From Aliiroseovarius sp. F47248L (GTDB taxonomy: Bacteria > Pseudomonadota > Alphaproteobacteria > Rhodobacterales > Rhodobacteraceae): a DNA stretch of 64,000 bases. Shown here in pieces: positions 1 to 64,000 of this stretch. The stretch lies in the NCBI RefSeq assembly GCF_023016085.1, contig NZ_JALKBF010000001.1:2170001-2234000 (forward strand). Reading direction: 5' to 3'. The notes beneath the pieces are model-generated. The model was not told where the DNA came from and searched no databases. It saw nothing but the letters and a program-made list of their open reading frames with translations. Within the stretch, counting starts at the first letter, position 1, and each line of letters starts with the position of its first letter. Made by a program: the position numbers and the translations under genes.

Positions 1-201
1 GGGGCTCAAGGCACCTATATCGGGCGCGCCTACACCTATGGGCTGGGGGCGATGGGTGAAGAAGGTGTGACCAAAGCGCTTGAGGTGATCCACAAGGAAA
101 TGGACATCTCGATGGCGTTCTGCGGGCATACGGATATCAAAAATGTGGACCGATCCATACTGCGTATTCCCAAGGGTTTTGCAGGCGACTGGGAAGAATG
201 A
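1..201 (+). CDS. lldD: L-lactate dehydrogenase (FMN), C-terminal fragment
   Basis: The window opens inside this gene; only the last 66 codons and the TGA are present. The residues fit the C-terminus of FMN-dependent alpha-hydroxy acid dehydrogenases: GRAYTYGLGA (FMN-phosphate side of the TIM barrel) and a GHTDIKNVDRSIL tail typical of lactate dehydrogenase LldD. These enzymes oxidise L-lactate to pyruvate and pass electrons to the respiratory chain at the inner membrane. It converges on fliP with a 16-base gap, so it is not part of the flagellar operon. The exact substrate within the family cannot be fixed from the tail alone. Confidence 0.85.
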   Translation, partial: GAQGTYIGRAYTYGLGAMGEEGVTKALEVIHKEMDISMAFCGHTDIKNVDRSILRIPKGFAGDWEE

Positions 202-217
202 TCCTGAGGAGGGCGGT

Positions 218-976
218 TCAGAAATAACTTCTGACCAGCGCACCAGAGATCAGTGTCCAACCGTCAGCCACAACAAAAAATGCCAACTTGAACGGCAAAG
301 ACACGATGGCAGGCGGCACCATCATCATGCCCATCGACATCAGGATCGCAGCAACAACGAGATCTATGACAAGGAACGGCAGGAACACCAGAAACCCGAT
401 CTGGAAAGCCCGTTCGACTTCGGACAACAGAAAGGACGGCACCAGCAGGGACAAGGGTGCCTCATTGCCGACCGCAATATTAGCTGTTTGTTCCCGCAGA
501 GCAGCGAGATGTTTAAAAGTCTCGGGGTCGATGCGGGCGGCCATGAATACGCGGAAAGGCTCGATCGCCGCCATGAAGGCTGGCTCAAGCGCAAGCACAC
601 CATCTGAAAACGGCTTGCCGCCTTGTGTCCATGCCTCAATGAACACTGGCTCCATGATAAAATAGGTCAGAAACAGCGCGAGACTAACGATCAACATATT
701 CGGAGGTGACTGCTGCAATCCGATCGCCTGCCTCAGAATGGACAGGACTGTTACAATGAAAGGAAAGCACGTCACCATGATTGCAAGACCGGGCACAAGA
801 CTCAGCAGGGTGACAAGCACAAAAACCTGAATGGTCCGGGTCGCCAGCGAAGCTTCATCCCCAAGCGAAAGCGTGATGTCCTGCGCATAAGCAGAATCTA
901 CTGTGCCGATCAGAATCACGGCAATTGCAAGTGCTACCGCTTGATAGCGCATGATCTTCCCGCACCAGAAGCGCAT
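218..976 (-). CDS. fliP: Flagellar biosynthetic protein FliP
   Basis: FliP forms, with FliQ and FliR, the membrane core of the flagellar type III export gate. The 252-residue product has an N-terminal signal-like segment, then hydrophobic segments and the family hallmarks: FPFIVTVLSILRQAIGLQQSPPN after the first helix, and LLVPSFLLSEVERAFQIGFLVFLPFLVIDLVVA with MGMMMVPP near the C-terminus. The start at 976 overlaps the fliN stop as TAATG, which favours translational coupling; an internal ATG at 952 is an alternative. It is last in the leftward fliF-fliH-fliN-fliP set. Confidence 0.95.
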   Translation of the reverse strand: MRFWCGKIMRYQAVALAIAVILIGTVDSAYAQDITLSLGDEASLATRTIQVFVLVTLLSLVPGLAIMVTCFPFIVTVLSILRQAIGLQQSPPNMLIVSLALFLTYFIMEPVFIEAWTQGGKPFSDGVLALEPAFMAAIEPFRVFMAARIDPETFKHLAALREQTANIAVGNEAPLSLLVPSFLLSEVERAFQIGFLVFLPFLVIDLVVAAILMSMGMMMVPPAIVSLPFKLAFFVVADGWTLISGALVRSYF

Positions 977-1272
977 TATAGGCCAGATTTCAAGTCAGCG
1001 ACCTCAGTCAACCTGACCGCAAGACGTCCTTGGGGATCGCCTTCCAACTCCTCCAGTTCGCCGCGCGCGATCAGTTTGTCACCAACATACAACTCGACCG
1101 GATCTTCGATCCGTTTGTCCAGCGGCAGAACGGTGTTCTGTGTCAGTTGTAGCAGCTCTTTCACAGTGGGTCGCGCACGGCCGACCGAAATCGTGATTTC
1201 TATCGGGACTTGTACAAAGGGGTTTGCGGCACTGTCTGAGTTGGTAGATGTTTGGGTGTCAGCCATGTTCAA
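976..1272 (-). CDS. fliN: Flagellar motor switch protein FliN
   Basis: FliN is a component of the cytoplasmic C-ring that sets rotation direction and helps dock export substrates. The 98-residue product has a short polar N-terminus followed by one SpoA/FliN-FliM C-terminal domain: VPIEITISVGRARPTVKELLQL, then VLPLDKRIEDPVELYVGDKLIARGEL and a closing RLTEV segment. Start choice is open between 1272 and an ATG two codons in (1266). It overlaps fliH upstream and fliP downstream. No FliM or FliG gene lies in the window. Confidence 0.93.
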   Translation of the reverse strand: MNMADTQTSTNSDSAANPFVQVPIEITISVGRARPTVKELLQLTQNTVLPLDKRIEDPVELYVGDKLIARGELEELEGDPQGRLAVRLTEVADLKSGL

Positions 1273-1867
1273 AAGCCTTCTCGTTTATTTCATACAGCGC
1301 CGTTACCGCGCTCTTAATCCGTGCCAACGCCGATGACAGGTCGATGCAGCGTTCAGATGATGATGATCGAAGAAACACCTGACCGTCCGGCAGCGTGTCA
1401 TCTTCAAACACCTGCAACGGCGTCTCATTAACGCGATCCATCAAGTGGTCGAGAACTTGCCGACTGCCAGAGGACACGCGCACTTCAATCGGCGTGTCGG
1501 CGGCTTGTTCAGCCAGCGGCATGATTTCGTCATTAATGACCTGGCTTAGCGCATCGCGCATGACTTCGGGCAGCAGTGTATCGACAATTGTGCGCAGTAA
1601 GGGTTCCAATGATCCAAGAACGTGGCTTCGCGCTTCGTGGAAAGTGAAACCAAGATCCACAAGGTTGCGGGCAAACTCAGCCTCAATGCGGTCTTTGTCA
1701 CCATCGGCTTCGTTCAGAGCATCGTCCCAACCAGCGCTGTACCCTGCTTCGTATGCGGTTAGTCGAACTTTTTCGAGCTCTGCGTCAGCGCCAGAACGAA
1801 TTCCTGAATTCGAAACAGACAAGTCAGATTGCTCAAAATCTTCCAAAGCCAGGGGTTTACTCATCAC
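1259..1867 (-). CDS. fliH: FliH-like flagellar export regulator
   Basis: A 202-residue acidic protein between fliF and fliN. It has a variable N-terminus, a central AYEAGYSAGWDDALNEA segment resembling the GxxxG-rich region of FliH, and a C-terminal part (about residues 85-200) resembling the FliH/HrpE domain. FliH binds and restrains the export ATPase FliI and links it to the C-ring. It overlaps the fliF stop by four bases (ATGA) and the fliN start by fourteen. FliH sequences are very divergent, so the call rests on position plus the GxxxG-like region. FliI itself is not in the window. Confidence 0.75.
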   Translation of the reverse strand: MMSKPLALEDFEQSDLSVSNSGIRSGADAELEKVRLTAYEAGYSAGWDDALNEADGDKDRIEAEFARNLVDLGFTFHEARSHVLGSLEPLLRTIVDTLLPEVMRDALSQVINDEIMPLAEQAADTPIEVRVSSGSRQVLDHLMDRVNETPLQVFEDDTLPDGQVFLRSSSSERCIDLSSALARIKSAVTALYEINEKAFEHG

Positions 1868-3480
1868 GCAAGCTCTTCATCTTCTTCCATCCAACCACGC
1901 AGGATTTCAACGGTATCCGACTGCCGCTCAGCGATCAGATTACGCAGCCGCTCCACCGGGTCTGGGTCAGCAATCTCTGACAGGTCTGTGTCAACGACCT
2001 CGCCGCTTGAAAGTGTTTTGACCACGGCGGGAAGGCTGGACGCATCGGCTGAACTTGCCTGCGCCGAAGGCGGGGGTGTTATTGCCACCGACGAAGACTG
2101 AAGTGATGGGTCAGGTCTCTCGGCCGCAACTTCTTCGGGACGAGCGGAAAAAATGGGCCGCAGTACGAACAATCCAAGTATCAAGGCGACAACCGCAAGA
2201 ACAATAATCTTAACCAGAGACGTCACATCGATGGCCAAGCCGGAAAGTACTCCGCCGGCAGGCGCGCTGCCCAGCGCTGGCACAGGTTCGAACTCCAACG
2301 ACTTGATGGTGATTAGATCGCCGCGCGCTTCGTCGAAACCGATCGCGCCTGCTACTAATTCGCGCAGGCTTGCGATTTCTTCGGCGCTGCGAGAGGTCCA
2401 GACCTCGTTGCCTGCATCGTCTGACGTTCTTATCCCGTCGATCAGAACGGCCACCGTCAGCCGCTTGATTGCGCCGGGTGTGGTCACCACTTCCCGGGTG
2501 GTTTCCGACACTTCGTAGTTGATCCGCTCTCGTGTCTCGGAGGTGTTCGACGAGGAGTTGCCCCCACTTGCCGCATCCCCATTTGGCAGGTTCGATGCCA
2601 CTGTGACGCCCGCACCCTCGTTGTCTTTAGCAGAATTCGACGTCTCAAGCGTGTCGGTGGACACGGCGACGCGGGTTTCAGGATCAAATCGGCGTTCCCT
2701 CAGGCTTTCGTGTTCAGTCGCTGTTTCCAGGTTAAGCTCAACTACGGCGTTTCCAAACCCGACGCGTGCTTCTAACAGACGTTCCACATTCTGCTTTAGG
2801 GTCAGCGCGCGATCAGAGGTAAGGCTGGAAATATCCGATCGTTCATCTCCAACCGCGATCAATCCGCCGCGGCTGTCGATGATCGACACGCGTTCCGGCA
2901 GCAACCCCGGCACTGCCGAAGCTACAAGGAACTTAAGTGCTTTTGCCTGCGCTCCCGGCAATGCGCCGCTAGCCGTGGTCACTGTTACCGAGGCCGATGG
3001 CTCGTTACGTTGACGAAACATTTGAGTCGAGGTGTTTGCAATGTGAACCCGAGCGTTTTGAATCAACGGGCTGGCCACAATGGTGCGCGCCAACTCTCCT
3101 TCTTTTGCACGCCAATATGCGGCATCGAACATCTGCGACGTGGTGCCAAACCCGCTCAGACCATCCAGCAGCTCATACCCTTTGCCGCCATTTGCAGGCA
3201 GCCCTTCACTGGCCAAAGTCATCCGCAGACTATCACGCTGGGACGTGTCGACAAAGATCGACCCGCCGCGAATCTCATAGACTACACCTCGCGCCTCAAG
3301 CGCTTTGACGACATCTCCTGCTGCGCCACTTTCCAAGCCCGCATAAAGCAGTGTCAGCTGACTGGTCGTCGCCATTCTGGACAGGCCAATCACCGCGATG
3401 AACATCGCGAGGGTCGCCGCCAACACGATGATGCGTTTCCGCATATCCAAACTGGTCCATATCGAGGTGATCTGCTGCAA
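1864..3480 (-). CDS. fliF: Flagellar MS-ring protein FliF
   Basis: FliF builds the MS ring in the inner membrane, the base on which the rotor and export gate assemble. The 538-residue product has a TM helix near residues 15-35, the YscJ/FliF periplasmic ring domains (LTLLYAGLESGAAGDVVKALEARGV, then the ARVHIAN segment), a low-complexity Ser/Asn stretch, the FliF C-terminal domain (NYEVSETTREVV), a second TM helix near 430-450 and an acidic cytoplasmic tail ending EEDEELA that would contact FliG. It heads the leftward operon, diverging from fliL across a 128-base region with a CtrA-like box. Confidence 0.97.
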   Translation of the reverse strand: MQQITSIWTSLDMRKRIIVLAATLAMFIAVIGLSRMATTSQLTLLYAGLESGAAGDVVKALEARGVVYEIRGGSIFVDTSQRDSLRMTLASEGLPANGGKGYELLDGLSGFGTTSQMFDAAYWRAKEGELARTIVASPLIQNARVHIANTSTQMFRQRNEPSASVTVTTASGALPGAQAKALKFLVASAVPGLLPERVSIIDSRGGLIAVGDERSDISSLTSDRALTLKQNVERLLEARVGFGNAVVELNLETATEHESLRERRFDPETRVAVSTDTLETSNSAKDNEGAGVTVASNLPNGDAASGGNSSSNTSETRERINYEVSETTREVVTTPGAIKRLTVAVLIDGIRTSDDAGNEVWTSRSAEEIASLRELVAGAIGFDEARGDLITIKSLEFEPVPALGSAPAGGVLSGLAIDVTSLVKIIVLAVVALILGLFVLRPIFSARPEEVAAERPDPSLQSSSVAITPPPSAQASSADASSLPAVVKTLSSGEVVDTDLSEIADPDPVERLRNLIAERQSDTVEILRGWMEEDEELA

Positions 3481-3546
3481 GACGCAACTCCTTTAACCGA
3501 GCGGGCTTCTGCCCCCGTCACATTCCGCAGTTTTCGCTGATCGCCC

Positions 3547-3561
3547 TTAACAATTGGTTAG
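3547..3561. promoter_or_regulatory. Candidate CtrA-binding box between fliF and fliL
   Basis: TTAA at 3547-3550, seven bases, then TTAG at 3558-3561 gives TTAA-N7-TTAG, one mismatch from the CtrA consensus TTAA-N7-TTAA; the reverse strand reads CTAA-N7-TTAA. It lies midway between the divergent fliF (start 3480) and fliL (start 3609) genes, where a master regulator could act on both operons. CtrA controls flagellar genes in many alphaproteobacteria, including roseobacters. Binding is inferred. Confidence 0.5.
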
Positions 3562-3608
3562 TGGGCGACAGCTTATAACGAATCGAACAGATTTCTTTGG
3601 ATAGCCAC

Positions 3609-4106
3609 ATGACCGACACCGCCCTGACAGCCGACATCGCAGATGCACCTACAAACAAGAAATCCCGGAAGGGATTCTTGATTGGAATAATTCTGTCGGT
3701 CGTCTTAGGCGGGGGAAGCTTTTTTGCCACCTATTCAGGGATGCTGGGCGGTCATGGAACAGAAAAAGATACCCCTGATCATGCCGAACCTATTGTCGAT
3801 CTTCCCTCTGTGGCCTTTGTCGAGCTGGACCCGTTGGTCATATCACTCGGCAGCTCAAGCAAAAGTCGTCACCTTCGGTTTCGTGGATCGCTTGAAGTTG
3901 TACCGGGACATGAAACGGATGTCGGTCATCTGTTGCCCCGCGTCATCGACTTGCTCAATGCCTATCTTCGCGCAGTTGACGTAACAGTGTTGGAAGACCC
4001 GGCAGCCTTGATCGAACTGCGCGCACAAATGTTGCGGCGCGTGCAACTGGTCACTGGTGAGGGTCGCGTGCGTGACCTTTTGATTCTTGAATTCGTCCTC
4101 AATTGA
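3609..4106 (+). CDS. fliL: Flagellar basal body-associated protein FliL
   Basis: FliL is a single-pass inner-membrane protein that surrounds the stator units and supports motor torque. The product (165 residues from the ATG at 3609; a TTG four codons upstream is less likely) has a polar N-terminus, a TM helix near residues 20-42 (GFLIGIILSVVLGGGSFF), and a periplasmic domain with FVELDPLVISL and the conserved C-terminal RVQLVTGEGRVRDLLILEFVLN. It heads the rightward flagellar/motility genes and diverges from fliF. Confidence 0.93.
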   Translation: MTDTALTADIADAPTNKKSRKGFLIGIILSVVLGGGSFFATYSGMLGGHGTEKDTPDHAEPIVDLPSVAFVELDPLVISLGSSSKSRHLRFRGSLEVVPGHETDVGHLLPRVIDLLNAYLRAVDVTVLEDPAALIELRAQMLRRVQLVTGEGRVRDLLILEFVLN

Positions 4107-4121
4107 TAGGGAGGCATGTGC

Positions 4122-4541
4122 ATGGACATTCTGGCTGATATCATGCTGGGCATCGGCGCGATTGGTGCCGCCATTTACTGCATGGTTTTGTCGCGGCGAT
4201 TGCGTCGCTTTAACAACCTGCAGAATGGTATGGGTGGCGCGGTGGCAGTGCTGTCGGCCCAGGTTGATGATATGACCACGATGCTGAATAGCGCCCGAGA
4301 CGCTGCTGGTGAAAGCGCCGATATTTTGACCAATCTAACGGAACGAGCCGAAGCTTCGGCACAAAAGCTGGAACTGATGATGGCGAGTCTTCACGATTTA
4401 CCTGACAGCACACAAGGACAAACACAAGGCACACATCAGCCCGAGGTTCGTCAAACGCCATCCCCACCGCAAAGCACGAGCCAAGATGCCCCTACCCCGC
4501 CCGTCTTCGTGAGCCATCGCATGATGAAAGCGGCAGAATAA
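4122..4541 (+). CDS. DUF6468/PflI-like membrane protein
   Basis: About 139 residues with one N-terminal TM helix (LGIGAIGAAIYCMVLSRRL), then RFNNLQNGMGGAVAVLSAQVDDM, a coiled-coil-like stretch to about residue 90 and a Pro/Thr/Gln-rich tail. This matches my recollection of DUF6468, the family that includes the Caulobacter flagellar positioning protein PflI, also encoded next to fliL. The ATG at 4122 is chosen because the GGGAGG at 4109-4114 sits correctly for it and too close to the ATG at 4116. Its stop overlaps the motE start as TAATG. A role in stator or flagellum placement is inferred. Confidence 0.6.
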   Translation: MDILADIMLGIGAIGAAIYCMVLSRRLRRFNNLQNGMGGAVAVLSAQVDDMTTMLNSARDAAGESADILTNLTERAEASAQKLELMMASLHDLPDSTQGQTQGTHQPEVRQTPSPPQSTSQDAPTPPVFVSHRMMKAAE

Positions 4542-5146
4542 TGCAGACACAGTCGAGACGAAGAAATTTGCGTCGTCGTGGTATCAGTAGACATGTACTG
4601 GTTACGCTGGCTCTGCTACTTGCGACCTCTGGGCTGGTTCGGTTGGGCGGGTTTGGCATGGCAATCGCAGATGACGTAAACGACCTGCTACGCGGCACGT
4701 CGGCCAGCCAGGGAGACCCGGCCAACTGCACCTCAGAAGCGGATATCGAGACCGTTCTGGCAGCGCTTCAAACCCGCGAACAAAACCTCATTGAGAATGA
4801 GACCGCTGTGGAAAAACGACTAAAGATTCTGTCGGAAGCCAAAACCGCATTAGAGGAAAAACTAAAGGCTCTGGTGGCCGCTGAAAACGCTCTTGCCGCC
4901 ACGATGGCCGCAACCAAGACTGCGGCATCCGACGACCTTGCCCGCCTGACTACGCTTTACGAAAATATGAAACCCAAACAAGCAATACCTTTATTCGAAG
5001 CTATGGATCCGGAATTTGCCGTCGGCTTTCTGTCCCGAATGAAACCAGCCATCGCCGCGCAAATCATGGCGGGAATCGATCCACAATCTGCATACGCCAT
5101 CAGCGTGGTATTTGCAGGCCGCAACTCAGATGCCCCAACAAACTAG
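4541..5146 (+). CDS. MotE-type periplasmic motility protein
   Basis: 201 residues with an Arg-rich N-terminus, a hydrophobic signal/anchor near residues 18-42, a long coiled coil (about 75-130, rich in Glu, Lys, Ala) and a C-terminal MgtE-N/FliG-like helical domain (LYENMKPKQAIPLFEAMDPEFAVGFLSRMKPAIAAQIMAG). This is the arrangement of proteins annotated MotE in alphaproteobacteria; in Sinorhizobium MotE is described as a periplasmic chaperone for MotC. It lies between the pflI-like gene and motA. No classic MotC gene is seen, but the large exported protein after motA may fill that place. Confidence 0.75.
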   Translation: MQTQSRRRNLRRRGISRHVLVTLALLLATSGLVRLGGFGMAIADDVNDLLRGTSASQGDPANCTSEADIETVLAALQTREQNLIENETAVEKRLKILSEAKTALEEKLKALVAAENALAATMAATKTAASDDLARLTTLYENMKPKQAIPLFEAMDPEFAVGFLSRMKPAIAAQIMAGIDPQSAYAISVVFAGRNSDAPTN

Positions 5147-5221
5147 GGTGAGTCGAGGATTTGTTAATCCATATCTGCGATGAAAACATGACCGCAAAGT
5201 AACCAGTTCAGGAGACAGAAG

Positions 5222-6088
5222 ATGATCGGTTTTGTTGGTATCGCATTGATCTTCGTAATGGTGTTCGGTGGCTACCTGGCCGCTGGTGGTAAAATGGGGA
5301 TCATTCTCAAATCGCTGCCGTTCGAATTCACTATGATCGGAGGTGCTGCTGCCGGTGCGTTTGTGATCTCAAATGATATGGCAGCGATCAAGCACACGAT
5401 GAAAGACATTGGAAAGGTATTTAAAGGTCCAAGATGGCAGCCCGATGATTACCGCGATCTTTTGTGTCTCCTGTTTGAATTGATCCGACAAGCCCGGCAA
5501 AACGCCGTCGCCTTAGAAGAGCATGTCGAAAACCCGCATGACAGCCCTATCTTCGGACGCTACCCGAAAATCCTGGAAGATCGCGAGGCTGTGGAACTGA
5601 TTTGTGACACATTACGCTCGGCAACAATGAACTACGATGACCCTCATCAGGTAGAGGAAGTCCTCGAAAAGCGAATGGACGCCAATCTGCACCACGCGCT
5701 GCATTCCAGTCATGCGCTGCAAACGGTTGCGGATGGGTTGCCCGCCCTAGGCATTGTCGCAGCCGTTTTGGGGGTCATCAAGACGATGGGGTCGATTGAC
5801 CAGCCACCTGAAATCTTGGGAAAAATGATCGGCGGCGCACTGGTCGGAACGTTTCTAGGTGTGTTTTTGGCTTACGGGCTAGTCGGGCCGTTTTCTGCGA
5901 AGGTTAAAACCGTGGTCGAAGAGGACGCCCATTTCTATCAGTTGATCCGAGAAGTTCTGGTTGCCAACTTATACAATCATTCCGTCAATATTTGCATTGA
6001 GGTTGGTCGCCAAAACACACCAGGCCATCACCGGCCCAGCTTCAACGAACTTGAGGAGGCCTTGAAAGAGGTCAAACAGGTAGCGTGA
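5222..6088 (+). CDS. motA: Flagellar motor stator protein MotA
   Basis: MotA is the cytoplasm-facing stator subunit that couples ion flow through MotA/MotB to rotation. The 288-residue product shows the four-helix plan: TM1 at the N-terminus (MIGFVGIALIFVMVFGGYLAAGG), TM2 with FTMIGGAAAGAFVIS, a large cytoplasmic loop with charged residues, and TM3/TM4 around GLPALGIVAAVLGVIKTM and GKMIGGALVGTFLGVFLAYGLVGPF. A GGAGA ribosome site precedes the ATG. Its stop overlaps the next gene by four bases. No motB is present, so the partner must be encoded elsewhere. Confidence 0.97.
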   Translation: MIGFVGIALIFVMVFGGYLAAGGKMGIILKSLPFEFTMIGGAAAGAFVISNDMAAIKHTMKDIGKVFKGPRWQPDDYRDLLCLLFELIRQARQNAVALEEHVENPHDSPIFGRYPKILEDREAVELICDTLRSATMNYDDPHQVEEVLEKRMDANLHHALHSSHALQTVADGLPALGIVAAVLGVIKTMGSIDQPPEILGKMIGGALVGTFLGVFLAYGLVGPFSAKVKTVVEEDAHFYQLIREVLVANLYNHSVNICIEVGRQNTPGHHRPSFNELEEALKEVKQVA

Positions 6089-8259
6089 TGAGCCTGCGGA
6101 TCATACTGACCAGCCTGATGATCTGCTGGCCAACCTTACTGCCGGCCAAGGACATCACGGTCAAATCGGGTGAACACTCAGACTTTTCACGTTTGGTCGT
6201 GTACACAAACCTGTATGATAAACCCGTTTTGACCCGAACCGAGAACGGCTTTCAGATGACTACCGGATCTGATGGGGATCGGTTCGCAATCGCGGGCGTA
6301 TTCGACATGATCCCGCGCGATCGGATCTCCGATCTGAAATCTTCCAATGACGGCGTGCTGAACATAGTCCTCAACTGTTCTTGTGATGCGAAGACACAGA
6401 TTCTGCCAAACGGGCAGTTCGTCATTGATGTTTTCAATGCCACTGAACCACGCGAACCTTTTCCCTCGGGGCTTCGGCAATCCGACCCTGACATTCCGAA
6501 CAAAGACAACCGAACCAGTGCACTGGAAGCACGGCGCGGGCTTCCGATTGCCGGGACGCCCGACGCTAGTGACGCCGGGGAAAAATTCGTCGCGACCATT
6601 CAAGATGATGCAGTTGACCCCGCCCCACTTAACCCTGTCCGGACCAACAAGCTGCCACCAAACGAGAATGGCCTGCTGGAGCAGTTGGCACGGGCCGCAG
6701 CGCAAGGGCTTGTTGACGCGCCGTCGATCCTTGATACATCCGTTTCAGAGCATATGGAAACCACTCCCGACCCCGACGAACCGGCAGCGGAAATCGAAGG
6801 CCCGTCTCCCAATTCTGCATCTCCGACCGCCACAGACCACATTCGCATTCAAACCTCGGTCGATCGCGATCTGGGCCGACCGTCGGCGCCATCCGATACT
6901 CCCGAGACTGGCGCGACGTGCCATCCGCCCCAATCCTTTTCAATCGCCAACTGGGGCAAGGGGGATGGAGAGACACTTGACTTCGCAACATATCGAGCCA
7001 GCCTGACGACCGAAGTCGACAGGCTGAATCCTGATACTTTCCGATCTTTCGTGCAGCACCAGATCTTTCTGACCCTTGGTGCCGAGGCGCTATCTTACTT
7101 GAATAGTTTCCGAGGAATCCTGACAAACGACGAAGACCTGCAGCTAATGGCCGAGATCATCGAAACTGGCAGCGCGACAGGGTATGCGCGCATGACGCCA
7201 CATCTGGCATGCGATGGGCCGGTTGCGTTGTGGGCAGTGCTCTCACAACCTCGCCTGCCCCGCGACCACCCCATCAATACCGCTGCGGTGATCTCCGAAT
7301 TCTCTATCTTACCGCGGCACCTTCGCATCCATTTAGGACCAATGGTGATGCGTAAATTCTTAGCTATCGGCGACACAGATACGTCGATCGAGATCAACCG
7401 CATCAGCCAACGCGGCATCGAAACACTTAGCACCGAACATACTCTTGCAGATGCGCAACTGTTGTTGGAAACTGAATCCAGCTCAAAAGGCCGCGACCAG
7501 CTAATCGAAATCGTCGACCGAGATGACCACAATGCGGTGGATGCGATTCTGCTACTGATTGAAAATCACATCGCAATGCGCACAGGCATTCCTGACCGAA
7601 CATTGGAGCTTCTCGGTTCACTGGCGCATGAACACAAAGCTTCTAAGAGAGGTGCTGATCTAGCGATTGCGGAGGTCCGCGGGTTGATCCATGCCACGCG
7701 TTTCGCAGACGCCAGGGCAAAATTGCACAAGTTTGAACACTTCCCTGACCAAGAGAATGACAGCCACCTTCAAATCTTGAACGAGTTCGGCATGGCACTG
7801 AGTAAATCTGGTTCAGATGGCACATTTCTTCGAAACACCATCGACCAACCCATCTGGGCGGATGCTGAAGAAAAAACACGGATAGCAATCGCGGATCGGT
7901 TGCTTCGCCTAGGCTTTGCATCTGCGGCAAAAGAAATATTGATCAACCAACCCTTCCCGCCAGGACGTGAATCCCGAGTTCTGATCGCCAGAGCTGCCAT
8001 ATTAGAAGGGAAGGCAAACGTCGCGCTCGGCTATCTGAGTGGGCTGAATGACGCCGAGTCGCAAAAAATGCGTGATACTTTTCTGCCTGCAACCGATCAG
8101 ATGACCATATCTACGGTTTCGACAGGGTTTCGGCCGAACAACATTGCGAGCGAACCAGCGACCGAAATCTCGCTTGAAGCCGTTGGACGAATGATTGACG
8201 ACAGCAAGGCGATCCGCGCGCGCGTAGAGGATGCCTTGCAAAACGAAAGGACACAATAA
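6085..8259 (+). CDS. Large exported protein of the mot locus, MotC-like role possible
   Basis: 724 residues, coupled to motA by an ATGA overlap. Residues 1-22 look like a signal peptide (LTSLMICWPTLLPA). A beta-rich domain follows (about 25-120) resembling AMIN-type fold sequences (FSRLVVYTNLYDKPVLTRTENG). Then comes a Pro/Asp-rich linker to about 275 and a C-terminal half of repeated helix pairs, as in TPR or Sel1-like proteins. I do not recognise a named family. Linkage to motE and motA suggests a periplasmic motor accessory or scaffold. Two Cys in a CSC pattern lie near residue 100. Confidence 0.7.
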   Translation: MMSLRIILTSLMICWPTLLPAKDITVKSGEHSDFSRLVVYTNLYDKPVLTRTENGFQMTTGSDGDRFAIAGVFDMIPRDRISDLKSSNDGVLNIVLNCSCDAKTQILPNGQFVIDVFNATEPREPFPSGLRQSDPDIPNKDNRTSALEARRGLPIAGTPDASDAGEKFVATIQDDAVDPAPLNPVRTNKLPPNENGLLEQLARAAAQGLVDAPSILDTSVSEHMETTPDPDEPAAEIEGPSPNSASPTATDHIRIQTSVDRDLGRPSAPSDTPETGATCHPPQSFSIANWGKGDGETLDFATYRASLTTEVDRLNPDTFRSFVQHQIFLTLGAEALSYLNSFRGILTNDEDLQLMAEIIETGSATGYARMTPHLACDGPVALWAVLSQPRLPRDHPINTAAVISEFSILPRHLRIHLGPMVMRKFLAIGDTDTSIEINRISQRGIETLSTEHTLADAQLLLETESSSKGRDQLIEIVDRDDHNAVDAILLLIENHIAMRTGIPDRTLELLGSLAHEHKASKRGADLAIAEVRGLIHATRFADARAKLHKFEHFPDQENDSHLQILNEFGMALSKSGSDGTFLRNTIDQPIWADAEEKTRIAIADRLLRLGFASAAKEILINQPFPPGRESRVLIARAAILEGKANVALGYLSGLNDAESQKMRDTFLPATDQMTISTVSTGFRPNNIASEPATEISLEAVGRMIDDSKAIRARVEDALQNERTQ

Positions 8260-8543
8260 ATTCAGCGATGGTTACCGCTTGTTAAGCATGGCTGAATAGT
8301 CTGGTCGACAGACAGAAGCAGGATCTGCGACCCGATGCCAAAACCTATTCAGCATGATACCCTCCACCGGCGGATCTGGCACGACACCACGGATGTCACA
8401 TCTGCGATCTGGGTGTACACAGATAGCTGTCTGATCAGATCGTGTGACTCGCGAAGCGGGCCGACTTACACGACCGAAACGAGTCTCGGCCCCATCGATC
8501 GACCTTTCCCCGTTAAGTTGGCGGTCATCGGGAAACGCCACCC
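8260..8543. other. 284-base gap before flhA with inverted repeat
   Basis: No convincing gene is seen between the mot-locus protein and flhA; a short frame at 8335-8550 has no recognisable features. The gap holds a separated inverted repeat, CTGAATAG at 8292-8299 and CTATTCAG at 8345-8352, each flanked by CATG. A TTAC-N6-TTAA sequence near 8275 resembles a CtrA box with the wrong spacing. This stretch probably holds the flhA promoter, but no -35/-10 or -24/-12 pair is clear. Confidence 0.4.
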
Positions 8544-10625
8544 ATGTTGACTGTCAAAACCATCTTTCGCCCGACCATCCTGCTGGCGCTGGTCTTGATG
8601 GCGATCATTGTCATGATGATTCTGCCCATGCCTGCGTGGGTGTTGGATGTCGGGCTTGCCGCGTCATTCGCCCTAGCGATCCTGATGTTTACGGTTACAC
8701 TTTTCATCGAGCGGCCACTGGATTTTTCGGCCTTCCCAACCGTGTTGTTGGCGTCACTGATGCTGCGACTGTCGCTGAATGTCTCATCTACGAAACTGAT
8801 CATTGGGCAGGGTCACACGGGAACCTCGGCAGCGGGCAGCGTGATCGAAGGGTTTGCCAGCTTCGTCATGGGCGGCAGCATTTTGCTGGGTCTCGTAGTG
8901 TTTTGCGTTCTGTTGATTGTGAATTTCATCGTCATCACCAAAGGTGCGGCGCGCATGGCCGAAGTTGGTGCGCGGTTTGCGTTGGACGGAATGCCCGGCA
9001 AGCAATTGGCCATTGACAGTGACATGTCGGCAGGCGCAATCGACCACGCGGAAGCCAAATCACGTCGTGAGAAGGATCAGGCAGAAACCACGTTCTTCGG
9101 GTCGCTGGATGGGGCATCGAAATTCGTGAAGGGCGACGCCTTGGCGGGGCTGCTGATCACATTCCTGAATCTGGTCATGGGCCTGATCATTGGCGTGGTG
9201 GTGCACGATATGGAGATCGCTAACGCGTTCCAAACCTATGCCATCCTGACGGTCGGTGACGGGTTGGTAACTCAAATTCCAGCAGTGATCATCTCAATTG
9301 CCTCGGCGCTGCTGCTGGCGCGTGGTGGAACTTCTGGGTCAACAGATCTTGCCCTGTTCTCACAGCTCGGTCGATATCCGTCTGCGTTGGTTACTGTCGC
9401 TGTACTGATGGCGCTGTTCGGTTTGGTCCCCGGCCTGCCTTTCCTACCGTTTATTCTGGGTGCGGCGGCTTTGGGCACTGCTGGCTGGAAGGGGCACCAA
9501 GTTCAGCTTGAAGAAGCTCGAAAGGCTGCCGTCTCACCCACCGACATCGATGCATCTCTACAAACTGAAAGCCTTGGGGATATACTCGATTTAGACGACA
9601 TCCACGTCGAGTTTGCGCCTGATCTGGTATCGATGGTTCTGGACCCTGCCACCGGTCTGGACGCCCGCATAGCCAGCATTCGAAATCATATTGCCAGTTC
9701 GTTCGGACTGATCCTGCCAGAGATACGGCTAACTGATAACAGCACACTTCCCGCCGGCACCTACGCAATCAAGATCCAGGGCGTCGAACAAGCACGCAAT
9801 ATCTTGCAAGCACACCGCGCGCTGGTCATCTTATCGGGACCAGAGGTCATTCTGCCCGATGGCGACGACGTGAAAGAGCCCGTGTATGGTGCGCCTGCCC
9901 GCTGGATTGGCCTTGACCATCAGGAAGAAGCTGCTCTGTCAGGCTGTGCTGTCATTGCGCCAACTGAAGTTCTGGCCACTCATTTGCTGGAAGTCATGAA
10001 ACGAAACTTTCCACGCCTTCTTGGTTTTAAGGCGTTGCGCCGTTTGTTGGATGAATTTGTAAACTTATCGGACGCAAACCGAGCCGAGGCCAATCGGCGA
10101 CTTTTAGACGAGTTGGTGCCGGAAAAAGTACCACTTGACCTGCTTCACGCCGTTCTACGCTTGTTGTTGGAGGAGCGTGTCTCGATCCGCAACCTGCCCT
10201 TGATCATCGAAAGCATCGCAGAAGCGCGCCCTGTCTTTGCCGCGCCCGACACCATCTGTGAATATGTCCGCCAGCGTTTGGGGTTCCAGTTGATCGCGGA
10301 TCTGAAACGCGACGATGGTACAGTGCCGCTTGTTCAGCTCGCACCGGAATGGGAGGCCACGTTTCAATCGCACCAGCTTGACAGCGACACTGGCAGCGAT
10401 GTTGCATTACCCCCGGAAGAGTTCAATCGGCTTGCCAATTCCGTCGCGGACAAAATCGCGCGTGCAGGGGAGAACGGGATATATCCAGCAATTGTAACCT
10501 CGTCCCAGCGTCGACGGTTTCTGAAGACTGTGCTGTCCGCCAAGGGCATCGCAAACCCTGTCCTGTCATTTGAGGAGATCGGAACAGAAGCTAAACCATC
10601 ACTGGTCGGGATGATCCCGGCATGA
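8544..10625 (+). CDS. flhA: Flagellar biosynthesis protein FlhA
   Basis: FlhA is the largest export-gate subunit; its cytoplasmic ring binds chaperone-substrate complexes. The 693-residue product has the N-terminal membrane domain with about eight helices and the FHIPEP-type region (GARFALDGMPGKQLAIDSDMSAG, then the AKSRREKDQAETTFFGSLDGASKFVKGDA loop), followed by a cytoplasmic domain from about residue 320 with YAIKIQG and LIIESIAEA segments. It overlaps fliR by four bases. The ribosome site (GGGAAACG) is weak, so the exact start is slightly uncertain. Confidence 0.98.
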   Translation: MLTVKTIFRPTILLALVLMAIIVMMILPMPAWVLDVGLAASFALAILMFTVTLFIERPLDFSAFPTVLLASLMLRLSLNVSSTKLIIGQGHTGTSAAGSVIEGFASFVMGGSILLGLVVFCVLLIVNFIVITKGAARMAEVGARFALDGMPGKQLAIDSDMSAGAIDHAEAKSRREKDQAETTFFGSLDGASKFVKGDALAGLLITFLNLVMGLIIGVVVHDMEIANAFQTYAILTVGDGLVTQIPAVIISIASALLLARGGTSGSTDLALFSQLGRYPSALVTVAVLMALFGLVPGLPFLPFILGAAALGTAGWKGHQVQLEEARKAAVSPTDIDASLQTESLGDILDLDDIHVEFAPDLVSMVLDPATGLDARIASIRNHIASSFGLILPEIRLTDNSTLPAGTYAIKIQGVEQARNILQAHRALVILSGPEVILPDGDDVKEPVYGAPARWIGLDHQEEAALSGCAVIAPTEVLATHLLEVMKRNFPRLLGFKALRRLLDEFVNLSDANRAEANRRLLDELVPEKVPLDLLHAVLRLLLEERVSIRNLPLIIESIAEARPVFAAPDTICEYVRQRLGFQLIADLKRDDGTVPLVQLAPEWEATFQSHQLDSDTGSDVALPPEEFNRLANSVADKIARAGENGIYPAIVTSSQRRRFLKTVLSAKGIANPVLSFEEIGTEAKPSLVGMIPA

Positions 10626-11389
10626 TTGCAGCTCTGGATCAAATCTCGATCTTGGTGCCGCTGCTTCTACATCAGGGTTTGGTGGTCTTTCTAAGGGTGG
10701 GGGCAGCGATGTCCGTTCTTCCTGCATTCGGAGAAAAATCGGTGCCCGTACGGGTGCGACTATTTCTGGCAATCGCATTCACGATGATCGTCGCGCCCGT
10801 TGTCATGGTTGACGCCGGATCGGCGCCACCACTGCGACCAGTTCACTACATTTCCGAACCGTTGATCGGGTTGGGGTTCGGAATTGCCATTCGCTTGATG
10901 ATCATGACTCTTCAGATTGCGGGCAGCATCGCAGCCCAGTCCACATCCCTCGCACAATTGATGGGGGGTGCAAATACTGATCCGCAACCCGCTATCGGAC
11001 ATGTTCTGGTCGTCGCCGGTTTGGCGCTGGCTGTGATGCTCGGTCTGCATGTCAAACTGGCGACGGGCCTGATCCAAACCTATCACGTCTTTCCGGTCGG
11101 ACAGTTTCCTGACGCACATGTTTTCGCGGAATGGGGGATTGCCCAGATCGCTCACGCATTCTCTTTGGCCTTTTCTCTGGCCGCACCCTTCGTCATTGCG
11201 TCGCTGCTCTATAATGTTGCGCTCGGGGTCATCAACAGGGCGATGCCGCAGTTGATGGTGGCCTTTGTCGGCGCGCCTGCTATTACCGCTGGCGGTTTGA
11301 TCTTGCTGTTGATGACCACCCCACTTCTGCTGCCCATTTGGCAAGCCGCGCTTGAGGTGACACTTGCCGACCCGTTCGGAGGCCAATGA
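10622..11389 (+). CDS. fliR: Flagellar biosynthetic protein FliR
   Basis: FliR completes the FliPQR export-gate core. The 255-residue product is highly hydrophobic with about six membrane segments; LVVFLRVGAAMSVLPAFGEKSVPVRVRLFLAIAFTMI near the N-terminus and the QIAGSIAAQSTSLAQLMG segment are typical of FliR. It starts inside the end of flhA (ATGA overlap) and its stop overlaps the flhB start in the same way, giving a tightly coupled flhA-fliR-flhB run. FliQ is not encoded in the window. Confidence 0.95.
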   Translation: MIAALDQISILVPLLLHQGLVVFLRVGAAMSVLPAFGEKSVPVRVRLFLAIAFTMIVAPVVMVDAGSAPPLRPVHYISEPLIGLGFGIAIRLMIMTLQIAGSIAAQSTSLAQLMGGANTDPQPAIGHVLVVAGLALAVMLGLHVKLATGLIQTYHVFPVGQFPDAHVFAEWGIAQIAHAFSLAFSLAAPFVIASLLYNVALGVINRAMPQLMVAFVGAPAITAGGLILLLMTTPLLLPIWQAALEVTLADPFGGQ

Positions 11390-12483
11390 TGTCAGGTACC
11401 GATGATGATGACAGCAAGCAACATGCGCCAACACAGAAGAAATTGGACGACGCCCGTCGGCGGGGCGAAGTGGCGCGGTCTGCCGACCTAAACACCGCCA
11501 CATCATACCTTGCTCTGCTGATTATCGCGGCGTCACTGGGCACTGCAAGCCTGAAGGGTATGGGCGAATTGCTGGCTGGCATTCTAGCCAGATCAGAACA
11601 AATCGCCGATGGAGTTTTTCGTGGTGGCGCACCGTTCTCCGCATCGCTTCTGGTGGGGTTAGGACAGCCACTCGCGCCTTGGTTTCTAGCCCCGGCAATA
11701 GCGGTTCTGTTGCTCTCCATTGCAACGCGAACCTTCATCGTCGCGCCTGAAAAGCTCCAACCAAAGCTGAACCGCCTATCGCTCGTGTCGAATGCCAAGA
11801 ACAAGTTCGGGCGATCTGGCCTGTTTGAGTTTGCGAAAAACTTTGTGAAACTGTCGATCTATACGCTGGTGCTGGGTGTTTTTATCTGGGTAAAACTGCC
11901 CGAAATATTATCCACCATGTCGCTGAGCGCGGGAATGACGACGGTCGTACTGCTTGAACTGTGTGTCGAATTTTTCGCTCTTGTTCTCGTGATAGCGCTG
12001 ATCATCGGTGGCATCGATTATTTCTGGCAACATCAGGAGCATTTGCGAAAGAACCGTATGTCCCACAAGGATCTGATCGACGAAATCAAACAGAATGAAG
12101 GCGATCCCCATATGAAGGGTCAGAGGCGTCAGAAAGGCTATGCCATCGCCATGAACCAAATGCTTGGCGACGTCCCCGATGCTGACGTGGTCGTGGTCAA
12201 CCCGACCCATTACGCCGTGGCTCTTAAATGGTCACGGATGCCGGGTGCTGCACCGATTTGTGTCGCGAAAGGCGTTGATGAAATTGCAGCACGGATTCGC
12301 GAGGCGGCCAGCGAAAACGGCGTGCCGATTCATAGCGACCCGCCAACAGCACGCGTGCTTTATGCCACGGTCAACATTGGCGACGAGATTCCACCCGACC
12401 ACTACCAAGCCGTTGCCGCCGCAATTCGCTTTGCAGAGAAGATGCGCAGCCGGGCGCGCGGCATGTTCGGCACCAAGGCATGA
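11386..12483 (+). CDS. flhB: Flagellar biosynthesis protein FlhB
   Basis: FlhB is the export-gate component that switches substrate class from rod/hook to filament by cleaving itself. The 365-residue product has the N-terminal K/E-rich segment (PTQKKLDDARRRGEVARSADLNTA), four membrane helices, and the cytoplasmic domain with the NPTH cleavage site at residues 272-275 (VVVNPTHYAVAL). The autocleavage Asn-Pro pair is intact. It overlaps fliR by four bases and the next small gene by four bases. Confidence 0.97.
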   Translation: MMSGTDDDDSKQHAPTQKKLDDARRRGEVARSADLNTATSYLALLIIAASLGTASLKGMGELLAGILARSEQIADGVFRGGAPFSASLLVGLGQPLAPWFLAPAIAVLLLSIATRTFIVAPEKLQPKLNRLSLVSNAKNKFGRSGLFEFAKNFVKLSIYTLVLGVFIWVKLPEILSTMSLSAGMTTVVLLELCVEFFALVLVIALIIGGIDYFWQHQEHLRKNRMSHKDLIDEIKQNEGDPHMKGQRRQKGYAIAMNQMLGDVPDADVVVVNPTHYAVALKWSRMPGAAPICVAKGVDEIAARIREAASENGVPIHSDPPTARVLYATVNIGDEIPPDHYQAVAAAIRFAEKMRSRARGMFGTKA

Positions 12484-12908
12484 ACCAACAATTGTCTCAA
12501 TTGGCTGAATTGGCTGCCCTGCGACATGATGCAGCGATGGCCGCTCTGACACAGCACAATCGCGCCATCCAAACCCTAGAGCTTCACATTTCAGATCTGC
12601 GCCAACGCCTTCACGCTAATCCAGAGACCGGACCAGGTGACGCTTTCCCAATTGCGTTGATCAGCGGGCATTATGGCACTTGGCAACGCTGGCTTGAACG
12701 GGAACTGACCAAGCTGAACTCTGACCTCGCACGGGCACGGGCAGAACGTGACAGTTATGTCCAGAACGCGGCTCAAACGTTCGGCCGAAAATCTGCAACC
12801 GAAGCCTTGGTGCGCGACGAAAAGCAAGCGATGCGGTTAAAAGCGCAGAAGCGGTTTGAACAGACTGCTTCGCGGGGCATACCGGGCAAGAATCCTCTTT
12901 TCTTTTGA
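12480..12908 (+). CDS. Small coiled-coil protein, FliJ-like by position
   Basis: 142 residues, almost entirely predicted helix, with heptad-like Leu/Ala patterns (LAELAALRHDAAMAALTQHNRAIQTLELHISDLRQ) and charged second-half helices ending before a short RGIPGKNPLFF tail. FliJ is a coiled-coil stalk protein of the export ATPase with very low sequence conservation; the size, composition and position as last gene of the flhA-fliR-flhB set suggest a FliJ-type role. It begins within the end of flhB (ATGA overlap). The function is inferred. Confidence 0.55.
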   Translation: MNQQLSQLAELAALRHDAAMAALTQHNRAIQTLELHISDLRQRLHANPETGPGDAFPIALISGHYGTWQRWLERELTKLNSDLARARAERDSYVQNAAQTFGRKSATEALVRDEKQAMRLKAQKRFEQTASRGIPGKNPLFF

Positions 12909-12991
12909 CGACCAGCAGTCTATAGGCACGGCTTCAACCGCGGGACTTACACCCTTGGAGGAATCCCGCATCAACAAACTGGAGAATTTCC

Positions 12992-13648
12992 ATGGCAAAA
13001 CAGATTCCTGATCTTGAGGCCACGGTACGGACGGGGACAGGCAAGGGGGCCGCTCGTCAAGCTCGCCGCGAAGGCTTGGTACCGGGTATCGTGTATGGCA
13101 GCAGCGAAGATCCGCTGCCGATCAACATCCCCTTCAACGACCTGCTGAAAAAGCTGAAAGCTGGTCGTTTCCTTTCGACACTTTGGAACCTGAAGGTCGA
13201 TGGGCATGATGATGTCCGCGTTATCTGCCGGAACGTGCAGCGTGACGTTGTGAAAGACCTGCCGACCCATCTTGACCTGATGCGTCTGCACCGCAACACG
13301 CGGATCAGCCTTTTTATTCACGTTGAGTTCACCAACGAAGAAGAAGCACCAGGCCTGAAAAAAGGCGGCGTTCTGACCGTTGTGCGCCCGGAAGTCGAAC
13401 TGAACGTTCTGGCGGGTGAAATTCCTGAGCAGATCGTTGTTGACCTGTCCGGTCGTGAAGTTGGTGACGTGATCCACATTTCAGACGTCGACCTGCCGAA
13501 AGGCGCGAAAGTCACTGTTGACCGTGACTTTGTGATCGCCAACATCTCTGCTCCAAGCTCACTACGCTCAGCAGATGATGAAGAGAGCGAGACCGAAGAG
13601 GTCGCAGCCGACGAAGTCGAAGCAACCGAAATGAAGTCGGAAGAGTAA
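12992..13648 (+). CDS. rplY: 50S ribosomal protein L25 / Ctc-type
   Basis: A 218-residue long-form L25 (TL5/CTC type). An N-terminal 5S rRNA-binding beta-barrel ([16 protein letters not shown], then [23 protein letters not shown]) is followed by the C-terminal TL5 domain ([36 protein letters not shown]) and a very acidic tail of Glu/Asp/Ala. It binds 5S rRNA in the central protuberance of the large subunit. A GGAG ribosome site lies nine bases before the ATG. A strong terminator follows at 13673. It appears monocistronic. Confidence 0.97.
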
Positions 13649-13672
13649 GTCAGTCCACATGGACGGCGACAA

Positions 13673-13700
13673 AGCGGGTCCTGCGGGGCCCGCTTTTTTG
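13673..13700 (+). terminator. Rho-independent terminator after rplY
   Basis: GC-rich inverted repeat AGCGGGTCC / GGGCCCGCT with a short loop, followed by a run of T residues (TTTTTTG). It ends rplY transcription and sits just before the 3' end of the converging methyltransferase gene. Confidence 0.9.
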
Positions 13701-13718
13701 TTTCGGCCGATCTAGTTG

Positions 13719-14492
13719 TCATTCCACCAGACGCTGAAACACCACCAGATTCCCGCGCGAGCCCCATGGCATATAGGCAAAGCCTGCTTTCGACATGTCA
13801 TCGAACAGATCGCGGATGCCGACAGGCTGATAGATTTGCGGATGGATTTCCATGATCACCAATTGCACCATATCGGGCCAGTTCTGCCGGGCAAGGTTCC
13901 GCTCGGCGCCTTCGACATCCATAATCACCAGGTTCGGCTCGAATGCCTGAAACAAATCACTAAGCCTGAGCGCGGGCACTTGAACTCGTTGGACAACCCC
14001 TTTTCGCGTCCCCGCCGCAAGGGCGGACGACCAGAAAGCGGGTTTGATGTCAAAATCAACACTGTCCTGCAAGAAGTCATCAGGCACAACGGCCCCATGC
14101 AACACGCGAACCTCTTCGACCTGATTCAGTCCAAGGTTTCTTCCTATGGCGTCCACCATATCGGCGTTGGCTTCAACTGTTGCGACATTCGCCGCCCCGG
14201 CAATCCGGGCGGCTTGTATTGCGATGAAACCTGCCCCACCCCCCAGATCGAGCACCCGATCACCTTTCTTCAGGTGACGTTTCAGGCCGTTGACCTCTTT
14301 CCATTCATAAAGTTCATTCTGCAACTGCTGTTCCAGATTGTCGTTCAGGCAGTGATGAGGAATTTCAAGGTCGATTCCGTCTATCGAATACCGGGGCAAA
14401 GGGATCTCCGATCGCGATACGTTGGGGTGATTGCAACCCGTGTGTGTGATCTTTAGTTTGGCAGTGCCACAACTTGTTCGCCACGCGGGCAA
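13719..14492 (-). CDS. FkbM-family methyltransferase
   Basis: A 257-residue S-adenosylmethionine-dependent methyltransferase. Motif I is clear (GDRVLDLGGGAGFIAIQAARIAGAANVATVEAN, about residues 77-110), motif II region includes LVIMDVEGAE (about 190), and the C-terminal part matches the FkbM domain (MEIHPQIYQ). FkbM-type enzymes commonly O-methylate sugars or polyketides; the substrate cannot be told from sequence. It diverges from pth with a 24-base gap between starts, and its start at 14492 is uncertain because the first 30 residues are not conserved-looking. Confidence 0.85.
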   Translation of the reverse strand: MPAWRTSCGTAKLKITHTGCNHPNVSRSEIPLPRYSIDGIDLEIPHHCLNDNLEQQLQNELYEWKEVNGLKRHLKKGDRVLDLGGGAGFIAIQAARIAGAANVATVEANADMVDAIGRNLGLNQVEEVRVLHGAVVPDDFLQDSVDFDIKPAFWSSALAAGTRKGVVQRVQVPALRLSDLFQAFEPNLVIMDVEGAERNLARQNWPDMVQLVIMEIHPQIYQPVGIRDLFDDMSKAGFAYMPWGSRGNLVVFQRLVE

Positions 14493-14516
14493 AATGTCCA
14501 GCAGGAAAGGTCAGAG

Positions 14517-15221
14517 ATGAAAATGTTTGTGGGGCTTGGAAACCCCGGCCCAAAATACGCGGGCAACCGCCACAATATAGGCTTTATGGCGCTGGATGGC
14601 ATTGCGCAAGATCATGGATTTGCCCCGTGGCGCGGCAAATTTCAGGGCGCGTTGGCTGAAGGGCGGTTGGGCCGCGAGAAGGTGCTTTTGCTGAAGCCCG
14701 AGACCTATATGAACCTGTCCGGGCAATCCGTGGGTGAGGCGATGCGGTTCTACAAGTTAACCCCCGACGACATCATCGTTTTCCATGACGAGCTTGATCT
14801 GGCGCCCGGTAAGGTGCGTGTGAAAAAGGGGGGCGGTCATGCGGGACACAACGGTCTGCGGTCGCTTCATGCACATATCGGGCCGGACTATACCCGTGTG
14901 CGTATGGGCATCGGGCATCCGGGAAACAAGAATGCGGTGTCATCCTATGTTCTGCGCGATTTTTCCAAGGCGGATGAGGGCTGGTTGGATGACGTGCTGC
15001 GCGGCTGTGCCGACGGGGCGGTCGACCTTGCGGAAGGGGACAGCGGCAAGTTCATGAATGCCATCGGTCGTCGGGTCAATCCGCCACGCTCATCTACCTC
15101 GCAACCAAAACCAGACGCAAAATCAGACCCCGAGCCTGCGTCATCACCCGAGCCAAAGGCAGACGCCAAACCAGAGGAAACCCGCAGCCCACTACAGCGG
15201 CTGATGGACAAATTTTCATGA
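14517..15221 (+). CDS. pth: Peptidyl-tRNA hydrolase
   Basis: Pth releases tRNA from peptidyl-tRNAs that drop off the ribosome. The 234-residue product carries the N-terminal signature GLGNPGPKYAGNRHNIGF with the catalytic His at residue 19, the FHDELDLAPGKVRVKKGGGHAGHNGLRS segment and GIGHPGNKNAVSSYVL. After the roughly 190-residue catalytic domain there is a Lys/Glu/Pro/Ser-rich tail ending in a short helix (RSPLQRLMDKFS), an extension also seen in other Rhodobacteraceae. It overlaps the next gene by four bases. Confidence 0.97.
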   Translation: MKMFVGLGNPGPKYAGNRHNIGFMALDGIAQDHGFAPWRGKFQGALAEGRLGREKVLLLKPETYMNLSGQSVGEAMRFYKLTPDDIIVFHDELDLAPGKVRVKKGGGHAGHNGLRSLHAHIGPDYTRVRMGIGHPGNKNAVSSYVLRDFSKADEGWLDDVLRGCADGAVDLAEGDSGKFMNAIGRRVNPPRSSTSQPKPDAKSDPEPASSPEPKADAKPEETRSPLQRLMDKFS

Positions 15222-16240
15222 GTTTTCGCGACGCTTTGCGGCATCAGGCGGGCAGCAACAGACATCTTGATTCCCCCTTCACCGCCCGCGTTCTTGACCT
15301 GATTGCTGACAGCATCCAGCCCGGCACGCCATTGACCGACCGCATGTTCAATTGGCCTGGCGACATTGGACCAAGGGGGCATTCGGTTCCTCTCCGCCTG
15401 CTTGCTGGGCTGCATGCGCTGGTTCTGACAGGCGTCTGCCCTGCATTGAAAGCGGTTTATCCACCAAACCCGTCACGAGACGACGCCATGCTTTTGGCCG
15501 CGATCCAGACAGGGCTGCGCGATCATGCACAAGTGTTGGACCAATGGCTCGACAATCCACCGCAAACCAACGAAGTGCGCCGTGCCGCTGTTCTGATTGC
15601 TGCCGGACATTGGCTGGCCGCGCGTTATAAGTTGCCTATCCGCCTGTATGAACTGGGAGCCAGCGCCGGACTGAACCTCATGTGGGATCGGTTCGCATTA
15701 TCCCTGTCTGATGGCCAGTTTGGCCCACCTGCCCCTGTGATCACTCTGACACCCAGCTGGCGAGGTGATCTGCCAACGGGGCACACACCGACCATCCTAT
15801 CTCGGCGTGGCGTCGATCTGATGCCAATGGATGCAAGTGACCCCACCGATGCCCTGCGCCTGATCTCGTATCTTTGGGCGGATCAGCCTGAGCGTTTGTC
15901 GCGGACGCGTGCGGTGATTGATGTTTTGGACGCGCAAGTGGATGCGGGCGACGCAGCCTGTTGGCTTGAAAGACAGCTAGAGCACGTGGCACCCGATCAT
16001 CTAACGCTGGTTTATCACACGATCGCTTGGCAATACTTCCCGCCCGAGACTCAGACGCAATGTCGTCAAGCCATCGAAACTGCCGCACAACGTGGCCCAA
16101 TTGCACATTTTTCCATGGAGGCGGACGTGCATCTGGACAAAGGGGCGTGCCTTAAGTTGACCCTGTGGCCAGAGGGTCAGAAGTTGACGTTTGGTCGTGC
16201 TGATTTTCATGGACGTTGGGTCGATTGGACGGCACCCTGA
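15218..16240 (+). CDS. DUF2332 family protein
   Basis: 340 residues matching DUF2332, a family of unknown function. Hallmarks are the N-terminal helix with FTARVLDLIADSI, VPLRLLAGLHALVLTG, the RLYELGASAGLNLMWDRF motif (resembling a glycine-rich nucleotide- or SAM-binding loop) and a C-terminal HTIAWQYFPPE segment. The YELGASAGLNL loop suggests a methyltransferase-like fold, which is inference. It is translationally coupled to pth by an ATGA overlap, a neighbourhood that seems common in roseobacters. Confidence 0.85.
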   Translation: MSFRDALRHQAGSNRHLDSPFTARVLDLIADSIQPGTPLTDRMFNWPGDIGPRGHSVPLRLLAGLHALVLTGVCPALKAVYPPNPSRDDAMLLAAIQTGLRDHAQVLDQWLDNPPQTNEVRRAAVLIAAGHWLAARYKLPIRLYELGASAGLNLMWDRFALSLSDGQFGPPAPVITLTPSWRGDLPTGHTPTILSRRGVDLMPMDASDPTDALRLISYLWADQPERLSRTRAVIDVLDAQVDAGDAACWLERQLEHVAPDHLTLVYHTIAWQYFPPETQTQCRQAIETAAQRGPIAHFSMEADVHLDKGACLKLTLWPEGQKLTFGRADFHGRWVDWTAP

Positions 16241-16261
16241 CGAAAATTTCCAGGGGGGCAC

Positions 16262-17428
16262 ATGCACATCATATTCAAACGTCTGGCGCAGGCGATTTTG
16301 GTTATCGTGGTTTTGGTCGCGATCGCTGCGGTCTGGAAACGTGAAGAGATTGGCCGGCTTCTTGCTGTAAACTCGTTGTTTACGGAAGAGAAAATTGTTC
16401 ACAACTTTTCGCATATGGATCGTGCGTTCTTGACCAGAACAATCTCACGCGGGAACGCCGAGCCTGTCGCCCTGCTCGTCGGTGCACCAATATCTTTGCC
16501 TGATGGGGCCGAAGATTGGATGTCCGAACGGTCAGTCACAGCGTTGGTTGTGCTGAAGGATGGCGTTTTGCGGCACGAAAGCTATCACCTTGGTACGGGA
16601 CCGGAAGATCGACGCATCAGTTGGTCGGTCGCCAAAAGCTTTCTGTCCGCGCTCACCGGGATCATAGTGGATCAGGGAGCTATTGCGTCCATCGACGATC
16701 CGGTTGAAATTTATGCACCCGATCTAAAGGGCAGCGCCTATGAAGGTGCGACGATCCGTAATGTTCTGAACATGTCGTCTGGCGTTGTGTTCAACGAGGA
16801 CTATCTGGATTTCAACTCTGACATCAATCGCATGGGCCGTGTGCTTGCGCTGGGGCAGTCGATGGACGAGTTTGCCGCTGGACTGACCGAGACTTTCGCG
16901 CCGCCGGGTAAGAGATGGCAATATGTCTCAATCGACACCCACGTGATTGGTATGGTGATACGGGGCGCAACAGGGCAATCCATCCCGGACCTGCTTGAAC
17001 GTCATGTGGTTCAGAAGATGGGTTTCGAGGCGGACCCTTATTACGTTACCGATGGCTACGATGTTGCATTTGTGCTGGGCGGCCTAAACCTGCCCACACG
17101 TGACTATGCGCGGTTTGGGCAGATGTATTTGCAAAATGGGCATTGGAACGGGCAACAGATCGTGTCGGCAGATTGGGTGGCAGCGTCGACTGTCCCATCC
17201 GCCCCGACGGTGGCAGGCGAACAGGGTTACGGGTTTCAGTGGTGGATGGCCCCGGACGCGCCCGAAGGCGAATATTTCGCCCGCGGCATTTATGGGCAGT
17301 ATATCTTCATCGACACCGCGCGCGACGTTGTCATCGCGCTGAACAGTGCCGATCGCGGGTTCCGCGGGGACGGGGTGCACGATGCCAACATCGCCATGTT
17401 CCGCAAGATTGCCGCATCAGTGGACTGA
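16262..17428 (+). CDS. Membrane-anchored serine hydrolase, beta-lactamase family
   Basis: 388 residues with one N-terminal TM helix (about 7-25) and a penicillin-binding/beta-lactamase class C fold facing the periplasm. The catalytic SxxK is S122-V-A-K125 (RISWSVAKSF) and the YxS is Y221-V-S223 (WQYVSIDTHV). The family includes 6-aminohexanoate-dimer hydrolase and esterases, so a broad esterase or amidase activity is as likely as peptidoglycan work. A GGGGG-type ribosome site precedes the ATG. It converges with trpB, six bases apart. Confidence 0.85.
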   Translation: MHIIFKRLAQAILVIVVLVAIAAVWKREEIGRLLAVNSLFTEEKIVHNFSHMDRAFLTRTISRGNAEPVALLVGAPISLPDGAEDWMSERSVTALVVLKDGVLRHESYHLGTGPEDRRISWSVAKSFLSALTGIIVDQGAIASIDDPVEIYAPDLKGSAYEGATIRNVLNMSSGVVFNEDYLDFNSDINRMGRVLALGQSMDEFAAGLTETFAPPGKRWQYVSIDTHVIGMVIRGATGQSIPDLLERHVVQKMGFEADPYYVTDGYDVAFVLGGLNLPTRDYARFGQMYLQNGHWNGQQIVSADWVAASTVPSAPTVAGEQGYGFQWWMAPDAPEGEYFARGIYGQYIFIDTARDVVIALNSADRGFRGDGVHDANIAMFRKIAASVD

Positions 17429-17434
17429 CTCCTG

Positions 17435-18682
17435 TCAGTTCGCGTCGCGGCCTTCCGTGTCGGACATATCAAAGCCCATATACTTGGCGACGGTATATAT
17501 ATCCTTGTCGCCACGACCACACATATTCATGCAGATGATGTGATCCTCGGGCAGCTCTGGCGCGATCTTCATCACATGGGCCAGTGCATGACAAGGTTCC
17601 AGCGCGGGAATGATGCCTTCAGTCTGGCAGCACAGTTGGAAAGCGTCGAGCGCTTCCTTGTCGGTGATGGCCACATATTCGGCGCGACCGATCTCGTGCA
17701 ACCAACTGTGTTCCGGTCCGATGCCCGGATAGTCCAGTCCCGCCGAGATGGAATATCCGTCCAGAATTTGCCCGTCCTCGTCCTGCAACAGGAAAGTGCG
17801 GTTGCCGTGCAAGACGCCGGGGCGACCGCCGGTCAGGGATGCGCAATGTTCCATCTTGTCGTTTACGCCTTTGCCCCCAGCTTCAACGCCGATGATGCGA
17901 ACGGATTTGTCATCAAGGAACGGGTAAAACAGACCGATTGCATTTGACCCTCCGCCAATGGCCGCGATCAACGTATCAGGCAGCCGACCTTCGACCGCCT
18001 GCATCTGCTCTTTGGCTTCTTTGCCAATAATCGATTGGAAGTCGCGTACCATGGCGGGATAGGGATGTGGCCCGGCCGCCGTGCCAATACAATAGAACGT
18101 GTCAGCCACATTTGTCACCCAATCGCGTAACGCATCGTTCATTGCGTCTTTCAACGTGCCCCGGCCTGAGCTTACGGGAATAACCTCGGCCCCCAGCAGG
18201 CGCATACGAAACACGTTGGGCGCTTGTCGCTGCACGTCATGGGCACCCATGTAGACGATACACTTCAGGCCAAACTTGGCGCAGACCGTCGCCGTTGCAA
18301 CGCCATGTTGCCCTGCCCCGGTTTCCGCGATGATGCGGGTCTTGCCCATGCGGCGGGCCAGCAAGATCTGCCCCAACACATTGTTGATCTTGTGCGCACC
18401 AGTGTGGTTCAGCTCGTCCCGTTTCAGATAGATTTTGGCACCACCCAAATGTTTGGTCAGGCCTTCCGCAAAATAAAGCGGGCTGGGACGGCCAACATAG
18501 TGGGTCCACAGGTGCTGCATTTCGGCCCAGAAACTGTCATCCGTCTTGGCGTTTTCATACTCGGCCTCAAGGTCAAGGATCAGCGGCATCAGGGTCTCGG
18601 ACACGAAGCGTCCGCCAAAATCGCCGAACCGGCCCTTTTCGTCCGGGCCGTTCATGAAGCTGTTGAAAAGGTCGTTGGGCAT
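17435..18682 (-). CDS. trpB: Tryptophan synthase beta chain
   Basis: TrpB condenses indole with L-serine to make tryptophan, using PLP. The 415-residue product has the PLP lysine at K98 in HTGAHKINN, the phosphate-binding GGGSNAIG loop, and the N-terminal [18 protein letters not shown] segment. The C-terminus ends with CGRGDKDI. It is last in the leftward ihfB-lapA-trpF-trpB run, thirteen bases after trpF, an order typical of Rhodobacteraceae. trpA is not in the window. Confidence 0.98.
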
Positions 18683-18695
18683 GAGTGTGCTTCCC

Positions 18696-19340
18696 TCAGT
18701 TCGCAGCGTGGGCCGCGGCGCAGAAGGCCGCGATCAGCCTGTCATCCTTGATCCCCGGCGCAGATTCAACCCCTGACGAGACATCGACCTGTTTTGCGCC
18801 GGTGAGGCGGATCGCCTCGGCGACATTGTCGGGAGTCAAGCCCCCGGCCAGCATCCAGGGACAGGGCCAGTATTTCCGCTGCACCAGACGCCAGTCGAAG
18901 GCGATGCCATTGCCGCCGGGCAGGTCTGCGCCCTTTGGCGCCTTGGCGTCGATCAGCAACTGATCAGCCACCCCGGCGTACCGCTCGATCTGTGCGACAT
19001 CGTCCGGCCCGGCAATGCCGATGGCTTTCATCACCGGCAGACCATAGCGCGCCTTGACCTGGGCGACCCGTTCGGGGCTTTCAGCGCCATGCAGTTGCAA
19101 CATGTCGATCACTGTTTCAGACGCGATCTGGTCAAGCAGCGCATCATCAGCATTCACTGTTAACGCCACTTTCGCCACGCCGACCGGCACATCGGACATC
19201 AACTCTGCAGCGCGTTCAACAGACACATTGCGCGGGCTTTTTGGAAAAAAAACAAACCCTAAGTAACGCGCACCAGCCGCCACCGCAGCATCAACATGCT
19301 GCGGGTCGGACAACCCACAGATTTTCACATTTGCTCTCAT
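18696..19340 (-). CDS. trpF: Phosphoribosylanthranilate isomerase
   Basis: TrpF catalyses the Amadori rearrangement of phosphoribosylanthranilate in tryptophan synthesis. The 214-residue TIM barrel shows the N-terminal [26 protein letters not shown] motif with the catalytic Cys, [12 protein letters not shown] in the middle, and the C-terminal [14 protein letters not shown] and [15 protein letters not shown] phosphate-binding motifs. It lies directly upstream of trpB in the same direction. Confidence 0.97.
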
Positions 19341-19350
19341 GATATTCAGA

Positions 19351-19701
19351 TCACTTAGTATCGTCGATCAAGGCTAACACATCGTCGCCGGTGCGTGTCT
19401 TGGGTTCGCGCAAGGTCTTAACCTCACGCGCCAACTGGTCGCGTTCTTTCCGGTGACGGGCACCTTCGGCACGTATCTTATGTTCGCGGAACCATTCCCA
19501 AACGAAGCCGATCAGAACTCCTGCTACCACACCGGCAAAAATAACGACGAACAGGGGCAAGGTCATCGACCAGCTGTATCCCAGGAATCCTGCAAGTTCC
19601 TGTGGCAGCAGATGAAGGGTGACAGTCGCCCGGTTGGCCAGTGCGACTGTGATCAGGACGACCGCAAGGGTCGCCAGAAAAGCGTAACGGATGTATCGCA
19701 T
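19351..19701 (-). CDS. LapA-domain inner-membrane protein
   Basis: 116 residues with two TM helices (about 5-22 and 45-67) and a charged, probably coiled-coil cytoplasmic C-terminus ([25 protein letters not shown]). This is the LapA domain (DUF1049) plan; in enterobacteria LapA works with LapB in lipopolysaccharide assembly control. It sits between ihfB and trpF, ten bases from each, a conserved arrangement in this group. No lapB is adjacent. Confidence 0.8.
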
Positions 19702-19710
19702 GGATACCTC

Positions 19711-19992
19711 TTACTTGCCGTTCAAACGGTCCCGCAAAAGTTTGCCGGTCTTGAAGAACGGAACATGTTTCTCTTCAACCTCGACCGATTCGCCGGTCCG
19801 GGGATTGCGCCCGATACGAGCATCCCGCTTCTTGACCGAGAATGCGCCAAAGCCGCGCAGTTCCACCCGGTCCCCCTTGGCCATCGCCTCGATAATCTCT
19901 TCGAAGATCGTGTTTACGATGCGTTCAACGTCGCGCTGATAAAGGTGCGGGTTTTCATCCGCGATCTTCTGGATCAATTCCGACCGGATCAT
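19711..19992 (-). CDS. ihfB: Integration host factor beta subunit
   Basis: IHF is a heterodimeric DNA-bending protein. The 93-residue product is a full-length HU/IHF-family protein: [17 protein letters not shown] at the start, [29 protein letters not shown] across the beta-arm, with the conserved Pro at the arm tip. The VELRGFG form and position downstream of rpsA identify IhfB rather than HU. It begins the ihfB-lapA-trpF-trpB run. Confidence 0.95.
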
Positions 19993-20218
19993 TCTGGTCC
20001 CCCCAATTGGCTATGTAATGGATTTTGCATCCTTATTCTGTCACAGATTATAGGAGCAAACCGCCGCGCGAGATACAAGCATTGCCATGCTGAACGGCTT
20101 TTTTTGGCAGGAAACGCGCAGTTTTTTCGGGATTTTCAGGCCGATGCCGCACCGGCAAATCACATAAGGGTCACTGTCGCAGAATTGTTGCAGCGCAGCA
20201 TAACCCGTTGATTCGAAG

Positions 20219-20250
20219 CAAAACAGCCCCACGCTTGGCACGGGGCTGTT
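20219..20250 (-). terminator. Rho-independent terminator after rpsA
   Basis: Read on the minus strand, AACAGCCCC pairs with GGGGCTGTT across an eleven-base loop and is followed by TTTT. It lies 22 bases beyond the rpsA stop and separates rpsA from ihfB, which therefore needs its own promoter in the roughly 220 bases at 19993-20218; no clear promoter motif was made out there. Confidence 0.85.
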
Positions 20251-20271
20251 CTAATTTCTTTAGGACTGGAC

Positions 20272-21951
20272 TTAGTTGTCCTGCTTCAGAGCGGCGCCAA
20301 GAATGTCGCCCAGAGATGCACCTGAATCCGAGGAACCATACTGTGCGACGGCTTCTTTTTCTTCGGCAATCTCGCGGGCTTTGATCGACAGTCCCAGACG
20401 GCGCGATTTGCTGTCCACGTTGGTCACGCGAACGTCCAGCTTGTCTCCAACCTGGAAACGCTCGGGACGTTGTTCAGCACGGTCACGCGACAGGTCCGAG
20501 CGACGGATGAAGGATTTCATGCCTTCATATTCCACTTCGATGCCGCCATCTTCGATCGAGGTCACTTCAACAGTGATGATCGAACCACGCTTCACGCCAC
20601 CAATGGCGTCTGCGAAGGGATCACCGTCCAGGGCTTTGATCGACAGCGAGATACGCTCTTTGTCCGTGTCCACTTCCGAGACAACAGCTTTGACGATGTC
20701 GCCCTTCTTGAAGTTCTGGATCGCGTCTTCGCCACGTTCGTCCCACGAGATGTCGGACAGGTGAACCATGCCGTCGATTTCGCCGTCGAGGCCAATGAAC
20801 AGGCCGAATTCGGTGATGTTCTTGACTTCGCCTTCGACCTCGGTGCCCTCGGGGTGTGTTTCTGCAAACACTTCCCACGGGTTGCGCATGGTCTGCTTGA
20901 GACCAAGCGACACGCGGCGCTTGGCGCTGTCGATTTCCAGAACCATGACTTCGACTTCCTGGCTTGTCGAAACGATCTTGCCGGGGTGAACGTTCTTCTT
21001 CGTCCACGACATTTCCGACACGTGCACCAGACCTTCAACGCCCGGCTCCAGTTCAACAAACGCACCGTAATCGGTGATGTTGGTCACGCGGCCAGTGTGT
21101 GTGCTTTCCAGTGGGTATTTGCCAGCAACCAGATCCCATGGATCATCTTGCAGCTGTTTCATACCAAGCGAGATGCGGTGGGTCTCTTTGTTGATCTTGA
21201 TGACCTGAACCTTGATGGTTTCGCCGATCGTCAGGATTTCCGAAGGATGGTTCACGCGGCGCCATGCCATGTCAGTGACGTGCAACAGGCCGTCAACACC
21301 GCCAAGGTCAACGAACGCACCGTATTCGGTGATGTTCTTGACGACGCCGTCAACTGCTTGGCCTTCGGTCAGGTTGCCGATGACTTCAGCACGCTGTTCA
21401 GCACGCGATTCTTCCAGAATTGCACGACGCGATACAACGATGTTACCACGGCGGCGGTCCATCTTCAGGATCTGGAAGGGTTGTTTCAGACCCATCAGGG
21501 GCCCTGCGTCGCGCACGGGGCGCACGTCAACTTGCGAGCCGGGAAGGAACGCAACCGCGCCGCCCAGATCGACAGTGAAGCCGCCTTTGACGCGGCCGAA
21601 GATGGCACCTTCGACACGTGCATCGTCGGCATATGCTTTTTCCAGACGGTCCCATGCTTCTTCGCGGCGAGCCATTTCGCGCGAGATGACAGCTTCGCCA
21701 CGTGCGTTTTCGGCAGAACGAAGGAAGACTTCTACTTCGTCACCAACTGCGATTTCAGGGGCTTCGCCGGGGTTAGCGAATTCTTTGACATCAACGCGGC
21801 CTTCCATCTTGTAGCCTACGTCGATGATGGCTTGGCCGGCCTCGATGGCGATGACCTTGCCTTTGACAACCGAACCCTCTTCGGGGGTGTCCATTTCGAA
21901 GCTTTCGTTCAGGAGGGCTTCGAATTCCTCCATAGTTGCTTTAGCGCACAT
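20272..21951 (-). CDS. rpsA: 30S ribosomal protein S1
   Basis: S1 binds mRNA and helps initiation on structured or weak-SD messages. The 559-residue product contains six S1/OB-fold repeats, recognisable by recurring GxVxxITxYGAFVxLxxGxxGLVHxS patterns (for example VKNITEYGAFVDLGGVDGLLHVTDM and VTNITDYGAFVELEPGVEGLVHVSEM). The ATG at 21951 is chosen over an upstream TTG because AAAAGGAA lies at a good distance from it and would be coding in the longer version. The antisense strand stays open over most of the gene, but that is an effect of codon bias. Confidence 0.98.
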   Translation of the reverse strand: MCAKATMEEFEALLNESFEMDTPEEGSVVKGKVIAIEAGQAIIDVGYKMEGRVDVKEFANPGEAPEIAVGDEVEVFLRSAENARGEAVISREMARREEAWDRLEKAYADDARVEGAIFGRVKGGFTVDLGGAVAFLPGSQVDVRPVRDAGPLMGLKQPFQILKMDRRRGNIVVSRRAILEESRAEQRAEVIGNLTEGQAVDGVVKNITEYGAFVDLGGVDGLLHVTDMAWRRVNHPSEILTIGETIKVQVIKINKETHRISLGMKQLQDDPWDLVAGKYPLESTHTGRVTNITDYGAFVELEPGVEGLVHVSEMSWTKKNVHPGKIVSTSQEVEVMVLEIDSAKRRVSLGLKQTMRNPWEVFAETHPEGTEVEGEVKNITEFGLFIGLDGEIDGMVHLSDISWDERGEDAIQNFKKGDIVKAVVSEVDTDKERISLSIKALDGDPFADAIGGVKRGSIITVEVTSIEDGGIEVEYEGMKSFIRRSDLSRDRAEQRPERFQVGDKLDVRVTNVDSKSRRLGLSIKAREIAEEKEAVAQYGSSDSGASLGDILGAALKQDN

Positions 21952-22146
21952 ATGCGTTTTGTTCCTTTTCAAGTACTATTCGGGCCGTGCGGTTGGCTCC
22001 GCAGGTCTTGGATTTTCCAATTTGGTCAACAGGTTAGCCGCAAAACAAAGAGGGCCGGTAGCTCCGACCCTGCTCGTATCCCTGCTATCGCGGTGTTTTC
22101 ACCTTATCGACAGGGGCGGGAAATACGGGGATTCTGCCAATAAAGC

Positions 22147-22171
22147 AAGGGGGATTGCGGATATCCCCCTT
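22147..22171 (-). terminator. Probable terminator after the nitroreductase gene
   Basis: A nine-base perfect inverted repeat, AAGGGGGAT / ATCCCCCTT, with a seven-base loop, lies 29 bases past the nitroreductase stop. On the minus strand it is followed by a weak T-rich tail (GCTTTATT). It would separate that gene from rpsA. Confidence 0.6.
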
Positions 22172-22199
22172 GTTTCACAAAGAGTTCCCAAATGCGAGA

Positions 22200-22829
22200 T
22201 CAGTCGATCCGGCGCAGGAAGCGTTCGTCTGGCTTGCGGACTTTTTTCATCGGCAACAACCAGTCGCCAGTTTCGTCACGATATCCAAGCGGCAGCAAGA
22301 CAACCGACCGCAATCCTTGTTGGCGCAGACCAAGGATTTGGTCCACTTTTTCAGGATCGAACCCTTCCATCGGGGTGCTGTCCACTTCAAGCTCGGCAGC
22401 GGCGGCCAGCGCAAAGCCTAGCGCGATGTAAGCCTGACGCGCGGCATGTTCGAAATTGGTTTGCGCCGCACGCGGCAAATAGGTGGCTTTGAGCTTCTTG
22501 TAATACTGGCTCAGCATTGGATTTTCACCGCCGCGCTCTTCGGCCATCTGGGTTGTCACCGCATCAATGCGGTCTTCGGTGTAGTTATCCCATGCCGCAA
22601 ACACCAACAGATGCGAGCCCTCGGTGATCTGCGCCTGATCCCAAGCAACTGGGCGGATTTTCTGACGAATCTCGTCATTGGTGATAACGAGCACTTCAAA
22701 AGGCTGAGTTCCCGACGACGTTGGCGCAAGGCGGATGGCATCCAGAATCTTATTCAGCTTGTCTTCCGGAACCTTTTTCGCAGGATCCATCTTCTTGGTG
22801 GCATAGCGCCAATTCAGTTTGTCGAGCAT
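22200..22829 (-). CDS. NAD(P)H nitroreductase-family flavoprotein
   Basis: 209 residues of the FMN-dependent nitroreductase family (NfsB/NfnB-like). The N-terminal WRYATKKMDPAKKVPEDKLNKILDAIRLAPTSSGTQPFEVLVI contains the FMN-binding R/S/S cluster, ALGFALAAAAELEVDSTPMEGFDP is the family's dimer and flavin region, and the tail has the KVRKP segment that closes over FMN. It would reduce nitro compounds or quinones in the cytosol; the physiological substrate is unknown. It lies between cmk and rpsA, in the same direction, apparently as an independent unit. Confidence 0.9.
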   Translation of the reverse strand: MLDKLNWRYATKKMDPAKKVPEDKLNKILDAIRLAPTSSGTQPFEVLVITNDEIRQKIRPVAWDQAQITEGSHLLVFAAWDNYTEDRIDAVTTQMAEERGGENPMLSQYYKKLKATYLPRAAQTNFEHAARQAYIALGFALAAAAELEVDSTPMEGFDPEKVDQILGLRQQGLRSVVLLPLGYRDETGDWLLPMKKVRKPDERFLRRID

Positions 22830-22930
22830 ATCTTACCTGTCATTCCTTGGCCGGAACCATTCCGGCAAACAAGACAGCTATGATTGCTTGACGCGCACGA
22901 CAACCGGTTAAGACGCAAGTCGGCTATGTA

Positions 22931-23533
22931 CTATCGACATGCCTTAATTGCTGAAACCGCTTTGGCCACGGCGACCTCGATCGGCAGGTCAGATGTGTCG
23001 ATGACCACTGCGTTTTCAGCTGGCTTCAAAGGAGCTTCGGAGCGTTCGCTGTCGCGTTTATCGCGCGCGATCACGTCCTCCAAAACGTCTTCTCGGGTGA
23101 CCTCAATGCCCTTTTCCGAAAGCTCAAGATATCTGCGTTCGGCACGGATTTCGGCGCTTGCAGTCACGAACAGCTTCACATCAGCGTCAGGACAAATCAC
23201 TGTTCCAATGTCGCGCCCGTCCAGAACCGCACCACCATCACGTGCGGCAAAGCTGCGCTGAAATTCAAACAAGGCTGCACGCACATCTGACAAAACCGCC
23301 ACGCGGCTAGCGGCTTGGGCGACTTCTGGCGTGCGCAGATCCCCTTCAAGATCCTTCGGTGTCAAAGCTTTCGCTGCTTGAACCGGATCGCCACCAGCCA
23401 ACACCTTGGCCCCTACAGCACGATAAAGCAGCCCTGTATCCAAATGCGCAAAGCCGAAATGATCAGCGACCGCCTTCGAGATTGTGCCTTTGCCAGCTGC
23501 AGCAGGTCCGTCAATTGCGACAGTAAAGATCAC
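22931..23533 (-). CDS. cmk: Cytidylate kinase
   Basis: Cmk phosphorylates CMP and dCMP. The product (200 residues from a GTG at 23533) has the Walker A loop GPAAAGKG at the N-terminus ([21 protein letters not shown]), the [11 protein letters not shown] substrate motif, the [22 protein letters not shown] segment and the [25 protein letters not shown] lid region. The GTG start overlaps the upstream gene's stop as GTGA and puts the Walker loop where cmk proteins have it; longer starts would overlap the upstream gene further. Confidence 0.93.
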
Positions 23534-24051
23534 CTCACAAGCCCTTTCATCCTTCGCCATAGTGCAAGGCAAAGCCCTAGGCACAAAATCAACATTGCAA
23601 TCGTCGAAACCCCAGACTTCAAAACCGTCATCAGCGAGGCTTGCGATACAAGGTCAGATGACAATGCATCAAGGTTGGTTTCAAGCATGTCGGAAACCAA
23701 TGCATCTTCACGCCAGTCAAACACAGCAGCCAGAATCGCAATGGCGGAAAAACCGACAGCCCAACGAAGCGGGAATAAACGCAAAAAGCCCAAGCTTAGC
23801 GCCAAAGCCAAAAGACCAGGATAAAACAAGTCCAGCCAGTGCTGTGGCCCTAAATACTGACTGCGTCCCCTTTCACCCAGCGCCGCCAGAAAGGCTTGTG
23901 CTTCTGCGAATGAATACCCGACCGGTCTAAGGTCAAACGGGGTTAATCCGTTGGCGTCAGATTGGATCAGTGGCAAAGACCAAAGAACAATCGCAAGATA
24001 AACTGCCATAGCCGCGACAACAGCAGCCCAGAACACCCACCTCTGAGTCAT
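23530..24051 (-). CDS. Hypothetical inner-membrane protein
   Basis: 173 residues with about four hydrophobic segments (near 5-27, 75-95, 97-112 and 145-165), separated by a periplasmic-looking loop containing [35 protein letters not shown] do not recognise a named family. It is coupled at both ends: its start overlaps the aroA stop and its stop overlaps the cmk start. Its place between two essential genes suggests conserved synteny but gives no function. Confidence 0.75.
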
Positions 24052-25400
24052 ACGTTTGACCGCACCAACTGAGCGCCAAGCCCCGCCATTAGTGGCTCAA
24101 ACACCGGGAAGCTGGTTGCGATGGGACTGCCATCATCCAGATTGATCGGCTTTTGTGACGCGAACCCAAGGCAAGCAAAACTCATCGCGATGCGGTGATC
24201 CAGAACGGTTGCCACAGTTGCGCCACCGCGCACGCCCTCCGGCCCCAACCCGTCCACGGCCCACCAATCCTCGCCTTCCTCAACCACGAGGCCAGCGGCG
24301 CGCAAGCCCTTGGCCATCGCGTCAATGCGGTCGCTTTCCTTCACGCGCAATTCATGCACACCGGGCATATTGGTGGTGCCTGTGGCGAAGGCTGCAACGA
24401 CCGACAGGATCGGGTATTCGTCAATCATGCTGGCAGCCCGCTCAGGTGGCACAACAATGCCCTTCATGTTTGGCGAGTATTTCGCGCGCAAGTCGGCAAC
24501 GGGTTCGCCACCCTCTAACCTCTCGTTTTCAAATGTCAGATCCGCGCCCATATCTTGTAAAGTATTAAACAGCCCAGCGCGGGTTGGGTTCAGGCCGATA
24601 TTGGGAACCAGAACGTCAGATCCGGGCACGATCAACGCCGCACAGACTGGAAACGCGGCTGAACTTGGATCGCGAGGAACAGCGATGGTCTGTGGTTCAA
24701 GTTCGGGTTGCCCTGTCAGCGTAACCACGCGTCCTTCATCGGTTTGTTCTACAGTTATCTCGGCACCGAAACCGGCCAACATGCGTTCGGTGTGATCGCG
24801 TGTGGCCTCTTTTTCAATAACGACAGTTTTGCCCGGCGCGTTCAGTCCCGCCAACAATACTGCAGACTTCACCTGCGCCGAAGCCATCGGCGTTGTGTAA
24901 CGCACAGCGACGGGTTCGCGCGCACCAATGATGGTCATCGGCAGCCGCCCACCTTCGCGCCCAAAGCTTTGCGCACCGAACAGCGCGATCGGATCTGTCA
25001 CTCGCCCCATCGGGCGCGACCGAAGCGACGCATCGCCGGTGAAGGTCGCGGTAATCGGTTGGGTGGCCATCGCACCCATGATCAGGCGCACGCCGGTGCC
25101 CGCATTCCCGCAGTCAATGACCTGCTCGGGTTCCGCAAAGCCGCCCACACCCACACCGTTCACACGCCACTCGCCTTCGCCCACACGTTCGACATCGGCC
25201 CCGAACGCCCGCATCGCATCGGCGGTGCCCAACACATCCTCGCCTTCCAAAAGACCGGTGATATGGGTTTCCCCGACCGCCATCGCCCCGAGGATCAGGG
25301 ATCTGTGACTGATCGATTTGTCGCCGGGCACGCGCGCCTCGCCCTTCAGCGGGCCGGATTTGCGTGACGTCATGGGAATGGCGGGGCCGTGTCCGGACAT
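24048..25400 (-). CDS. aroA: 3-phosphoshikimate 1-carboxyvinyltransferase (EPSP synthase)
   Basis: AroA joins PEP to shikimate-3-phosphate in the chorismate pathway. The 450-residue product shows [16 protein letters not shown] (catalytic Lys at residue 28), [35 protein letters not shown], and the C-terminal [17 protein letters not shown] and [12 protein letters not shown] motifs. An ATG at 25400 with a GGAG site is preferred over upstream in-frame starts that would add about 31 unconserved residues. The sequence near residues 120-126 (NAGTGVR) has Gly before the TGVR; which class it belongs to by inhibitor sensitivity was not assessed. Confidence 0.96.
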
Positions 25401-25530
25401 ATGTCTTCTCCTGTATTCTGCGAATTCTGATAGCGCAGACATATCCATGAGACCAGAGCGAAAGGGGCGTTGACCCTCGGCCTGCGGCCTCACCCCAGGA
25501 TATTTTGGGCCAGAAGAACAGCAGGGCTTG

Positions 25531-26259
25531 TCAGGTTCGGCGGAAGGTCAAGTAATGGGGGGTGCGGCCTTCGCGCAGGGCTTTTTGTTCGTAGCGGGTC
25601 GAAATCCAGTCATCCCAAGGCGTGCGCCAGTCTGCGGGACGTTCACCCAACCATTCAAAGCCTGCGCGCGGGACCTCTTCCAGCGTTTGGCGCACGTAAT
25701 CGGGGATGTCGGTGGCGACGCGGAACTCGGCCCCTGGTTTCAACACGCGGTGGAAGGGTTCAAGGTATTCGGGTGTCACGAAGCGGCGGCGGTGGTGTCG
25801 TTTCTTGGGCCATGGGTCCGGGTACAGCAGAAAGGCCTTGTCGATGCTGTGCTCGGGCAGCACGTCGAACAGGTCACGCACATCGCCCGGATGCACAGCG
25901 ATGTTTTCGCACCCCGCCTTTCGGATCTTACCCAAAAGCATGGCGACGCCGTTGATGTAAGGCTCGCAGCCGATAATACCAACGTCCGGGTTGGTTGCGG
26001 CTTGATGCACCATGTGTTCACCGCCGCCAAAGCCTGTTTCCAGCCAGGCCGGCTTGCCACCGAAAAGGGCGTTCAGGTCAAGCTGGATGCGGTCGGGGTT
26101 TTCGTCCCAATCAACTGCACCGGGGCTGAGGGCGGCAAGATCCTTGTCCAAATACTCTTGCTGACTGTCGCGCAGGCCTTTGCCCTTTAGGCGGCCATAA
26201 AAATTACGCCACGGTGCGCCCGAGCGATGCTTGTTCGGTGTGGGGTCATCTTGTGTCAT
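25531..26259 (-). CDS. trmB: tRNA (guanine-N7-)-methyltransferase
   Basis: TrmB makes m7G at position 46 of the tRNA variable loop. The 242-residue product carries the SAM site [15 protein letters not shown], the [21 protein letters not shown] segment, and the family signature [18 protein letters not shown]. The ATG at 26259 is favoured; the longer frame adds seven residues without support. It follows metK in the same direction with an 82-base gap. Confidence 0.95.
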
Positions 26260-26341
26260 GGCCGCGCCTATGCCGTGCAAATGGCGGTCACGTCAAGTGA
26301 CGGACCGCCCTTCTGTAGCTGCTAGTTTGCCAGTGTTTGGG

Positions 26342-27508
26342 TCAGACAGCTTTTGTGATTGCATCAACCAAGTCGGTTTTTTCCCAGCTAAACCCGCCAT
26401 CTGCATCAGGCGCGCGCCCGAAATGCCCATAGGCAGCGGTGCGCTGGTAAATCGGTTTGTTCAGGCCAAGATGTTCACGAATACCACGTGGTGTCAGATC
26501 CATGACCTGCCCGATGGCCTTTTCGATCACGCTTTCATCCACTTCGCCTGTGCGATGTGTATCAACAAGAATTGACAAAGGATGCGCGACGCCGATGGCG
26601 TATGACAGTTGCAGTGTACAACGCTTTGCCAGACCTGCAGCCACGATGTTCTTGGCAAGATAACGCGAAGCATAGGCTGCAGAACGGTCCACTTTGGTCG
26701 GATCTTTTCCCGAGAACGCGCCGCCGCCATGTGGTGCTGCTCCGCCATAGGTGTCTACGATGATCTTGCGGCCGGTCAATCCAGCGTCCCCATCCGGGCC
26801 GCCGATCACGAATTTGCCCGTTGGGTTAACATGCCAAACTGTGTCATCCGTCAGCCAACCATCAGGCAGAACGTCACGGATATGCGGGGCAACCCGCTCG
26901 CGAACGTCTTCCGGGGACATCGTTGCGTCCAGATGCTGAGTGGACAGCACAAGCGATGTGACTTCAACAGGCAGGTCATTTTCATAACGCACAGACAGTT
27001 GCGATTTGGCGTCCGGGCCCATCCAGCCTTCTGAACCGTCCTTGCGCAGTTCTGCCAGTCGACGCAAAATGGCATGGCTATATTGCAGCGGCGCAGGCAT
27101 CAACGCGTCGGTTTCGACTGTGGCATAGCCGAACATGATGCCTTGATCGCCCGCGCCTTCTTCTTTGTTCTCTGCTGCGTCCACGCCTTGGGCGATATCG
27201 GCGGATTGAGCATGTAGATAGCTATCGACATTCAGGTTGGCCCAGTGGAACCCTTCCTGTTCATAGCCGATATCACGGACGCATTCGCGCGCGATGTCTT
27301 CGACGCGCTGGATGACGCTTGCAGGGCCGCGCACCTCACCGCCAATCACAACGCGGTCGGTGGTTGCAAAGGTTTCGCAGGCAACGCGCGCCTGAGGATC
27401 TTCTGCAAGGAAGGCGTCAAGAATGGCGTCCGAGATACGGTCACAGACCTTGTCGGGGTGGCCTTCGGAAACGGATTCCGAAGTGAATACGTGGTTCTTA
27501 CGTGTCAT
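26342..27508 (-). CDS. metK: S-adenosylmethionine synthetase
   Basis: MetK makes SAM from methionine and ATP. The 388-residue product has the N-terminal [27 protein letters not shown], the [13 protein letters not shown] loop and the [29 protein letters not shown] phosphate-binding motif. Its short leader (27509-27560) matches the SAM/SAH riboswitch, so its translation is probably shut off by its own product. Upstream lnt is in the same direction; an own promoter around 27565-27597 is possible. Confidence 0.98.
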
Positions 27509-27513
27509 GAAAA

Positions 27514-27560
27514 GTGCTCCGATTTATAAGCCCTCACCACGTCAGGAAGCCGTTGTGGCG
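27514..27560 (-). promoter_or_regulatory. SAM/SAH riboswitch in the metK leader
   Basis: On the minus strand the leader reads CGCCAC, AACGGCTTCCTGAC, GTGGTG, a short A/T-rich linker and GGAGCAC. CGCCAC (27560-27555) can pair with GTGGTG (27540-27535) to form P1. The AACGGCTTCCTG loop and the downstream GGAGCA match the core I remember for the SAM/SAH riboswitch, in which GGAGCA both closes a pseudoknot and holds the ribosome-binding bases. It ends six bases before the metK ATG, as expected for translational control. No terminator is needed or seen. Confidence 0.85.
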
Positions 27561-27597
27561 GGATATGTCTTGGCGTTACATCGCAAACCAACTGTGG

Positions 27598-29124
27598 TCA
27601 ACGCGCTTTTACGACGCGGCGGACCAACAGGCTGCATAATGCAACAGTGATCAGCACAGCCAATGGCATGTCACCATGGCGGGAATAAGGCGTGGTTTGA
27701 TCAGCGCCAGGCAAAGGTTGGTCAAGAAAGCCAGCCTGACCCAGCGCAAGGGTGGCCCGCAACTGGCCGCGTGCGTCGATCACGGCTGATATACCCGTAT
27801 TGGCGACCCGGATTACTGGAAGACCAAATTCGATCGCACGAAAACGGGCTTGGGCAAGGTGCTGATACGGCATGGTATAGTCACCAAACCACGCATCATT
27901 CGTTGCGTGTAGGATCCAGTCCGCCCGTTCAGGAACTGCAAGGATATCCCTCGGAAACACCGCCTCGTAACAAATCAGCGGCAACGCTGCGCCCGCCAAC
28001 CCTGTATCCAACAACCGTGCGCCCGGCCCTGCCGAGTAGCCGTTTCCGGCACGCGAGGCGAAAGCGCTGATGCCGAATTGCTCCAGCCAATCGCCGAGCG
28101 GAATGTATTCGCCGAAGGGCACCAGATGGTGCTTGTCATAGGTCGCCTGCACCTGCCCTTCAGGGTCAATCAGCGCGAGGCTGTTGTAGTATTGCATCGC
28201 GTCGCCACGCTGCACTCCGAACAGCACCGGTGCACCTTGTGCTGCTTCGGCCATGACGATGCGCAGGTCATCAGTCCAATCCAACAAAGTTGGCACAGCG
28301 GTTTCAGGCCAGATCACCAAATCGGGACGCGGTTGCCCGGGTGCCGGCTCGGCTGCCGTGAACTCTATTTGACGGGTAACGAAATCATAAGCGTGGTCGG
28401 GATCCCATTTCAGATGTTGCGGCGCGTTGGGCTGGACAAGACGCAGTGTTACATTACGATCCGCTGGCAGCGGATTTTGTCCCCGCGTCACACCAACAAC
28501 CAGACCACCGACCACAAGGACCACACCCAGCGCCAACAACGTAAAACGCGTGCGTATGCTCGCTCCCGTTGCCGAAAACCGTGCCATCAGCACCGCCAAC
28601 AGAATGGTCGCCGCGCCCAAGCCGCTGGCCCCAACATAACTGGCCAGTTGAGCATATGTTGTATCAATCCAGACATGTCCCGGATTGCCCCAGGGAAATC
28701 CTGTGAACAACCAGCCGCGGACCCACTCGGCCCCGGACATTGTCAGCGCGAGAGAGAGCCAGCGAAGGACCGGCGATGCCAAGCAGTGTGCCAGAGCGGC
28801 CGAAGCACCCCACAGTAGAGCCAGACCAGCCGCCATAAAAAACAATGCAAAAGGTGCCATCCACCCGTGCCGCGCGGCATCAACAAAAAAAGGTTCGACC
28901 AGCCAAGAAAGTGTAACGCCAAAATAGCCGACACCCAAAACCCAAGCGCGCAACCCAGCCTGTTTTGAGTTTTCGCTTTTCAGGACAAAATAGAAGGCAG
29001 CCGCAAGCCCGATCAACGTGAGAACGGGCCAGTTGAACGGTGCGTGACCCAACGCAGCCACACCGCCCAACGCGCAGATGGCCAAAACCGTCCGAACAGT
29101 TGCCAGACGGTTACGTTTTGTCAT
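27598..29124 (-). CDS. lnt: Apolipoprotein N-acyltransferase
   Basis: Lnt adds the third acyl chain to lipoproteins in the inner membrane. The 508-residue product has about six N-terminal TM helices, then a nitrilase-like periplasmic domain with the triad segments WPETAVP (Glu), YDKHHLVPFGEYIP (Lys) and LICYEAVFP (Cys), plus HATNDAWFGDYTMPYQHL after it. A final hydrophobic segment lies near residues 488-505. Its start overlaps the end of the CBS-domain gene by 14 bases. Confidence 0.96.
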   Translation of the reverse strand: MTKRNRLATVRTVLAICALGGVAALGHAPFNWPVLTLIGLAAAFYFVLKSENSKQAGLRAWVLGVGYFGVTLSWLVEPFFVDAARHGWMAPFALFFMAAGLALLWGASAALAHCLASPVLRWLSLALTMSGAEWVRGWLFTGFPWGNPGHVWIDTTYAQLASYVGASGLGAATILLAVLMARFSATGASIRTRFTLLALGVVLVVGGLVVGVTRGQNPLPADRNVTLRLVQPNAPQHLKWDPDHAYDFVTRQIEFTAAEPAPGQPRPDLVIWPETAVPTLLDWTDDLRIVMAEAAQGAPVLFGVQRGDAMQYYNSLALIDPEGQVQATYDKHHLVPFGEYIPLGDWLEQFGISAFASRAGNGYSAGPGARLLDTGLAGAALPLICYEAVFPRDILAVPERADWILHATNDAWFGDYTMPYQHLAQARFRAIEFGLPVIRVANTGISAVIDARGQLRATLALGQAGFLDQPLPGADQTTPYSRHGDMPLAVLITVALCSLLVRRVVKAR

Positions 29125-30019
29125 CAGGATTTGACGGAACCCGAACCCGCAGGCGCTTGATCCGGCGCGGGTCGGCGTCGACGACTTCGATTTCGGGACC
29201 AGCTGGGTGGGCGATCACCTCGCCGCGTGCAGGCACATGGCCCGACAGGACAAAGACCAACCCGCCCAAAGTGTCGACCTCTTCATCGTCGATATCTTCG
29301 CCAGACAGGTCAATGCCGATCTCAGCCTCGAATTCGTCCAGCGGGGTTTTGGCTTCGGCCAAGTAGCAGCCCGGTTTTTCTTCGACCCACAGCGCACCTT
29401 CTTCGAGATCGTGTTCGTCCTCAATCTCGCCGATCACCTGTTCGATCAAGTCTTCGATGGTCACCAACCCATCAACCCCACCATATTCATCAATGACAAG
29501 TGCCATGTGAATCCGCTCGGTCTGCATCTTTTGCAATAGCACACCGATCGGCATGGACGGCGGTGCATAGAGAAGCGGGCGCAACAGCTCGCGTAGTGAA
29601 AACTCAGTGGTTTTCACATCTGCAGCGCCATTGAAGCCATAGTTCAATGCGAGGTCTTTCAGGTGAACCAGCCCGTTGGGCGTGTCCAGAGTGCCGTCAA
29701 ACACCGGCACCCGCGTCAGGCCGCTTTCACGAAACAATGCAACAAGATCGTCTTTTTCAATATCCACAGGAGCCGAGACAATTTCAGCCTTGGGGACCAT
29801 AACATCTTCGACCCGCATTCGACGCAGGTTCATCATGCCCGGTGTGACAAAAGGGGATACGCCGTAGGTGACGGCGGGTGCGTTCTGAGGTGGCTCGCTC
29901 ACTGTATCCGAGGGGCTGAGCGCCCCGACAATACGACCGAAAAACCCGGTCCTGCTACTTTCAGTTTCACTTGGCGCGCTTTGCGCCGCCTCAGAAGAAC
30001 CGTCTTCGGTGTCGCCCAT
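29111..30019 (-). CDS. CorC/TlyC-type CBS-domain protein
   Basis: About 302 residues from the ATG at 30019, which has an AAGGAAAG site. After an acidic N-terminus come RVEDVMVPKAEIVSA, paired CBS domains (about 85-200; LVHLKDLAL, MALVIDEYGGVDGLVTIEDLIEQVIGEIEDEHD) and a CorC_HlyC domain near the C-terminus. The YGGVDGLVTIEDLIE segment is the adenine nucleotide-binding hallmark. Such soluble proteins are named CorC or hemolysin C and are linked to Mg/Co efflux or membrane ion homeostasis. It continues the phoH-ybeY-corC-lnt order common in Gram-negative bacteria. Confidence 0.9.
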   Translation of the reverse strand: MGDTEDGSSEAAQSAPSETESSRTGFFGRIVGALSPSDTVSEPPQNAPAVTYGVSPFVTPGMMNLRRMRVEDVMVPKAEIVSAPVDIEKDDLVALFRESGLTRVPVFDGTLDTPNGLVHLKDLALNYGFNGAADVKTTEFSLRELLRPLLYAPPSMPIGVLLQKMQTERIHMALVIDEYGGVDGLVTIEDLIEQVIGEIEDEHDLEEGALWVEEKPGCYLAEAKTPLDEFEAEIGIDLSGEDIDDEEVDTLGGLVFVLSGHVPARGEVIAHPAGPEIEVVDADPRRIKRLRVRVPSNPDDKT

Positions 30020-30054
30020 CTTTCCTTTTCCATATTCGCGCAAAATTGCGCAGG

Positions 30055-30549
30055 TTATCCTTCATATGGGTCTGAAATGCCCATCTTGCCAAGGATTTCA
30101 ACCTCCAACCCCTCCATCAGGGCTGCATCTTTGTCGTCTATGTGATCATAACCCAACAGATGCAATATCCCATGCACCAATAAATGGGTCACATGAGCGG
30201 AGAATTTCTTACCTTGCGCAGCTGCTTCAAGCTGACAGATGTCATATGCAATCGCAATATCGCCCAGCTCCGGGTCTGAAGGCGAATGCGGCACGCCGCC
30301 CGGCTGGTCGGGCGCACGGTCTTCGGACGGCCAGGACAAGACGTTCGTCGGCAAAGGTTTGTCACGAAAGTCACCGTTCAGCGCCGCGATCCGTGCATCG
30401 TCACATGCCAGCAAGCTGATCTCGACCCCCTGCCCGTCAATTGGCGTCAGAGCAAGATGATCGGCCACGGCCTCCGCAGCCTGACCTGCCAGAATGCCCA
30501 GATCCACCGCCGTCCAGCGTTCATCTTCAATCACAAGATCCACATTCAT
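30055..30549 (-). CDS. ybeY: Endoribonuclease YbeY
   Basis: YbeY is a zinc RNase needed for 16S rRNA 3' maturation and ribosome quality control. The 164-residue product carries the metal-binding signature HLLVHGILHLLGYDH with three His ligands, preceded by LGDIAIAYDICQLEA. The ATG at 30549 lies just after the phoH stop (30551), so longer in-frame starts inside phoH are rejected. Confidence 0.96.
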   Translation of the reverse strand: MNVDLVIEDERWTAVDLGILAGQAAEAVADHLALTPIDGQGVEISLLACDDARIAALNGDFRDKPLPTNVLSWPSEDRAPDQPGGVPHSPSDPELGDIAIAYDICQLEAAAQGKKFSAHVTHLLVHGILHLLGYDHIDDKDAALMEGLEVEILGKMGISDPYEG

Positions 30550-30550
30550 G

Positions 30551-31603
30551 TCAGCGGTCGCGCTGCTCGCGCTCGGCCTTCTTGACCATCGCCTTTTGTG
30601 CTGCGTCGTCATAGGCCTCGATGATCTTGGCGACCAGCGGATGGCGCACCACGTCTTTCGAGGTGAAGTAATTGAAGGCGATCTGGTCGATGCCCTTCAA
30701 CAGCCCTTCAGCATCGCGCAACCCGCTGTCCACACCGCGCGGCAAATCAATCTGCGTGCGGTCGCCGGTGATCACCATCCGCGACCCTTCGCCCAGTCGG
30801 GTCAGGAACATCTTCATCTGCATGGTTGTGGCATTCTGCGCCTCGTCCAGCACGACATAAGCATTGGCCAGCGTGCGCCCACGCATGAAAGCCAGGGGCG
30901 CAATCTCAATTCGCTTTTCTTCGATCAGCTTTGCCACTTGCTTGCCGGGCAGAAAATCATTCAGCGCGTCGTAAAGCGGCTGCATGTAGGGATCGACCTT
31001 GTCTTTCATGTCACCGGGCAGATAACCCAGCTTCTCGCCGGCTTCCACGGCAGGGCGGCTCAGGATCAAGCGATCCACATGCCCGCCTAAAAACATGTTC
31101 ACACCCACAGCCACCGCCAAATAGGTCTTGCCGGTGCCTGCAGGCCCGATGCCGAAGGCAAGTTCGTTCTGAAACAGGTTCTGAACATAGGCTTTCTGCG
31201 CTTCGGTGCGCGGCTCAACAGTTTTCTTGCGGGTCTTGATCTCAACCGCGCCACCCTTAAACATTTCCATCTGGTCGCCGTCGCGGGTGCCCGTACCCTC
31301 GTCGGTTCCGCCCATGCGAATCTCGGCGTCGATGTCCCCGGCCTCGATCCCCTTTCCGCTTTCCAGCCGCTGATAAAGGGCCTGTAAGACCTCGACAGCT
31401 TTCGTGCGCGCGCTGGCTTCACCGAACACGGCAAGCTGATTGCCGCGCCGCACGATCTGCACGCCCAAATGGCTTTCGATATGGGTCAGGTTCTTGTCAA
31501 ACTCACCGCACAGGTCGATCAACAGGCGGTTGTCGGGAAATTCAAGCAGCGCTTCTTCGGCGGTCGAGGCGTCGGGCGCAGCGGTCAGGTTTTCAAATCC
31601 CAA
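30551..31603 (-). CDS. PhoH-family ATPase
   Basis: 350 residues: an N-terminal KH-like RNA-binding part (about 20-100), then the PhoH P-loop domain with GPAGTGKTYLAVAVGVN (Walker A), SRPAVEAGEKLGYLPGD, AFMRGRTLANAYVVLDEAQNAT (Walker B) and TRLGEGSRMVITGD. PhoH proteins are paired with YbeY across bacteria and are thought to act in RNA metabolism as an ATPase or helicase. It is followed at once by ybeY and precedes miaB's 3' end by 109 bases. Confidence 0.95.
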   Translation of the reverse strand: MGFENLTAAPDASTAEEALLEFPDNRLLIDLCGEFDKNLTHIESHLGVQIVRRGNQLAVFGEASARTKAVEVLQALYQRLESGKGIEAGDIDAEIRMGGTDEGTGTRDGDQMEMFKGGAVEIKTRKKTVEPRTEAQKAYVQNLFQNELAFGIGPAGTGKTYLAVAVGVNMFLGGHVDRLILSRPAVEAGEKLGYLPGDMKDKVDPYMQPLYDALNDFLPGKQVAKLIEEKRIEIAPLAFMRGRTLANAYVVLDEAQNATTMQMKMFLTRLGEGSRMVITGDRTQIDLPRGVDSGLRDAEGLLKGIDQIAFNYFTSKDVVRHPLVAKIIEAYDDAAQKAMVKKAEREQRDR

Positions 31604-31712
31604 TACGGGGTCTCCTGGTCAGATCCTATAGTGTGATGGTGCCAAGTGCAGAAGGCAGGCGCAAGCCCCCTTTGAAAATCTTCACGAACTCGACACAATA
31701 GCGAAGGCGAGA

Positions 31713-33044
31713 TTACCCAATCAATTCGCCCGCAAGCGAATTGGTGCTACTGTCCACGATCTTCACGCGCCGTAGCTCTCCGACCCGGCCTTCTGGGGCA
31801 TGGACATGCACGGCGTGCAGGTGATCGGATTTACCAACCATCTGCCCCTCAAGCCGGCCCGTCTTTTCAAATAGCACGCCAACCTCTTTACCAACCATCG
31901 CATGCTGAATGGCGCGTTGCTGGTCGGTCAGCATAGCTTGCAACCGGTGTAGGCGATCCGTGGCAATCGCGTCATCCACCAGCGTGCGTTCGGCGGCTGG
32001 CGTGCCGGGGCGGGTCGAGTACTTGAAGCTATAAGCCTGTCCGTAGTTCACCTCGCGGATCAGGGACATCGTATCCTCGAAATCCTGATCGTCTTCTTCG
32101 GGGAAGCCGACAATGAAATCGCCCGACAGCAGAATATCGGGTCGCGCTTCACGGATGCGTTCGATGAGGCGCAGATAACCGTCCGCCGTGTGGCTGCGGT
32201 TCATCCGCTTCAGAATCTTGTCAGACCCCGACTGAACCGGCAGGTGCAGATATGGCATCAGCTTGGCACATGTCCCATGTGCCTCGATCAAATCATCGCT
32301 CATATCGTTAGGATGCGAGGTCGTGAAGCGGATGCGCTCCAACCCGTCAACGTCATTCAGCGCCCAGATGAGCTTTGCCAATGACCAGTCGCCCCCCTCG
32401 CCCGCACCGTGATAGGCGTTGACGTTCTGGCCCAACAGCGTGATCTCTCGCACACCGCGTTCGACCAGGTCGCGGGCTTCACGCAGGATACGGTCAACCG
32501 GGCGGCTGACCTCTGCTCCGCGGGTATAAGGCACCACGCAGAACGCGCAGAATTTGTCACAGCCTTCTTGCACTGTCAGAAACGCTGATGGATTACGGGC
32601 TGCTTTCTTTGTCCCGTGCCGCACGGGCAGGTGTTCGAACTTGTCTTCCTCGGGGAAATCGGTGTCTAACGCCTTTTCGCCCTTCGCCACCTGTTCCATC
32701 ATCTGGGGCAGACGGTGATAGGTCTGCGGTCCGACCACCAGATCGACCATCGGCTGACGGCGTATGATCTCTTCGCCCTCAGCCTGCGCCACGCAACCAG
32801 CTACACCGATTTTCAGGTCAGGTTTTTCCGCCTTTAATCCTTTGAAACGGCCAAGTTCGGAATATACCTTCTCGGCCGCTTTTTCGCGAATGTGACAGGT
32901 GTTCAGCAGGATCATATCCGCATCGTCGGGCGTGTCAGTCTGCACATACCCGTCTGCGCCCAGCGCTTCGGCCATGCGTTCGCTGTCATAGACGTTCATC
33001 TGACAGCCATAGGTGCGAATGAAGAGTTTTTTAGGGTCGGACAT
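31713..33044 (-). CDS. miaB: tRNA-2-methylthio-N6-dimethylallyladenosine synthase
   Basis: MiaB adds the methylthio group at A37 of tRNAs. The product (443 residues) has the N-terminal UPF0004 cluster Cys residues ([36 protein letters not shown]), the radical SAM CxxxCxxC (CDKFCAFC) and a C-terminal TRAM domain. The ATG at 33044 has AGGAA at good spacing; upstream in-frame starts would add 27 unconserved residues. It leads the miaB-phoH-ybeY-corC-lnt series. Confidence 0.97.
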
Positions 33045-33191
33045 GACGCGCATTTCCTGCTGTATAAGGCTGTGGATCAGGTCCCGTGTCCTATAGCAAA
33101 GCGCAACATGCCGCAACGCTTGCAAAAGGCTTTGATTTCATAGCATTTTGGCAAAAACGCCGCAGAATCCTGCGACCGGTAAGAGAGCGTG

Positions 33192-34055
33192 ATGCGATAT
33201 AACGGCCTGACAGATTTCCTGAGCACTGGCGCCAAGGCGCTGGCAAAGGGGCCTGTCGCGATGATATTTGTCGAAGACTTAATCGAAGTTGAAAGCACTA
33301 TTACCCACCACCAGAACGCTGGCTTCGCCGAGGTGCTGGTGTTCGCGCCGGACGTGCTCGAGCTGCCCGACGCGATTGAAAACACGATCCACCGAATCCC
33401 CTATGCCGTCGCCCGCGAAGGGGCATTGCAGCACGCAGTTAACAAGATCATCGACGCTGCCCCCGGCATCTGGCTGTATTATTGTTTCAACGCTGAATAT
33501 CTGTTCCATCCATTCTGCGAAACCCGTTCGATCGGAGAGCTTTTGGCCTTCCACACAGAAGAACGGCGCAACTCGGTCTTGACCTACGTCGTGGACCTTT
33601 ATGCCGACGACCTGTCGCACTATCCGAACGCTGTGTCTCTGGATCATGCATATCTGGACAAATCGGGCTATTACGCATTAGGCCGCCCGGACGCAGACGG
33701 CAATCCGCGTGAACGTCAGTTGGAGTTTTTCGGCGGGCTACGTTGGCGGTTTGAGGAGCACATCCCGCCCGCGCGACGAAAGATCGACCGAATCTCGATC
33801 TTTCGCGCAAAGAAGGGTCTGAAACTGCGCCCCGATCACACGTTCAGTGATGAAGAATACAACACCTTTGCTTGCCCGTGGCACAACAACATCACGGTTG
33901 CGATTGCGAGCTTCAGAACAGCCAAAGCTTTGAAATCAAACGCGGGATCAACTTTCGAGATTTCAAGCTTCAAATGGCATAATTCGACCCAATTCAACTG
34001 GTCATCTCAACAGTTGCTCGACTTGGGATTGATGGAGCCCGGACAGTGGTTCTAG
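33192..34055 (+). CDS. Conserved hypothetical protein, glycosyltransferase-like
   Basis: 287 residues, soluble, no signal peptide. The first half (IFVEDLIEVESTITHHQNAGFAEVLVFAPD, then GIWLYYCFNAEYLFHPFCETRSIGELLAFHTEERRNSVLTYVVDLY) resembles the layout of family 2-type glycosyltransferases in which an aspartate-rich FNAEYL or DADE motif follows the nucleotide fold, but the DXD motif is not clear. The C-terminus is rich in His/Trp (FACPWHNNITV, KWHNSTQFNW). I do not assign a function. It stands alone between miaB (divergent) and the FKBP gene. Confidence 0.65.
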   Translation: MRYNGLTDFLSTGAKALAKGPVAMIFVEDLIEVESTITHHQNAGFAEVLVFAPDVLELPDAIENTIHRIPYAVAREGALQHAVNKIIDAAPGIWLYYCFNAEYLFHPFCETRSIGELLAFHTEERRNSVLTYVVDLYADDLSHYPNAVSLDHAYLDKSGYYALGRPDADGNPRERQLEFFGGLRWRFEEHIPPARRKIDRISIFRAKKGLKLRPDHTFSDEEYNTFACPWHNNITVAIASFRTAKALKSNAGSTFEISSFKWHNSTQFNWSSQQLLDLGLMEPGQWF

Positions 34056-34173
34056 GTGAAGAAAGGGCCTCCCTTTACATCCGGTCTTAAACCTTTAGGG
34101 TCAGCCCATCACACGAGCACCCGCTGAGCAAGCGGCCTCGTCCACCAATCCCCCCCTACATCACGAGGCATCT

Positions 34174-34602
34174 ATGACCGAAGTCACATCCGGCGCAACC
34201 GTGCGCATTCACTACACTGGAACGCTTGAAGACGGCACCGTATTTGACAGTTCCGAAGGTCGCGATCCGTTAGAGTTCACGGTCGGGTCCGGCATGATTA
34301 TCCCCGGTCTGGACAATGCCCTGCCGGGTATGGTTGTCGGTGAAAAGAAGAAAGTCACAATAGCCCCGGAAGAGGCCTATGGCCCGCGTCAGGAAGAAGC
34401 GCTTCTGGAAGTGCCGCGTGGTGATATTCCGGCAGAAATTCCGCTAGAGGTCGGTTTGCAACTGCAGATGACCGGGCAACAAGGCCAGCCGGTCCCGGTG
34501 ACGGTCACTGAGTTGACCGAGGAAAGTGTGACACTGGATGCAAATCACGCGTTGGCCGGCGAAACGCTGATCTTTGACTTCGAAGTGGTCAGTGTCGCGT
34601 AA
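34174..34602 (+). CDS. FKBP-type peptidyl-prolyl isomerase, SlyD-like
   Basis: 142 residues. The FKBP core begins VRIHYTGTLEDGTVFDSSEGRDPLEFTVGSGMIIPGLDNALPGMVVGEKKKVTIAPEEAYG, with an inserted IF (insert-in-flap) domain, as in SlyD, after about residue 70. It lacks the His-rich metal-binding tail of E. coli SlyD. It would act as a cytosolic prolyl isomerase and chaperone. The transposon begins six bases beyond its TAA, so downstream transcription context has been altered. Confidence 0.93.
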   Translation: MTEVTSGATVRIHYTGTLEDGTVFDSSEGRDPLEFTVGSGMIIPGLDNALPGMVVGEKKKVTIAPEEAYGPRQEEALLEVPRGDIPAEIPLEVGLQLQMTGQQGQPVPVTVTELTEESVTLDANHALAGETLIFDFEVVSVA

Positions 34603-34607
34603 ACTTG

Positions 34608-34632
34608 CGGCCTTATGTATCAAACGCACCAA
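34608..34632 (+). repeat. Left terminal inverted repeat of the transposon
   Basis: Twenty-five bases identical, in reverse complement, to 38124-38148. It begins six bases after the FKBP stop codon. The CCTTATGTA core recurs inside the element at 36923-36931. Confidence 0.9.
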
Positions 34633-34675
34633 CAATATAGCTGACTTTCAGTCTATTGTGAATCACCCTTGCACC

Positions 34676-35044
34676 ATGCAGGATAAGACGATCAACAATG
34701 CGCTTCTGGAACTCAGAAAGCAGGCCATTCGTGGGAGTGGTGATGGGCTGGCACATGTTGAGGCGTTGCTGACCATGCGGGGCGTTCACATGCCCCGCGT
34801 ATTGCCCGCCAAGCGCAAGGACGTGGCGCGCAAGGGTGAAATGACACAGATAGTTCTCAAGTCCCTACGCGATGGACCCAAGGCTTTACGATGCATTGTA
34901 GAAGATGTGGTGAAAGCAAGGCCGCACGTCGATCCTGACAGGTGCTACAATCGCGCGACGCAAGCGCTATACAAAATGAAGAGGCGAGGGCTGGTTGTGC
35001 AGGACTTCAGGCCGGATGGGTGTTTGTGGAAGCTGGCCCCGTAG
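34676..35044 (+). CDS. Transposon passenger, small winged-helix-like protein
   Basis: 122 residues from the ATG at 34676 (no good ribosome site, so the start is tentative; an open frame extends upstream through the transposon end). The N-terminal half is helical and basic (NNALLELRKQAIRGSGDGLAHVEALLTMRG); residues about 65-122 read like a winged helix-turn-helix domain (MTQIVLKSLRDGPKALRCIVEDVV, then YNRATQALYKMKRRGLVVQDFRPDGCLWKLAP). It lies alone on the plus strand just inside the left end. A DNA-binding role in element control is a guess. Confidence 0.6.
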   Translation: MQDKTINNALLELRKQAIRGSGDGLAHVEALLTMRGVHMPRVLPAKRKDVARKGEMTQIVLKSLRDGPKALRCIVEDVVKARPHVDPDRCYNRATQALYKMKRRGLVVQDFRPDGCLWKLAP

Positions 35045-35065
35045 GGCCAGCAGGAGGTAGTAATG

Positions 35066-35347
35066 TCAGAGCTTCAGATCACTGATGAAGGGATAGCTTC
35101 GGTTTGGGATGCGCTTACCCGTGAAATTCACGAACTCGTTGCCCCGCGTGCTCCTTTTGAGCGCATCCGTCATATGGTTGCTCATGAGATCATGAGTGTG
35201 CTTCTCGACGGAAGTCATGACATTTTCGAAGTTGTCACTTCGCCCACATCTGGGGCACGAAAAGATATCCTTCGGCTTCGGGTTAGTGGGGCCGTCCACC
35301 GCCACCTTACACTTGCCGCAAAGGACCGTTACGGTCTCACTGCTCAT
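35066..35347 (-). CDS. Transposon passenger, small zinc-ribbon protein
   Basis: 93 residues with a CxxC pair (VLCGKCKVAVDG) and a second pair (SCPRCGRSDNFENV) about 20 residues later, a typical zinc-ribbon spacing, then a helical basic half ending FTGKRIPNRSYPFISDLKL. The minus-strand reading is preferred over an overlapping plus-strand frame (35063-35350) because of these Cys pairs and because its start overlaps the GIY-YIG stop by eleven bases, as in an operon. Zinc ribbons in mobile elements often bind nucleic acid; no specific function is known. Confidence 0.65.
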   Translation of the reverse strand: MSSETVTVLCGKCKVAVDGPTNPKPKDIFSCPRCGRSDNFENVMTSVEKHTHDLMSNHMTDALKRSTRGNEFVNFTGKRIPNRSYPFISDLKL

Positions 35348-35696
35348 TAGCGAACCCCCCCAGTGCATTCTGGGCGTTAGCAGAAGGATTCAAGCCATAC
35401 CTAAGGTCAGTTTCAATGCGCAGGCTCTCGGCATCGCCCGCTACAGCAATAGCAGCGATATGAGTCATGCCGAAACGCGCGGCGCGAGCGTAGCCTTGGT
35501 GAGAGCCAATCCCAGTATTCAATCTCTGTTCAAGGGATTGGGTTTCACCAACGTAAAGAGCTTCCCAACTCCCAGAAGCGATTTGCCTACAGAAGATGTA
35601 GACCCCTGAAATTGGGTTGAAAGGTGTTCCTACAGGAAACACATCGAAACGGTATCGCGAGCCGGAATGTCCGGTCCAAGTCACAGTCATACTCAT
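35337..35696 (-). CDS. Transposon passenger, GIY-YIG domain protein
   Basis: 119 residues. Residues 31-35 (GVYIF) and 48-52 (YVGET) give the GIY and YIG elements, with Leu-Glu-Gln-Arg-Leu following, a fold used by UvrC, homing and restriction nucleases. The N-terminal part (VTWTGHSGSRYRFDVFPVGTPF) is a small beta domain. The Arg after YIG (QRLN) is present; the usual late Glu is not obvious, so activity is uncertain. A GGAG site precedes the ATG. It is operonic with the zinc-ribbon gene and follows a hairpin-rich leader. Confidence 0.7.
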   Translation of the reverse strand: MSMTVTWTGHSGSRYRFDVFPVGTPFNPISGVYIFCRQIASGSWEALYVGETQSLEQRLNTGIGSHQGYARAARFGMTHIAAIAVAGDAESLRIETDLRYGLNPSANAQNALGGFANEQ

Positions 35697-35747
35697 CGCT
35701 TTTTCTCCTTGCGATGTGTTGGCCGACTTGACTTGTGATTCCACATA

Positions 35748-35843
35748 TGGGTAAAAACCCAGTGAGAATTCTCAAACTTCCACCGGCCAACGGTGGTTTC
35801 ATTTACGCCTGAGCCGCTCCAACGGTTCAGGCGTTTTTCTTTT
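35748..35843 (+). ncRNA. Candidate structured RNA ending in a terminator
   Basis: Four successive stems lie in 86 bases: TGGGT/ACCCA (35748-35761), the palindrome TGAGAATTCTCA (35763-35774), CCACCG/CGGTGG (35780-35796) and CGCCTGAGCCG/CGGTTCAGGCG (35806-35833). The last is followed by TTTTTCTTTT, a textbook terminator on the plus strand. No plus-strand gene precedes it, so it may be a small RNA of the element, or on the other strand a structured leader of the GIY-YIG gene. No promoter was confirmed. Confidence 0.4.
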
Positions 35844-35898
35844 ACCGAATCGTGCGTGGTTGAGTCCAGCCCTTTCACCCTACATTTTGTAGTTGGGT

Positions 35899-36861
35899 TC
35901 AAGCCGACCGCTGCCAATAGCCCTTCCAACTACGCGACACCGGCGAACCCATCGCGTTAGATGTTACGATTTGGGCCAGCGTTCCATTGTCTGTACGGCG
36001 ATTATCTTCCAGCCACGCAGCGTGGTTCGCATACTGGTAAAGGTACTGAGGCGACACGTGATGGTGCTGGCCTGACACCATGTTACGCAAGCGGCTAAAA
36101 AAGCTTTCAACCATATTGGTATGCTTGCCGTGGTCGCTGTAAATCTCGGAATGGTTCACGCGGCCAACATGGTACCCGATGTGCAGCAAGTCCCAATGGC
36201 TGGCTTCATCCGCTGACATAGTGGACATACGCGAAACGTTCTCATTTGCCAGCGCAACGCCTTCTGCCTCGGACTGGCCTACGAAAGGCAGTGTGCGGCC
36301 CTCACGCTCACGCATGGCGATCACGACGCGGCGCTTGCCTGTCTGGTGGCGTTTCAAGCGGCGATCCTTACGGTCTTTTTTGGCGTTCTCAGGGCGGATA
36401 TGACCACCAAAGTATGCGCCATCAATCTCAACATGGCCTTCCAGCACTTCGCCCGTGTGGACTTCCAGCGCCATTGCTTCGCGCAACTTGTGGGCTAGAA
36501 CGAAGGCTGTCTTGTACTGGCAGTCCAGATCACGGCTGAGTTGAACCATGCTCACACCTTTGGAAGCATTCACCATGATGCAGATCGCGGCCAGCAGGTC
36601 CACAAAATCCATTTTCCGCGACGCAAAGATTGTGCCGCTGGTCACGCTGAACTGGTGGTGACACGCCTTACACTTGAATTTGCGGCGCGTGGCGATCTTG
36701 TACGCCTCGTCATAGCCGCAGCATGGGCAAACAGCTTCGCCATTCGTCTCAGGCCAGCGCATCTGGCAGAACGTCGCATACGCAGCATCTTCGCCAGCTT
36801 TGTAGATGCTGCGAAGGCTAAGTGTGCGGGACGCCGCTGAAAGAAGAAAGTGCTGTGCCAT
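35899..36861 (-). CDS. IS1595-family (ISXO2-like) transposase
   Basis: 320 residues. A zinc ribbon lies near the N-terminus (CPCC at 45-48, CKAC at 64-67), followed by a helical region and the ISXO2-like DDE domain: EIDGAYFGGH with Asp147, an Asp at 218 (MSADEASHW), and NMVESFFSRLR with Glu252. The frame is intact, so the enzyme may be active. It would cut and join the 25-bp ends of this element. It diverges from the DUF6471 gene across a 103-base region holding two direct repeats. Confidence 0.93.
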   Translation of the reverse strand: MAQHFLLSAASRTLSLRSIYKAGEDAAYATFCQMRWPETNGEAVCPCCGYDEAYKIATRRKFKCKACHHQFSVTSGTIFASRKMDFVDLLAAICIMVNASKGVSMVQLSRDLDCQYKTAFVLAHKLREAMALEVHTGEVLEGHVEIDGAYFGGHIRPENAKKDRKDRRLKRHQTGKRRVVIAMREREGRTLPFVGQSEAEGVALANENVSRMSTMSADEASHWDLLHIGYHVGRVNHSEIYSDHGKHTNMVESFFSRLRNMVSGQHHHVSPQYLYQYANHAAWLEDNRRTDNGTLAQIVTSNAMGSPVSRSWKGYWQRSA

Positions 36862-36878
36862 TTTGTATCTTATCCATT

Positions 36879-36944
36879 ACCTATGTAATGAATATAGTAC
36901 ATAGACGTATCGCACACAATACCTTATGTAATGATTATGGTACT
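36879..36944. repeat. Pair of direct repeats in the transposase/DUF6471 divergent region
   Basis: Repeat A (36879-36901, TACCTATGTAATG then AATATAGTAC) and repeat B (36921-36944, TACCTTATGTAATG then ATTATGGTAC) lie 42 bases apart, about four helical turns, with a partial third copy (TTATGTAGGTG) at 36951-36961 just before the DUF6471 start. Each contains an internal dyad. The CCTTATGTA core also occurs in both terminal repeats. They look like operators for the transposase or for the neighbouring DUF6471 protein. Confidence 0.55.
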
Positions 36945-36964
36945 TTTATTTATGTAGGTGTTAC

Positions 36965-37171
36965 ATGGCTGAGCAAAATGAGTGGGAATCTAAGGCTGCT
37001 AACCTTCTAAAGGCAGAATTGAAACGAGCTGGCATAACCTACGCTGAACTTGCAGAACGTATTGGCGAAAAAGAAGTGAATATCCGCAACAAGCTGTCGC
37101 GCGGCAAGTTCAGTGCGGCGTTTCTTATTCAGTCTCTAGTGGCGATTGGTCAGAATGAGCTTCGGCTGTAG
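36965..37171 (+). CDS. DUF6471 small helix-turn-helix protein
   Basis: 68 residues: NEWESKAANLLKAELKRAGITYAELAERIGEKEVNIRNKLSRGKFSAAFLIQSLVAIG, which matches DUF6471 as I know it, a compact helix-turn-helix resembling Xre/Cro (GITYAELAERIG and VNIRNKLSRG as the two helices). It probably binds the adjacent repeats and controls the transposase promoter. It is divergent from the transposase and its last 47 bases overlap, tail to tail, the end of the next gene. Confidence 0.8.
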   Translation: MAEQNEWESKAANLLKAELKRAGITYAELAERIGEKEVNIRNKLSRGKFSAAFLIQSLVAIGQNELRL

Positions 37172-38072
37172 GATGCACTGCGGTTATCTGAATTTCGGAT
37201 GGCGTGTAGCCGTCCGAAGTCAACTTGGAAACGACAACTACATCGGCGGTAATTTGATCTTGTTGCCATAAATCGCTTGGTTGAACTGGTTCAACGATTC
37301 TGACTTTCAAGCGTCTATCCGAAATCCCGTCTGCTATTGCGGCCCACCCTACAGCACTCTTGTCTTTGTCTTGGGCATGAATTTCGAGAGTGACGTTTTC
37401 ATGAGGCGTATAGCGGTCAAAATCCTGATCTTTATCGCTATCCCTAGGATATGGAACCTCTCCGACTGTGGCTTCTGGAATGCGGTCTCTGTCAAGCAAG
37501 ATTGGTGCGTTCCCATCTTTTTGACTGGGCAGGAAGAAGCGTTTCGACTCTCGAACCAAGCGTTTTACTGCCGCTGGCTTTTGAAACTTAGCCTCTACGA
37601 TTTTTCGTATGTCGGAGGATGATTTGCCAGTTTCGAGCGCCAAAAGATCTATCAATTCATTTAGCTTCTGACGCGGAAGGCTATCAGTGAGTGCCTTCTT
37701 TGCCATGTCGATAGCTATTCCAGTGCCGTAAAAAAGCACGGTCAAAAACACAACCGTTACGATGGTATCGTATTTGTCGCTAACTGTTAGTTTGAAGAGG
37801 TCTTCAAGCAATGGCGGAACCTCCTCTGCTAAGTCGCCCTGATAAGTTATCAATAGCGCCAGAAAGAGCGCTTCCTTGAGAGACCCTTCCGTAAGAGAGT
37901 GAACATTTAGCGAACATTCTTCGATTTGCAAGCCGTCTATCAAGCTTGGCAGCAGTGCGATGGCTTCGGAAGAGATTGCATCTGCTGCCTTGAGCGCAGC
38001 AATCACATCCCCAATGGGCGTCGGGATATTTGTCTCGTAAACTATTGAAAGCGGAACACGAATCTCTGTCAT
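37125..38072 (-). CDS. Transposon passenger, hypothetical protein with membrane segment
   Basis: 315 residues from the ATG at 38072. The N-terminal 100 residues form a soluble, acidic domain; residues about 100-120 (YDTIVTVVFLTVLFYGTGIAIDMA) are a likely TM helix. After a helical region (SLPRQKLNELIDLLALETGKSSSDIRKIVEAKFQ) comes a beta-rich C-terminal domain (VTLEIHAQDKDKSAVGWAAIADGI). I do not recognise a family. It is the last gene before the right end of the element and overlaps the DUF6471 gene tail to tail by 47 bases. A defence, attachment or toxin role is possible but unsupported. Confidence 0.6.
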   Translation of the reverse strand: MTEIRVPLSIVYETNIPTPIGDVIAALKAADAISSEAIALLPSLIDGLQIEECSLNVHSLTEGSLKEALFLALLITYQGDLAEEVPPLLEDLFKLTVSDKYDTIVTVVFLTVLFYGTGIAIDMAKKALTDSLPRQKLNELIDLLALETGKSSSDIRKIVEAKFQKPAAVKRLVRESKRFFLPSQKDGNAPILLDRDRIPEATVGEVPYPRDSDKDQDFDRYTPHENVTLEIHAQDKDKSAVGWAAIADGISDRRLKVRIVEPVQPSDLWQQDQITADVVVVSKLTSDGYTPSEIQITAVHPTAEAHSDQSPLETE

Positions 38073-38123
38073 TCTCGGAGAATTGCACACCCTCAACCTT
38101 TACGGGAGTCATTTCGAACCCGC

Positions 38124-38148
38124 TTGGTGCGTTTGATACATAAGGCCG
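38124..38148 (-). repeat. Right terminal inverted repeat of the transposon
   Basis: Reverse complement of 34608-34632 over all 25 bases. The irr stop codon is 32 bases beyond it. Confidence 0.9.
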
Positions 38149-38179
38149 GATATTTTCAGCCAGAAGAAACAGGTATGCG

Positions 38180-38596
38180 CTATTTCCGGCGCAACCGGAT
38201 CACCACATCGACCTTTGCGATTTCGGTCCCTTTAGGCGCCGTAGGCAATTGAGCGATTTTCAGATCTTCATCCGGCGCATCCATCAGTTCTTCGGTGTCT
38301 TCCCAGAAAAAATGCGGGTGATTGGTGACGTTGGTGTCGAAATAGCTGCGTGCGCCGTTCACGGTAATTTCGCGCAAAAGCCCCGCATCTGAAAATATGC
38401 GGAGCGTGTTATAAACTGTCGCAAGTGAGACCCGTTCATCGCTATCTCGCGACGCCTCATACAGGCTTTCCGCCGTCACGTGGCGATGCTGACCGTCACC
38501 AATCAGCAGCTGTGCCAAAGCAAGCCGTTGCCGGGTCGGGCGCAAACCTGCACTTGCCAGCCATGTCGCTTCTGTTGTGTCGCCGTTTTGGTTCAT
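38180..38596 (-). CDS. irr: Iron response regulator, Fur family
   Basis: 138 residues of the Fur superfamily, close to Irr of alphaproteobacteria. The winged helix is seen in LRPTRQRLALAQLL and the recognition segment SDERVSLATVYNTLRIFSDAGLLREI. The C-terminal domain has HPHFFW, but lacks the Cys pairs of Zn-structured Fur proteins, as in Irr. It diverges from fabA, the usual irr-fabA arrangement in Rhizobiales and Rhodobacterales. Irr responds to heme/iron; no ICE-like operator was identified in the 204 bases between irr and fabA. Confidence 0.85.
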   Translation of the reverse strand: MNQNGDTTEATWLASAGLRPTRQRLALAQLLIGDGQHRHVTAESLYEASRDSDERVSLATVYNTLRIFSDAGLLREITVNGARSYFDTNVTNHPHFFWEDTEELMDAPDEDLKIAQLPTAPKGTEIAKVDVVIRLRRK

Positions 38597-38800
38597 CAGG
38601 TCGTTGTCTCATCCGCTGCGATCGAAAGTGCTTATTGAATATAGGGCCTGAGGCACCAAAGTACCAATATTTTCTGTCCCACCAGTGTGGCTGAGCTGCC
38701 GCGCTTTGCTGGATTACCCCTTTCGCTCGCCCTTGCGTCCGGCTTGGGCCGGGTGATAGAGGGTGAAGGGAAGGAAAGCACAAGATATGGGGCGGAGGGA

Positions 38801-39310
38801 ATGGCGGATTATCCGACGAGTTTCGACAAGGAAGATCTTCTGAAATGTGCGCGGGGTGACTTATTTGGTCCCGGTAATGCGCAGCTTCCGGCCCCGCCTA
38901 TGTTGATGATGGACCGCATCACCGACATTTCGGGTGACGGAGGCGAACATGGCAAGGGCCATGTCATCGCCGAGTTCGACATCACACCCGACCTTTGGTT
39001 CTTTGACTGTCATTTTCCCGGCAACCCGATCATGCCCGGCTGTCTTGGGCTTGATGGCTTGTGGCAATTGACAGGATTCAACCTAGGTTGGCGCGGCTGG
39101 CTGGGGCGTGGCTACGCGCTTGGTGTGGGCGAGGTCAAACTGACCGGCATGGTACGCCCGGATCGCAAGATGCTGACCTACAAGATTGATTTCACCAAAG
39201 CCGTGCAGACCCGGCGGTTGACCATGGGGGTTGCTGACGGGATTGTGGAAGCTGATGGAGAAGTGATCTATCAGGTTAAGGATATGAAAGTCGCCTTGTC
39301 GGAAAGCTGA
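38801..39310 (+). CDS. fabA: 3-hydroxydecanoyl-ACP dehydratase/isomerase
   Basis: FabA introduces the cis double bond for unsaturated fatty acids by isomerising trans-2- to cis-3-decenoyl-ACP. The 169-residue product has [11 protein letters not shown], the catalytic His in [25 protein letters not shown] and the following hot-dog core. The ATG at 38801, after GGCGGAGGG, is preferred; upstream in-frame residues are not conserved. It leads the fabA-fabB-fabI run and diverges from irr. Confidence 0.97.
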
Positions 39311-39328
39311 CGGGACAACAGGGTTAGA

Positions 39329-39351
39329 GGTGCCGGGCACGAGCCGGCACC
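39329..39351 (+). other. Intercistronic hairpin between fabA and fabB
   Basis: GGTGCCGG and CCGGCACC form a perfect eight-base stem with a seven-base loop, with no T run after it. It is 18 bases past the fabA stop and may stabilise or partially attenuate the fab message. Confidence 0.4.
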
Positions 39352-39372
39352 ACCACGCGAAGGAGTGCGCAT

Positions 39373-40602
39373 ATGCGTCGTGTCGTCGTTACCGGTCTGG
39401 GCATTGTCTCGGCCATCGGGAACAACAAGGACGAGGTTCTGGCCTCGCTCAAGGCTGGCAAATCCGGCATTACCGCCAATCAGGATATGATCGACCATGG
39501 GTTCCGCAGCCAGATCGCCGGGATGCCCGATATCGACATCGCCGCTCATGTGGACAAGCGTGCCCTTCGGTTCATGGGGCCTGGTGCGGCTTATGCACAT
39601 ATCGCGATGACGCAGGCGATTGCCGATGCAGGCCTTGGCGAAGATGACGTGGTCAACCCGCGCACGGGGCTTGTCGCCGGTTCTGGCGGCCCATCGACCA
39701 GCGCGATGTTTGCAGCCCACCAGACGGCGCTGAAAACCGGTGCGACCAAGCGGATCGGACCATTTGCTGTGCCCAAATGCATGGGCTCGACCATTTCCGC
39801 GAACCTTGCGACCGCATTCAAAATCAAAGGGATCAACTATTCCATCACCTCAGCCTGTTCGACCAGCCTGCACTGCATCGGCAATGCGGCCGAGCAGATC
39901 ATGATGGGCAAGCAGGACGTGATGTTCGCGGGCGGCGGCGAAGAGCTGGACTGGACTCTGTCCTGCCTGTTTGACGCGATGGGTGCGATGTCGTCGAAAT
40001 ACAATGACACGCCGGAAAAAGCCTCGCGCGCGTTTGATGCCGATCGCGATGGGTTCGTCATTGGTGGTGGTGGCGCGATTTTGGTTCTGGAGGATCTGGA
40101 CCACGCCAAGGCGCGCGGCGCAAAAATCTATGCAGAGGTTACCGGCTATGGCGCCACATCAGACGGCCACGACATGGTGGCCCCGTCGGGCGAAGGCGGC
40201 GAACGGGCAATGCGACTGGCGCTACAGTCCCTGCCCGATGATCGAAAAGTGGGATATATCAACGCGCATGGCACCTCGACCCCCGTGGGTGATGTCGGAG
40301 AAGTTGAAGCCGTGCGGCGCGTCTTTGGCCAGGGGACAACCCCGCCAATTAGCTCGACCAAGTCGATGACCGGGCACAGTCAAGGTGCCACCGGCGCACA
40401 AGAGGCTGTCTATTGCCTGCTGATGTTGGAACATGACTTTATCACCCCATCGATCAACGTTGAGACCCTTGATCCGGAAATCAGCGAGGGCGAGATCGCA
40501 ACCACACTGATCGAGAACGCTGGGCTGGACACGGTGATGACTAACAGTTTCGGGTTCGGCGGGACCAATGGCTCGATGCTTCTGAGCAAATACCGCGACT
40601 GA
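39373..40602 (+). CDS. fabB: 3-oxoacyl-ACP synthase I
   Basis: FabB elongates the unsaturated intermediates made by FabA. The 409-residue product shows the catalytic Cys in [15 protein letters not shown], the two His in [15 protein letters not shown] and [15 protein letters not shown], and a [11 protein letters not shown]-terminus. A GGAG ribosome site precedes the ATG. It lies between fabA and fabI in the same direction. Confidence 0.97.
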
Positions 40603-40629
40603 TGTTTGAAACAAGACCGAGGAACTGAC

Positions 40630-41418
40630 ATGGCAGGGCTGATGCAAGGAAAACGTGGCCTCATCATGGGGGTTGCCAACAACCGGTCCATCGCGTGGGG
40701 CATAGCGCAGGCGATGGCAAATGAAGGCGCAGAGCTTGCGTTTTCTTACCAGGGCGACGCGTTCGGACAACGTGTTCAGCCGCTGGCAGCTTCCATTGGG
40801 TCCGATCTTCTGGTCGATATGGATGTGACCAATGATGAGGCGTTGGACAAGGGGTTTGATGCACTTTGGTCCAAGTGGGACAGCATCGATTTTTTGGTGC
40901 ACGCCATTGCCTATTCCGACAAGAACGAGCTGACGGGCCGATTTGTCGACACCAGCCGGGCAAATTTCAAGAATTCGATGGATATCAGCTGCTATTCCTT
41001 GATCGAGGTTGCGCGCCGCGCCGCACCCAAGATGGCCGAAGGCGGGACCATCCTGACCCTGACTTACGGCGGATCGAACCGTGTAACGCCCTTCTATAAC
41101 GTGATGGGAGTCGCGAAGGCCGCGCTGGAAGCCTCGGTGCGCTATCTTGCCAACGACCTTGGCCCCGACGGTATCCGTGTGAACGCCATATCACCCGGCC
41201 CGATGAAAACTCTGGCAGGGGCAGCAATTGGTGGGGCGCGCAAGACCTTCCGGCACACAGAAGCCAATTCGCCCATGCGTCAGAATGCGACCTTGGAAAG
41301 CATCGGGGGCACGGCCGTTTATCTGGCGTCTGAATACGGCGCCTGTACAACCGGCGAGATCATCACGGTTGATTGTGGGTTCCATGTTCTGGGCATGCCC
41401 CAGCCTGAGAACCTTTAA
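40630..41418 (+). CDS. fabI: Enoyl-ACP reductase (NADH), FabI-type
   Basis: FabI reduces enoyl-ACP at the end of each elongation cycle. The 262-residue short-chain reductase has GKRGLIMGVANNRSIAWGIAQAMANEGAELAFSYQG for NADH binding, VDMDVTND, and the Tyr/Lys motif (YNVMGVAKAALEASVRYLANDLG) of the catalytic site; the YxxMGxxK form is typical of FabI. The ATG at 40630 follows GGAAC. It closes the fabA-fabB-fabI set and is followed by a terminator. Confidence 0.96.
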   Translation: MAGLMQGKRGLIMGVANNRSIAWGIAQAMANEGAELAFSYQGDAFGQRVQPLAASIGSDLLVDMDVTNDEALDKGFDALWSKWDSIDFLVHAIAYSDKNELTGRFVDTSRANFKNSMDISCYSLIEVARRAAPKMAEGGTILTLTYGGSNRVTPFYNVMGVAKAALEASVRYLANDLGPDGIRVNAISPGPMKTLAGAAIGGARKTFRHTEANSPMRQNATLESIGGTAVYLASEYGACTTGEIITVDCGFHVLGMPQPENL

Positions 41419-41448
41419 CAACGCAAATCATCAGATACTGAGCTTGAA

Positions 41449-41480
41449 GAACACCCGTCCAGTTGGGCGGGTGTTCTGGT
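41449..41480 (+). terminator. Terminator-like hairpin after fabI
   Basis: GAACACCCG and CGGGTGTTC form a nine-base stem with a ten-base loop, followed by a weak T-containing tail (TGGTTTG). It lies 30 bases after the fabI stop and 80 before the next gene. Confidence 0.65.
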
Positions 41481-41562
41481 TTGAACGCGACCCTGCCTTC
41501 TGCTTGCACCCCTTCCCCAACCGGTGCTTACTGGCGCAAGCAGATTGCGGCGAGGAACAGGT

Positions 41563-42390
41563 ATGGAAAACTTTATCGCACGGGATGGTCTGACGCTGGC
41601 CTATCGGGATGAAGGCGAAGGGCTGCCGGTTCTGGCACTATCCGGGCTGACCCGCAATTCAGACGATTTCAACTTCGTTGCTCCGCATCTGTCAGGTGTT
41701 CGCTTGATCCGTATGGACTATCGCGGCCGCGGTGCGTCGGATTGGGGGCCGTATCAGACCTATACCGTCCCGCAAGAGGCCGATGACGCGCTGATGCTGC
41801 TTGATCATCTGGGCATTGATCGTGCTGCCATCCTTGGCACATCACGCGGAGGCCTGATCGCGATGGGGATTGCGGTGGCTGCGAAAGACCGACTTCTGGG
41901 GGCGTGTCTGAATGATATTGGCCCGGTAATTGACCCGCGCGGACTGGATTACATCAAGGGATTCCTGGGACGGCAGCCCTCTGCCCGGTTCTACAAAGAC
42001 GCCGCCAACGCCCGCGCGCAGATTATGGAGGCATCAGGCTTTCGCAATGTCCCATCCGGGCGCTGGGACGCCGAGGTGCGCCACCTGTATTCGCAAACCG
42101 AAACCGGGTTGAAAAACCGATACGATCCGGCCCTGCGCGAGGCTGTTCTGGAAGCAGGCGCACAACCTGCACCCGATCTATGGCCCTATTTTGACGCGCT
42201 GCACGACCTCCCTGTGGCGCTAGTCCACGGCGAAAACTCGGACATCCTGACCGATGCGACTGTCGAAGAGATGCGGCAAGGCAACCCTGACCTTCGCTAT
42301 GGTCGGGTTGCGGATCGTGGTCACGTTCCGTTTCTGGACGAACCCGAAGCATTGGAAACAATCCACAAGTGGCTAGAGGACTTGCGATGA
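41563..42390 (+). CDS. Alpha/beta-fold hydrolase
   Basis: 275 residues. The nucleophile elbow is GTSRGG (about residues 95-100), the oxyanion-hole region GLTRNSDDFNFV follows the first strand, and the C-terminal His lies in VADRGHVPFLDEPEAL. The acid residue would be around HGENSDILTD. The family covers esterases, lactonases and C-C bond hydrolases; a specific substrate cannot be assigned. The ATG at 41563 follows GAGGAAC. It overlaps the next gene by four bases, so the two are probably co-translated. Confidence 0.85.
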   Translation: MENFIARDGLTLAYRDEGEGLPVLALSGLTRNSDDFNFVAPHLSGVRLIRMDYRGRGASDWGPYQTYTVPQEADDALMLLDHLGIDRAAILGTSRGGLIAMGIAVAAKDRLLGACLNDIGPVIDPRGLDYIKGFLGRQPSARFYKDAANARAQIMEASGFRNVPSGRWDAEVRHLYSQTETGLKNRYDPALREAVLEAGAQPAPDLWPYFDALHDLPVALVHGENSDILTDATVEEMRQGNPDLRYGRVADRGHVPFLDEPEALETIHKWLEDLR

Positions 42391-43358
42391 AAATTGACGA
42401 TATTCGAGCCGCCGACATCTGCCTTGAGGGGTATGTGCACCGCACACCTCTGCTCACCTCGTCCTTTCTGGACGACATCGCCGGCAAGCGGGTTTTTGTA
42501 AAGCCCGAATGCCTGCAACACACAGGAAGTTTCAAGTTTCGTGGCGCATGGAATGCGATCTCGAAACTGACGGACGCGCAGCGCAAGCAGGGTGTGATCG
42601 CCTTCTCATCCGGCAACCATGCGCAAGGGATCGCAATGGCAGCCACAGCCGTCGGTGCACCCTCAGTCATTGTCATGCCTTCAGACGCCCCCCGCCAGAA
42701 GATCGACAACACCCACGCACTCGGGGGCGAAGTCGTGTTGTATGATCGCGTCAGTGAAGATCGAGACCAGATCGGTGCAAAGATCGCTTCGGATCGGGGA
42801 CTGACCCTGATCAAGCCGTTTGACAATTACGATGTGATTGCCGGACAAGGCACGGTGGGGCTTGAGATTGCCCGAGAGGCACGGGCGGCGGGTGTTGACG
42901 CGGCGTCGGTGCTGGTGCCCTGCGGCGGGGGTGGGCTGACTGCGGGCATCGCGCTTGCGTTGGAAGCAGAGGCACCCGATTTTCGGGCCATCCCGGTCGA
43001 GCCTGAAGGGTTTGACGATGTCGCCCGGTCGCTGGCATCTGGCAAGATTGAACGCAACGCGCGCTTGTCGGGGTCGATCTGTGATGCAATCATCACCCCA
43101 TCACCGGGCGAATTGACATTCCCTATCTTGAAGCGCCTGTGCAGCCCCGGATTGGTAGTGCAGGAAGCCGAGTGCCTGCACTCCATGGCCGCCGCATTCA
43201 ACTGCCTGAAGATCGTCGTTGAGCCCGGCGCGGCGGTGGCTCTGGCGGCTGCTCTTTTCCACGCCGAACAGATCGACAGTGATACCGTCATCGCAGTCGT
43301 ATCGGGCGGTAATGTTGACGGACCAGTCTTTGCCGATGCATTGACCCGTTACGCCTGA
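42387..43358 (+). CDS. Threonine/serine dehydratase-like PLP enzyme
   Basis: 323 residues of fold-type II PLP enzymes. The PLP lysine lies in TGSFKFRGA (about residue 52), the Ser/Asn loop SSGNHAQGIA binds substrate, and VPCGGGGLTAGIAL is the phosphate-binding glycine loop. The lack of a C-terminal ACT domain suggests a catabolic threonine/serine dehydratase (TdcB or eutB-like), possibly also an amino acid racemase. It begins inside the hydrolase stop (ATGA). Confidence 0.88.
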   Translation: MKIDDIRAADICLEGYVHRTPLLTSSFLDDIAGKRVFVKPECLQHTGSFKFRGAWNAISKLTDAQRKQGVIAFSSGNHAQGIAMAATAVGAPSVIVMPSDAPRQKIDNTHALGGEVVLYDRVSEDRDQIGAKIASDRGLTLIKPFDNYDVIAGQGTVGLEIAREARAAGVDAASVLVPCGGGGLTAGIALALEAEAPDFRAIPVEPEGFDDVARSLASGKIERNARLSGSICDAIITPSPGELTFPILKRLCSPGLVVQEAECLHSMAAAFNCLKIVVEPGAAVALAAALFHAEQIDSDTVIAVVSGGNVDGPVFADALTRYA

Positions 43359-43370
43359 TCGGAGGACCAC

Positions 43371-44600
43371 ATGACAGATTTCACAATCGCCTCGTTCAAC
43401 GTAAAGAACCTGATCGGGCCGGATCAGGAATATTACGAGTTTCAGCGCTACACACCCGAAGAATACGCGTGGAAACGAGACTGGATGGCGGATCAACTCA
43501 TGGCCTTGGATGCCGACATCATCGGGTTTCAGGAGATTTTTGAAGAAGATGCCCTGCGCGATGTGATTGGCGAGGCGAACAAACGTACCGCTGCGCTGAA
43601 CGCGGCGACGATCCCTGACAAAAGCAAGGGTTATCACCGCAAGGCGATCTTTCGCAAACTGGCGATCCGGCCATGGGACATGGATCATTTGGCCTTTGCG
43701 CCCAATGCCGCCGATGAAGGTCCCGGTCAGCGCAGACCCGGCGTGGCGATCCTGTCGCGCTTCGGGTTCGCCGAACCACCGCAGGTCATTCAGGATTTGC
43801 CCGAGCCTCTGACCATCCCCTTCACCGCCCTTCGCGGGCTTGAGGGTGAGGCTGGGCACTATACCCTTAAGCGACTGTCACGCCCCATCCTGCGTGCGCG
43901 CATTCCCATCGGCGACAAGGTGATCACCGTATTCAATTGCCACCTGAAATCAAAACTGGGCGAATATATCCGCCCAGCTGGTGCGGAATTTGCGCCTGAG
44001 GAGGACCTGACCAACTATGACCCGGTGGGACGCGCCCTTGGGGCCGCCCGCGCCGCCATGCGCCGCATGGCCGAAGCCTGGGTTCTGCGCAGTTTCATTG
44101 TCGAAGAGCTGCGCCAGAACAACCCTGTCGTGGTTCTGGGGGATTTCAATGATGGCGAACACGCGGTCAGCTCGGAAATCATCTCGGGCGAAGTGCCGTT
44201 CAAGAACTACGCGTGGATGTTGCGACATGACGCGGATTCTGACCGTGATCGTTACTCCAAAGAGGAAAGCATCCAGATCACTCGCGCGGTCGAATCGGTT
44301 CGCCTGCATTCGGCCGAAAAACTGTTCGTGCGCAAATCCTTGCGCGACATGGTCTATACGTCTGCCTTTGCCGGGGTATTTGAGAGTATCGACCAAATCT
44401 ACCTCAGCCGTCATTTCCACCCCGACAACGCCGAGCGCATCGCAGACATGACATATTTCAGTGTGTTGAACGACCATATCACTGATGGCTCACATCCAGA
44501 GGCGCCATACAACAAGCTGGCGTCCGATCACGGGCAGATCATGGCCTATCTAACGCTTCGCGAAGAGGAGCGCAGAGACGAGGACAAAAAACGCGGATGA
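43371..44600 (+). CDS. Endonuclease/exonuclease/phosphatase-family protein
   Basis: 409 residues of the EEP (DNase I-like) fold: TIASFNVKNLIG at the N-terminus, DADIIGFQEIFEEDALRDVI with the metal-binding Glu, TVFNCHLKSK, NPVVVLGDFNDGEHA and the C-terminal SDHGQIMAYLTL with Asp-His. All catalytic blocks are visible. Substrates in this fold range from nucleic acids to sphingomyelin and phosphoinositides; none can be chosen here. There is no signal peptide. It overlaps the next hydrolase gene by four bases. Confidence 0.88.
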   Translation: MTDFTIASFNVKNLIGPDQEYYEFQRYTPEEYAWKRDWMADQLMALDADIIGFQEIFEEDALRDVIGEANKRTAALNAATIPDKSKGYHRKAIFRKLAIRPWDMDHLAFAPNAADEGPGQRRPGVAILSRFGFAEPPQVIQDLPEPLTIPFTALRGLEGEAGHYTLKRLSRPILRARIPIGDKVITVFNCHLKSKLGEYIRPAGAEFAPEEDLTNYDPVGRALGAARAAMRRMAEAWVLRSFIVEELRQNNPVVVLGDFNDGEHAVSSEIISGEVPFKNYAWMLRHDADSDRDRYSKEESIQITRAVESVRLHSAEKLFVRKSLRDMVYTSAFAGVFESIDQIYLSRHFHPDNAERIADMTYFSVLNDHITDGSHPEAPYNKLASDHGQIMAYLTLREEERRDEDKKRG

Positions 44601-45394
44601 TCATCATTCCCGATGACAATGGCCTGACCCTGCATGCCGTCGAAAGCGGTTCTGTGACTGGTCCCGCCGTGGTCTTTGCGCATGCTCTTGGATCGGATCT
44701 CACCATGTGGGACGCAGTGGTGGCGAAGCTGCCGCAAAGTCTGCGCCTGATCCGCATGGATATGCGCGGCCATGGCAAAAGCCCCTGTCCCGAAGGCCCG
44801 TATCCGATGGGCGATCTTGTCGGCGATGCTGCGCGTTGTCTGGATCGGCTGGGCGTAAAGGATTGCGTCGTTGTCGGGTTGTCCATTGGCGGTATCATCG
44901 CGCAAGGGTTGGCTGCAGAACGGCTGGACCTGGTGCGCGGTCTGGTGATGTCCAACACGGCGGCCAAAATCGGCACGCCCTCGATCTGGGAGGACCGGAT
45001 CAAAGCGGTGCGTGACGGAGGGTTCGACACGATGGTCGAGGCCACGATGCAGCGCTGGTTTTCTCGCGCAACCCATCGGGACCATCCTGAGGTCGTGAAC
45101 GTCGCCCGCGCCCGCATGCACGCCACACCAATTGCCGGATACCTTGGGTGCATGGAGGCCATTGCCAATACCGATCTTTACGAAAGCACCGTCCGCCTGC
45201 GCCTGCCCACGCTGGTCATCGCAGGGTCGGAAGACGGTTCGACCCCCGCCGATCTGGTGCGTGAAACCGCCGGATTGATCCCCGGTGCCCAGTTCCATCT
45301 GATCCGGGGTGCAGGTCACATGCCACCAGTCGAAAATCCAGATGAATTCACCGAAATTCTGTCCTCGTTTTTGGTCAGTATCGGCCATCGTTGA
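44597..45394 (+). CDS. Alpha/beta hydrolase, 3-oxoadipate enol-lactonase-like
   Basis: 265 residues closely following PcaD: FAHALGSDLTMWDAV near the N-terminus, RMDMRGHGKS, the nucleophile elbow VVGLSIGGIIAQGLAAERLDLVRGLVMSNTAAKIG and the His in GAGHMPPVENPDEF. PcaD opens the enol-lactone in the beta-ketoadipate pathway. No other pca genes are adjacent, so a related esterase or lactonase role is possible. Start at 44597 overlaps the upstream stop (ATGA). Confidence 0.8.
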   Translation: MIIIPDDNGLTLHAVESGSVTGPAVVFAHALGSDLTMWDAVVAKLPQSLRLIRMDMRGHGKSPCPEGPYPMGDLVGDAARCLDRLGVKDCVVVGLSIGGIIAQGLAAERLDLVRGLVMSNTAAKIGTPSIWEDRIKAVRDGGFDTMVEATMQRWFSRATHRDHPEVVNVARARMHATPIAGYLGCMEAIANTDLYESTVRLRLPTLVIAGSEDGSTPADLVRETAGLIPGAQFHLIRGAGHMPPVENPDEFTEILSSFLVSIGHR

Positions 45395-45492
45395 CCCACT
45401 GCACCATTTGTCTTTTCAAGGCCAGGTATTCACGCTTGGCAATCACCCTTGATTTGCGCCACGATGCTCAACAGCATATGTAGGAGGTCCTG

Positions 45493-46584
45493 ATGGACAC
45501 AATCAAAGCCGCTGTCTGTCACGCGTTTGGCGACCCTCTTGTGGTCGAGGATATCTCGATCCGCTCTCCCGAGGGCAGCGAGGTCGAGGTGACGCTGGAT
45601 GCCGTCGCAATCTGCCACAGCGACATTTCCTATATGCAGGGCGATTGGGGCGGCTCTTTGCCCGCCGTCTATGGTCACGAAGCTGCAGGGCGCATCACCG
45701 GATTGGGTGATCGCGTCCGGGGTTTGTCCGTCGGTGACCCGGTCGTTGTGACCTTGATCCGCGCCTGTCAATCCTGCCCCAGTTGTGCGTCGGGGTCGCC
45801 CGTCACTTGCGAAACGCCCTATGACGGCGATCAGGGACCGATCAAGACGCAGAACGGTGGCAAGTTGCATCAGGCCATGGCCACGGGGGGATTTGCCGAG
45901 CGTGTGGTTGTGGAACAAAGCCAAGTGGTTCGGATACCCGACGATATAGCGATGGACGTCGCGTCGCTTCTGGCCTGTGGTGTGATCACTGGCGTTGGCG
46001 CAGCCGTGAATGCCGCCAATATTCGTCCCGGCGAAGTTGTTGTGGTGATCGGCGCTGGCGGCGTCGGGCTGAACGCCATTCAGGGCGCGCGCATTGCCGG
46101 GGCATCACGCATTATCGCCGTCGACATGAGCCAGGATAAACTGGAAGCTGCGATTGAGTTCGGCGCGACCGACGGAGTTCTGGCCACTACGGACGCGCCA
46201 TGGAAATCGGCCTTCAGGGCAGCGGGGCGCGGAGCGGATGCGGTGCTTGTTACAGTTGGTGCGATTCCGGCGTACGACGCCGCCCCGCGTTACCTTGCTC
46301 CCGGTGGCAAGGTGGTGATGGTCGGAATGCCCCACTCAGGCGGTCTGTCCCACTATGAACCCGTGATCTTGGCAGCCCTTGGTCAGGGCATGGTGGGCAG
46401 CAAGATGGGCGATGTTGTAATCCAACGCGACATCCCATGGATGATTGACCTGTATCAACAGGGACGCTTGAAGCTGGACGAGTTGATTTCAGGCCGCTGG
46501 CGTCTGGATCAGATCAACGAAGCGATCGCCGACACCAAATCTGGTACGGCCCGTCGCAATGTCATCATCTTTGATCACAGCTAG
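45493..46584 (+). CDS. Zinc-dependent alcohol dehydrogenase
   Basis: 363 residues of the medium-chain dehydrogenase family, class III-like. Catalytic zinc ligands Cys41 and His62-Glu63 (AICHSD, YGHEAAG) and the structural zinc cysteines at 92, 95, 98 and 106 are present; the NAD site is VVVIGAGGVGLNAIQGARIAGA. The best relatives by pattern are S-(hydroxymethyl)glutathione and aryl-alcohol dehydrogenases; the substrate is undefined. A GGAGG site lies eight bases before the ATG. It is ten bases ahead of the dehydratase gene. Confidence 0.9.
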   Translation: MDTIKAAVCHAFGDPLVVEDISIRSPEGSEVEVTLDAVAICHSDISYMQGDWGGSLPAVYGHEAAGRITGLGDRVRGLSVGDPVVVTLIRACQSCPSCASGSPVTCETPYDGDQGPIKTQNGGKLHQAMATGGFAERVVVEQSQVVRIPDDIAMDVASLLACGVITGVGAAVNAANIRPGEVVVVIGAGGVGLNAIQGARIAGASRIIAVDMSQDKLEAAIEFGATDGVLATTDAPWKSAFRAAGRGADAVLVTVGAIPAYDAAPRYLAPGGKVVMVGMPHSGGLSHYEPVILAALGQGMVGSKMGDVVIQRDIPWMIDLYQQGRLKLDELISGRWRLDQINEAIADTKSGTARRNVIIFDHS

Positions 46585-46593
46585 GAGGTCGTA

Positions 46594-47832
46594 ATGCGCC
46601 TGCAAGATCTGGAAATCTTCGTGGTCGCACCACCCGCGCCGGGTTGGGGTGGGCGCTATTGGATCTTCGTCAAGCTGACCTCCGATGACGGGGTTGTGGG
46701 ATGGGGCGAAGTCTATGCCGCCGCTGTTGGCCCCACCACCATGCGCGCTGTCATCGAGGATGTCTTTGTCCGCCATATGCAGGGCGAAAACCCTGAGAAC
46801 ATCGAGCTGATGTTCCGCCGCGCGTATTCCGCCGGGTTTACCCAGCGCCCCGACCCAACTGTGATGGGGGCTTTCTCGGGCCTTGAAATTGCGTGCTGGG
46901 ACATTCTGGGCAAAGCGCGGGGGCGGCCGGTTTGGGCGCTTCTGGGCGGTAAGATGAACGACCGCCTGCGATCATACACCTATCTCTATCCTGATCCCGG
47001 CCACCCTTTGCCAGCCTTCTGGACTTCACCTGAAATGGCTGCCGAAGCCGCAGCGACCCGCGTGGCCCAAGGGTTTACAGCGCTGAAATTCGATCCTGCC
47101 GGACCCTATACAATCCATTCAGGTCACATGCCCGCAATGCGCGATATCACGCGTTCGGTCGAGTTCTGTGCAGCCATCCGCGAGGCGGTTGGAGACAAGG
47201 CAGACCTTCTGTTCGGCACCCATGGGCAGTTCACCACAGGCGGCGCGATCCGCATGGCGCAAGCCATCGCACCTTTTTCTCCGCTGTGGTTTGAAGAGCC
47301 AGTCCCACCCGACAGCATCGCAGAAATGGCAAAGGTGGCCCGCACCAGCCCGGTCCCCGTGGCGACGGGTGAGCGCCTGACCACAAAGGCCGAATTTGCA
47401 GAGGTTCTTCGCCAAGGCGCGGCGTCCATCCTGCAACCCGCTCTTGGCCGTGTCGGCGGTATTTGGGAAGCCAAGAAAATCGCCGCCATCGCCGAAGTGC
47501 ACAACGCCCTTATCGCCCCACACCTTTACGCCGGGCCCATCGAATGGGCCGCGAATATCCATCTCGGCACCTCGATTCCCAACCTTCTGATGATTGAGAC
47601 CATCGAACAGGGGGGTGACTTCCACCTTGCCTTGATCGGTCACACGCTGCGTTGGGAACAGGGTTTTGTCATCCCACCAGACGCGCCGGGGCTTGGGATC
47701 GAACCTGACGAAGACTTGATGCGCGCGCATCCCTATACCGGCGACGGTTTGCATCTTGAACCGCAAGAAGGGCCGTGCAGTTACACAGAAGAAAACTGCT
47801 TTGAAGGCGGTGCACCTGCGCGAAAAGACTGA
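46594..47832 (+). CDS. Mandelate racemase/muconate lactonizing enzyme-family protein
   Basis: 412 residues of the enolase superfamily. The N-terminal capping domain is followed by the barrel: GFTALKFDPAGPYT, the FEEPVPPDSIAEMAKVAR metal-ligand region, the GERLTTKAEFAEVL loop and the C-terminal LYAGPIEWAANIHL. The pattern GPIEWAANIHL with PHLYAG is common in sugar-acid dehydratases such as galactonate dehydratases. The call is therefore probable acid-sugar dehydratase, unproven. It is in line with the alcohol dehydrogenase gene, suggesting a joint catabolic step. Confidence 0.85.
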   Translation: MRLQDLEIFVVAPPAPGWGGRYWIFVKLTSDDGVVGWGEVYAAAVGPTTMRAVIEDVFVRHMQGENPENIELMFRRAYSAGFTQRPDPTVMGAFSGLEIACWDILGKARGRPVWALLGGKMNDRLRSYTYLYPDPGHPLPAFWTSPEMAAEAAATRVAQGFTALKFDPAGPYTIHSGHMPAMRDITRSVEFCAAIREAVGDKADLLFGTHGQFTTGGAIRMAQAIAPFSPLWFEEPVPPDSIAEMAKVARTSPVPVATGERLTTKAEFAEVLRQGAASILQPALGRVGGIWEAKKIAAIAEVHNALIAPHLYAGPIEWAANIHLGTSIPNLLMIETIEQGGDFHLALIGHTLRWEQGFVIPPDAPGLGIEPDEDLMRAHPYTGDGLHLEPQEGPCSYTEENCFEGGAPARKD

Positions 47833-47937
47833 TGTCGATCCTTGCAGGGATTGCACGCTCACCCCGCCGACCTGCAAGTCGGTTCATCGGTGGGTCGTGC
47901 GATTTCAGCATGCAGGCCAAAATCCAGTACAACCGGA

Positions 47938-48414
47938 TCATTTGCTTTTCCGCAAAGCCTTTGCAGTCATTTCCAGACCGTCCCCCATCGCACGATAATA
48001 GGCTGCGTAATCGGCAACCCGCGCGCGTGGGCCGGCCTCGGACGCAGGAATGTCTCTCAGTGATTCCTCAATATCCGTTGCCGCACGCCGCACACGTGTT
48101 GCAGCGGCTTCGACCATGTTGGCGAAAGCGTTGTCAACGACCTGAAAGTAATCCTGACGATCACCCGGCTTGGCGACACGTTTGATCAATTGCTGGCTTT
48201 CCAGCATCCGAACACTGGAACTGACGCTGCCCCGACTAACCTGCAAAGCATCGGCAAGTTGTCCGAAGGATACCCGCTCGCCATCATACAACAGCATGGC
48301 CAAAACGCGACCGGCGATACGTGGCAAACCTTCTGATTGTGCGATCACACCGATTTTTTCGATGAATTCTGCCCGTGCCGTCTTTGCAGCATTTGCATGT
48401 TCGACCCTGTTCAC
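47938..48414 (-). CDS. GbsR/MarR-type transcriptional regulator
   Basis: 158 residues from a GTG at 48414. It has a winged helix-turn-helix ([64 protein letters not shown]) and a helical C-terminal dimer region. The pattern is that of the GbsR branch of MarR-like repressors. The GTG is preferred to an upstream TTG because GAGGAGA sits at the right distance. It diverges from the exporter genes across a promoter with a palindrome and probably represses them. The ligand is unknown. Confidence 0.88.
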
Positions 48415-48440
48415 GTCAGGTCTCCTCAATTCGCACGTTG

Positions 48441-48497
48441 TTGACAAGTTAGCGGCGAAGGCCGTATCTGTCTAGTACGTTCAGTCTAAATTGAACG
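48441..48497 (+). promoter_or_regulatory. Exporter promoter with palindromic operator
   Basis: TTGACA at 48441-48446 and TATCTG at 48465-48470 give a -35/-10 pair with an 18-base spacer. Just past them, at the expected start point, is the inverted repeat CGTTCA (48478-48483), eight bases, TGAACG (48492-48497). Placement directly over the start site suits a repressor such as the divergently encoded GbsR/MarR protein. Confidence 0.6.
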
Positions 48498-48517
48498 CCT
48501 AAGTCGCGAGATATTGC

Positions 48518-49225
48518 ATGCGGAAGAATACCTTTTCGACCAAGGGTCTAACGAAGGTCTATGGCGAGGGTCGCTCTGCCGTTCATGCGTTGCGTGGCGT
48601 GGATCTGGATATCCCGGAAGGTGAGATCGTCGTGCTTCTTGGCCCTTCGGGCAGCGGCAAATCCACTCTTCTGAACATTATCGGTGGTCTGGATCGCGCG
48701 ACGGAAGGACAAGCATACTTTCAAGATCAAGACCTTTCAGAGATGACCGATAAGCAATTGACACGTTATCGGCGCGATCATGTTGGCTTCGTCTTTCAGT
48801 TCTATAACCTGATGCCCAGTTTGACCGCCCAAGAAAACGTCGAACTTGTCACCGAGATCGCCCGCGATCCGATGAACCCCGTCGAAGCCCTGGCTATGGT
48901 CGGGTTGCGCGAGCGGATCGACCATTTTCCGGCGCAAATGTCCGGTGGCGAACAGCAGCGGGTCGCCATCGCGCGGGCGGTCGCAAAGAACCCCACTGTG
49001 CTGTTTTGCGACGAACCGACCGGTGCGCTTGACAGCACAACTGGACGTGCGGTGCTCAACGTATTGAAAGATGTGAACGAGAAGCTGGGCGCCACCGTGC
49101 TGATCGTCACCCACGCAGCCAGTCAGGCCGCGATGGCGGATCGGGTCATCCATTTCGCCGATGGTGATGTTCGCGAAGTCGTTGTGAACAAAACCAAGTT
49201 GACACCTGAAGAGATCGAGTGGTGA
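48518..49225 (+). CDS. ABC transporter ATP-binding protein, MacB/LolD class
   Basis: 235 residues with Walker [11 protein letters not shown]-loop [21 protein letters not shown], signature [15 protein letters not shown] and Walker [14 protein letters not shown], then a His switch (IVTHAAS). The LMPSLTAxENVEL pattern is that of the mechanotransmission-type ABC proteins (MacB, LolD, FtsE). Its stop overlaps the permease start as GTGA. The likely role is to power the FtsX-type permease that follows. Confidence 0.93.
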
Positions 49226-51585
49226 GCCCTCTCGATCATAAGCTTCTACGCGATTTGTGGCGTATGAAGGGGCAGGCCATCGCAATCGGCATGGTAATCG
49301 CCGTGGGCGTAGGCATGCTTGTGATGATGACCGGGCTTGTGACGTCGTTGAACGAAACACGCGCCGCGTATTACGAGCGCTATCGGTTGGCCGACGTTTT
49401 TGCACCTGTAACCCGCGCCCCAGATCGGATGGCTCTGCAGTTGGCAGCCATAGACGGCGTCAGATCGGTCGAACCACGCGTCGTTGGCGGTGCTCTCATC
49501 GACCTTCCTGATTTCGACCTGCCGGTGCAAGCACAAGCCGTGTCACTGCCCGATCTTCGCAGCCCACGCCTTAACGACGTGTTCCTGACAGATGGGCGGA
49601 TGATTGATAGCGACCATTCAGATGAAATTCTTTTGCTGCAAGCCTTTGCACATGCCCACAAACTAAGCCCCGGCGATCGCATCAGCGCCACCATGAATGG
49701 CGCACGTCGCAGCTTTCAGATTGTAGGCCTCGCGCAAGCACCCGAGTTTCTCTATACAACTGCGCCCGGCGAGCTGATCCCGGACGACGCCCGTTTCGGA
49801 GTGATCTGGATGAGCCGCTCGGCGCTTGCCGCGGCTTATGACTTGGAAGGCGCGTTCAACGAGGCGCTGTTGTCGCTGTCACGCGGTGCAAACGAAGCTG
49901 CTGTTCAGGACGCCGTGGATCGTATCCTGAACCCCTTCGGCGGCACAGGTGCCTATCCCTTGGCAGACCAGACATCGAACACATTCGTCAGCGAAGAAAT
50001 CGGCGGGCTGGAAGCTGCGGCCACCGGCGTGCCGCCGATCTTCCTCGCTGTTGCGGCCTTCCTGCTCTACATCGTTATCAACCGCATGGTGCAGTCCGAG
50101 CGCGAAGAAATCGGGCTGATGAAGGCGTTCGGCTATACCAACGGAGAAGTTGGCGCGCACTACTTCAAGCTGGTTCTGGCGATTGCAATCGGTGGAGCAC
50201 TTGCAGGATGCCTGATGGGCATCGCGGGCGGAAGGGCGTTGATTCAGGTCTATGTTGCCTATTTCAAGTTCCCGTTTCTTGTATTCCAGCTTGATCCGGC
50301 ATCGTTTGTGACAGGCGTCAGTGTAAGCATCCTGTCGGCATCTGCAGGTGGGCTTTTGGTCTTGCGCAGTGTTTTTGCCCTTACGCCTGCGTCTGCTATG
50401 CGTGCACCAACCCCTGCCGATTACAGCCGTACGGGCACGTTAGGACACGCCCTGAACCGCTGGCTGGATCAGCCTTCTCGGATGGTATTGCGCCGCATCA
50501 CACGGCAGCCGGGTCGTATGGCCGGTGCAATGATCGGTATTGCCTGCGGTATGGCGCTAAGTCTGTCGATGATCACGATTTACGCGGGCTTTGACCGAAC
50601 CATCGACCTGACCTTCAACGTGATAGATCGGAGTGACGTGACCGTCAGCTTTACACATGCGGCTTCTGAAGCGACGATCTTTGAATTGCGTCGTATGCCC
50701 GGTATCACGTTGGTCGAACCCGTACGGCACGTGCCCGTAGTGCTTCGAAATAGGCTCGAAACTCATCGGGGCGTCATAAGCGGGCTTGCCCCGGATGCTC
50801 GCCTCAGCCGCGCGATCGACAGTGACCTTGCCGAGATACCACTTGAGGGTGGCGGCATTGTTCTATCCAAGGCGTTGGCAGATAAGCTTGATATCCGCCC
50901 TGGTGACTCCCTGACCGTCGAGGTGCGCGAAGGTCGGCAACCTGTCTTGCGCATCCCGGTCACCGCGGTCGCCGAAAGTTTGCTCGGGGCGCCTGCCTAT
51001 ATGGATCTTGCGACACTTAATCGGGTTCTGCGTGAACCGAGCCGTGTATCGGGCGCGTATCTATCCATTGATCAAGCACGCGCCACCGATATTTACACAG
51101 CCCTTCAAGACATGCCGACCGTTGCGGGTGTCAGCCTGAAGACACAGGCTGAGATCGCCTTTCAAACCCTGATGAACACAGGCGCAGGTGCAATCCGCTA
51201 CGTCATGGGGGCTATCGCCTTCGTCATCACCTTCGGAATTGTCTACAATGCCGCACGCATCGCTTATGCCGAACGCTCCCGCGATCTGGCTAGCCTACGT
51301 GTTATAGGCTTTACAAAAGGCGAAGCCGCGTTTGTCTTGCTAGGCGAATTGGCCATTGTAACGCTGGTCGCCCTACCGATCGGCAGCTTGCTGGGCTACT
51401 ATCTATCATTCGGCATCGCCGCCGGATTTTCCAGTGAGTTGTATCAGATCCCCGCGATCTTCGATCCGGCAAGCTATGGCTTTGCAGCAATGGTCGTGAT
51501 CGGGGCTGCTGTTGCATCGGGTTGGCTGGTGAAACGCGATATCGACCGGGCAGATCTCGTATCGGCTTTGAAAACAAGAGAGTGA
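49222..51585 (+). CDS. ABC transporter permease with two FtsX domains
   Basis: 787 residues from the GTG at 49222 (an extra GTG one codon upstream is possible). The plan is TM1, a large MacB-PCD-like periplasmic domain, three TM helices (FtsX domain near 275-390), a second TM and periplasmic domain, and a second FtsX domain at the C-terminus ([45 protein letters not shown]). Such long FtsX permeases extract or expel lipids, peptides or drugs. It is coupled to the ATPase gene and followed by the adaptor gene. Confidence 0.92.
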
Positions 51586-51590
51586 CCAAA

Positions 51591-52823
51591 ATGGCCAAAG
51601 CAAAAAAACGATCCCGCCATATCCTGACGACCGGTGTCGTTCTGTTGGTTGCAGGCGCCCTTGCTATTGCCTTCTGGCCCAAACCCACCATGGTCGACAT
51701 AGGCGAGGTATCACGCGGGACAATGCGTTTGACCATAGACGAAGAAGGCCGCACCCGTGTTCGCGATGCTTACATCGTTTCGACCCCTGTGGCTGGTCAG
51801 TTACAGCGGGTCGAAGTGAAGCCGGGTGATCCGGTGATCCGTGGCGAAACCATTGTGGCCCATATGCGCCCCACGAACCCGGCTGCTTTGGACGTGCGCA
51901 CCCGCGAACAGGCGCAGGCCGCGGTCAATGCAGCCCAGGCTGCATTACGTGTCGCTCGTGCCGATCTGAATGCGGCCGTTGCAAATCGGGACTTGGCGCA
52001 GACTGAATTGACCCGCACTGAACAACTGGTCAAGCGCGGCATCTCAAGTGAGGCAGCGCTGGACCGTGCCCGACAGACCGCGCGCGTCGCGCAGGCGAAT
52101 GTGGATACTTCAGAAGCCGCTATTTCCATGCGCGAAGCCGAGATCGCCAACGCTCAGGCACAGTTGATCGGTTTCGACGACCCACGTCTGGCCGCTGCCA
52201 TCGGCACAAGGTCAGACGACATTCCGCTCTACGCTCCGGCAGATGGGCGCATTCTGCGCGTCATACAGCAAAGCGAAACGTCTCTCTTAGCTGGGTCGCC
52301 AATTATGGAGATTGGAAATATTGAAAACGATCTGGAAGTCGTCGTTGAATTGTTGTCCACCGATGCTGTGCAGGTCAGGCCGGGTGACGCGGTCATCATT
52401 GCAGACTGGGGCGGCGGCACTGATTTGACCGGTGAGGTCATTCGCGTCGATCCCTTCGGCATCACGCAGTTTTCGGCCCTTGGCGTCGAAGAACAGCGCG
52501 TGAATGCCGTCATCGCTTTCACCAGCCCGCCCGCAGATTATGCAGGCCTTGGTCATGGGTTTCGCGTGGAAACTCAGATCATAGTTTGGGAGGCACAAGA
52601 CACCTTGATCGTCCCCGCCAGCGCCCTGTTCCGCAGCAAAGACGATTGGACCGTGTTCATTGTGGAAAACGAAACAGCGCAACAGCGAACCATCGAGATT
52701 GGCCCGAATAACGGGATCGAAGCGCAAGTTACTTCCGGATTGGCCGAGGGCGATCGCGTGATCCTTTACCCCTCGTCTGGCCTATCCGAAGGAACAAACG
52801 TGTCTGAACGGGTGATTAACTAA
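51591..52823 (+). CDS. HlyD-type periplasmic adaptor protein
   Basis: 410 residues: a basic N-terminus, one TM helix (about 10-30), then a barrel-sandwich lipoyl domain split by a long alpha hairpin (AQAAVNAAQAALRVARADLNAAVANRDLAQTELTRTEQLVKRGISSEAALDRARQTARVAQ) and beta-barrel domains. This is the membrane-fusion-protein form that links MacB-like permeases to an outer-membrane channel. The ATG at 51591 is preferred over an in-frame start within the upstream gene. It is the third gene of the exporter set. Confidence 0.92.
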   Translation: MAKAKKRSRHILTTGVVLLVAGALAIAFWPKPTMVDIGEVSRGTMRLTIDEEGRTRVRDAYIVSTPVAGQLQRVEVKPGDPVIRGETIVAHMRPTNPAALDVRTREQAQAAVNAAQAALRVARADLNAAVANRDLAQTELTRTEQLVKRGISSEAALDRARQTARVAQANVDTSEAAISMREAEIANAQAQLIGFDDPRLAAAIGTRSDDIPLYAPADGRILRVIQQSETSLLAGSPIMEIGNIENDLEVVVELLSTDAVQVRPGDAVIIADWGGGTDLTGEVIRVDPFGITQFSALGVEEQRVNAVIAFTSPPADYAGLGHGFRVETQIIVWEAQDTLIVPASALFRSKDDWTVFIVENETAQQRTIEIGPNNGIEAQVTSGLAEGDRVILYPSSGLSEGTNVSERVIN

Positions 52824-53515
52824 AGTCTTTCAAATGATCGCGTCGCCAGAACGGGCTCTGTCGATGGTCGCAGAAATAGGAGTTGGTGCTGACTGTCCAT
52901 AAATTTGCACATCTACCTGACTCGGCAATTTTTTTTTGGGATATCTAAACAAATAACACTACCTTGAAATCTAGCGACTCGGAATCGACAGCATAAATCT
53001 GCACGCCGGACAATGATGCAAAACGAAGTCAACCAAAAGTAAGGACACTCCGATGAATGTCGCAGCCCCTGAGGTCGTTTAGCCGATAGGAACCTTGCTT
53101 GCGGAACTCATCCACTGCCCGGCAGGCGATGCTTGCATCGCTGAGAGGGAGGGCCCGTGGCAATCGCCACGCAAACAGGCCGGACACACGACTGTACTGA
53201 CAGACCATAGCAATCGCAAAAACATCTTGCGATGCAGGAGCAACCCTCACAGGACATTCGCACAGCGAGCGGAGTTCTGCGGTGCGGCCCCGGGAGATCT
53301 TCCTACGCTGCGAGTGCAAAAACTGAGGGCGTTCGAACTCACACTACGCGGGACAATCCGGACTTACGCTGCTGCGGCAATGTCGCCTAAGTCACTAACA
53401 CAGCCATTCATCCAAGCCGAAAGACTGCAAACGCAAACCCTGATTTTACTGCGCGGTATTGGAGCCACCCGGACGCGGCATCATGTGCTGTCGGTATGGC
53501 CCCAGTAAAAACGCG
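52824..53515. other. 692-base stretch without a convincing gene
   Basis: I find no recognisable gene here. A frame opening at 53053 with an AAGGA-type site reads MNVAAPEVV and then a TAG, after which the same frame stays open to 53508; its translation shows no known family or motif, so it may be a relic or chance in GC-rich DNA. A nine-base T run occurs at 52930-52938 without a clear stem before it. The stretch separates the exporter from the metal-response genes. Confidence 0.5.
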
Positions 53516-53986
53516 TCAGGCAGCTTCATACTGCATAAACACTTCTGTGCTGCCATCTGGATGGATCAAAAAGACGTCGTAGGCTTCTCGCTCCTCCTCT
53601 GGTCCCATTCCGGGGGACCCGTAGGGCATGTCCGGCACCGAAAGACCTACGGCATCGGGACGCTCGGACAGCAGCCTGCGGATATCGGCAGGCGGGACGT
53701 GACCTTCGATGAAGTACTCACCAATCTTGCCCGTGTGGCAAGACATCATGTTCTGCGGAATACCGTTGTCGAGCTTGTATCTAACCAGTTTCGTGCCCAA
53801 ACTGTTTTCGGTCGTGACGTCAAAACCATCGTCCTGCAATATGTGCACCCACGCGTCACAGCAGCCGCAATTGCGGTCTTTCAGAACGTGGATGGCTGGT
53901 GCGCCCTGCGCGTGGCCCAGATGAGGCGCGAATGCGGTAAGGCTGGCAGCGCCGATGAGCAGTTTACGGCGATTGAGCGTTTTCAT
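53516..53986 (-). CDS. DUF411 exported metal-binding protein
   Basis: 156 residues. An N-terminal export signal (NRRKLLIGAASLTAFAPHLGHAQG, with a twin-Arg-like pair) is followed by the DUF411 domain: DRNCGCCDAW (Cys 40, 42, 43), SCHTG, and GHVPPADIRRLL. This family is widely linked to copper or other metal resistance loci and is thought to bind metal in the periplasm. The ATG at 53986 follows GGAGG. It is the distal gene of the leftward Cys-rich peptide/permease set. Confidence 0.92.
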   Translation of the reverse strand: MKTLNRRKLLIGAASLTAFAPHLGHAQGAPAIHVLKDRNCGCCDAWVHILQDDGFDVTTENSLGTKLVRYKLDNGIPQNMMSCHTGKIGEYFIEGHVPPADIRRLLSERPDAVGLSVPDMPYGSPGMGPEEEREAYDVFLIHPDGSTEVFMQYEAA

Positions 53987-54123
53987 GTCATATCCTCCAG
54001 ATTTCATTTCAAGTTACTTTACCCTGCGACGTTCAGCGCCCAGCCAATTACCAGAACCTGCGGCACTGTCAAAAAGCGGCAGCAGAAGTGCCGCCTTTAG
54101 CCGTCCCGTGACTTCGCGCAAAA

Positions 54124-54687
54124 TCAGGATTTCGGTATAAACGGTCGCAGCACCATGCGGCTGGCTGTGACGGAACGGCGCGCAACATCTGTTGCAAAGG
54201 CCCTGTCATAGCACGTGCTGCGCAGGCCCGCCTTTGCCTCACGCCAGACGTGGAAGTCTGCGGGCAGGTCTTCGCGGTTGGGGTTCGGCCTTACCCTGCC
54301 TGCGCGTTCCAGAGCCTCTACGACAAGGCCGGTAGCGAAGGCGATGACCAGAGAAGCGATCAGAAAGATCGCCATCCCTTCCCAGCCCATCAGAACACCG
54401 ATAATGACTGTTAAAGGCAGCAAATTCCACGGGCTTGCGATCAGGAAGGCAAAGACCTGTCCAAGGCTCGCACCGCGCTTATAAAGCTTTGCACCCACCA
54501 TCAGCACGCCTTGGTTGCACAGATCAAGCAGCATGCCTACAAGAATGCCCCACCACATCAGGTTCATCATCTCTTGAATGCCATGGGTGAAAACACCAAG
54601 CCCAAGGGGGGCATCATGCGGCAGAACAAAGCCTGCGATATAGCTGAGCAGGATAATCGCCCCCGAGCCCCAGAGCATCCAGTCCAC
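54124..54687 (-). pseudogene. Truncated COG0701-type permease
   Basis: 187 residues with about five TM segments resembling the N-terminal half of the DUF318/COG0701 permease family: FTHGIQEMMNLMWWGILVGMLLDLCNQGVLMVGAKLYKRGASLGQVFAFLIASPWN. Full-length members are roughly twice as long and repeat this module. Here the frame ends FIPKS right after ASRMVLR, where the second half normally begins, and a short membrane-like reading ending WALNVAG persists in another frame near 54025-54072. It is therefore probably a deletion derivative; a functional half-transporter cannot be excluded. Confidence 0.6.
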
Positions 54688-54693
54688 ACGTCG

Positions 54694-54873
54694 TCATGTC
54701 GGAGCGTCAACGCTTGTGGTCGGACCGCAACAAGAAGACACCGTGGTGTCGACGGTTCCACAGCAGCAGTCCAGTCCCTGCCTGGCCGTCAAACGTGGCG
54801 CGCCTTCACCGGGCAGTATGAACCCACCAGTGTCGCACGACCCTGTTTTTGCGTTGATGTTGCTATCACTCAT
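54694..54873 (-). CDS. Small Cys-rich protein of the metal-response locus
   Basis: 59 residues with Cys at 13, 36-38 and 48-49 (GLDCCCGTVDTTVSSCCG), compatible with binding soft metal ions. The ATG at 54873 follows GGAGAAG at good distance and lies 26 bases after a MerR-type -10 element. It precedes the permease fragment by six bases. I do not recognise a named family; a metal-buffering or delivery function is inferred from composition and neighbours. Confidence 0.65.
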   Translation of the reverse strand: MSDSNINAKTGSCDTGGFILPGEGAPRLTARQGLDCCCGTVDTTVSSCCGPTTSVDAPT

Positions 54874-54898
54874 GTCGTCTTCTCCGTTAACGACTCGC

Positions 54899-54929
54899 AA
54901 CATAGAGCCTCTAGCTACTGTAGCTTCAA
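54899..54929 (-). promoter_or_regulatory. MerR-type promoter with 19-base spacer
   Basis: On the minus strand, TTGAAG (54929-54924) and TATGTT (54904-54899) are separated by 19 bases rather than 17. The spacer region contains the dyad AGCTAC-A-GTAGCT, flanked by CCTCT and AGAGG. Overlong spacers with a central dyad are the hallmark of promoters untwisted by MerR-family activators. It would drive the Cys-rich, permease and DUF411 genes. Confidence 0.7.
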
Positions 54930-55030
54930 GAGGTTTTTGAAGTTTCTGAATTACAACCCCACGCGGGCTTGTCGAGCATTGTAAGCTCTGACTAAAACCT
55001 ACATGCACTGCAGCAATCATAAGGCCTTCT

Positions 55031-55456
55031 ATGTCGGCTATCGGCACCCTCGCCGAGCGCACCGGCACCAAGGTGCAAACCAACCGCTATTACGAGCAAA
55101 TCAGACTTCTGCCTCAGCCGGAACGCACCGATGGCGGGCAGCGGCGATACCGCGACAAGGATCTCGACCGGCTGGCTTTCATCCGGCACGCGCGACAGCT
55201 TGGCTTCACGCTTGAAGCGATCCGAGAGTTGCTGGACCTGTCCGACAACCCTGACCGGTCCTGAGCGGACGTCGATAACATCGCGCAGCGTCAGCTTAAG
55301 GACGTCGAAGTCCGGATCGCGAGGCTGGAAGCCCTGCGCACGGAGCTTAAGCGGATGCTGCGGGAGTGTCGCAGGGATACGGTGTCCGACTACCGTGTTC
55401 TGGAGGTTCTGCGCGATCACTCGGCCTGTCTGACGGATCATGACAAACCCGCGTGA
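55031..55456 (+). pseudogene. MerR-family metal regulator interrupted by in-frame TGA
   Basis: The first 77 residues (TLAERTGTKVQTNRYYEQIRLLPQPERTDGGQRRYRDKDLDRLAFIRHARQLGFTLEAIRELLDLSDNPDRS) form a standard MerR DNA-binding domain. Codon 78 is TGA; the same frame then continues with ADVDNIAQRQLKDVEVRIARLEALRTELKRMLREC and a Cys-containing tail to 55456, the expected dimer helix of ZntR/CadR-like sensors. The stop replaces the conserved metal-ligand Cys (around 77-79 in this family). A nonsense mutation from TGC/TGT is likeliest. Confidence 0.75.
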
Positions 55457-55632
55457 CGCGGCGCTTCCCACGACTGGGGCCGATTTCAACAGTCGAGGGG
55501 CCGACAAACAAACCCACAGAATCCTGTTCGGAGTGATCATGGTCTGCAGTCGGCCGGGAAAGCCAATCTGATCACCTGTTGCTGTTGGTATGAATGTCAC
55601 CTTCCAGATAAGAGCGGGGCAGTTCAAACAGA

Positions 55633-56541
55633 CTATTTCTCGAAAAGGGTGGCGAACTTGTGTTCCACAAGTTCCAGAAATCGGCTCGCCACCCGCGATG
55701 GCTTGCGCAGAGCCGGTAGCAGAAGATCGTACCGAAACGGCTGCTCGGGAATCAAGGGGCGCACCAGAACCCGACCCGACAACCCGAAGTATGTCGCAGT
55801 AACCGGCTCAACAATCGAGATGCCAGCGCCTGCAGCGACCATCTCGCATATCGATGCGGACAGTTGCGCCTCGGCGACAATGCGCGGGCGCGCAGATGCC
55901 TTTGACAGAAAGAGATCGGTTTCAGATCGCGTGCCAATCTCAGCCCCAAGGGCGATGAAGGGTTGCTGATCAAAATCCTGAGGTTCCAAAGCCCTCTTTT
56001 GTGCCAAGTCATGGCCGATGGGCATGACCGCCAACATTCCGGCTGTGAAGGTCGGTTCTCGGATAACGGCTGGATGATCGGTATCCAATGCCGCAAACCC
56101 CAGATCGAACTGCTGCGAACTGAGGTGCCGCAGCACGGCTTGAGAGCTTCGAGCACGCAGCGATACAGTGATGCCAGGCTCTTCAGCGATAAATTCCGCA
56201 ATCACATCCGGCAAAAACTTCAATGCCAAGGCTGGCATACCCGCAATCAAAAGACTGCCTTTTCGAAAGTCGCGGATGTCTTCGATGACCCGCGATATTT
56301 CGGCCATGCCGACAAAGGACCGTTCAACCTCTTCGTAAAGCGCAAGCGCTTCGGGGGTGGGAAAAACCTGTCGACCGCGCCGCTCGAACAGATCAAAGCC
56401 AGCGGTGTATTCCAGGTCCGATATCATCTTGCTGATGGATGGTTGCGTTGTCCCAAGGACATCGGCAGCCGCGGTGACCTTGCCGGTTTCAATGACGGCG
56501 CGAAAGGCTTCGATCTGGCGATGTGTGAGGCGCTGCAACAT
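55633..56541 (-). CDS. LysR-family transcriptional regulator
   Basis: 302 residues from the ATG at 56541; an upstream start would add eleven residues. It has an N-terminal winged helix (LTHRQIEAFRAVIETGKVTAAADVLGTTQPSISKMISDLE) and a two-lobed substrate-binding domain. The QPSISKMISDLE form recalls NocR/OccR, the opine-responsive LysR regulators. It diverges from the oxidase genes, with a T-N11-A type dyad between, and is the likely activator of the cluster. Confidence 0.9.
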   Translation of the reverse strand: MLQRLTHRQIEAFRAVIETGKVTAAADVLGTTQPSISKMISDLEYTAGFDLFERRGRQVFPTPEALALYEEVERSFVGMAEISRVIEDIRDFRKGSLLIAGMPALALKFLPDVIAEFIAEEPGITVSLRARSSQAVLRHLSSQQFDLGFAALDTDHPAVIREPTFTAGMLAVMPIGHDLAQKRALEPQDFDQQPFIALGAEIGTRSETDLFLSKASARPRIVAEAQLSASICEMVAAGAGISIVEPVTATYFGLSGRVLVRPLIPEQPFRYDLLLPALRKPSRVASRFLELVEHKFATLFEK

Positions 56542-56587
56542 TACCAATACATATCCTGAAGGAATGAATAGCACAAATACTACGATT

Positions 56588-56604
56588 ATTCATATGAAGT
56601 GAAT
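56588..56604. promoter_or_regulatory. Candidate LysR-binding dyad
   Basis: ATTCA, seven bases, TGAAT form a 17-base dyad of the T-N11-A kind that LysR proteins recognise, between the divergent LysR gene and the first oxidase gene. It overlaps the palindrome TTCATATGAA. Confidence 0.55.
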
Positions 56605-56632
56605 CTTGCGACAGTGACTGCGGAGGAATTGC

Positions 56633-57757
56633 ATGTCGCCCATCAACCCTGAAATCACCATCGTTGGCGGTGGCGTCGTTGGCCTATCGGTTGCGATGGG
56701 TCTGCTGCTCGCCGGACATCGTGTTCGGGTGCTTGACGGCGCGGATAGTGACGCGCGCGCCTCTCAGGGTAATTTTGGATTGGTTTGGGGACAGGGCAAG
56801 GGTTGGGACTTTGCACCCTATGCCCAATGGACAAACGATGCCTTGGCCGCATGGCCGGATTTTGCACACAGGCTCACCGAATTGTCTGGAATCGACGTGG
56901 CGCTGGATCAATCGGGCGGCTTTGAGTTTTTCACGGACCCTGACGAAATGGACGAATTTGCCGGGATGCTGGCAAAGCAGCAAAGCCATCTTGGCAACCG
57001 GTTCAGTCATGAGATCATTGGCGGCGATGAACTGCGCAAACAGATACCCGGTATCGGTGGTGATGTTGTGGGGGCCAGCTATTCCCAACTCGATGGTCAT
57101 GTGAACCCGCTGCGCTTTCTGCGTGCCTTGCGCCTTTCTGTCAAAGCGCTTGGTGGACAGATCAGAGCAGAGGCGCATGTTTCAAAGATCACACCTGCGT
57201 CCGGCGGGGGGTTTGAACTAAATTTGGAAAATGGTGAAAGTCTTGGAACAGACAAGGTTTTGCTTTGCGCCGGATTGGGTGCGATGAAACTGGCCGCAAG
57301 CCTTGGGTTCAGCACCCAAATTCGTCCCCAGCGTGGCGAGCTTCTGATCACCGAGAAGCTGGGAGAACGGTTGCCGTTCTTGTCCAGCACCATCCGACAG
57401 GTGGACGAAGGCGGTGTCCAAATCGGCGGCACCAAGGCGGATGTAGGGCTGGACGATAGTGAAACGCTTGATGTCATGGCTGGTTTGGCCCGTCATGCCG
57501 TTGCGGTATTCCCGGCCTTGGCTGATGTGCGTGTTGTGCGGGCGTGGGGCGCTCTGCGTGTCATGTCGCCTGATGGCTTCCCCGTCTATTCGCATTCGCG
57601 GCGGCATCCGGGCGCATATTTTGTGACCTGCCACAGCGGGGTGACCCTTGCTCCGCTGCACGCGTCTGTCCTCACCGATTGGATTGAAAACACACCCGCA
57701 GCACCAGATTTGGAGGCATTCGATGAACATCGCTTCACGCTTTCAAACGCCGCTTGA
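56633..57757 (+). CDS. FAD oxidoreductase, D-amino acid dehydrogenase/opine oxidase B-like
   Basis: 374 residues of the DAO superfamily: EITIVGGGVVGLSVAMGLLLAGHRVRVLDG for FAD at the N-terminus, GNFGLVWGQGKG, and the C-terminal RAWGALRVMSPDGFPVYSHSR with FVTCHSGVTLAPLHASVLTDWI. In opine (octopine, nopaline) oxidases and D-hydroxyproline dehydrogenases this is the flavin subunit that oxidises the C-N bond, working with the two proteins encoded next. Its last 35 bases overlap the [2Fe-2S] gene. A GGAGG site precedes the ATG. Confidence 0.85.
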   Translation: MSPINPEITIVGGGVVGLSVAMGLLLAGHRVRVLDGADSDARASQGNFGLVWGQGKGWDFAPYAQWTNDALAAWPDFAHRLTELSGIDVALDQSGGFEFFTDPDEMDEFAGMLAKQQSHLGNRFSHEIIGGDELRKQIPGIGGDVVGASYSQLDGHVNPLRFLRALRLSVKALGGQIRAEAHVSKITPASGGGFELNLENGESLGTDKVLLCAGLGAMKLAASLGFSTQIRPQRGELLITEKLGERLPFLSSTIRQVDEGGVQIGGTKADVGLDDSETLDVMAGLARHAVAVFPALADVRVVRAWGALRVMSPDGFPVYSHSRRHPGAYFVTCHSGVTLAPLHASVLTDWIENTPAAPDLEAFDEHRFTLSNAA

Positions 57758-58040
57758 AGACACGCCACAGGTGACGATCCATGTAGATGGTAACGCCATT
57801 ATGGTATCGCCAGGCATATCTCTTGCTGCTGCGCTTCTCTCGTATTCGGGTGGGCCGACGCGTATGACCGCCAAAGGAAGCGAACGCACCGCGTTTTGCA
57901 TGATGGGCGTGTGCTTTGAATGTCTGGTTGACGTGGATGGCACACCGAACACGCAAGCCTGTATGATCACCGTGCGCGAGGGTATGGTTGTGAAGCGCCA
58001 AATCGGTCTGCGAAGGCTGAACGGGGGCGGTGATGTCTGA
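57723..58040 (+). CDS. [2Fe-2S] subunit of the opine/secondary-amine oxidase
   Basis: 105 residues, the size and pattern of the small ferredoxin-like subunit in opine oxidase, hydrogen cyanide synthase (HcnA) and LhpF-type complexes. The cluster ligands are Cys59, Cys64, Cys67 and Cys80 (FCMMGVCFECLVD and NTQACMITV). It would transfer electrons between the two flavin subunits. Its start lies inside the upstream gene and its stop overlaps the next start. Confidence 0.88.
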   Translation: MNIASRFQTPLEDTPQVTIHVDGNAIMVSPGISLAAALLSYSGGPTRMTAKGSERTAFCMMGVCFECLVDVDGTPNTQACMITVREGMVVKRQIGLRRLNGGGDV

Positions 58041-59424
58041 GTTTGACCTGATCATCATCGGCGCCGGACCTGCCGGCATGTCTGCAACTGCGACGGCGGC
58101 CAAAGGCGGATTAAAGGTGCTGCTCTTGGATGAACAACCGCGTGCAGGTGGACAGATATACCGCAATGTTGGCGAGAATCGCGCGTCGCGCGGGTGGCTT
58201 GGTAGGGACTATGCCTCTGGTGCGCGCTTTGTGGACGCCCTTGATCGTCCCCGCGTGACCACTGAATTCGGCGCGACTGTCTGGCGGTTGGAAAGCGGGC
58301 CGCGCGTCGTGTGGTCTCGGGATGGTGTCAGCCATATCTCAACGGCTCGACATGTCCTGCTGGCAGGCGGCGCACAAGAGCGTCCGGTGCCATTTCCCGG
58401 GTGGACACTGCCCGGCGTGATGACTGCAGGTGCGGCACAGATCTTGATGAAATCGGCAGCGATGCTGCCAAAAGAGGCTGTGCTGGCTGGCTCCGGCCCG
58501 CTTCTGTATCTGATCGCCGCACAAATGATTGATGCCGGGTTTCCGCCCAAAGCGCTGGTTGAGACACAAACGCCGCGCATGATGTTAAAGGCTTTGCCAC
58601 ATCTGCCGAAGGCATTGTTCGGCTTGCCGACTTTGATGAAAGGGCTTGGGCTGATCCGTAAAAACCACGCGGCCCGCGTACCCCGCTATTCCGGTGCTTC
58701 GCAATTTCAGGCGCAAACCACGGATGATGGATCAGTTGCGTTTTCCTTTTCACATAAAGGTCAACGCAAGACCCTGACCTGCAGTCTGTTGCTGACCCAT
58801 CTGGGCGTCATCCCGTCCACCCACATGAGCCGATCGGCGGGCATCACGCACGAATGGAATCCAAACCAAGTGACATTCCAACCAATCACGGACATCTGGG
58901 GCAGCACAAATCAGCAAGGCCTGCATGTGGCGGGCGATGGTGCTGGCATTGGTGGCGCTGAGGCCGCTGCTGCGTCCGGAGAACTTACTGCCCTGAACAT
59001 CCTGCATCAGTCCGGTCATATCACCGTCGATGCGCGCAACCAAAGGGCGGCAGCCGCACGCGGCACCCTGTTTCGTGCCAACGCAGTTCGTCCGTTTCTG
59101 GATGCAGCTTACCCGCCGCCATCGGAATTCCTGTCGCCCATTGATGAAACGATCGTCTGTCGTTGTGAAGAAATAACTGCGGGCGAGATCCGCACCAGCA
59201 TAGGTGAAGGCGCGTCAGGTCCCCGTCAGATCAAAACATCGCTGCGCACCGGAATGGGCCCGTGTCAGGGCCGGATGTGTGACGCCACTGTGCGCGGCAT
59301 TTTATGCGCGGGCAAAACATCCGGTTTAACACAGATCGACCCGCCACGGGCGCGCACGCCCATCACCCCGGTCAAGCTTGGGGAACTTGCCGAAATGGCA
59401 CCAAATCAGGAGGAAACGGCATGA
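58033..59424 (+). CDS. NAD/FAD-type oxidoreductase, opine oxidase A/HcnB-like subunit
   Basis: 463 residues. Two nucleotide-binding folds ([40 protein letters not shown], and [21 protein letters not shown]) are followed by a C-terminal BFD-like Cys cluster: [10 protein letters not shown] and [10 protein letters not shown]. This layout matches the A subunit of octopine/nopaline oxidase and HcnB. The ATG at 58033 is preferred over an adjacent GTG. It completes the heterotrimer and overlaps the ABC ATPase gene by four bases. Confidence 0.88.
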
Positions 59425-60191
59425 GCGATCCCGCCGCACTCAAAGTTGACGATCTGCACAAGAGTTTTGGCGCCCATGAGGTGATCAAAGGTGTCTCGAT
59501 GGAGGCCAAGAAAGGCGAAGTGATCGCCATCCTGGGGGCATCGGGTTCCGGCAAAAGCACATTCCTGCGCTGTATCAACCTGCTCGAGACGCCGAATTCC
59601 GGCGATGTGTTCCTTGCGGGTGAAAAAATCCGCATGACGCAGAACCGCCATGGCGAGGTTGTGCCAGAGGACATCCGCCAGGTGGAACGCATGCGCGCGC
59701 GTCTTGCGATGGTGTTTCAGGGGTTCAATCTGTGGTCCCACATGACCGTGATGGAAAACGTGCTCGAAGGGCCGCTCTACGTTCAGCATACGCCCAAGGC
59801 AGAGGCCCGCGAAAAGGCACTGGCCCTGCTTGAAAAAGTCGGTCTGTCGGACCGTGCCGACTATTACCCGGCGCATCTGTCGGGCGGCCAGCAACAGCGC
59901 GTCGCAATCGCCCGCGCTTTGGCGATGGACCCCGACGTGATGCTGTTTGACGAGCCGACATCCGCGCTTGACCCTGAACTGGTCGGCGAAGTGTTGGGCG
60001 TGATGCGTGATCTGGCCGAGGAAGGCCGCACCATGCTGGTTGTCACGCACGAGATGGGCTTTGCCCGCGATGTCTCAACCAAAACCGTATTCCTGCACCA
60101 AGGTGAGGTCTGTGAAGAAGGCCCGCCGGCGAAATTGTTTGCCAACCCGCAAACCCCCGAGTTTCAGGCGTTTCTATCGCGCATGAATTGA
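59421..60191 (+). CDS. Amino acid/opine ABC transporter ATP-binding protein
   Basis: 256 residues of the HisP/OccP/NocP type. Walker [10 protein letters not shown], the family insert region with [27 protein letters not shown]-loop [18 protein letters not shown], signature [19 protein letters not shown] and Walker [21 protein letters not shown] are all present. The VEDI-type insert and [11 protein letters not shown] pattern are those of polar amino acid and opine importers. It starts inside the upstream stop (ATGA). Confidence 0.95.
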
Positions 60192-60226
60192 CCCCAACCA
60201 AGACGTCCAAAAGAGAGGATCCTACC

Positions 60227-61018
60227 ATGATCAGAAGAACTTTTATCTCAACAATCGCCGCCGCGACACTTGCTGTTGCCGCTGTTCCTGCGTTCGCCGA
60301 AGACGCGCTGCGCATCGGTGTCGAAGGCGCATACCCTCCGTTCTCGTCGAAAGCCTCGGACGGCACGCTTGAAGGCTTCGACATCGAAATCGCCATGGCT
60401 CTTTGCGCCGAGATGAAGCGCGAGTGCGAGCTTATCGAGCAGGAATGGGACGGCATGATCCCGGCGCTGAAAGCCCGTAAATTCGACGCGATCGTCGCTT
60501 CGATGTCGATCACCGAAGAGCGCAAGCGCCAGATTGATTTCTCGGAAAAGTACTACCAGACACCTGCCCGTCTGGTTGCAGCAAAAGGTGCTGACTTTGA
60601 AAGCACCGCCGAAGGGCTTGCCGGAAAGCGCATCGGCGTCCAGCGTGGCGCGACGCACCAGTGCTATGCCGAGAAGATGTATCCCAATGCGGAAATCGTT
60701 CTTTATGGCACACAGGAAGAGGTCTTTCAGGACCTGGCACTTGGCCGGATCGACGCACAGTTGTCCGATAGCCTGATCGCCCAGAACAGCTTCCTGAGCC
60801 AGGATGAAGGTGCGGACTTTGCCTTCCTTGGCGGAGACCAGCTTGACCTTGAGTGCTACGGCGAAGGTGTCGGCATTGCCGTGCGCCAGAACGAAGAAGA
60901 GCTGCGCGACGCATTCAGTGCTGCGATCAAGGCCATTCGCGAGAGCCGCAAGTATGCCGAGATCAACGACAAGTATTTCCCGTTCGATATCTACGGCGCG
61001 CGCCCCGAGGGCAGCTAA
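60227..61018 (+). CDS. Amino acid/opine ABC transporter substrate-binding protein
   Basis: 263 residues: an N-terminal signal peptide with a predicted cut after AFA at residue 24, then a family 3 solute-binding domain (LRIGVEGAYPPFSSKASDGTLEGFDIEIAMALCAEMKRECELIEQEWDGMIPALKARKFDAIVASMSITEERK). The EGAYPPF start and the Asp and Arg contacts are typical of the Arg/His/octopine binding group. A GGAG site lies before the ATG at 60227. It would capture the substrate in the periplasm for the two permeases that follow. Confidence 0.95.
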   Translation: MIRRTFISTIAAATLAVAAVPAFAEDALRIGVEGAYPPFSSKASDGTLEGFDIEIAMALCAEMKRECELIEQEWDGMIPALKARKFDAIVASMSITEERKRQIDFSEKYYQTPARLVAAKGADFESTAEGLAGKRIGVQRGATHQCYAEKMYPNAEIVLYGTQEEVFQDLALGRIDAQLSDSLIAQNSFLSQDEGADFAFLGGDQLDLECYGEGVGIAVRQNEEELRDAFSAAIKAIRESRKYAEINDKYFPFDIYGARPEGS

Positions 61019-61025
61019 GCCACAC

Positions 61026-61052
61026 GTCAGGGCAGCACGCCGCTGCCCTGAC
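61026..61052 (+). other. Strong hairpin between binding-protein and permease genes
   Basis: GTCAGGGCAGC and GCTGCCCTGAC form a perfect eleven-base stem with a five-base loop, eight bases after the binding-protein stop and 25 before the permease start. No T run follows. Hairpins here commonly raise binding-protein mRNA over permease mRNA. Confidence 0.6.
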
Positions 61053-61076
61053 ACACCCACCTGCCCTGAGGAGCGC

Positions 61077-61769
61077 ATGATGGACCTGATACTGGAATAT
61101 CAATCCCAGCTGATCGCCGGCACGTTGATGACGATCAAACTGGCGCTTGCGTCGCTTGTCGTCGCGCTCTTTTTCGGGCTGCTCGGCGCTTGGGCCAAAC
61201 TGTCGTCCAACCGGTTGGCACGGCGCATTGCCAACCTCTATACCACAATCGTGCGCGGCATTCCCGACCTCGTGCTGATCTTGCTGGTCTTCTACGGCGG
61301 CCAAGTCACGCTCAACAACATCGGCGCCGCAACAGGCCTTTGGGGCTATGTCGAGGTCAGCCAGTTCATCGCAGGCGCAGGCACGATCGGTGTCATTTTC
61401 GGCGCTTATTTCACCGAAACATTCCGCGGCGCGATCATGGCCATTCCGCGCGGCCAGATCGAAGCCGGCATCAGCTGCGGGATGCGCCGCTCGCTTATCT
61501 TCCGCCACATCATCTGGCCACAGATGGTTCGCTACGCGCTGCCCGGCTTTACCAACAACTGGCTGGTGCAACTCAAGACAACGGCGCTTGTGTCAGTCAT
61601 TGGTCTGCAGGATCTGGTCTACAACGCCTTCACGGCGGGCCGCTCGACAGATCAGCTGTTCACCTTCATGGCCGCCGCCTTTGTTATTTACCTGGCTCTG
61701 ACCGGTATTTCCGATGTGCTGCTGCGCGCACTTGGCCGGCGTTACAGCCGCGGTGTGGTGAGGGCTTAA
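61077..61769 (+). CDS. Amino acid/opine ABC transporter permease (Q-type)
   Basis: 230 residues with about five TM helices and the BPD_transp_1 EAA-like loop (GQIEAGISCGMRRSLIFRHIIWPQMVRYALPGFTNNWL). It resembles HisQ/OccQ. It starts at the ATG at 61077, after CTGAGGAG; a second ATG directly follows. It precedes the second permease with two bases between. Confidence 0.93.
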   Translation: MMDLILEYQSQLIAGTLMTIKLALASLVVALFFGLLGAWAKLSSNRLARRIANLYTTIVRGIPDLVLILLVFYGGQVTLNNIGAATGLWGYVEVSQFIAGAGTIGVIFGAYFTETFRGAIMAIPRGQIEAGISCGMRRSLIFRHIIWPQMVRYALPGFTNNWLVQLKTTALVSVIGLQDLVYNAFTAGRSTDQLFTFMAAAFVIYLALTGISDVLLRALGRRYSRGVVRA

Positions 61770-61771
61770 TC

Positions 61772-62530
61772 ATGGAAAACATACTCCCCTACATCCCGCT
61801 TGATATTGTCCTTATCGCTGACAATTTCGACCGCTTTCTTTATGGTGTGTGGATCACGTTGAACCTGACGTTCCTGTCGTTGTTGCTCGGCGGGCTTCTG
61901 GCCATCCCCATGGCAATCGCCCGGGCTTCGCGACACAAAATCTTCGATCCCATCATCCAAACCTATACCTACGTCTTTCGAGGCACACCGCTGTTGGTGC
62001 AGACCTATCTTATTTACTATGGCGTCGGTCAGTTTGATGTGATCCGCGAAAGCTTTCTCTGGGACCCGATCATATCTTCCGCTTGGTGGTGCGCGCTTAT
62101 TGCATTCACGCTCAACACGGCAGCCTACACAACCGAACTGCTGCGCGGTGCCATCGCGGACACGCCAAAAGGCGAGGTCGAGGCGGCCATCGCCACCGGC
62201 CATTCCTATCGCAGCCGTATGCGCCGGATCATCTTGCCATCTGCCTTCCGTCGCGCCATTCCTGCCTATTCGAATGAAGTCATCTTCATGCTGCACGGTT
62301 CGGTCGTCGCCAGCACCATAACGCTTCAGGACATCCTTGGCGTGGGTCGTTGGTTGAATGGGCGATATTACCTGGCCTATGAGGGCTTTATCACCGCAGC
62401 CCTGCTTTATTTCCTGATCGTGTTGTGCATCACATGGGCCTTCCGCTGGTTCGAACGCCGCTACCTGCGCCACCTCGTGCGGCGCGACGTATCGAACGAG
62501 ACCAATCTTCCAGCGCAAACAACCACTTAA
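61772..62530 (+). CDS. Amino acid/opine ABC transporter permease (M-type)
   Basis: 252 residues, the second membrane subunit, resembling HisM/OccM. It has several TM helices and the EAA-like loop [61 protein letters not shown]. The C-terminus is basic ([13 protein letters not shown]) and faces the cytoplasm. It pairs with the upstream Q-type permease. Confidence 0.93.
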
Positions 62531-62541
62531 AGGACCAATCC

Positions 62542-62886
62542 ATGATCACGCGCATGTATACCAACGCTCGCATGAGCAAAATCGTCAAGCATGCAGGTGT
62601 CGTATACCTGTGCGGCCAGGTTGGCGACGGAGCAAATGTAACAGAACAAACCCGCGACTGCCTGTCACGCGTCGACGCGTTGCTGAACGAGGCAGGATCA
62701 TCGCGGGAGCATATCCTTCAGGCAACGATATGGCTCGCCGATATGGCGGATTTTGATGAGATGAACGCAATTTGGGACGATTGGGCTCCAAAAGGCCAAG
62801 CGCCTGCCCGCGCCTGTGGAGAGGCAAAGCTGGCTGATCCTGATCTATTGGTCGAAGTTATCGTAACGGCAGCGGTCAGTGCTTAA
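62542..62886 (+). CDS. RidA-family protein
   Basis: 114 residues of the RidA/YjgF family: [92 protein letters not shown]. The Arg in [11 protein letters not shown] corresponds to the imine-binding Arg. RidA proteins hydrolyse reactive imines or enamines formed by amine-oxidising enzymes, which fits a place at the end of the oxidase-transporter cluster. Confidence 0.93.
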
Positions 62887-62969
62887 ACTGGTATGAGAAA
62901 GAGTTATTCACCGGTGTCTGACGTCAGCGCCTGCCGGACAGAATTTGGGGTTTGAGCAACGGAGGATTT

Positions 62970-63347
62970 TTGGTTCATCGAAGCCACTATGGAGCGAAGA
63001 CGAACAAGAAATCCGGGACATCGAAGGACGCCGCTGACAAGTTAGTCAGGGGGATCAAGCGAAAGACGCGTAAACGCTATTCAGCCGAGGAGAAGATCAG
63101 GATCGTCCTGGCGGACCTGCGCGGCGAGTAGAGCATCGCCGCCCTGTGCCGCCATGAGAAGATTGCCGAGAGCCTGTATTATTCCTAGTCGAAGGAGTTC
63201 CTGGAAGCAGGGAAGGCCCGGCTTTCGTGGGACACCGTGCGCCAGGCGACAGAACCAGAAGTGAAAAAGCTGCGCTCGGAATCCGCTGCCCTGAAGGAAG
63301 GGGTCGCCGAACTGACGCTCAAGAACCGTCTGCTCAACAAAACATGA
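62970..63347 (+). pseudogene. IS3-family transposase OrfA remnant
   Basis: Reading from a TTG at 62970 (GGAGGA before it), the frame gives a basic N-terminus, KRKTRKRYSAEEKIRIVLADLRGE, SIAALCRHEKIAESLYYS and a leucine-zipper-like end (LKEGVAELTLKNRLLNKT). This is the helix-turn-helix OrfA of IS3 elements. In-frame TAG stops at 63129 and 63186 break it, each where the family has Asp or Trp codons. Confidence 0.85.
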
Positions 63348-63365
63348 TCGAGCCCTCTCGGAAGA

Positions 63366-63923
63366 ATGCTTCGCATTCGCCTGTCGGCTGACGGCTGGGG
63401 CAGGATCTATCTCAGCACGTTCCTTGACGACTACAGCCGTTACATCATCGCTTGGATACTCTGTACGACGATGAAGGCTGCAGACGTCACCGATACGCTT
63501 GAACTCGCGTTGGACGCATCGGGCTGCAATTGCTCGACAGTCGTGCTGAAGCCACGCCTTCTCAGCGATAACGGGTCATCCTACGTTGCGGCCGATCTGG
63601 CTGAGTATCTCGTGGGCAAGGGCTTGGACCACGTTCGCGGTGCGCCGCATCAACCGCAGACACAGGGCAAGATCGAGCGCTGACACCAGACTATGAAGAA
63701 CCGCGTGCTGCTCGAAAACTACTTCATACCTGGCGACCAGGAACGGCAGATCGGCGCCCTTGTGGATCACTACAACAACCACCGCTAACACGAGAGCCTG
63801 GCCAATCTGCCCCCGGCCGATGTCTATCATGGCCGCGGCGCGTAAATCCTGAAGATGAGAGAGGAGATCAAGAAACAGACAATCCGAAAACACCGGTTGC
63901 AGCACCAAGCCGCGGTCGCATAA
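63366..63923 (+). pseudogene. IS3-family transposase OrfB remnant, 5'-truncated
   Basis: The frame shows the end of the integrase core: WGRIYLSTFLDDYSRYIIAWILCTTMKAADVTDTLELAL, LLSDNGSSYVAADLAEYL, and APHQPQTQGKIER, then HESLANLPPADVYHGRG and ILKMREEIKKQTIRKHRLQHQAAVA. The first catalytic Asp region and roughly 100 upstream residues are missing, since it joins OrfA almost directly. Stops interrupt at 63681, 63786 and 63843. No terminal inverted repeat was made out before the window ends. Confidence 0.85.
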
Positions 63924-64000
63924 ACTCAAACAGAAACCGAACCAGAGCCTCCGTTACAAAGCGGCCCCACAAGTCCGAAAAACTCTGACGACGGACAGCC

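Follow-up and report, generated by a model that had tools for sequence, protein, structure and literature searches.

Does the segment enclosed by two identical repeats in Aliiroseovarius sp. F47248L represent a mobile element that travels with a set complement of genes, or a transposon whose contents differ from one relative to the next? The segment lies in a window of 64,000 nt, the whole stretch of DNA analysed, and occupies positions 34608 to 38148 (3541 bp) between a gene for an FKBP protein on one side and a Fur-family gene on the other. Its GC content is 0.512, against 0.574 for its surroundings, and it occurs once in its genome, where the only other match to its transposase is 28% identical over 71 residues. 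A preliminary description had proposed an IS1595-type transposon with identical, opposite 25-bp ends and an intact transposase, carrying five passenger genes as one mobile unit. The first part is confirmed in the sequence, in which perfect 25-bp inverted repeats surround an IS1595-family transposase that is intact, along with five other genes. The features are as follows.

34174 to 34602, plus strand: FKBP-type isomerase gene, flank, outside the element; adjoins a Fur gene in 15 other genomes of the genus
34608 to 34632, plus strand: left terminal inverted repeat, 25 bp; same or near-same ends in relatives
34676 to 35044, plus strand: core, winged-helix protein of the right end (122 aa), read towards the interior of the element
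35066 to 35368, minus strand: right-slot cargo, 100-aa protein resembling a zinc ribbon, with relatives in 3 further elements
35337 to 35696, minus strand: right-slot cargo, GIY-YIG nuclease-like protein, sub-threshold in Pfam; relatives in 4 other elements
35899 to 36861, minus strand: core, IS1595-family DDE transposase with D147, D218 and E252 (Pfam, NCBIfam)
36862 to 36964, no strand: spacer separating the divergently oriented genes for transposase and DUF6471; contains the dyad CATTAC-atag-GTAATG, a candidate operator
36965 to 37171, plus strand: core, DUF6471 helix-turn-helix-like protein, 68 aa, 80.5 bits
37125 to 38072, minus strand: left-slot cargo, 315-aa membrane-type protein
38124 to 38148, minus strand: right terminal inverted repeat, 25 bp, identical to the left
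38149 to 38156, plus strand: GATATTTT, the one remaining 8-bp target copy, within a dispersed repeat GGATATTT...AGAAGA; empty sites in relatives
38180 to 38596, minus strand: Fur-family gene, flank, outside the element

The genes are tightly packed: the left-slot gene overlaps the 3' end of the DUF6471 gene, and the 3' end of the GIY-YIG gene overlaps the zinc-ribbon gene. The GIY-YIG protein scores 20 bits in Pfam, under the cut-off of 22.6, in a scan run on 35337-35744; its open frame extends to 35744, and in our reading the probable start is the ATG that follows AAGGAG, a sequence resembling a ribosome site. No Pfam or NCBIfam family matches the zinc-ribbon-like protein above cut-off. In the left-slot protein a hydrophobic helix lies around residues 104-125, and the C-terminal domain is of the beta type and weakly OB-like.

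The transposase matches DDE_Tnp_IS1595 in Pfam (126 bits) and the IS1595 model of NCBIfam (146.4 bits, cut-off 75), and its N-terminus matches Zn_ribbon_IS1595 in Pfam (52.9 bits, cut-off 25.4). The DDE domain, N-terminal zinc ribbon and terminal inverted repeats of the IS1595 family are thus all present in the window, and its 8-bp target duplication is present in relatives. Those relatives were collected from genome contigs by transposase alone, keeping the best 80 of 252, and in 72 of these 80 the transposase is flanked by both ends, with the further genes between them; the search tolerated 6 mismatches in 24 positions, and nearly all ends show 0-3. Of the eight relatives without a complete pair of ends, six (L029, L038, L057, L061, L078 and L096) are truncated by the contig boundary where the end is absent, whereas L028 has no left end in 6 kb and L048 no right end in 4.5 kb of available flank. 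The 72 relatives with both ends are 2.3-4.6 kb long and, together with the window element, form the set of 73 elements analysed below. Across Rhodobacteraceae, the transposase is found at E<=1e-30 in 15 of 198 genomes, one of them (G029) with only 31-33% identity, and a site resembling the ends, at no more than 2 mismatches, in 39 of 394 genomes of the family.

An 8-bp target duplication accompanies 66 of the 71 elements whose flanks are long enough for scoring, without a mismatch in 64 and with a single one in 2. The window element is among the five of these 71 without a duplication, the others being L027, L039, L059 and L098, and it is also a single copy, as would be expected of a relic, in the form of a chromosomal island that does not move and has ends merely resembling those of active elements. 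We regard this account as very improbable given the perfect ends, the intact transposase, the duplications in its relatives and the presence of an empty site. For the latter, the FKBP protein was searched against 26 genomes, giving 17 matches at E<=1e-25, of which 16 were from the same genus, the window's own included. In all 15 other same-genus genomes a Fur gene follows within 300 nt of the FKBP gene, so that the two neighbours of the element are adjacent where it is absent.

Six of these empty sites were read base by base. They hold 59-97 nt from the FKBP stop to the end of the motif GGATATTT, which varies as GGATATTTT in L153-L156, GGATATTTA in L157 and GGATATAT in L158, is preceded by a GC-rich hairpin and is followed by a part like CAGAAGAAAC. 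In the window, the right flank starts exactly at GATATTTTcagcCAGAAGAAAC, and the left flank, shorter than in the empty sites, has neither the hairpin nor a left copy of the motif; the element therefore probably entered at GATATTTT, with a later loss of some 50-90 nt of the DNA bordering it on the left, and its absent left target duplication probably reflects this small flank deletion. In L153 the DNA behind the FKBP stop reads GCGGCCTT, resembling the element end, and a short match of this kind could have served such a deletion.

The site belongs to a wider pattern, in that this lineage prefers a dispersed intergenic repeat as its target. The duplications and flanks share a recurrent arrangement, CCCCGG/GGCGGG-GATATTTC-nngnCAGAAGAA, and at 65 scorable sites a fixed rule found the core in 29, the core with the upstream part in 24 and all three parts in 16, compared to 40, 6 and 1 among 18797 positions drawn at random from those loci; since the rule was written after the sites had been seen, it is the effect size and not an exact value that should be weighed. 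Between about a quarter and a third of the insertions sit in the repeat; its exact pattern GGATATTTNNNVMVAGAAGA occurs 22 times in the window's genome, from which the reversed control is absent. Certain insertion sites are shared, one by L030, L068, L071, L074 and L092 and another by L060, L063 and L065.

In general, what the 73 elements have in common is a constant core, consisting of the DUF6471 protein, the transposase, the right-end winged-helix gene and the 25-bp ends. DUF6471 is present in 72 of the 73 and the winged-helix protein of the window is matched in 67 (tblastn, E<=1e-3); the six elements that lack the latter match have a gene of cluster C3 at the same place, and in L074 the winged-helix gene is inverted and lies beside the transposase. 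Of the five genes first described as passengers, the left membrane-type gene and the GIY-YIG/zinc-ribbon pair remain as cargo, while these two are better assigned to the core. At the DNA level, homology of the window element to the others covers the ends, the DUF6471-transposase region and the short 3' end of the winged-helix gene. Eight close pairs were compared: in each, homology breaks off no more than 7 bases from the stop codon of the transposase gene, and its opposite limit falls within DUF6471 in all but one pair, where it lies at the start of the transposase. The spacers of about 100 nt between transposase and DUF6471 have a mean best-dyad score of 5.5 in 63 elements, versus 4.2 for mononucleotide shuffles, and DUF6471 is likely to be a repressor of the transposase, with the dyad as its putative operator. 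Six more distant plasmid relatives (of 17 records) form a size series from the transposase alone upward: L173 (1132 bp) has only the transposase, L169 (1543 bp) and L170 (1612 bp) have the transposase and one convergent right gene, which may be ancestral to the winged-helix gene, and L171, L174 and L172 reach 2756, 3033 and 4813 bp.

Between the parts of this core lie two variable places, a left and a right slot, whose positions are the same throughout nearly the whole set of 73. Every element has a frame of at least 100 aa in its left slot, and 60 of 73 have one of at least 85 aa in the right slot, a rule that misses at least L034 and L068. The slot DNA of the window element is matched in just one or two of the 72 others. 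Among the 2628 element pairs, mostly from different species, more than half of the left slot is common in 13, of the right slot in 5 and of both in none, so that the gene set first proposed as a single mobile unit does not hold together across the lineage. The pair nearest to sharing both slots, L023 and L024 (0.62 and 0.40), are two copies in one genome; co-residence is also seen for L025 and L044, in one metagenome-assembled genome, and Roseovarius aestuarii is among the species with two elements. For example, L034 and L036 have transposase DNA that is 96% identical and no cargo DNA in common; beyond this they share just the ends plus 24 nt of the winged-helix gene, and both of their left proteins fall in cluster C0. 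Conversely, L027 and L044 have left slots that are 91% identical and transposases that are 82% identical, which on this comparison is one slot exchange. Clustering by a longest-open-frame rule gave 126 cargo clusters, 101 of them singletons, an upper estimate, since the rule includes noise frames and mis-picks genes, the window's own right slot among them. Individual elements depart from the common plan: L035 has a second transposase gene inside, and L111 looks like an internal deletion that keeps the winged-helix gene and only the last transposase codons, together with a pair that we read as MqsA-like/DUF4258-like.

What the slots carry was assessed by scanning 89 cargo representatives against Pfam, PADLOC, PHROGs and NCBIfam, and the cargo of relatives includes genes resembling those of toxin-antitoxin (TA) and phage-defence systems. 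In Pfam, SocA_Panacea was matched by 5 representatives, M78 (ImmA/IrrE) by 4, and DUF3800 and HTH_3 by 2 each, with single matches to RhuM, KilA-N, ClpP-like SDH, HicB-like, NYN, DUF4258, RelE, SNase, GIY-YIG and others; transposase domains account for several of the 27 Pfam families. Among the best 25 of 68 PADLOC families were RmrA (5), capP (4), BstA (2) and PDC-S05 (1), PHROGs also returned BstA (2), and NCBIfam gave SocA antitoxin (4), MqsA (2), NadS (1) and others. L027 has a full-length BstA match (405 bits), partial BstA matches of 35-56 bits occur in L030, L033, L046 and L072, and HEC-09 and PDC-S05 are matched in L092 and L073, respectively. An earlier hint at element maintenance or defence therefore fits part of the relatives' cargo; for the window such a function would be extrapolated, its GIY-YIG and zinc-ribbon proteins, the two scanned, giving only weak PADLOC matches (12.9 and 17.6 bits).

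The same hint had extended to target choice by the nuclease, and a nuclease-like gene within a transposon does invite the idea that the GIY-YIG/zinc-ribbon pair is transposition machinery, acting in target choice or end processing, and not cargo. This is most improbable, as GIY-YIG occurs in 5 of 73 elements and the zinc ribbon in 4 of 73, and elements without the pair use the same kind of target. Another account is an ordinary IS1595 element with neutral passengers acquired by chance, whose diversity is drift and has no part in maintenance or defence. IS1595-family transposons with passenger genes, tISCpe8 and MTnSag1, are already known (PMC5704250), 27 of 40 cargo proteins scanned singly have no Pfam match above cut-off (13 do), and L173, L169 and L170 show that relatives without cargo exist. 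We consider this account unlikely, as the slots keep the same two positions in almost every one of the 73 elements, and many of the recognizable cargo domains are TA- or defence-linked, though the recognizable set also includes fragments of transposases and helix-turn-helix domains of a general kind.

The reading that we consider likely is an IS1595-family lineage with a fixed core that exchanges genes in two fixed slots, the cargo being maintenance or defence cassettes. In the IS1595 family the transposase moves the element by acting at its ends, and here it would move the whole unit in this way; DUF6471 would bind the dyad before the transposase gene and keep transposition rare, and the winged-helix protein may assist at the right end or regulate. 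The cargo, in the window the membrane-type protein and the GIY-YIG/zinc-ribbon pair, would make the element costly to lose or shield the host from phage. Slots could swap by homologous recombination between elements meeting in one cell, with the core and ends providing the homology, and such swaps would need no special enzyme.

A more specific feature concerns the left slot, which in 31 of the 73 elements, the window not among them, carries C0 on the minus strand. In a quick transposase tree, C0 versus other left-slot types switches 29 times, where 500 shuffles have a mean of 23.6 and a range of 17-29; near relatives thus differ in left-slot type beyond chance, 29 being the highest of the shuffles. 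Opposite C0, a plus-strand frame starts 27-72 bp from the end, is codon-aligned with C0 in 30 of 31 and is 246-335 codons long in 29 of 31, the exceptions being L072 and L087. From codon 80 on (6574 codons), C0 uses the codons whose complements are stops once in 237 (TCA), twice in 331 (CTA) and once in 122 (TTA). The corresponding counts are 251/815, 220/1154 and 146/506 in 82 cargo frames other than C0, each 150 aa or longer, with nearly the same GC3, and 176/882, 42/1376 and 9/185 in transposase genes (GC3 0.73), so that 4 such codons are observed where 171 are expected from the cargo frames or 63 from the stricter transposase control. Furthermore, the plus frame begins with a hydrophobic stretch (codons 2-12) in 29 of 31 elements, compared to 4 and 3 for the other two frames.

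That the minus frame might be an artefact of the plus frame, or the reverse, was considered and set aside after weighing it against codon-position mismatches in 30 C0 alignments. In the first 150 nt of the minus gene the plus third position has the highest mismatch rate (0.367 versus 0.172 and 0.154), and from nt 300 the maximum moves to the minus third position; in the middle of C0 it is thus the openness of the plus frame, and not its protein sequence, that is conserved. Homologues of C0 outside elements (5 of 10 loci passed the filter) give a mixed picture: antisense stops number 13 over the 281 codons of L177, where the longest open run is 95, but 4 over the 326 of L181 (run 166) and 5 over the 235 of L182 (run 128), the contrast being weaker for the last two because whole C0 genes inside elements already hold 1-6 antisense stops. 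A separate comparison, between the stretches within and beyond the plus frame, is partly circular and no proof; the count from codon 80 was used instead. We lean, with some reserve, towards the fuller reading of a two-slot exchange platform for maintenance or phage-defence cassettes, often placed in a dispersed repeat, in which 31 of 73 left slots may hold codon-on-codon antisense genes of about 250-330 codons, both selected to stay open. If true, the C0 pair would be among the clearest long antisense gene pairs in bacteria, and its 31 diverged sequences offer test material for the reality of long antisense genes.

Because relatives keep the same core and ends yet carry different slot genes, the element looks like a natural shuttle, in these marine bacteria, for swapping TA- or phage-defence-like genes, and the lineage is a test case for cargo swapping by transposons. 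This small and countable set places many uncharacterised genes where known TA and phage-defence genes sit, so that new families of either kind could be chosen by position and not by likeness.

Other systems share parts of this design. Integrons exchange small gene cassettes in a fixed platform, as is proposed here, the difference being that the present slots lie within a transposon core; no tyrosine integrase domain was found among the six genes of the window element (Pfam, NCBIfam). Tn3-family transposons are described (PMC7157771) as repeatedly recruiting and exchanging diverse TA pairs at a fixed place, and the TA-like cargo here would likewise be exchanged beside the transposition genes. 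In contrast to the Tn3 transposase and resolvase of that account, the present elements have an IS1595 DDE transposase, two slots and a wider cargo, and Pfam and NCBIfam scans of the six genes in the window element detected no resolvase domain. BstA, matched in full length in L027, is a prophage defence protein carried by prophages in PMC8585504, whereas the L027 copy sits in a 3.9-kb transposon. Within the IS1595 family itself, Siguier 2009 reportedly covers insertion sequences and transposons with passenger genes. No description of an element family with the present features was found in the open-licence literature searched. The 8-bp duplications agree with those of the IS1595 member ISApl4, as given in PMC12561309. 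With elements of the tISCpe8 and MTnSag1 type, the lineage has in common the IS1595 transposase, terminal inverted repeats and extra genes between the ends; it is a variant of this already known kind, distinguished by its constant DUF6471 and winged-helix partners, two apparently exchangeable slots, TA- and defence-like cargo and preference for a dispersed repeat.

Across the transposase tree of the 73 elements, changes between C0, a protein family encoded in the left cargo slot, and the other left-slot types numbered 29, and since this equals the maximum reached among 500 shuffles, the left cargo of near relatives differs beyond expectation. The strand opposite the C0 gene carries a codon-aligned open frame in the left slot of 31 elements among loci L023-L101, for example:

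L034:4864-5718, antisense frame over C0

Stop-making codons in C0 from codon 80 on numbered 4, as against 171 expected from other cargo frames or 63 expected from the transposase genes' own usage; the frame opposite C0 is kept free of stops.

A dispersed repeat, GGATATTT...CAGAAGA, which occurs in 22 places in the window's genome, is the insertion site for many transposons of the window element's lineage, and at the empty sites read it is preceded by a GC-rich hairpin. Within the window it is found at:

38148-38167, dispersed repeat
25498-25517, dispersed repeat

At two relatives, L055 and L070, the flanks suggest that the target was a gene resembling the Mg-chelatase-like (comM/yifB) type.

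One short relative shares the ends of the others:

L111, 1501-3023, element of about 1.55 kb

It carries the winged-helix gene and an MqsA/DUF4258-like pair, together with only the last codons of a transposase, and is possibly a non-autonomous derivative.
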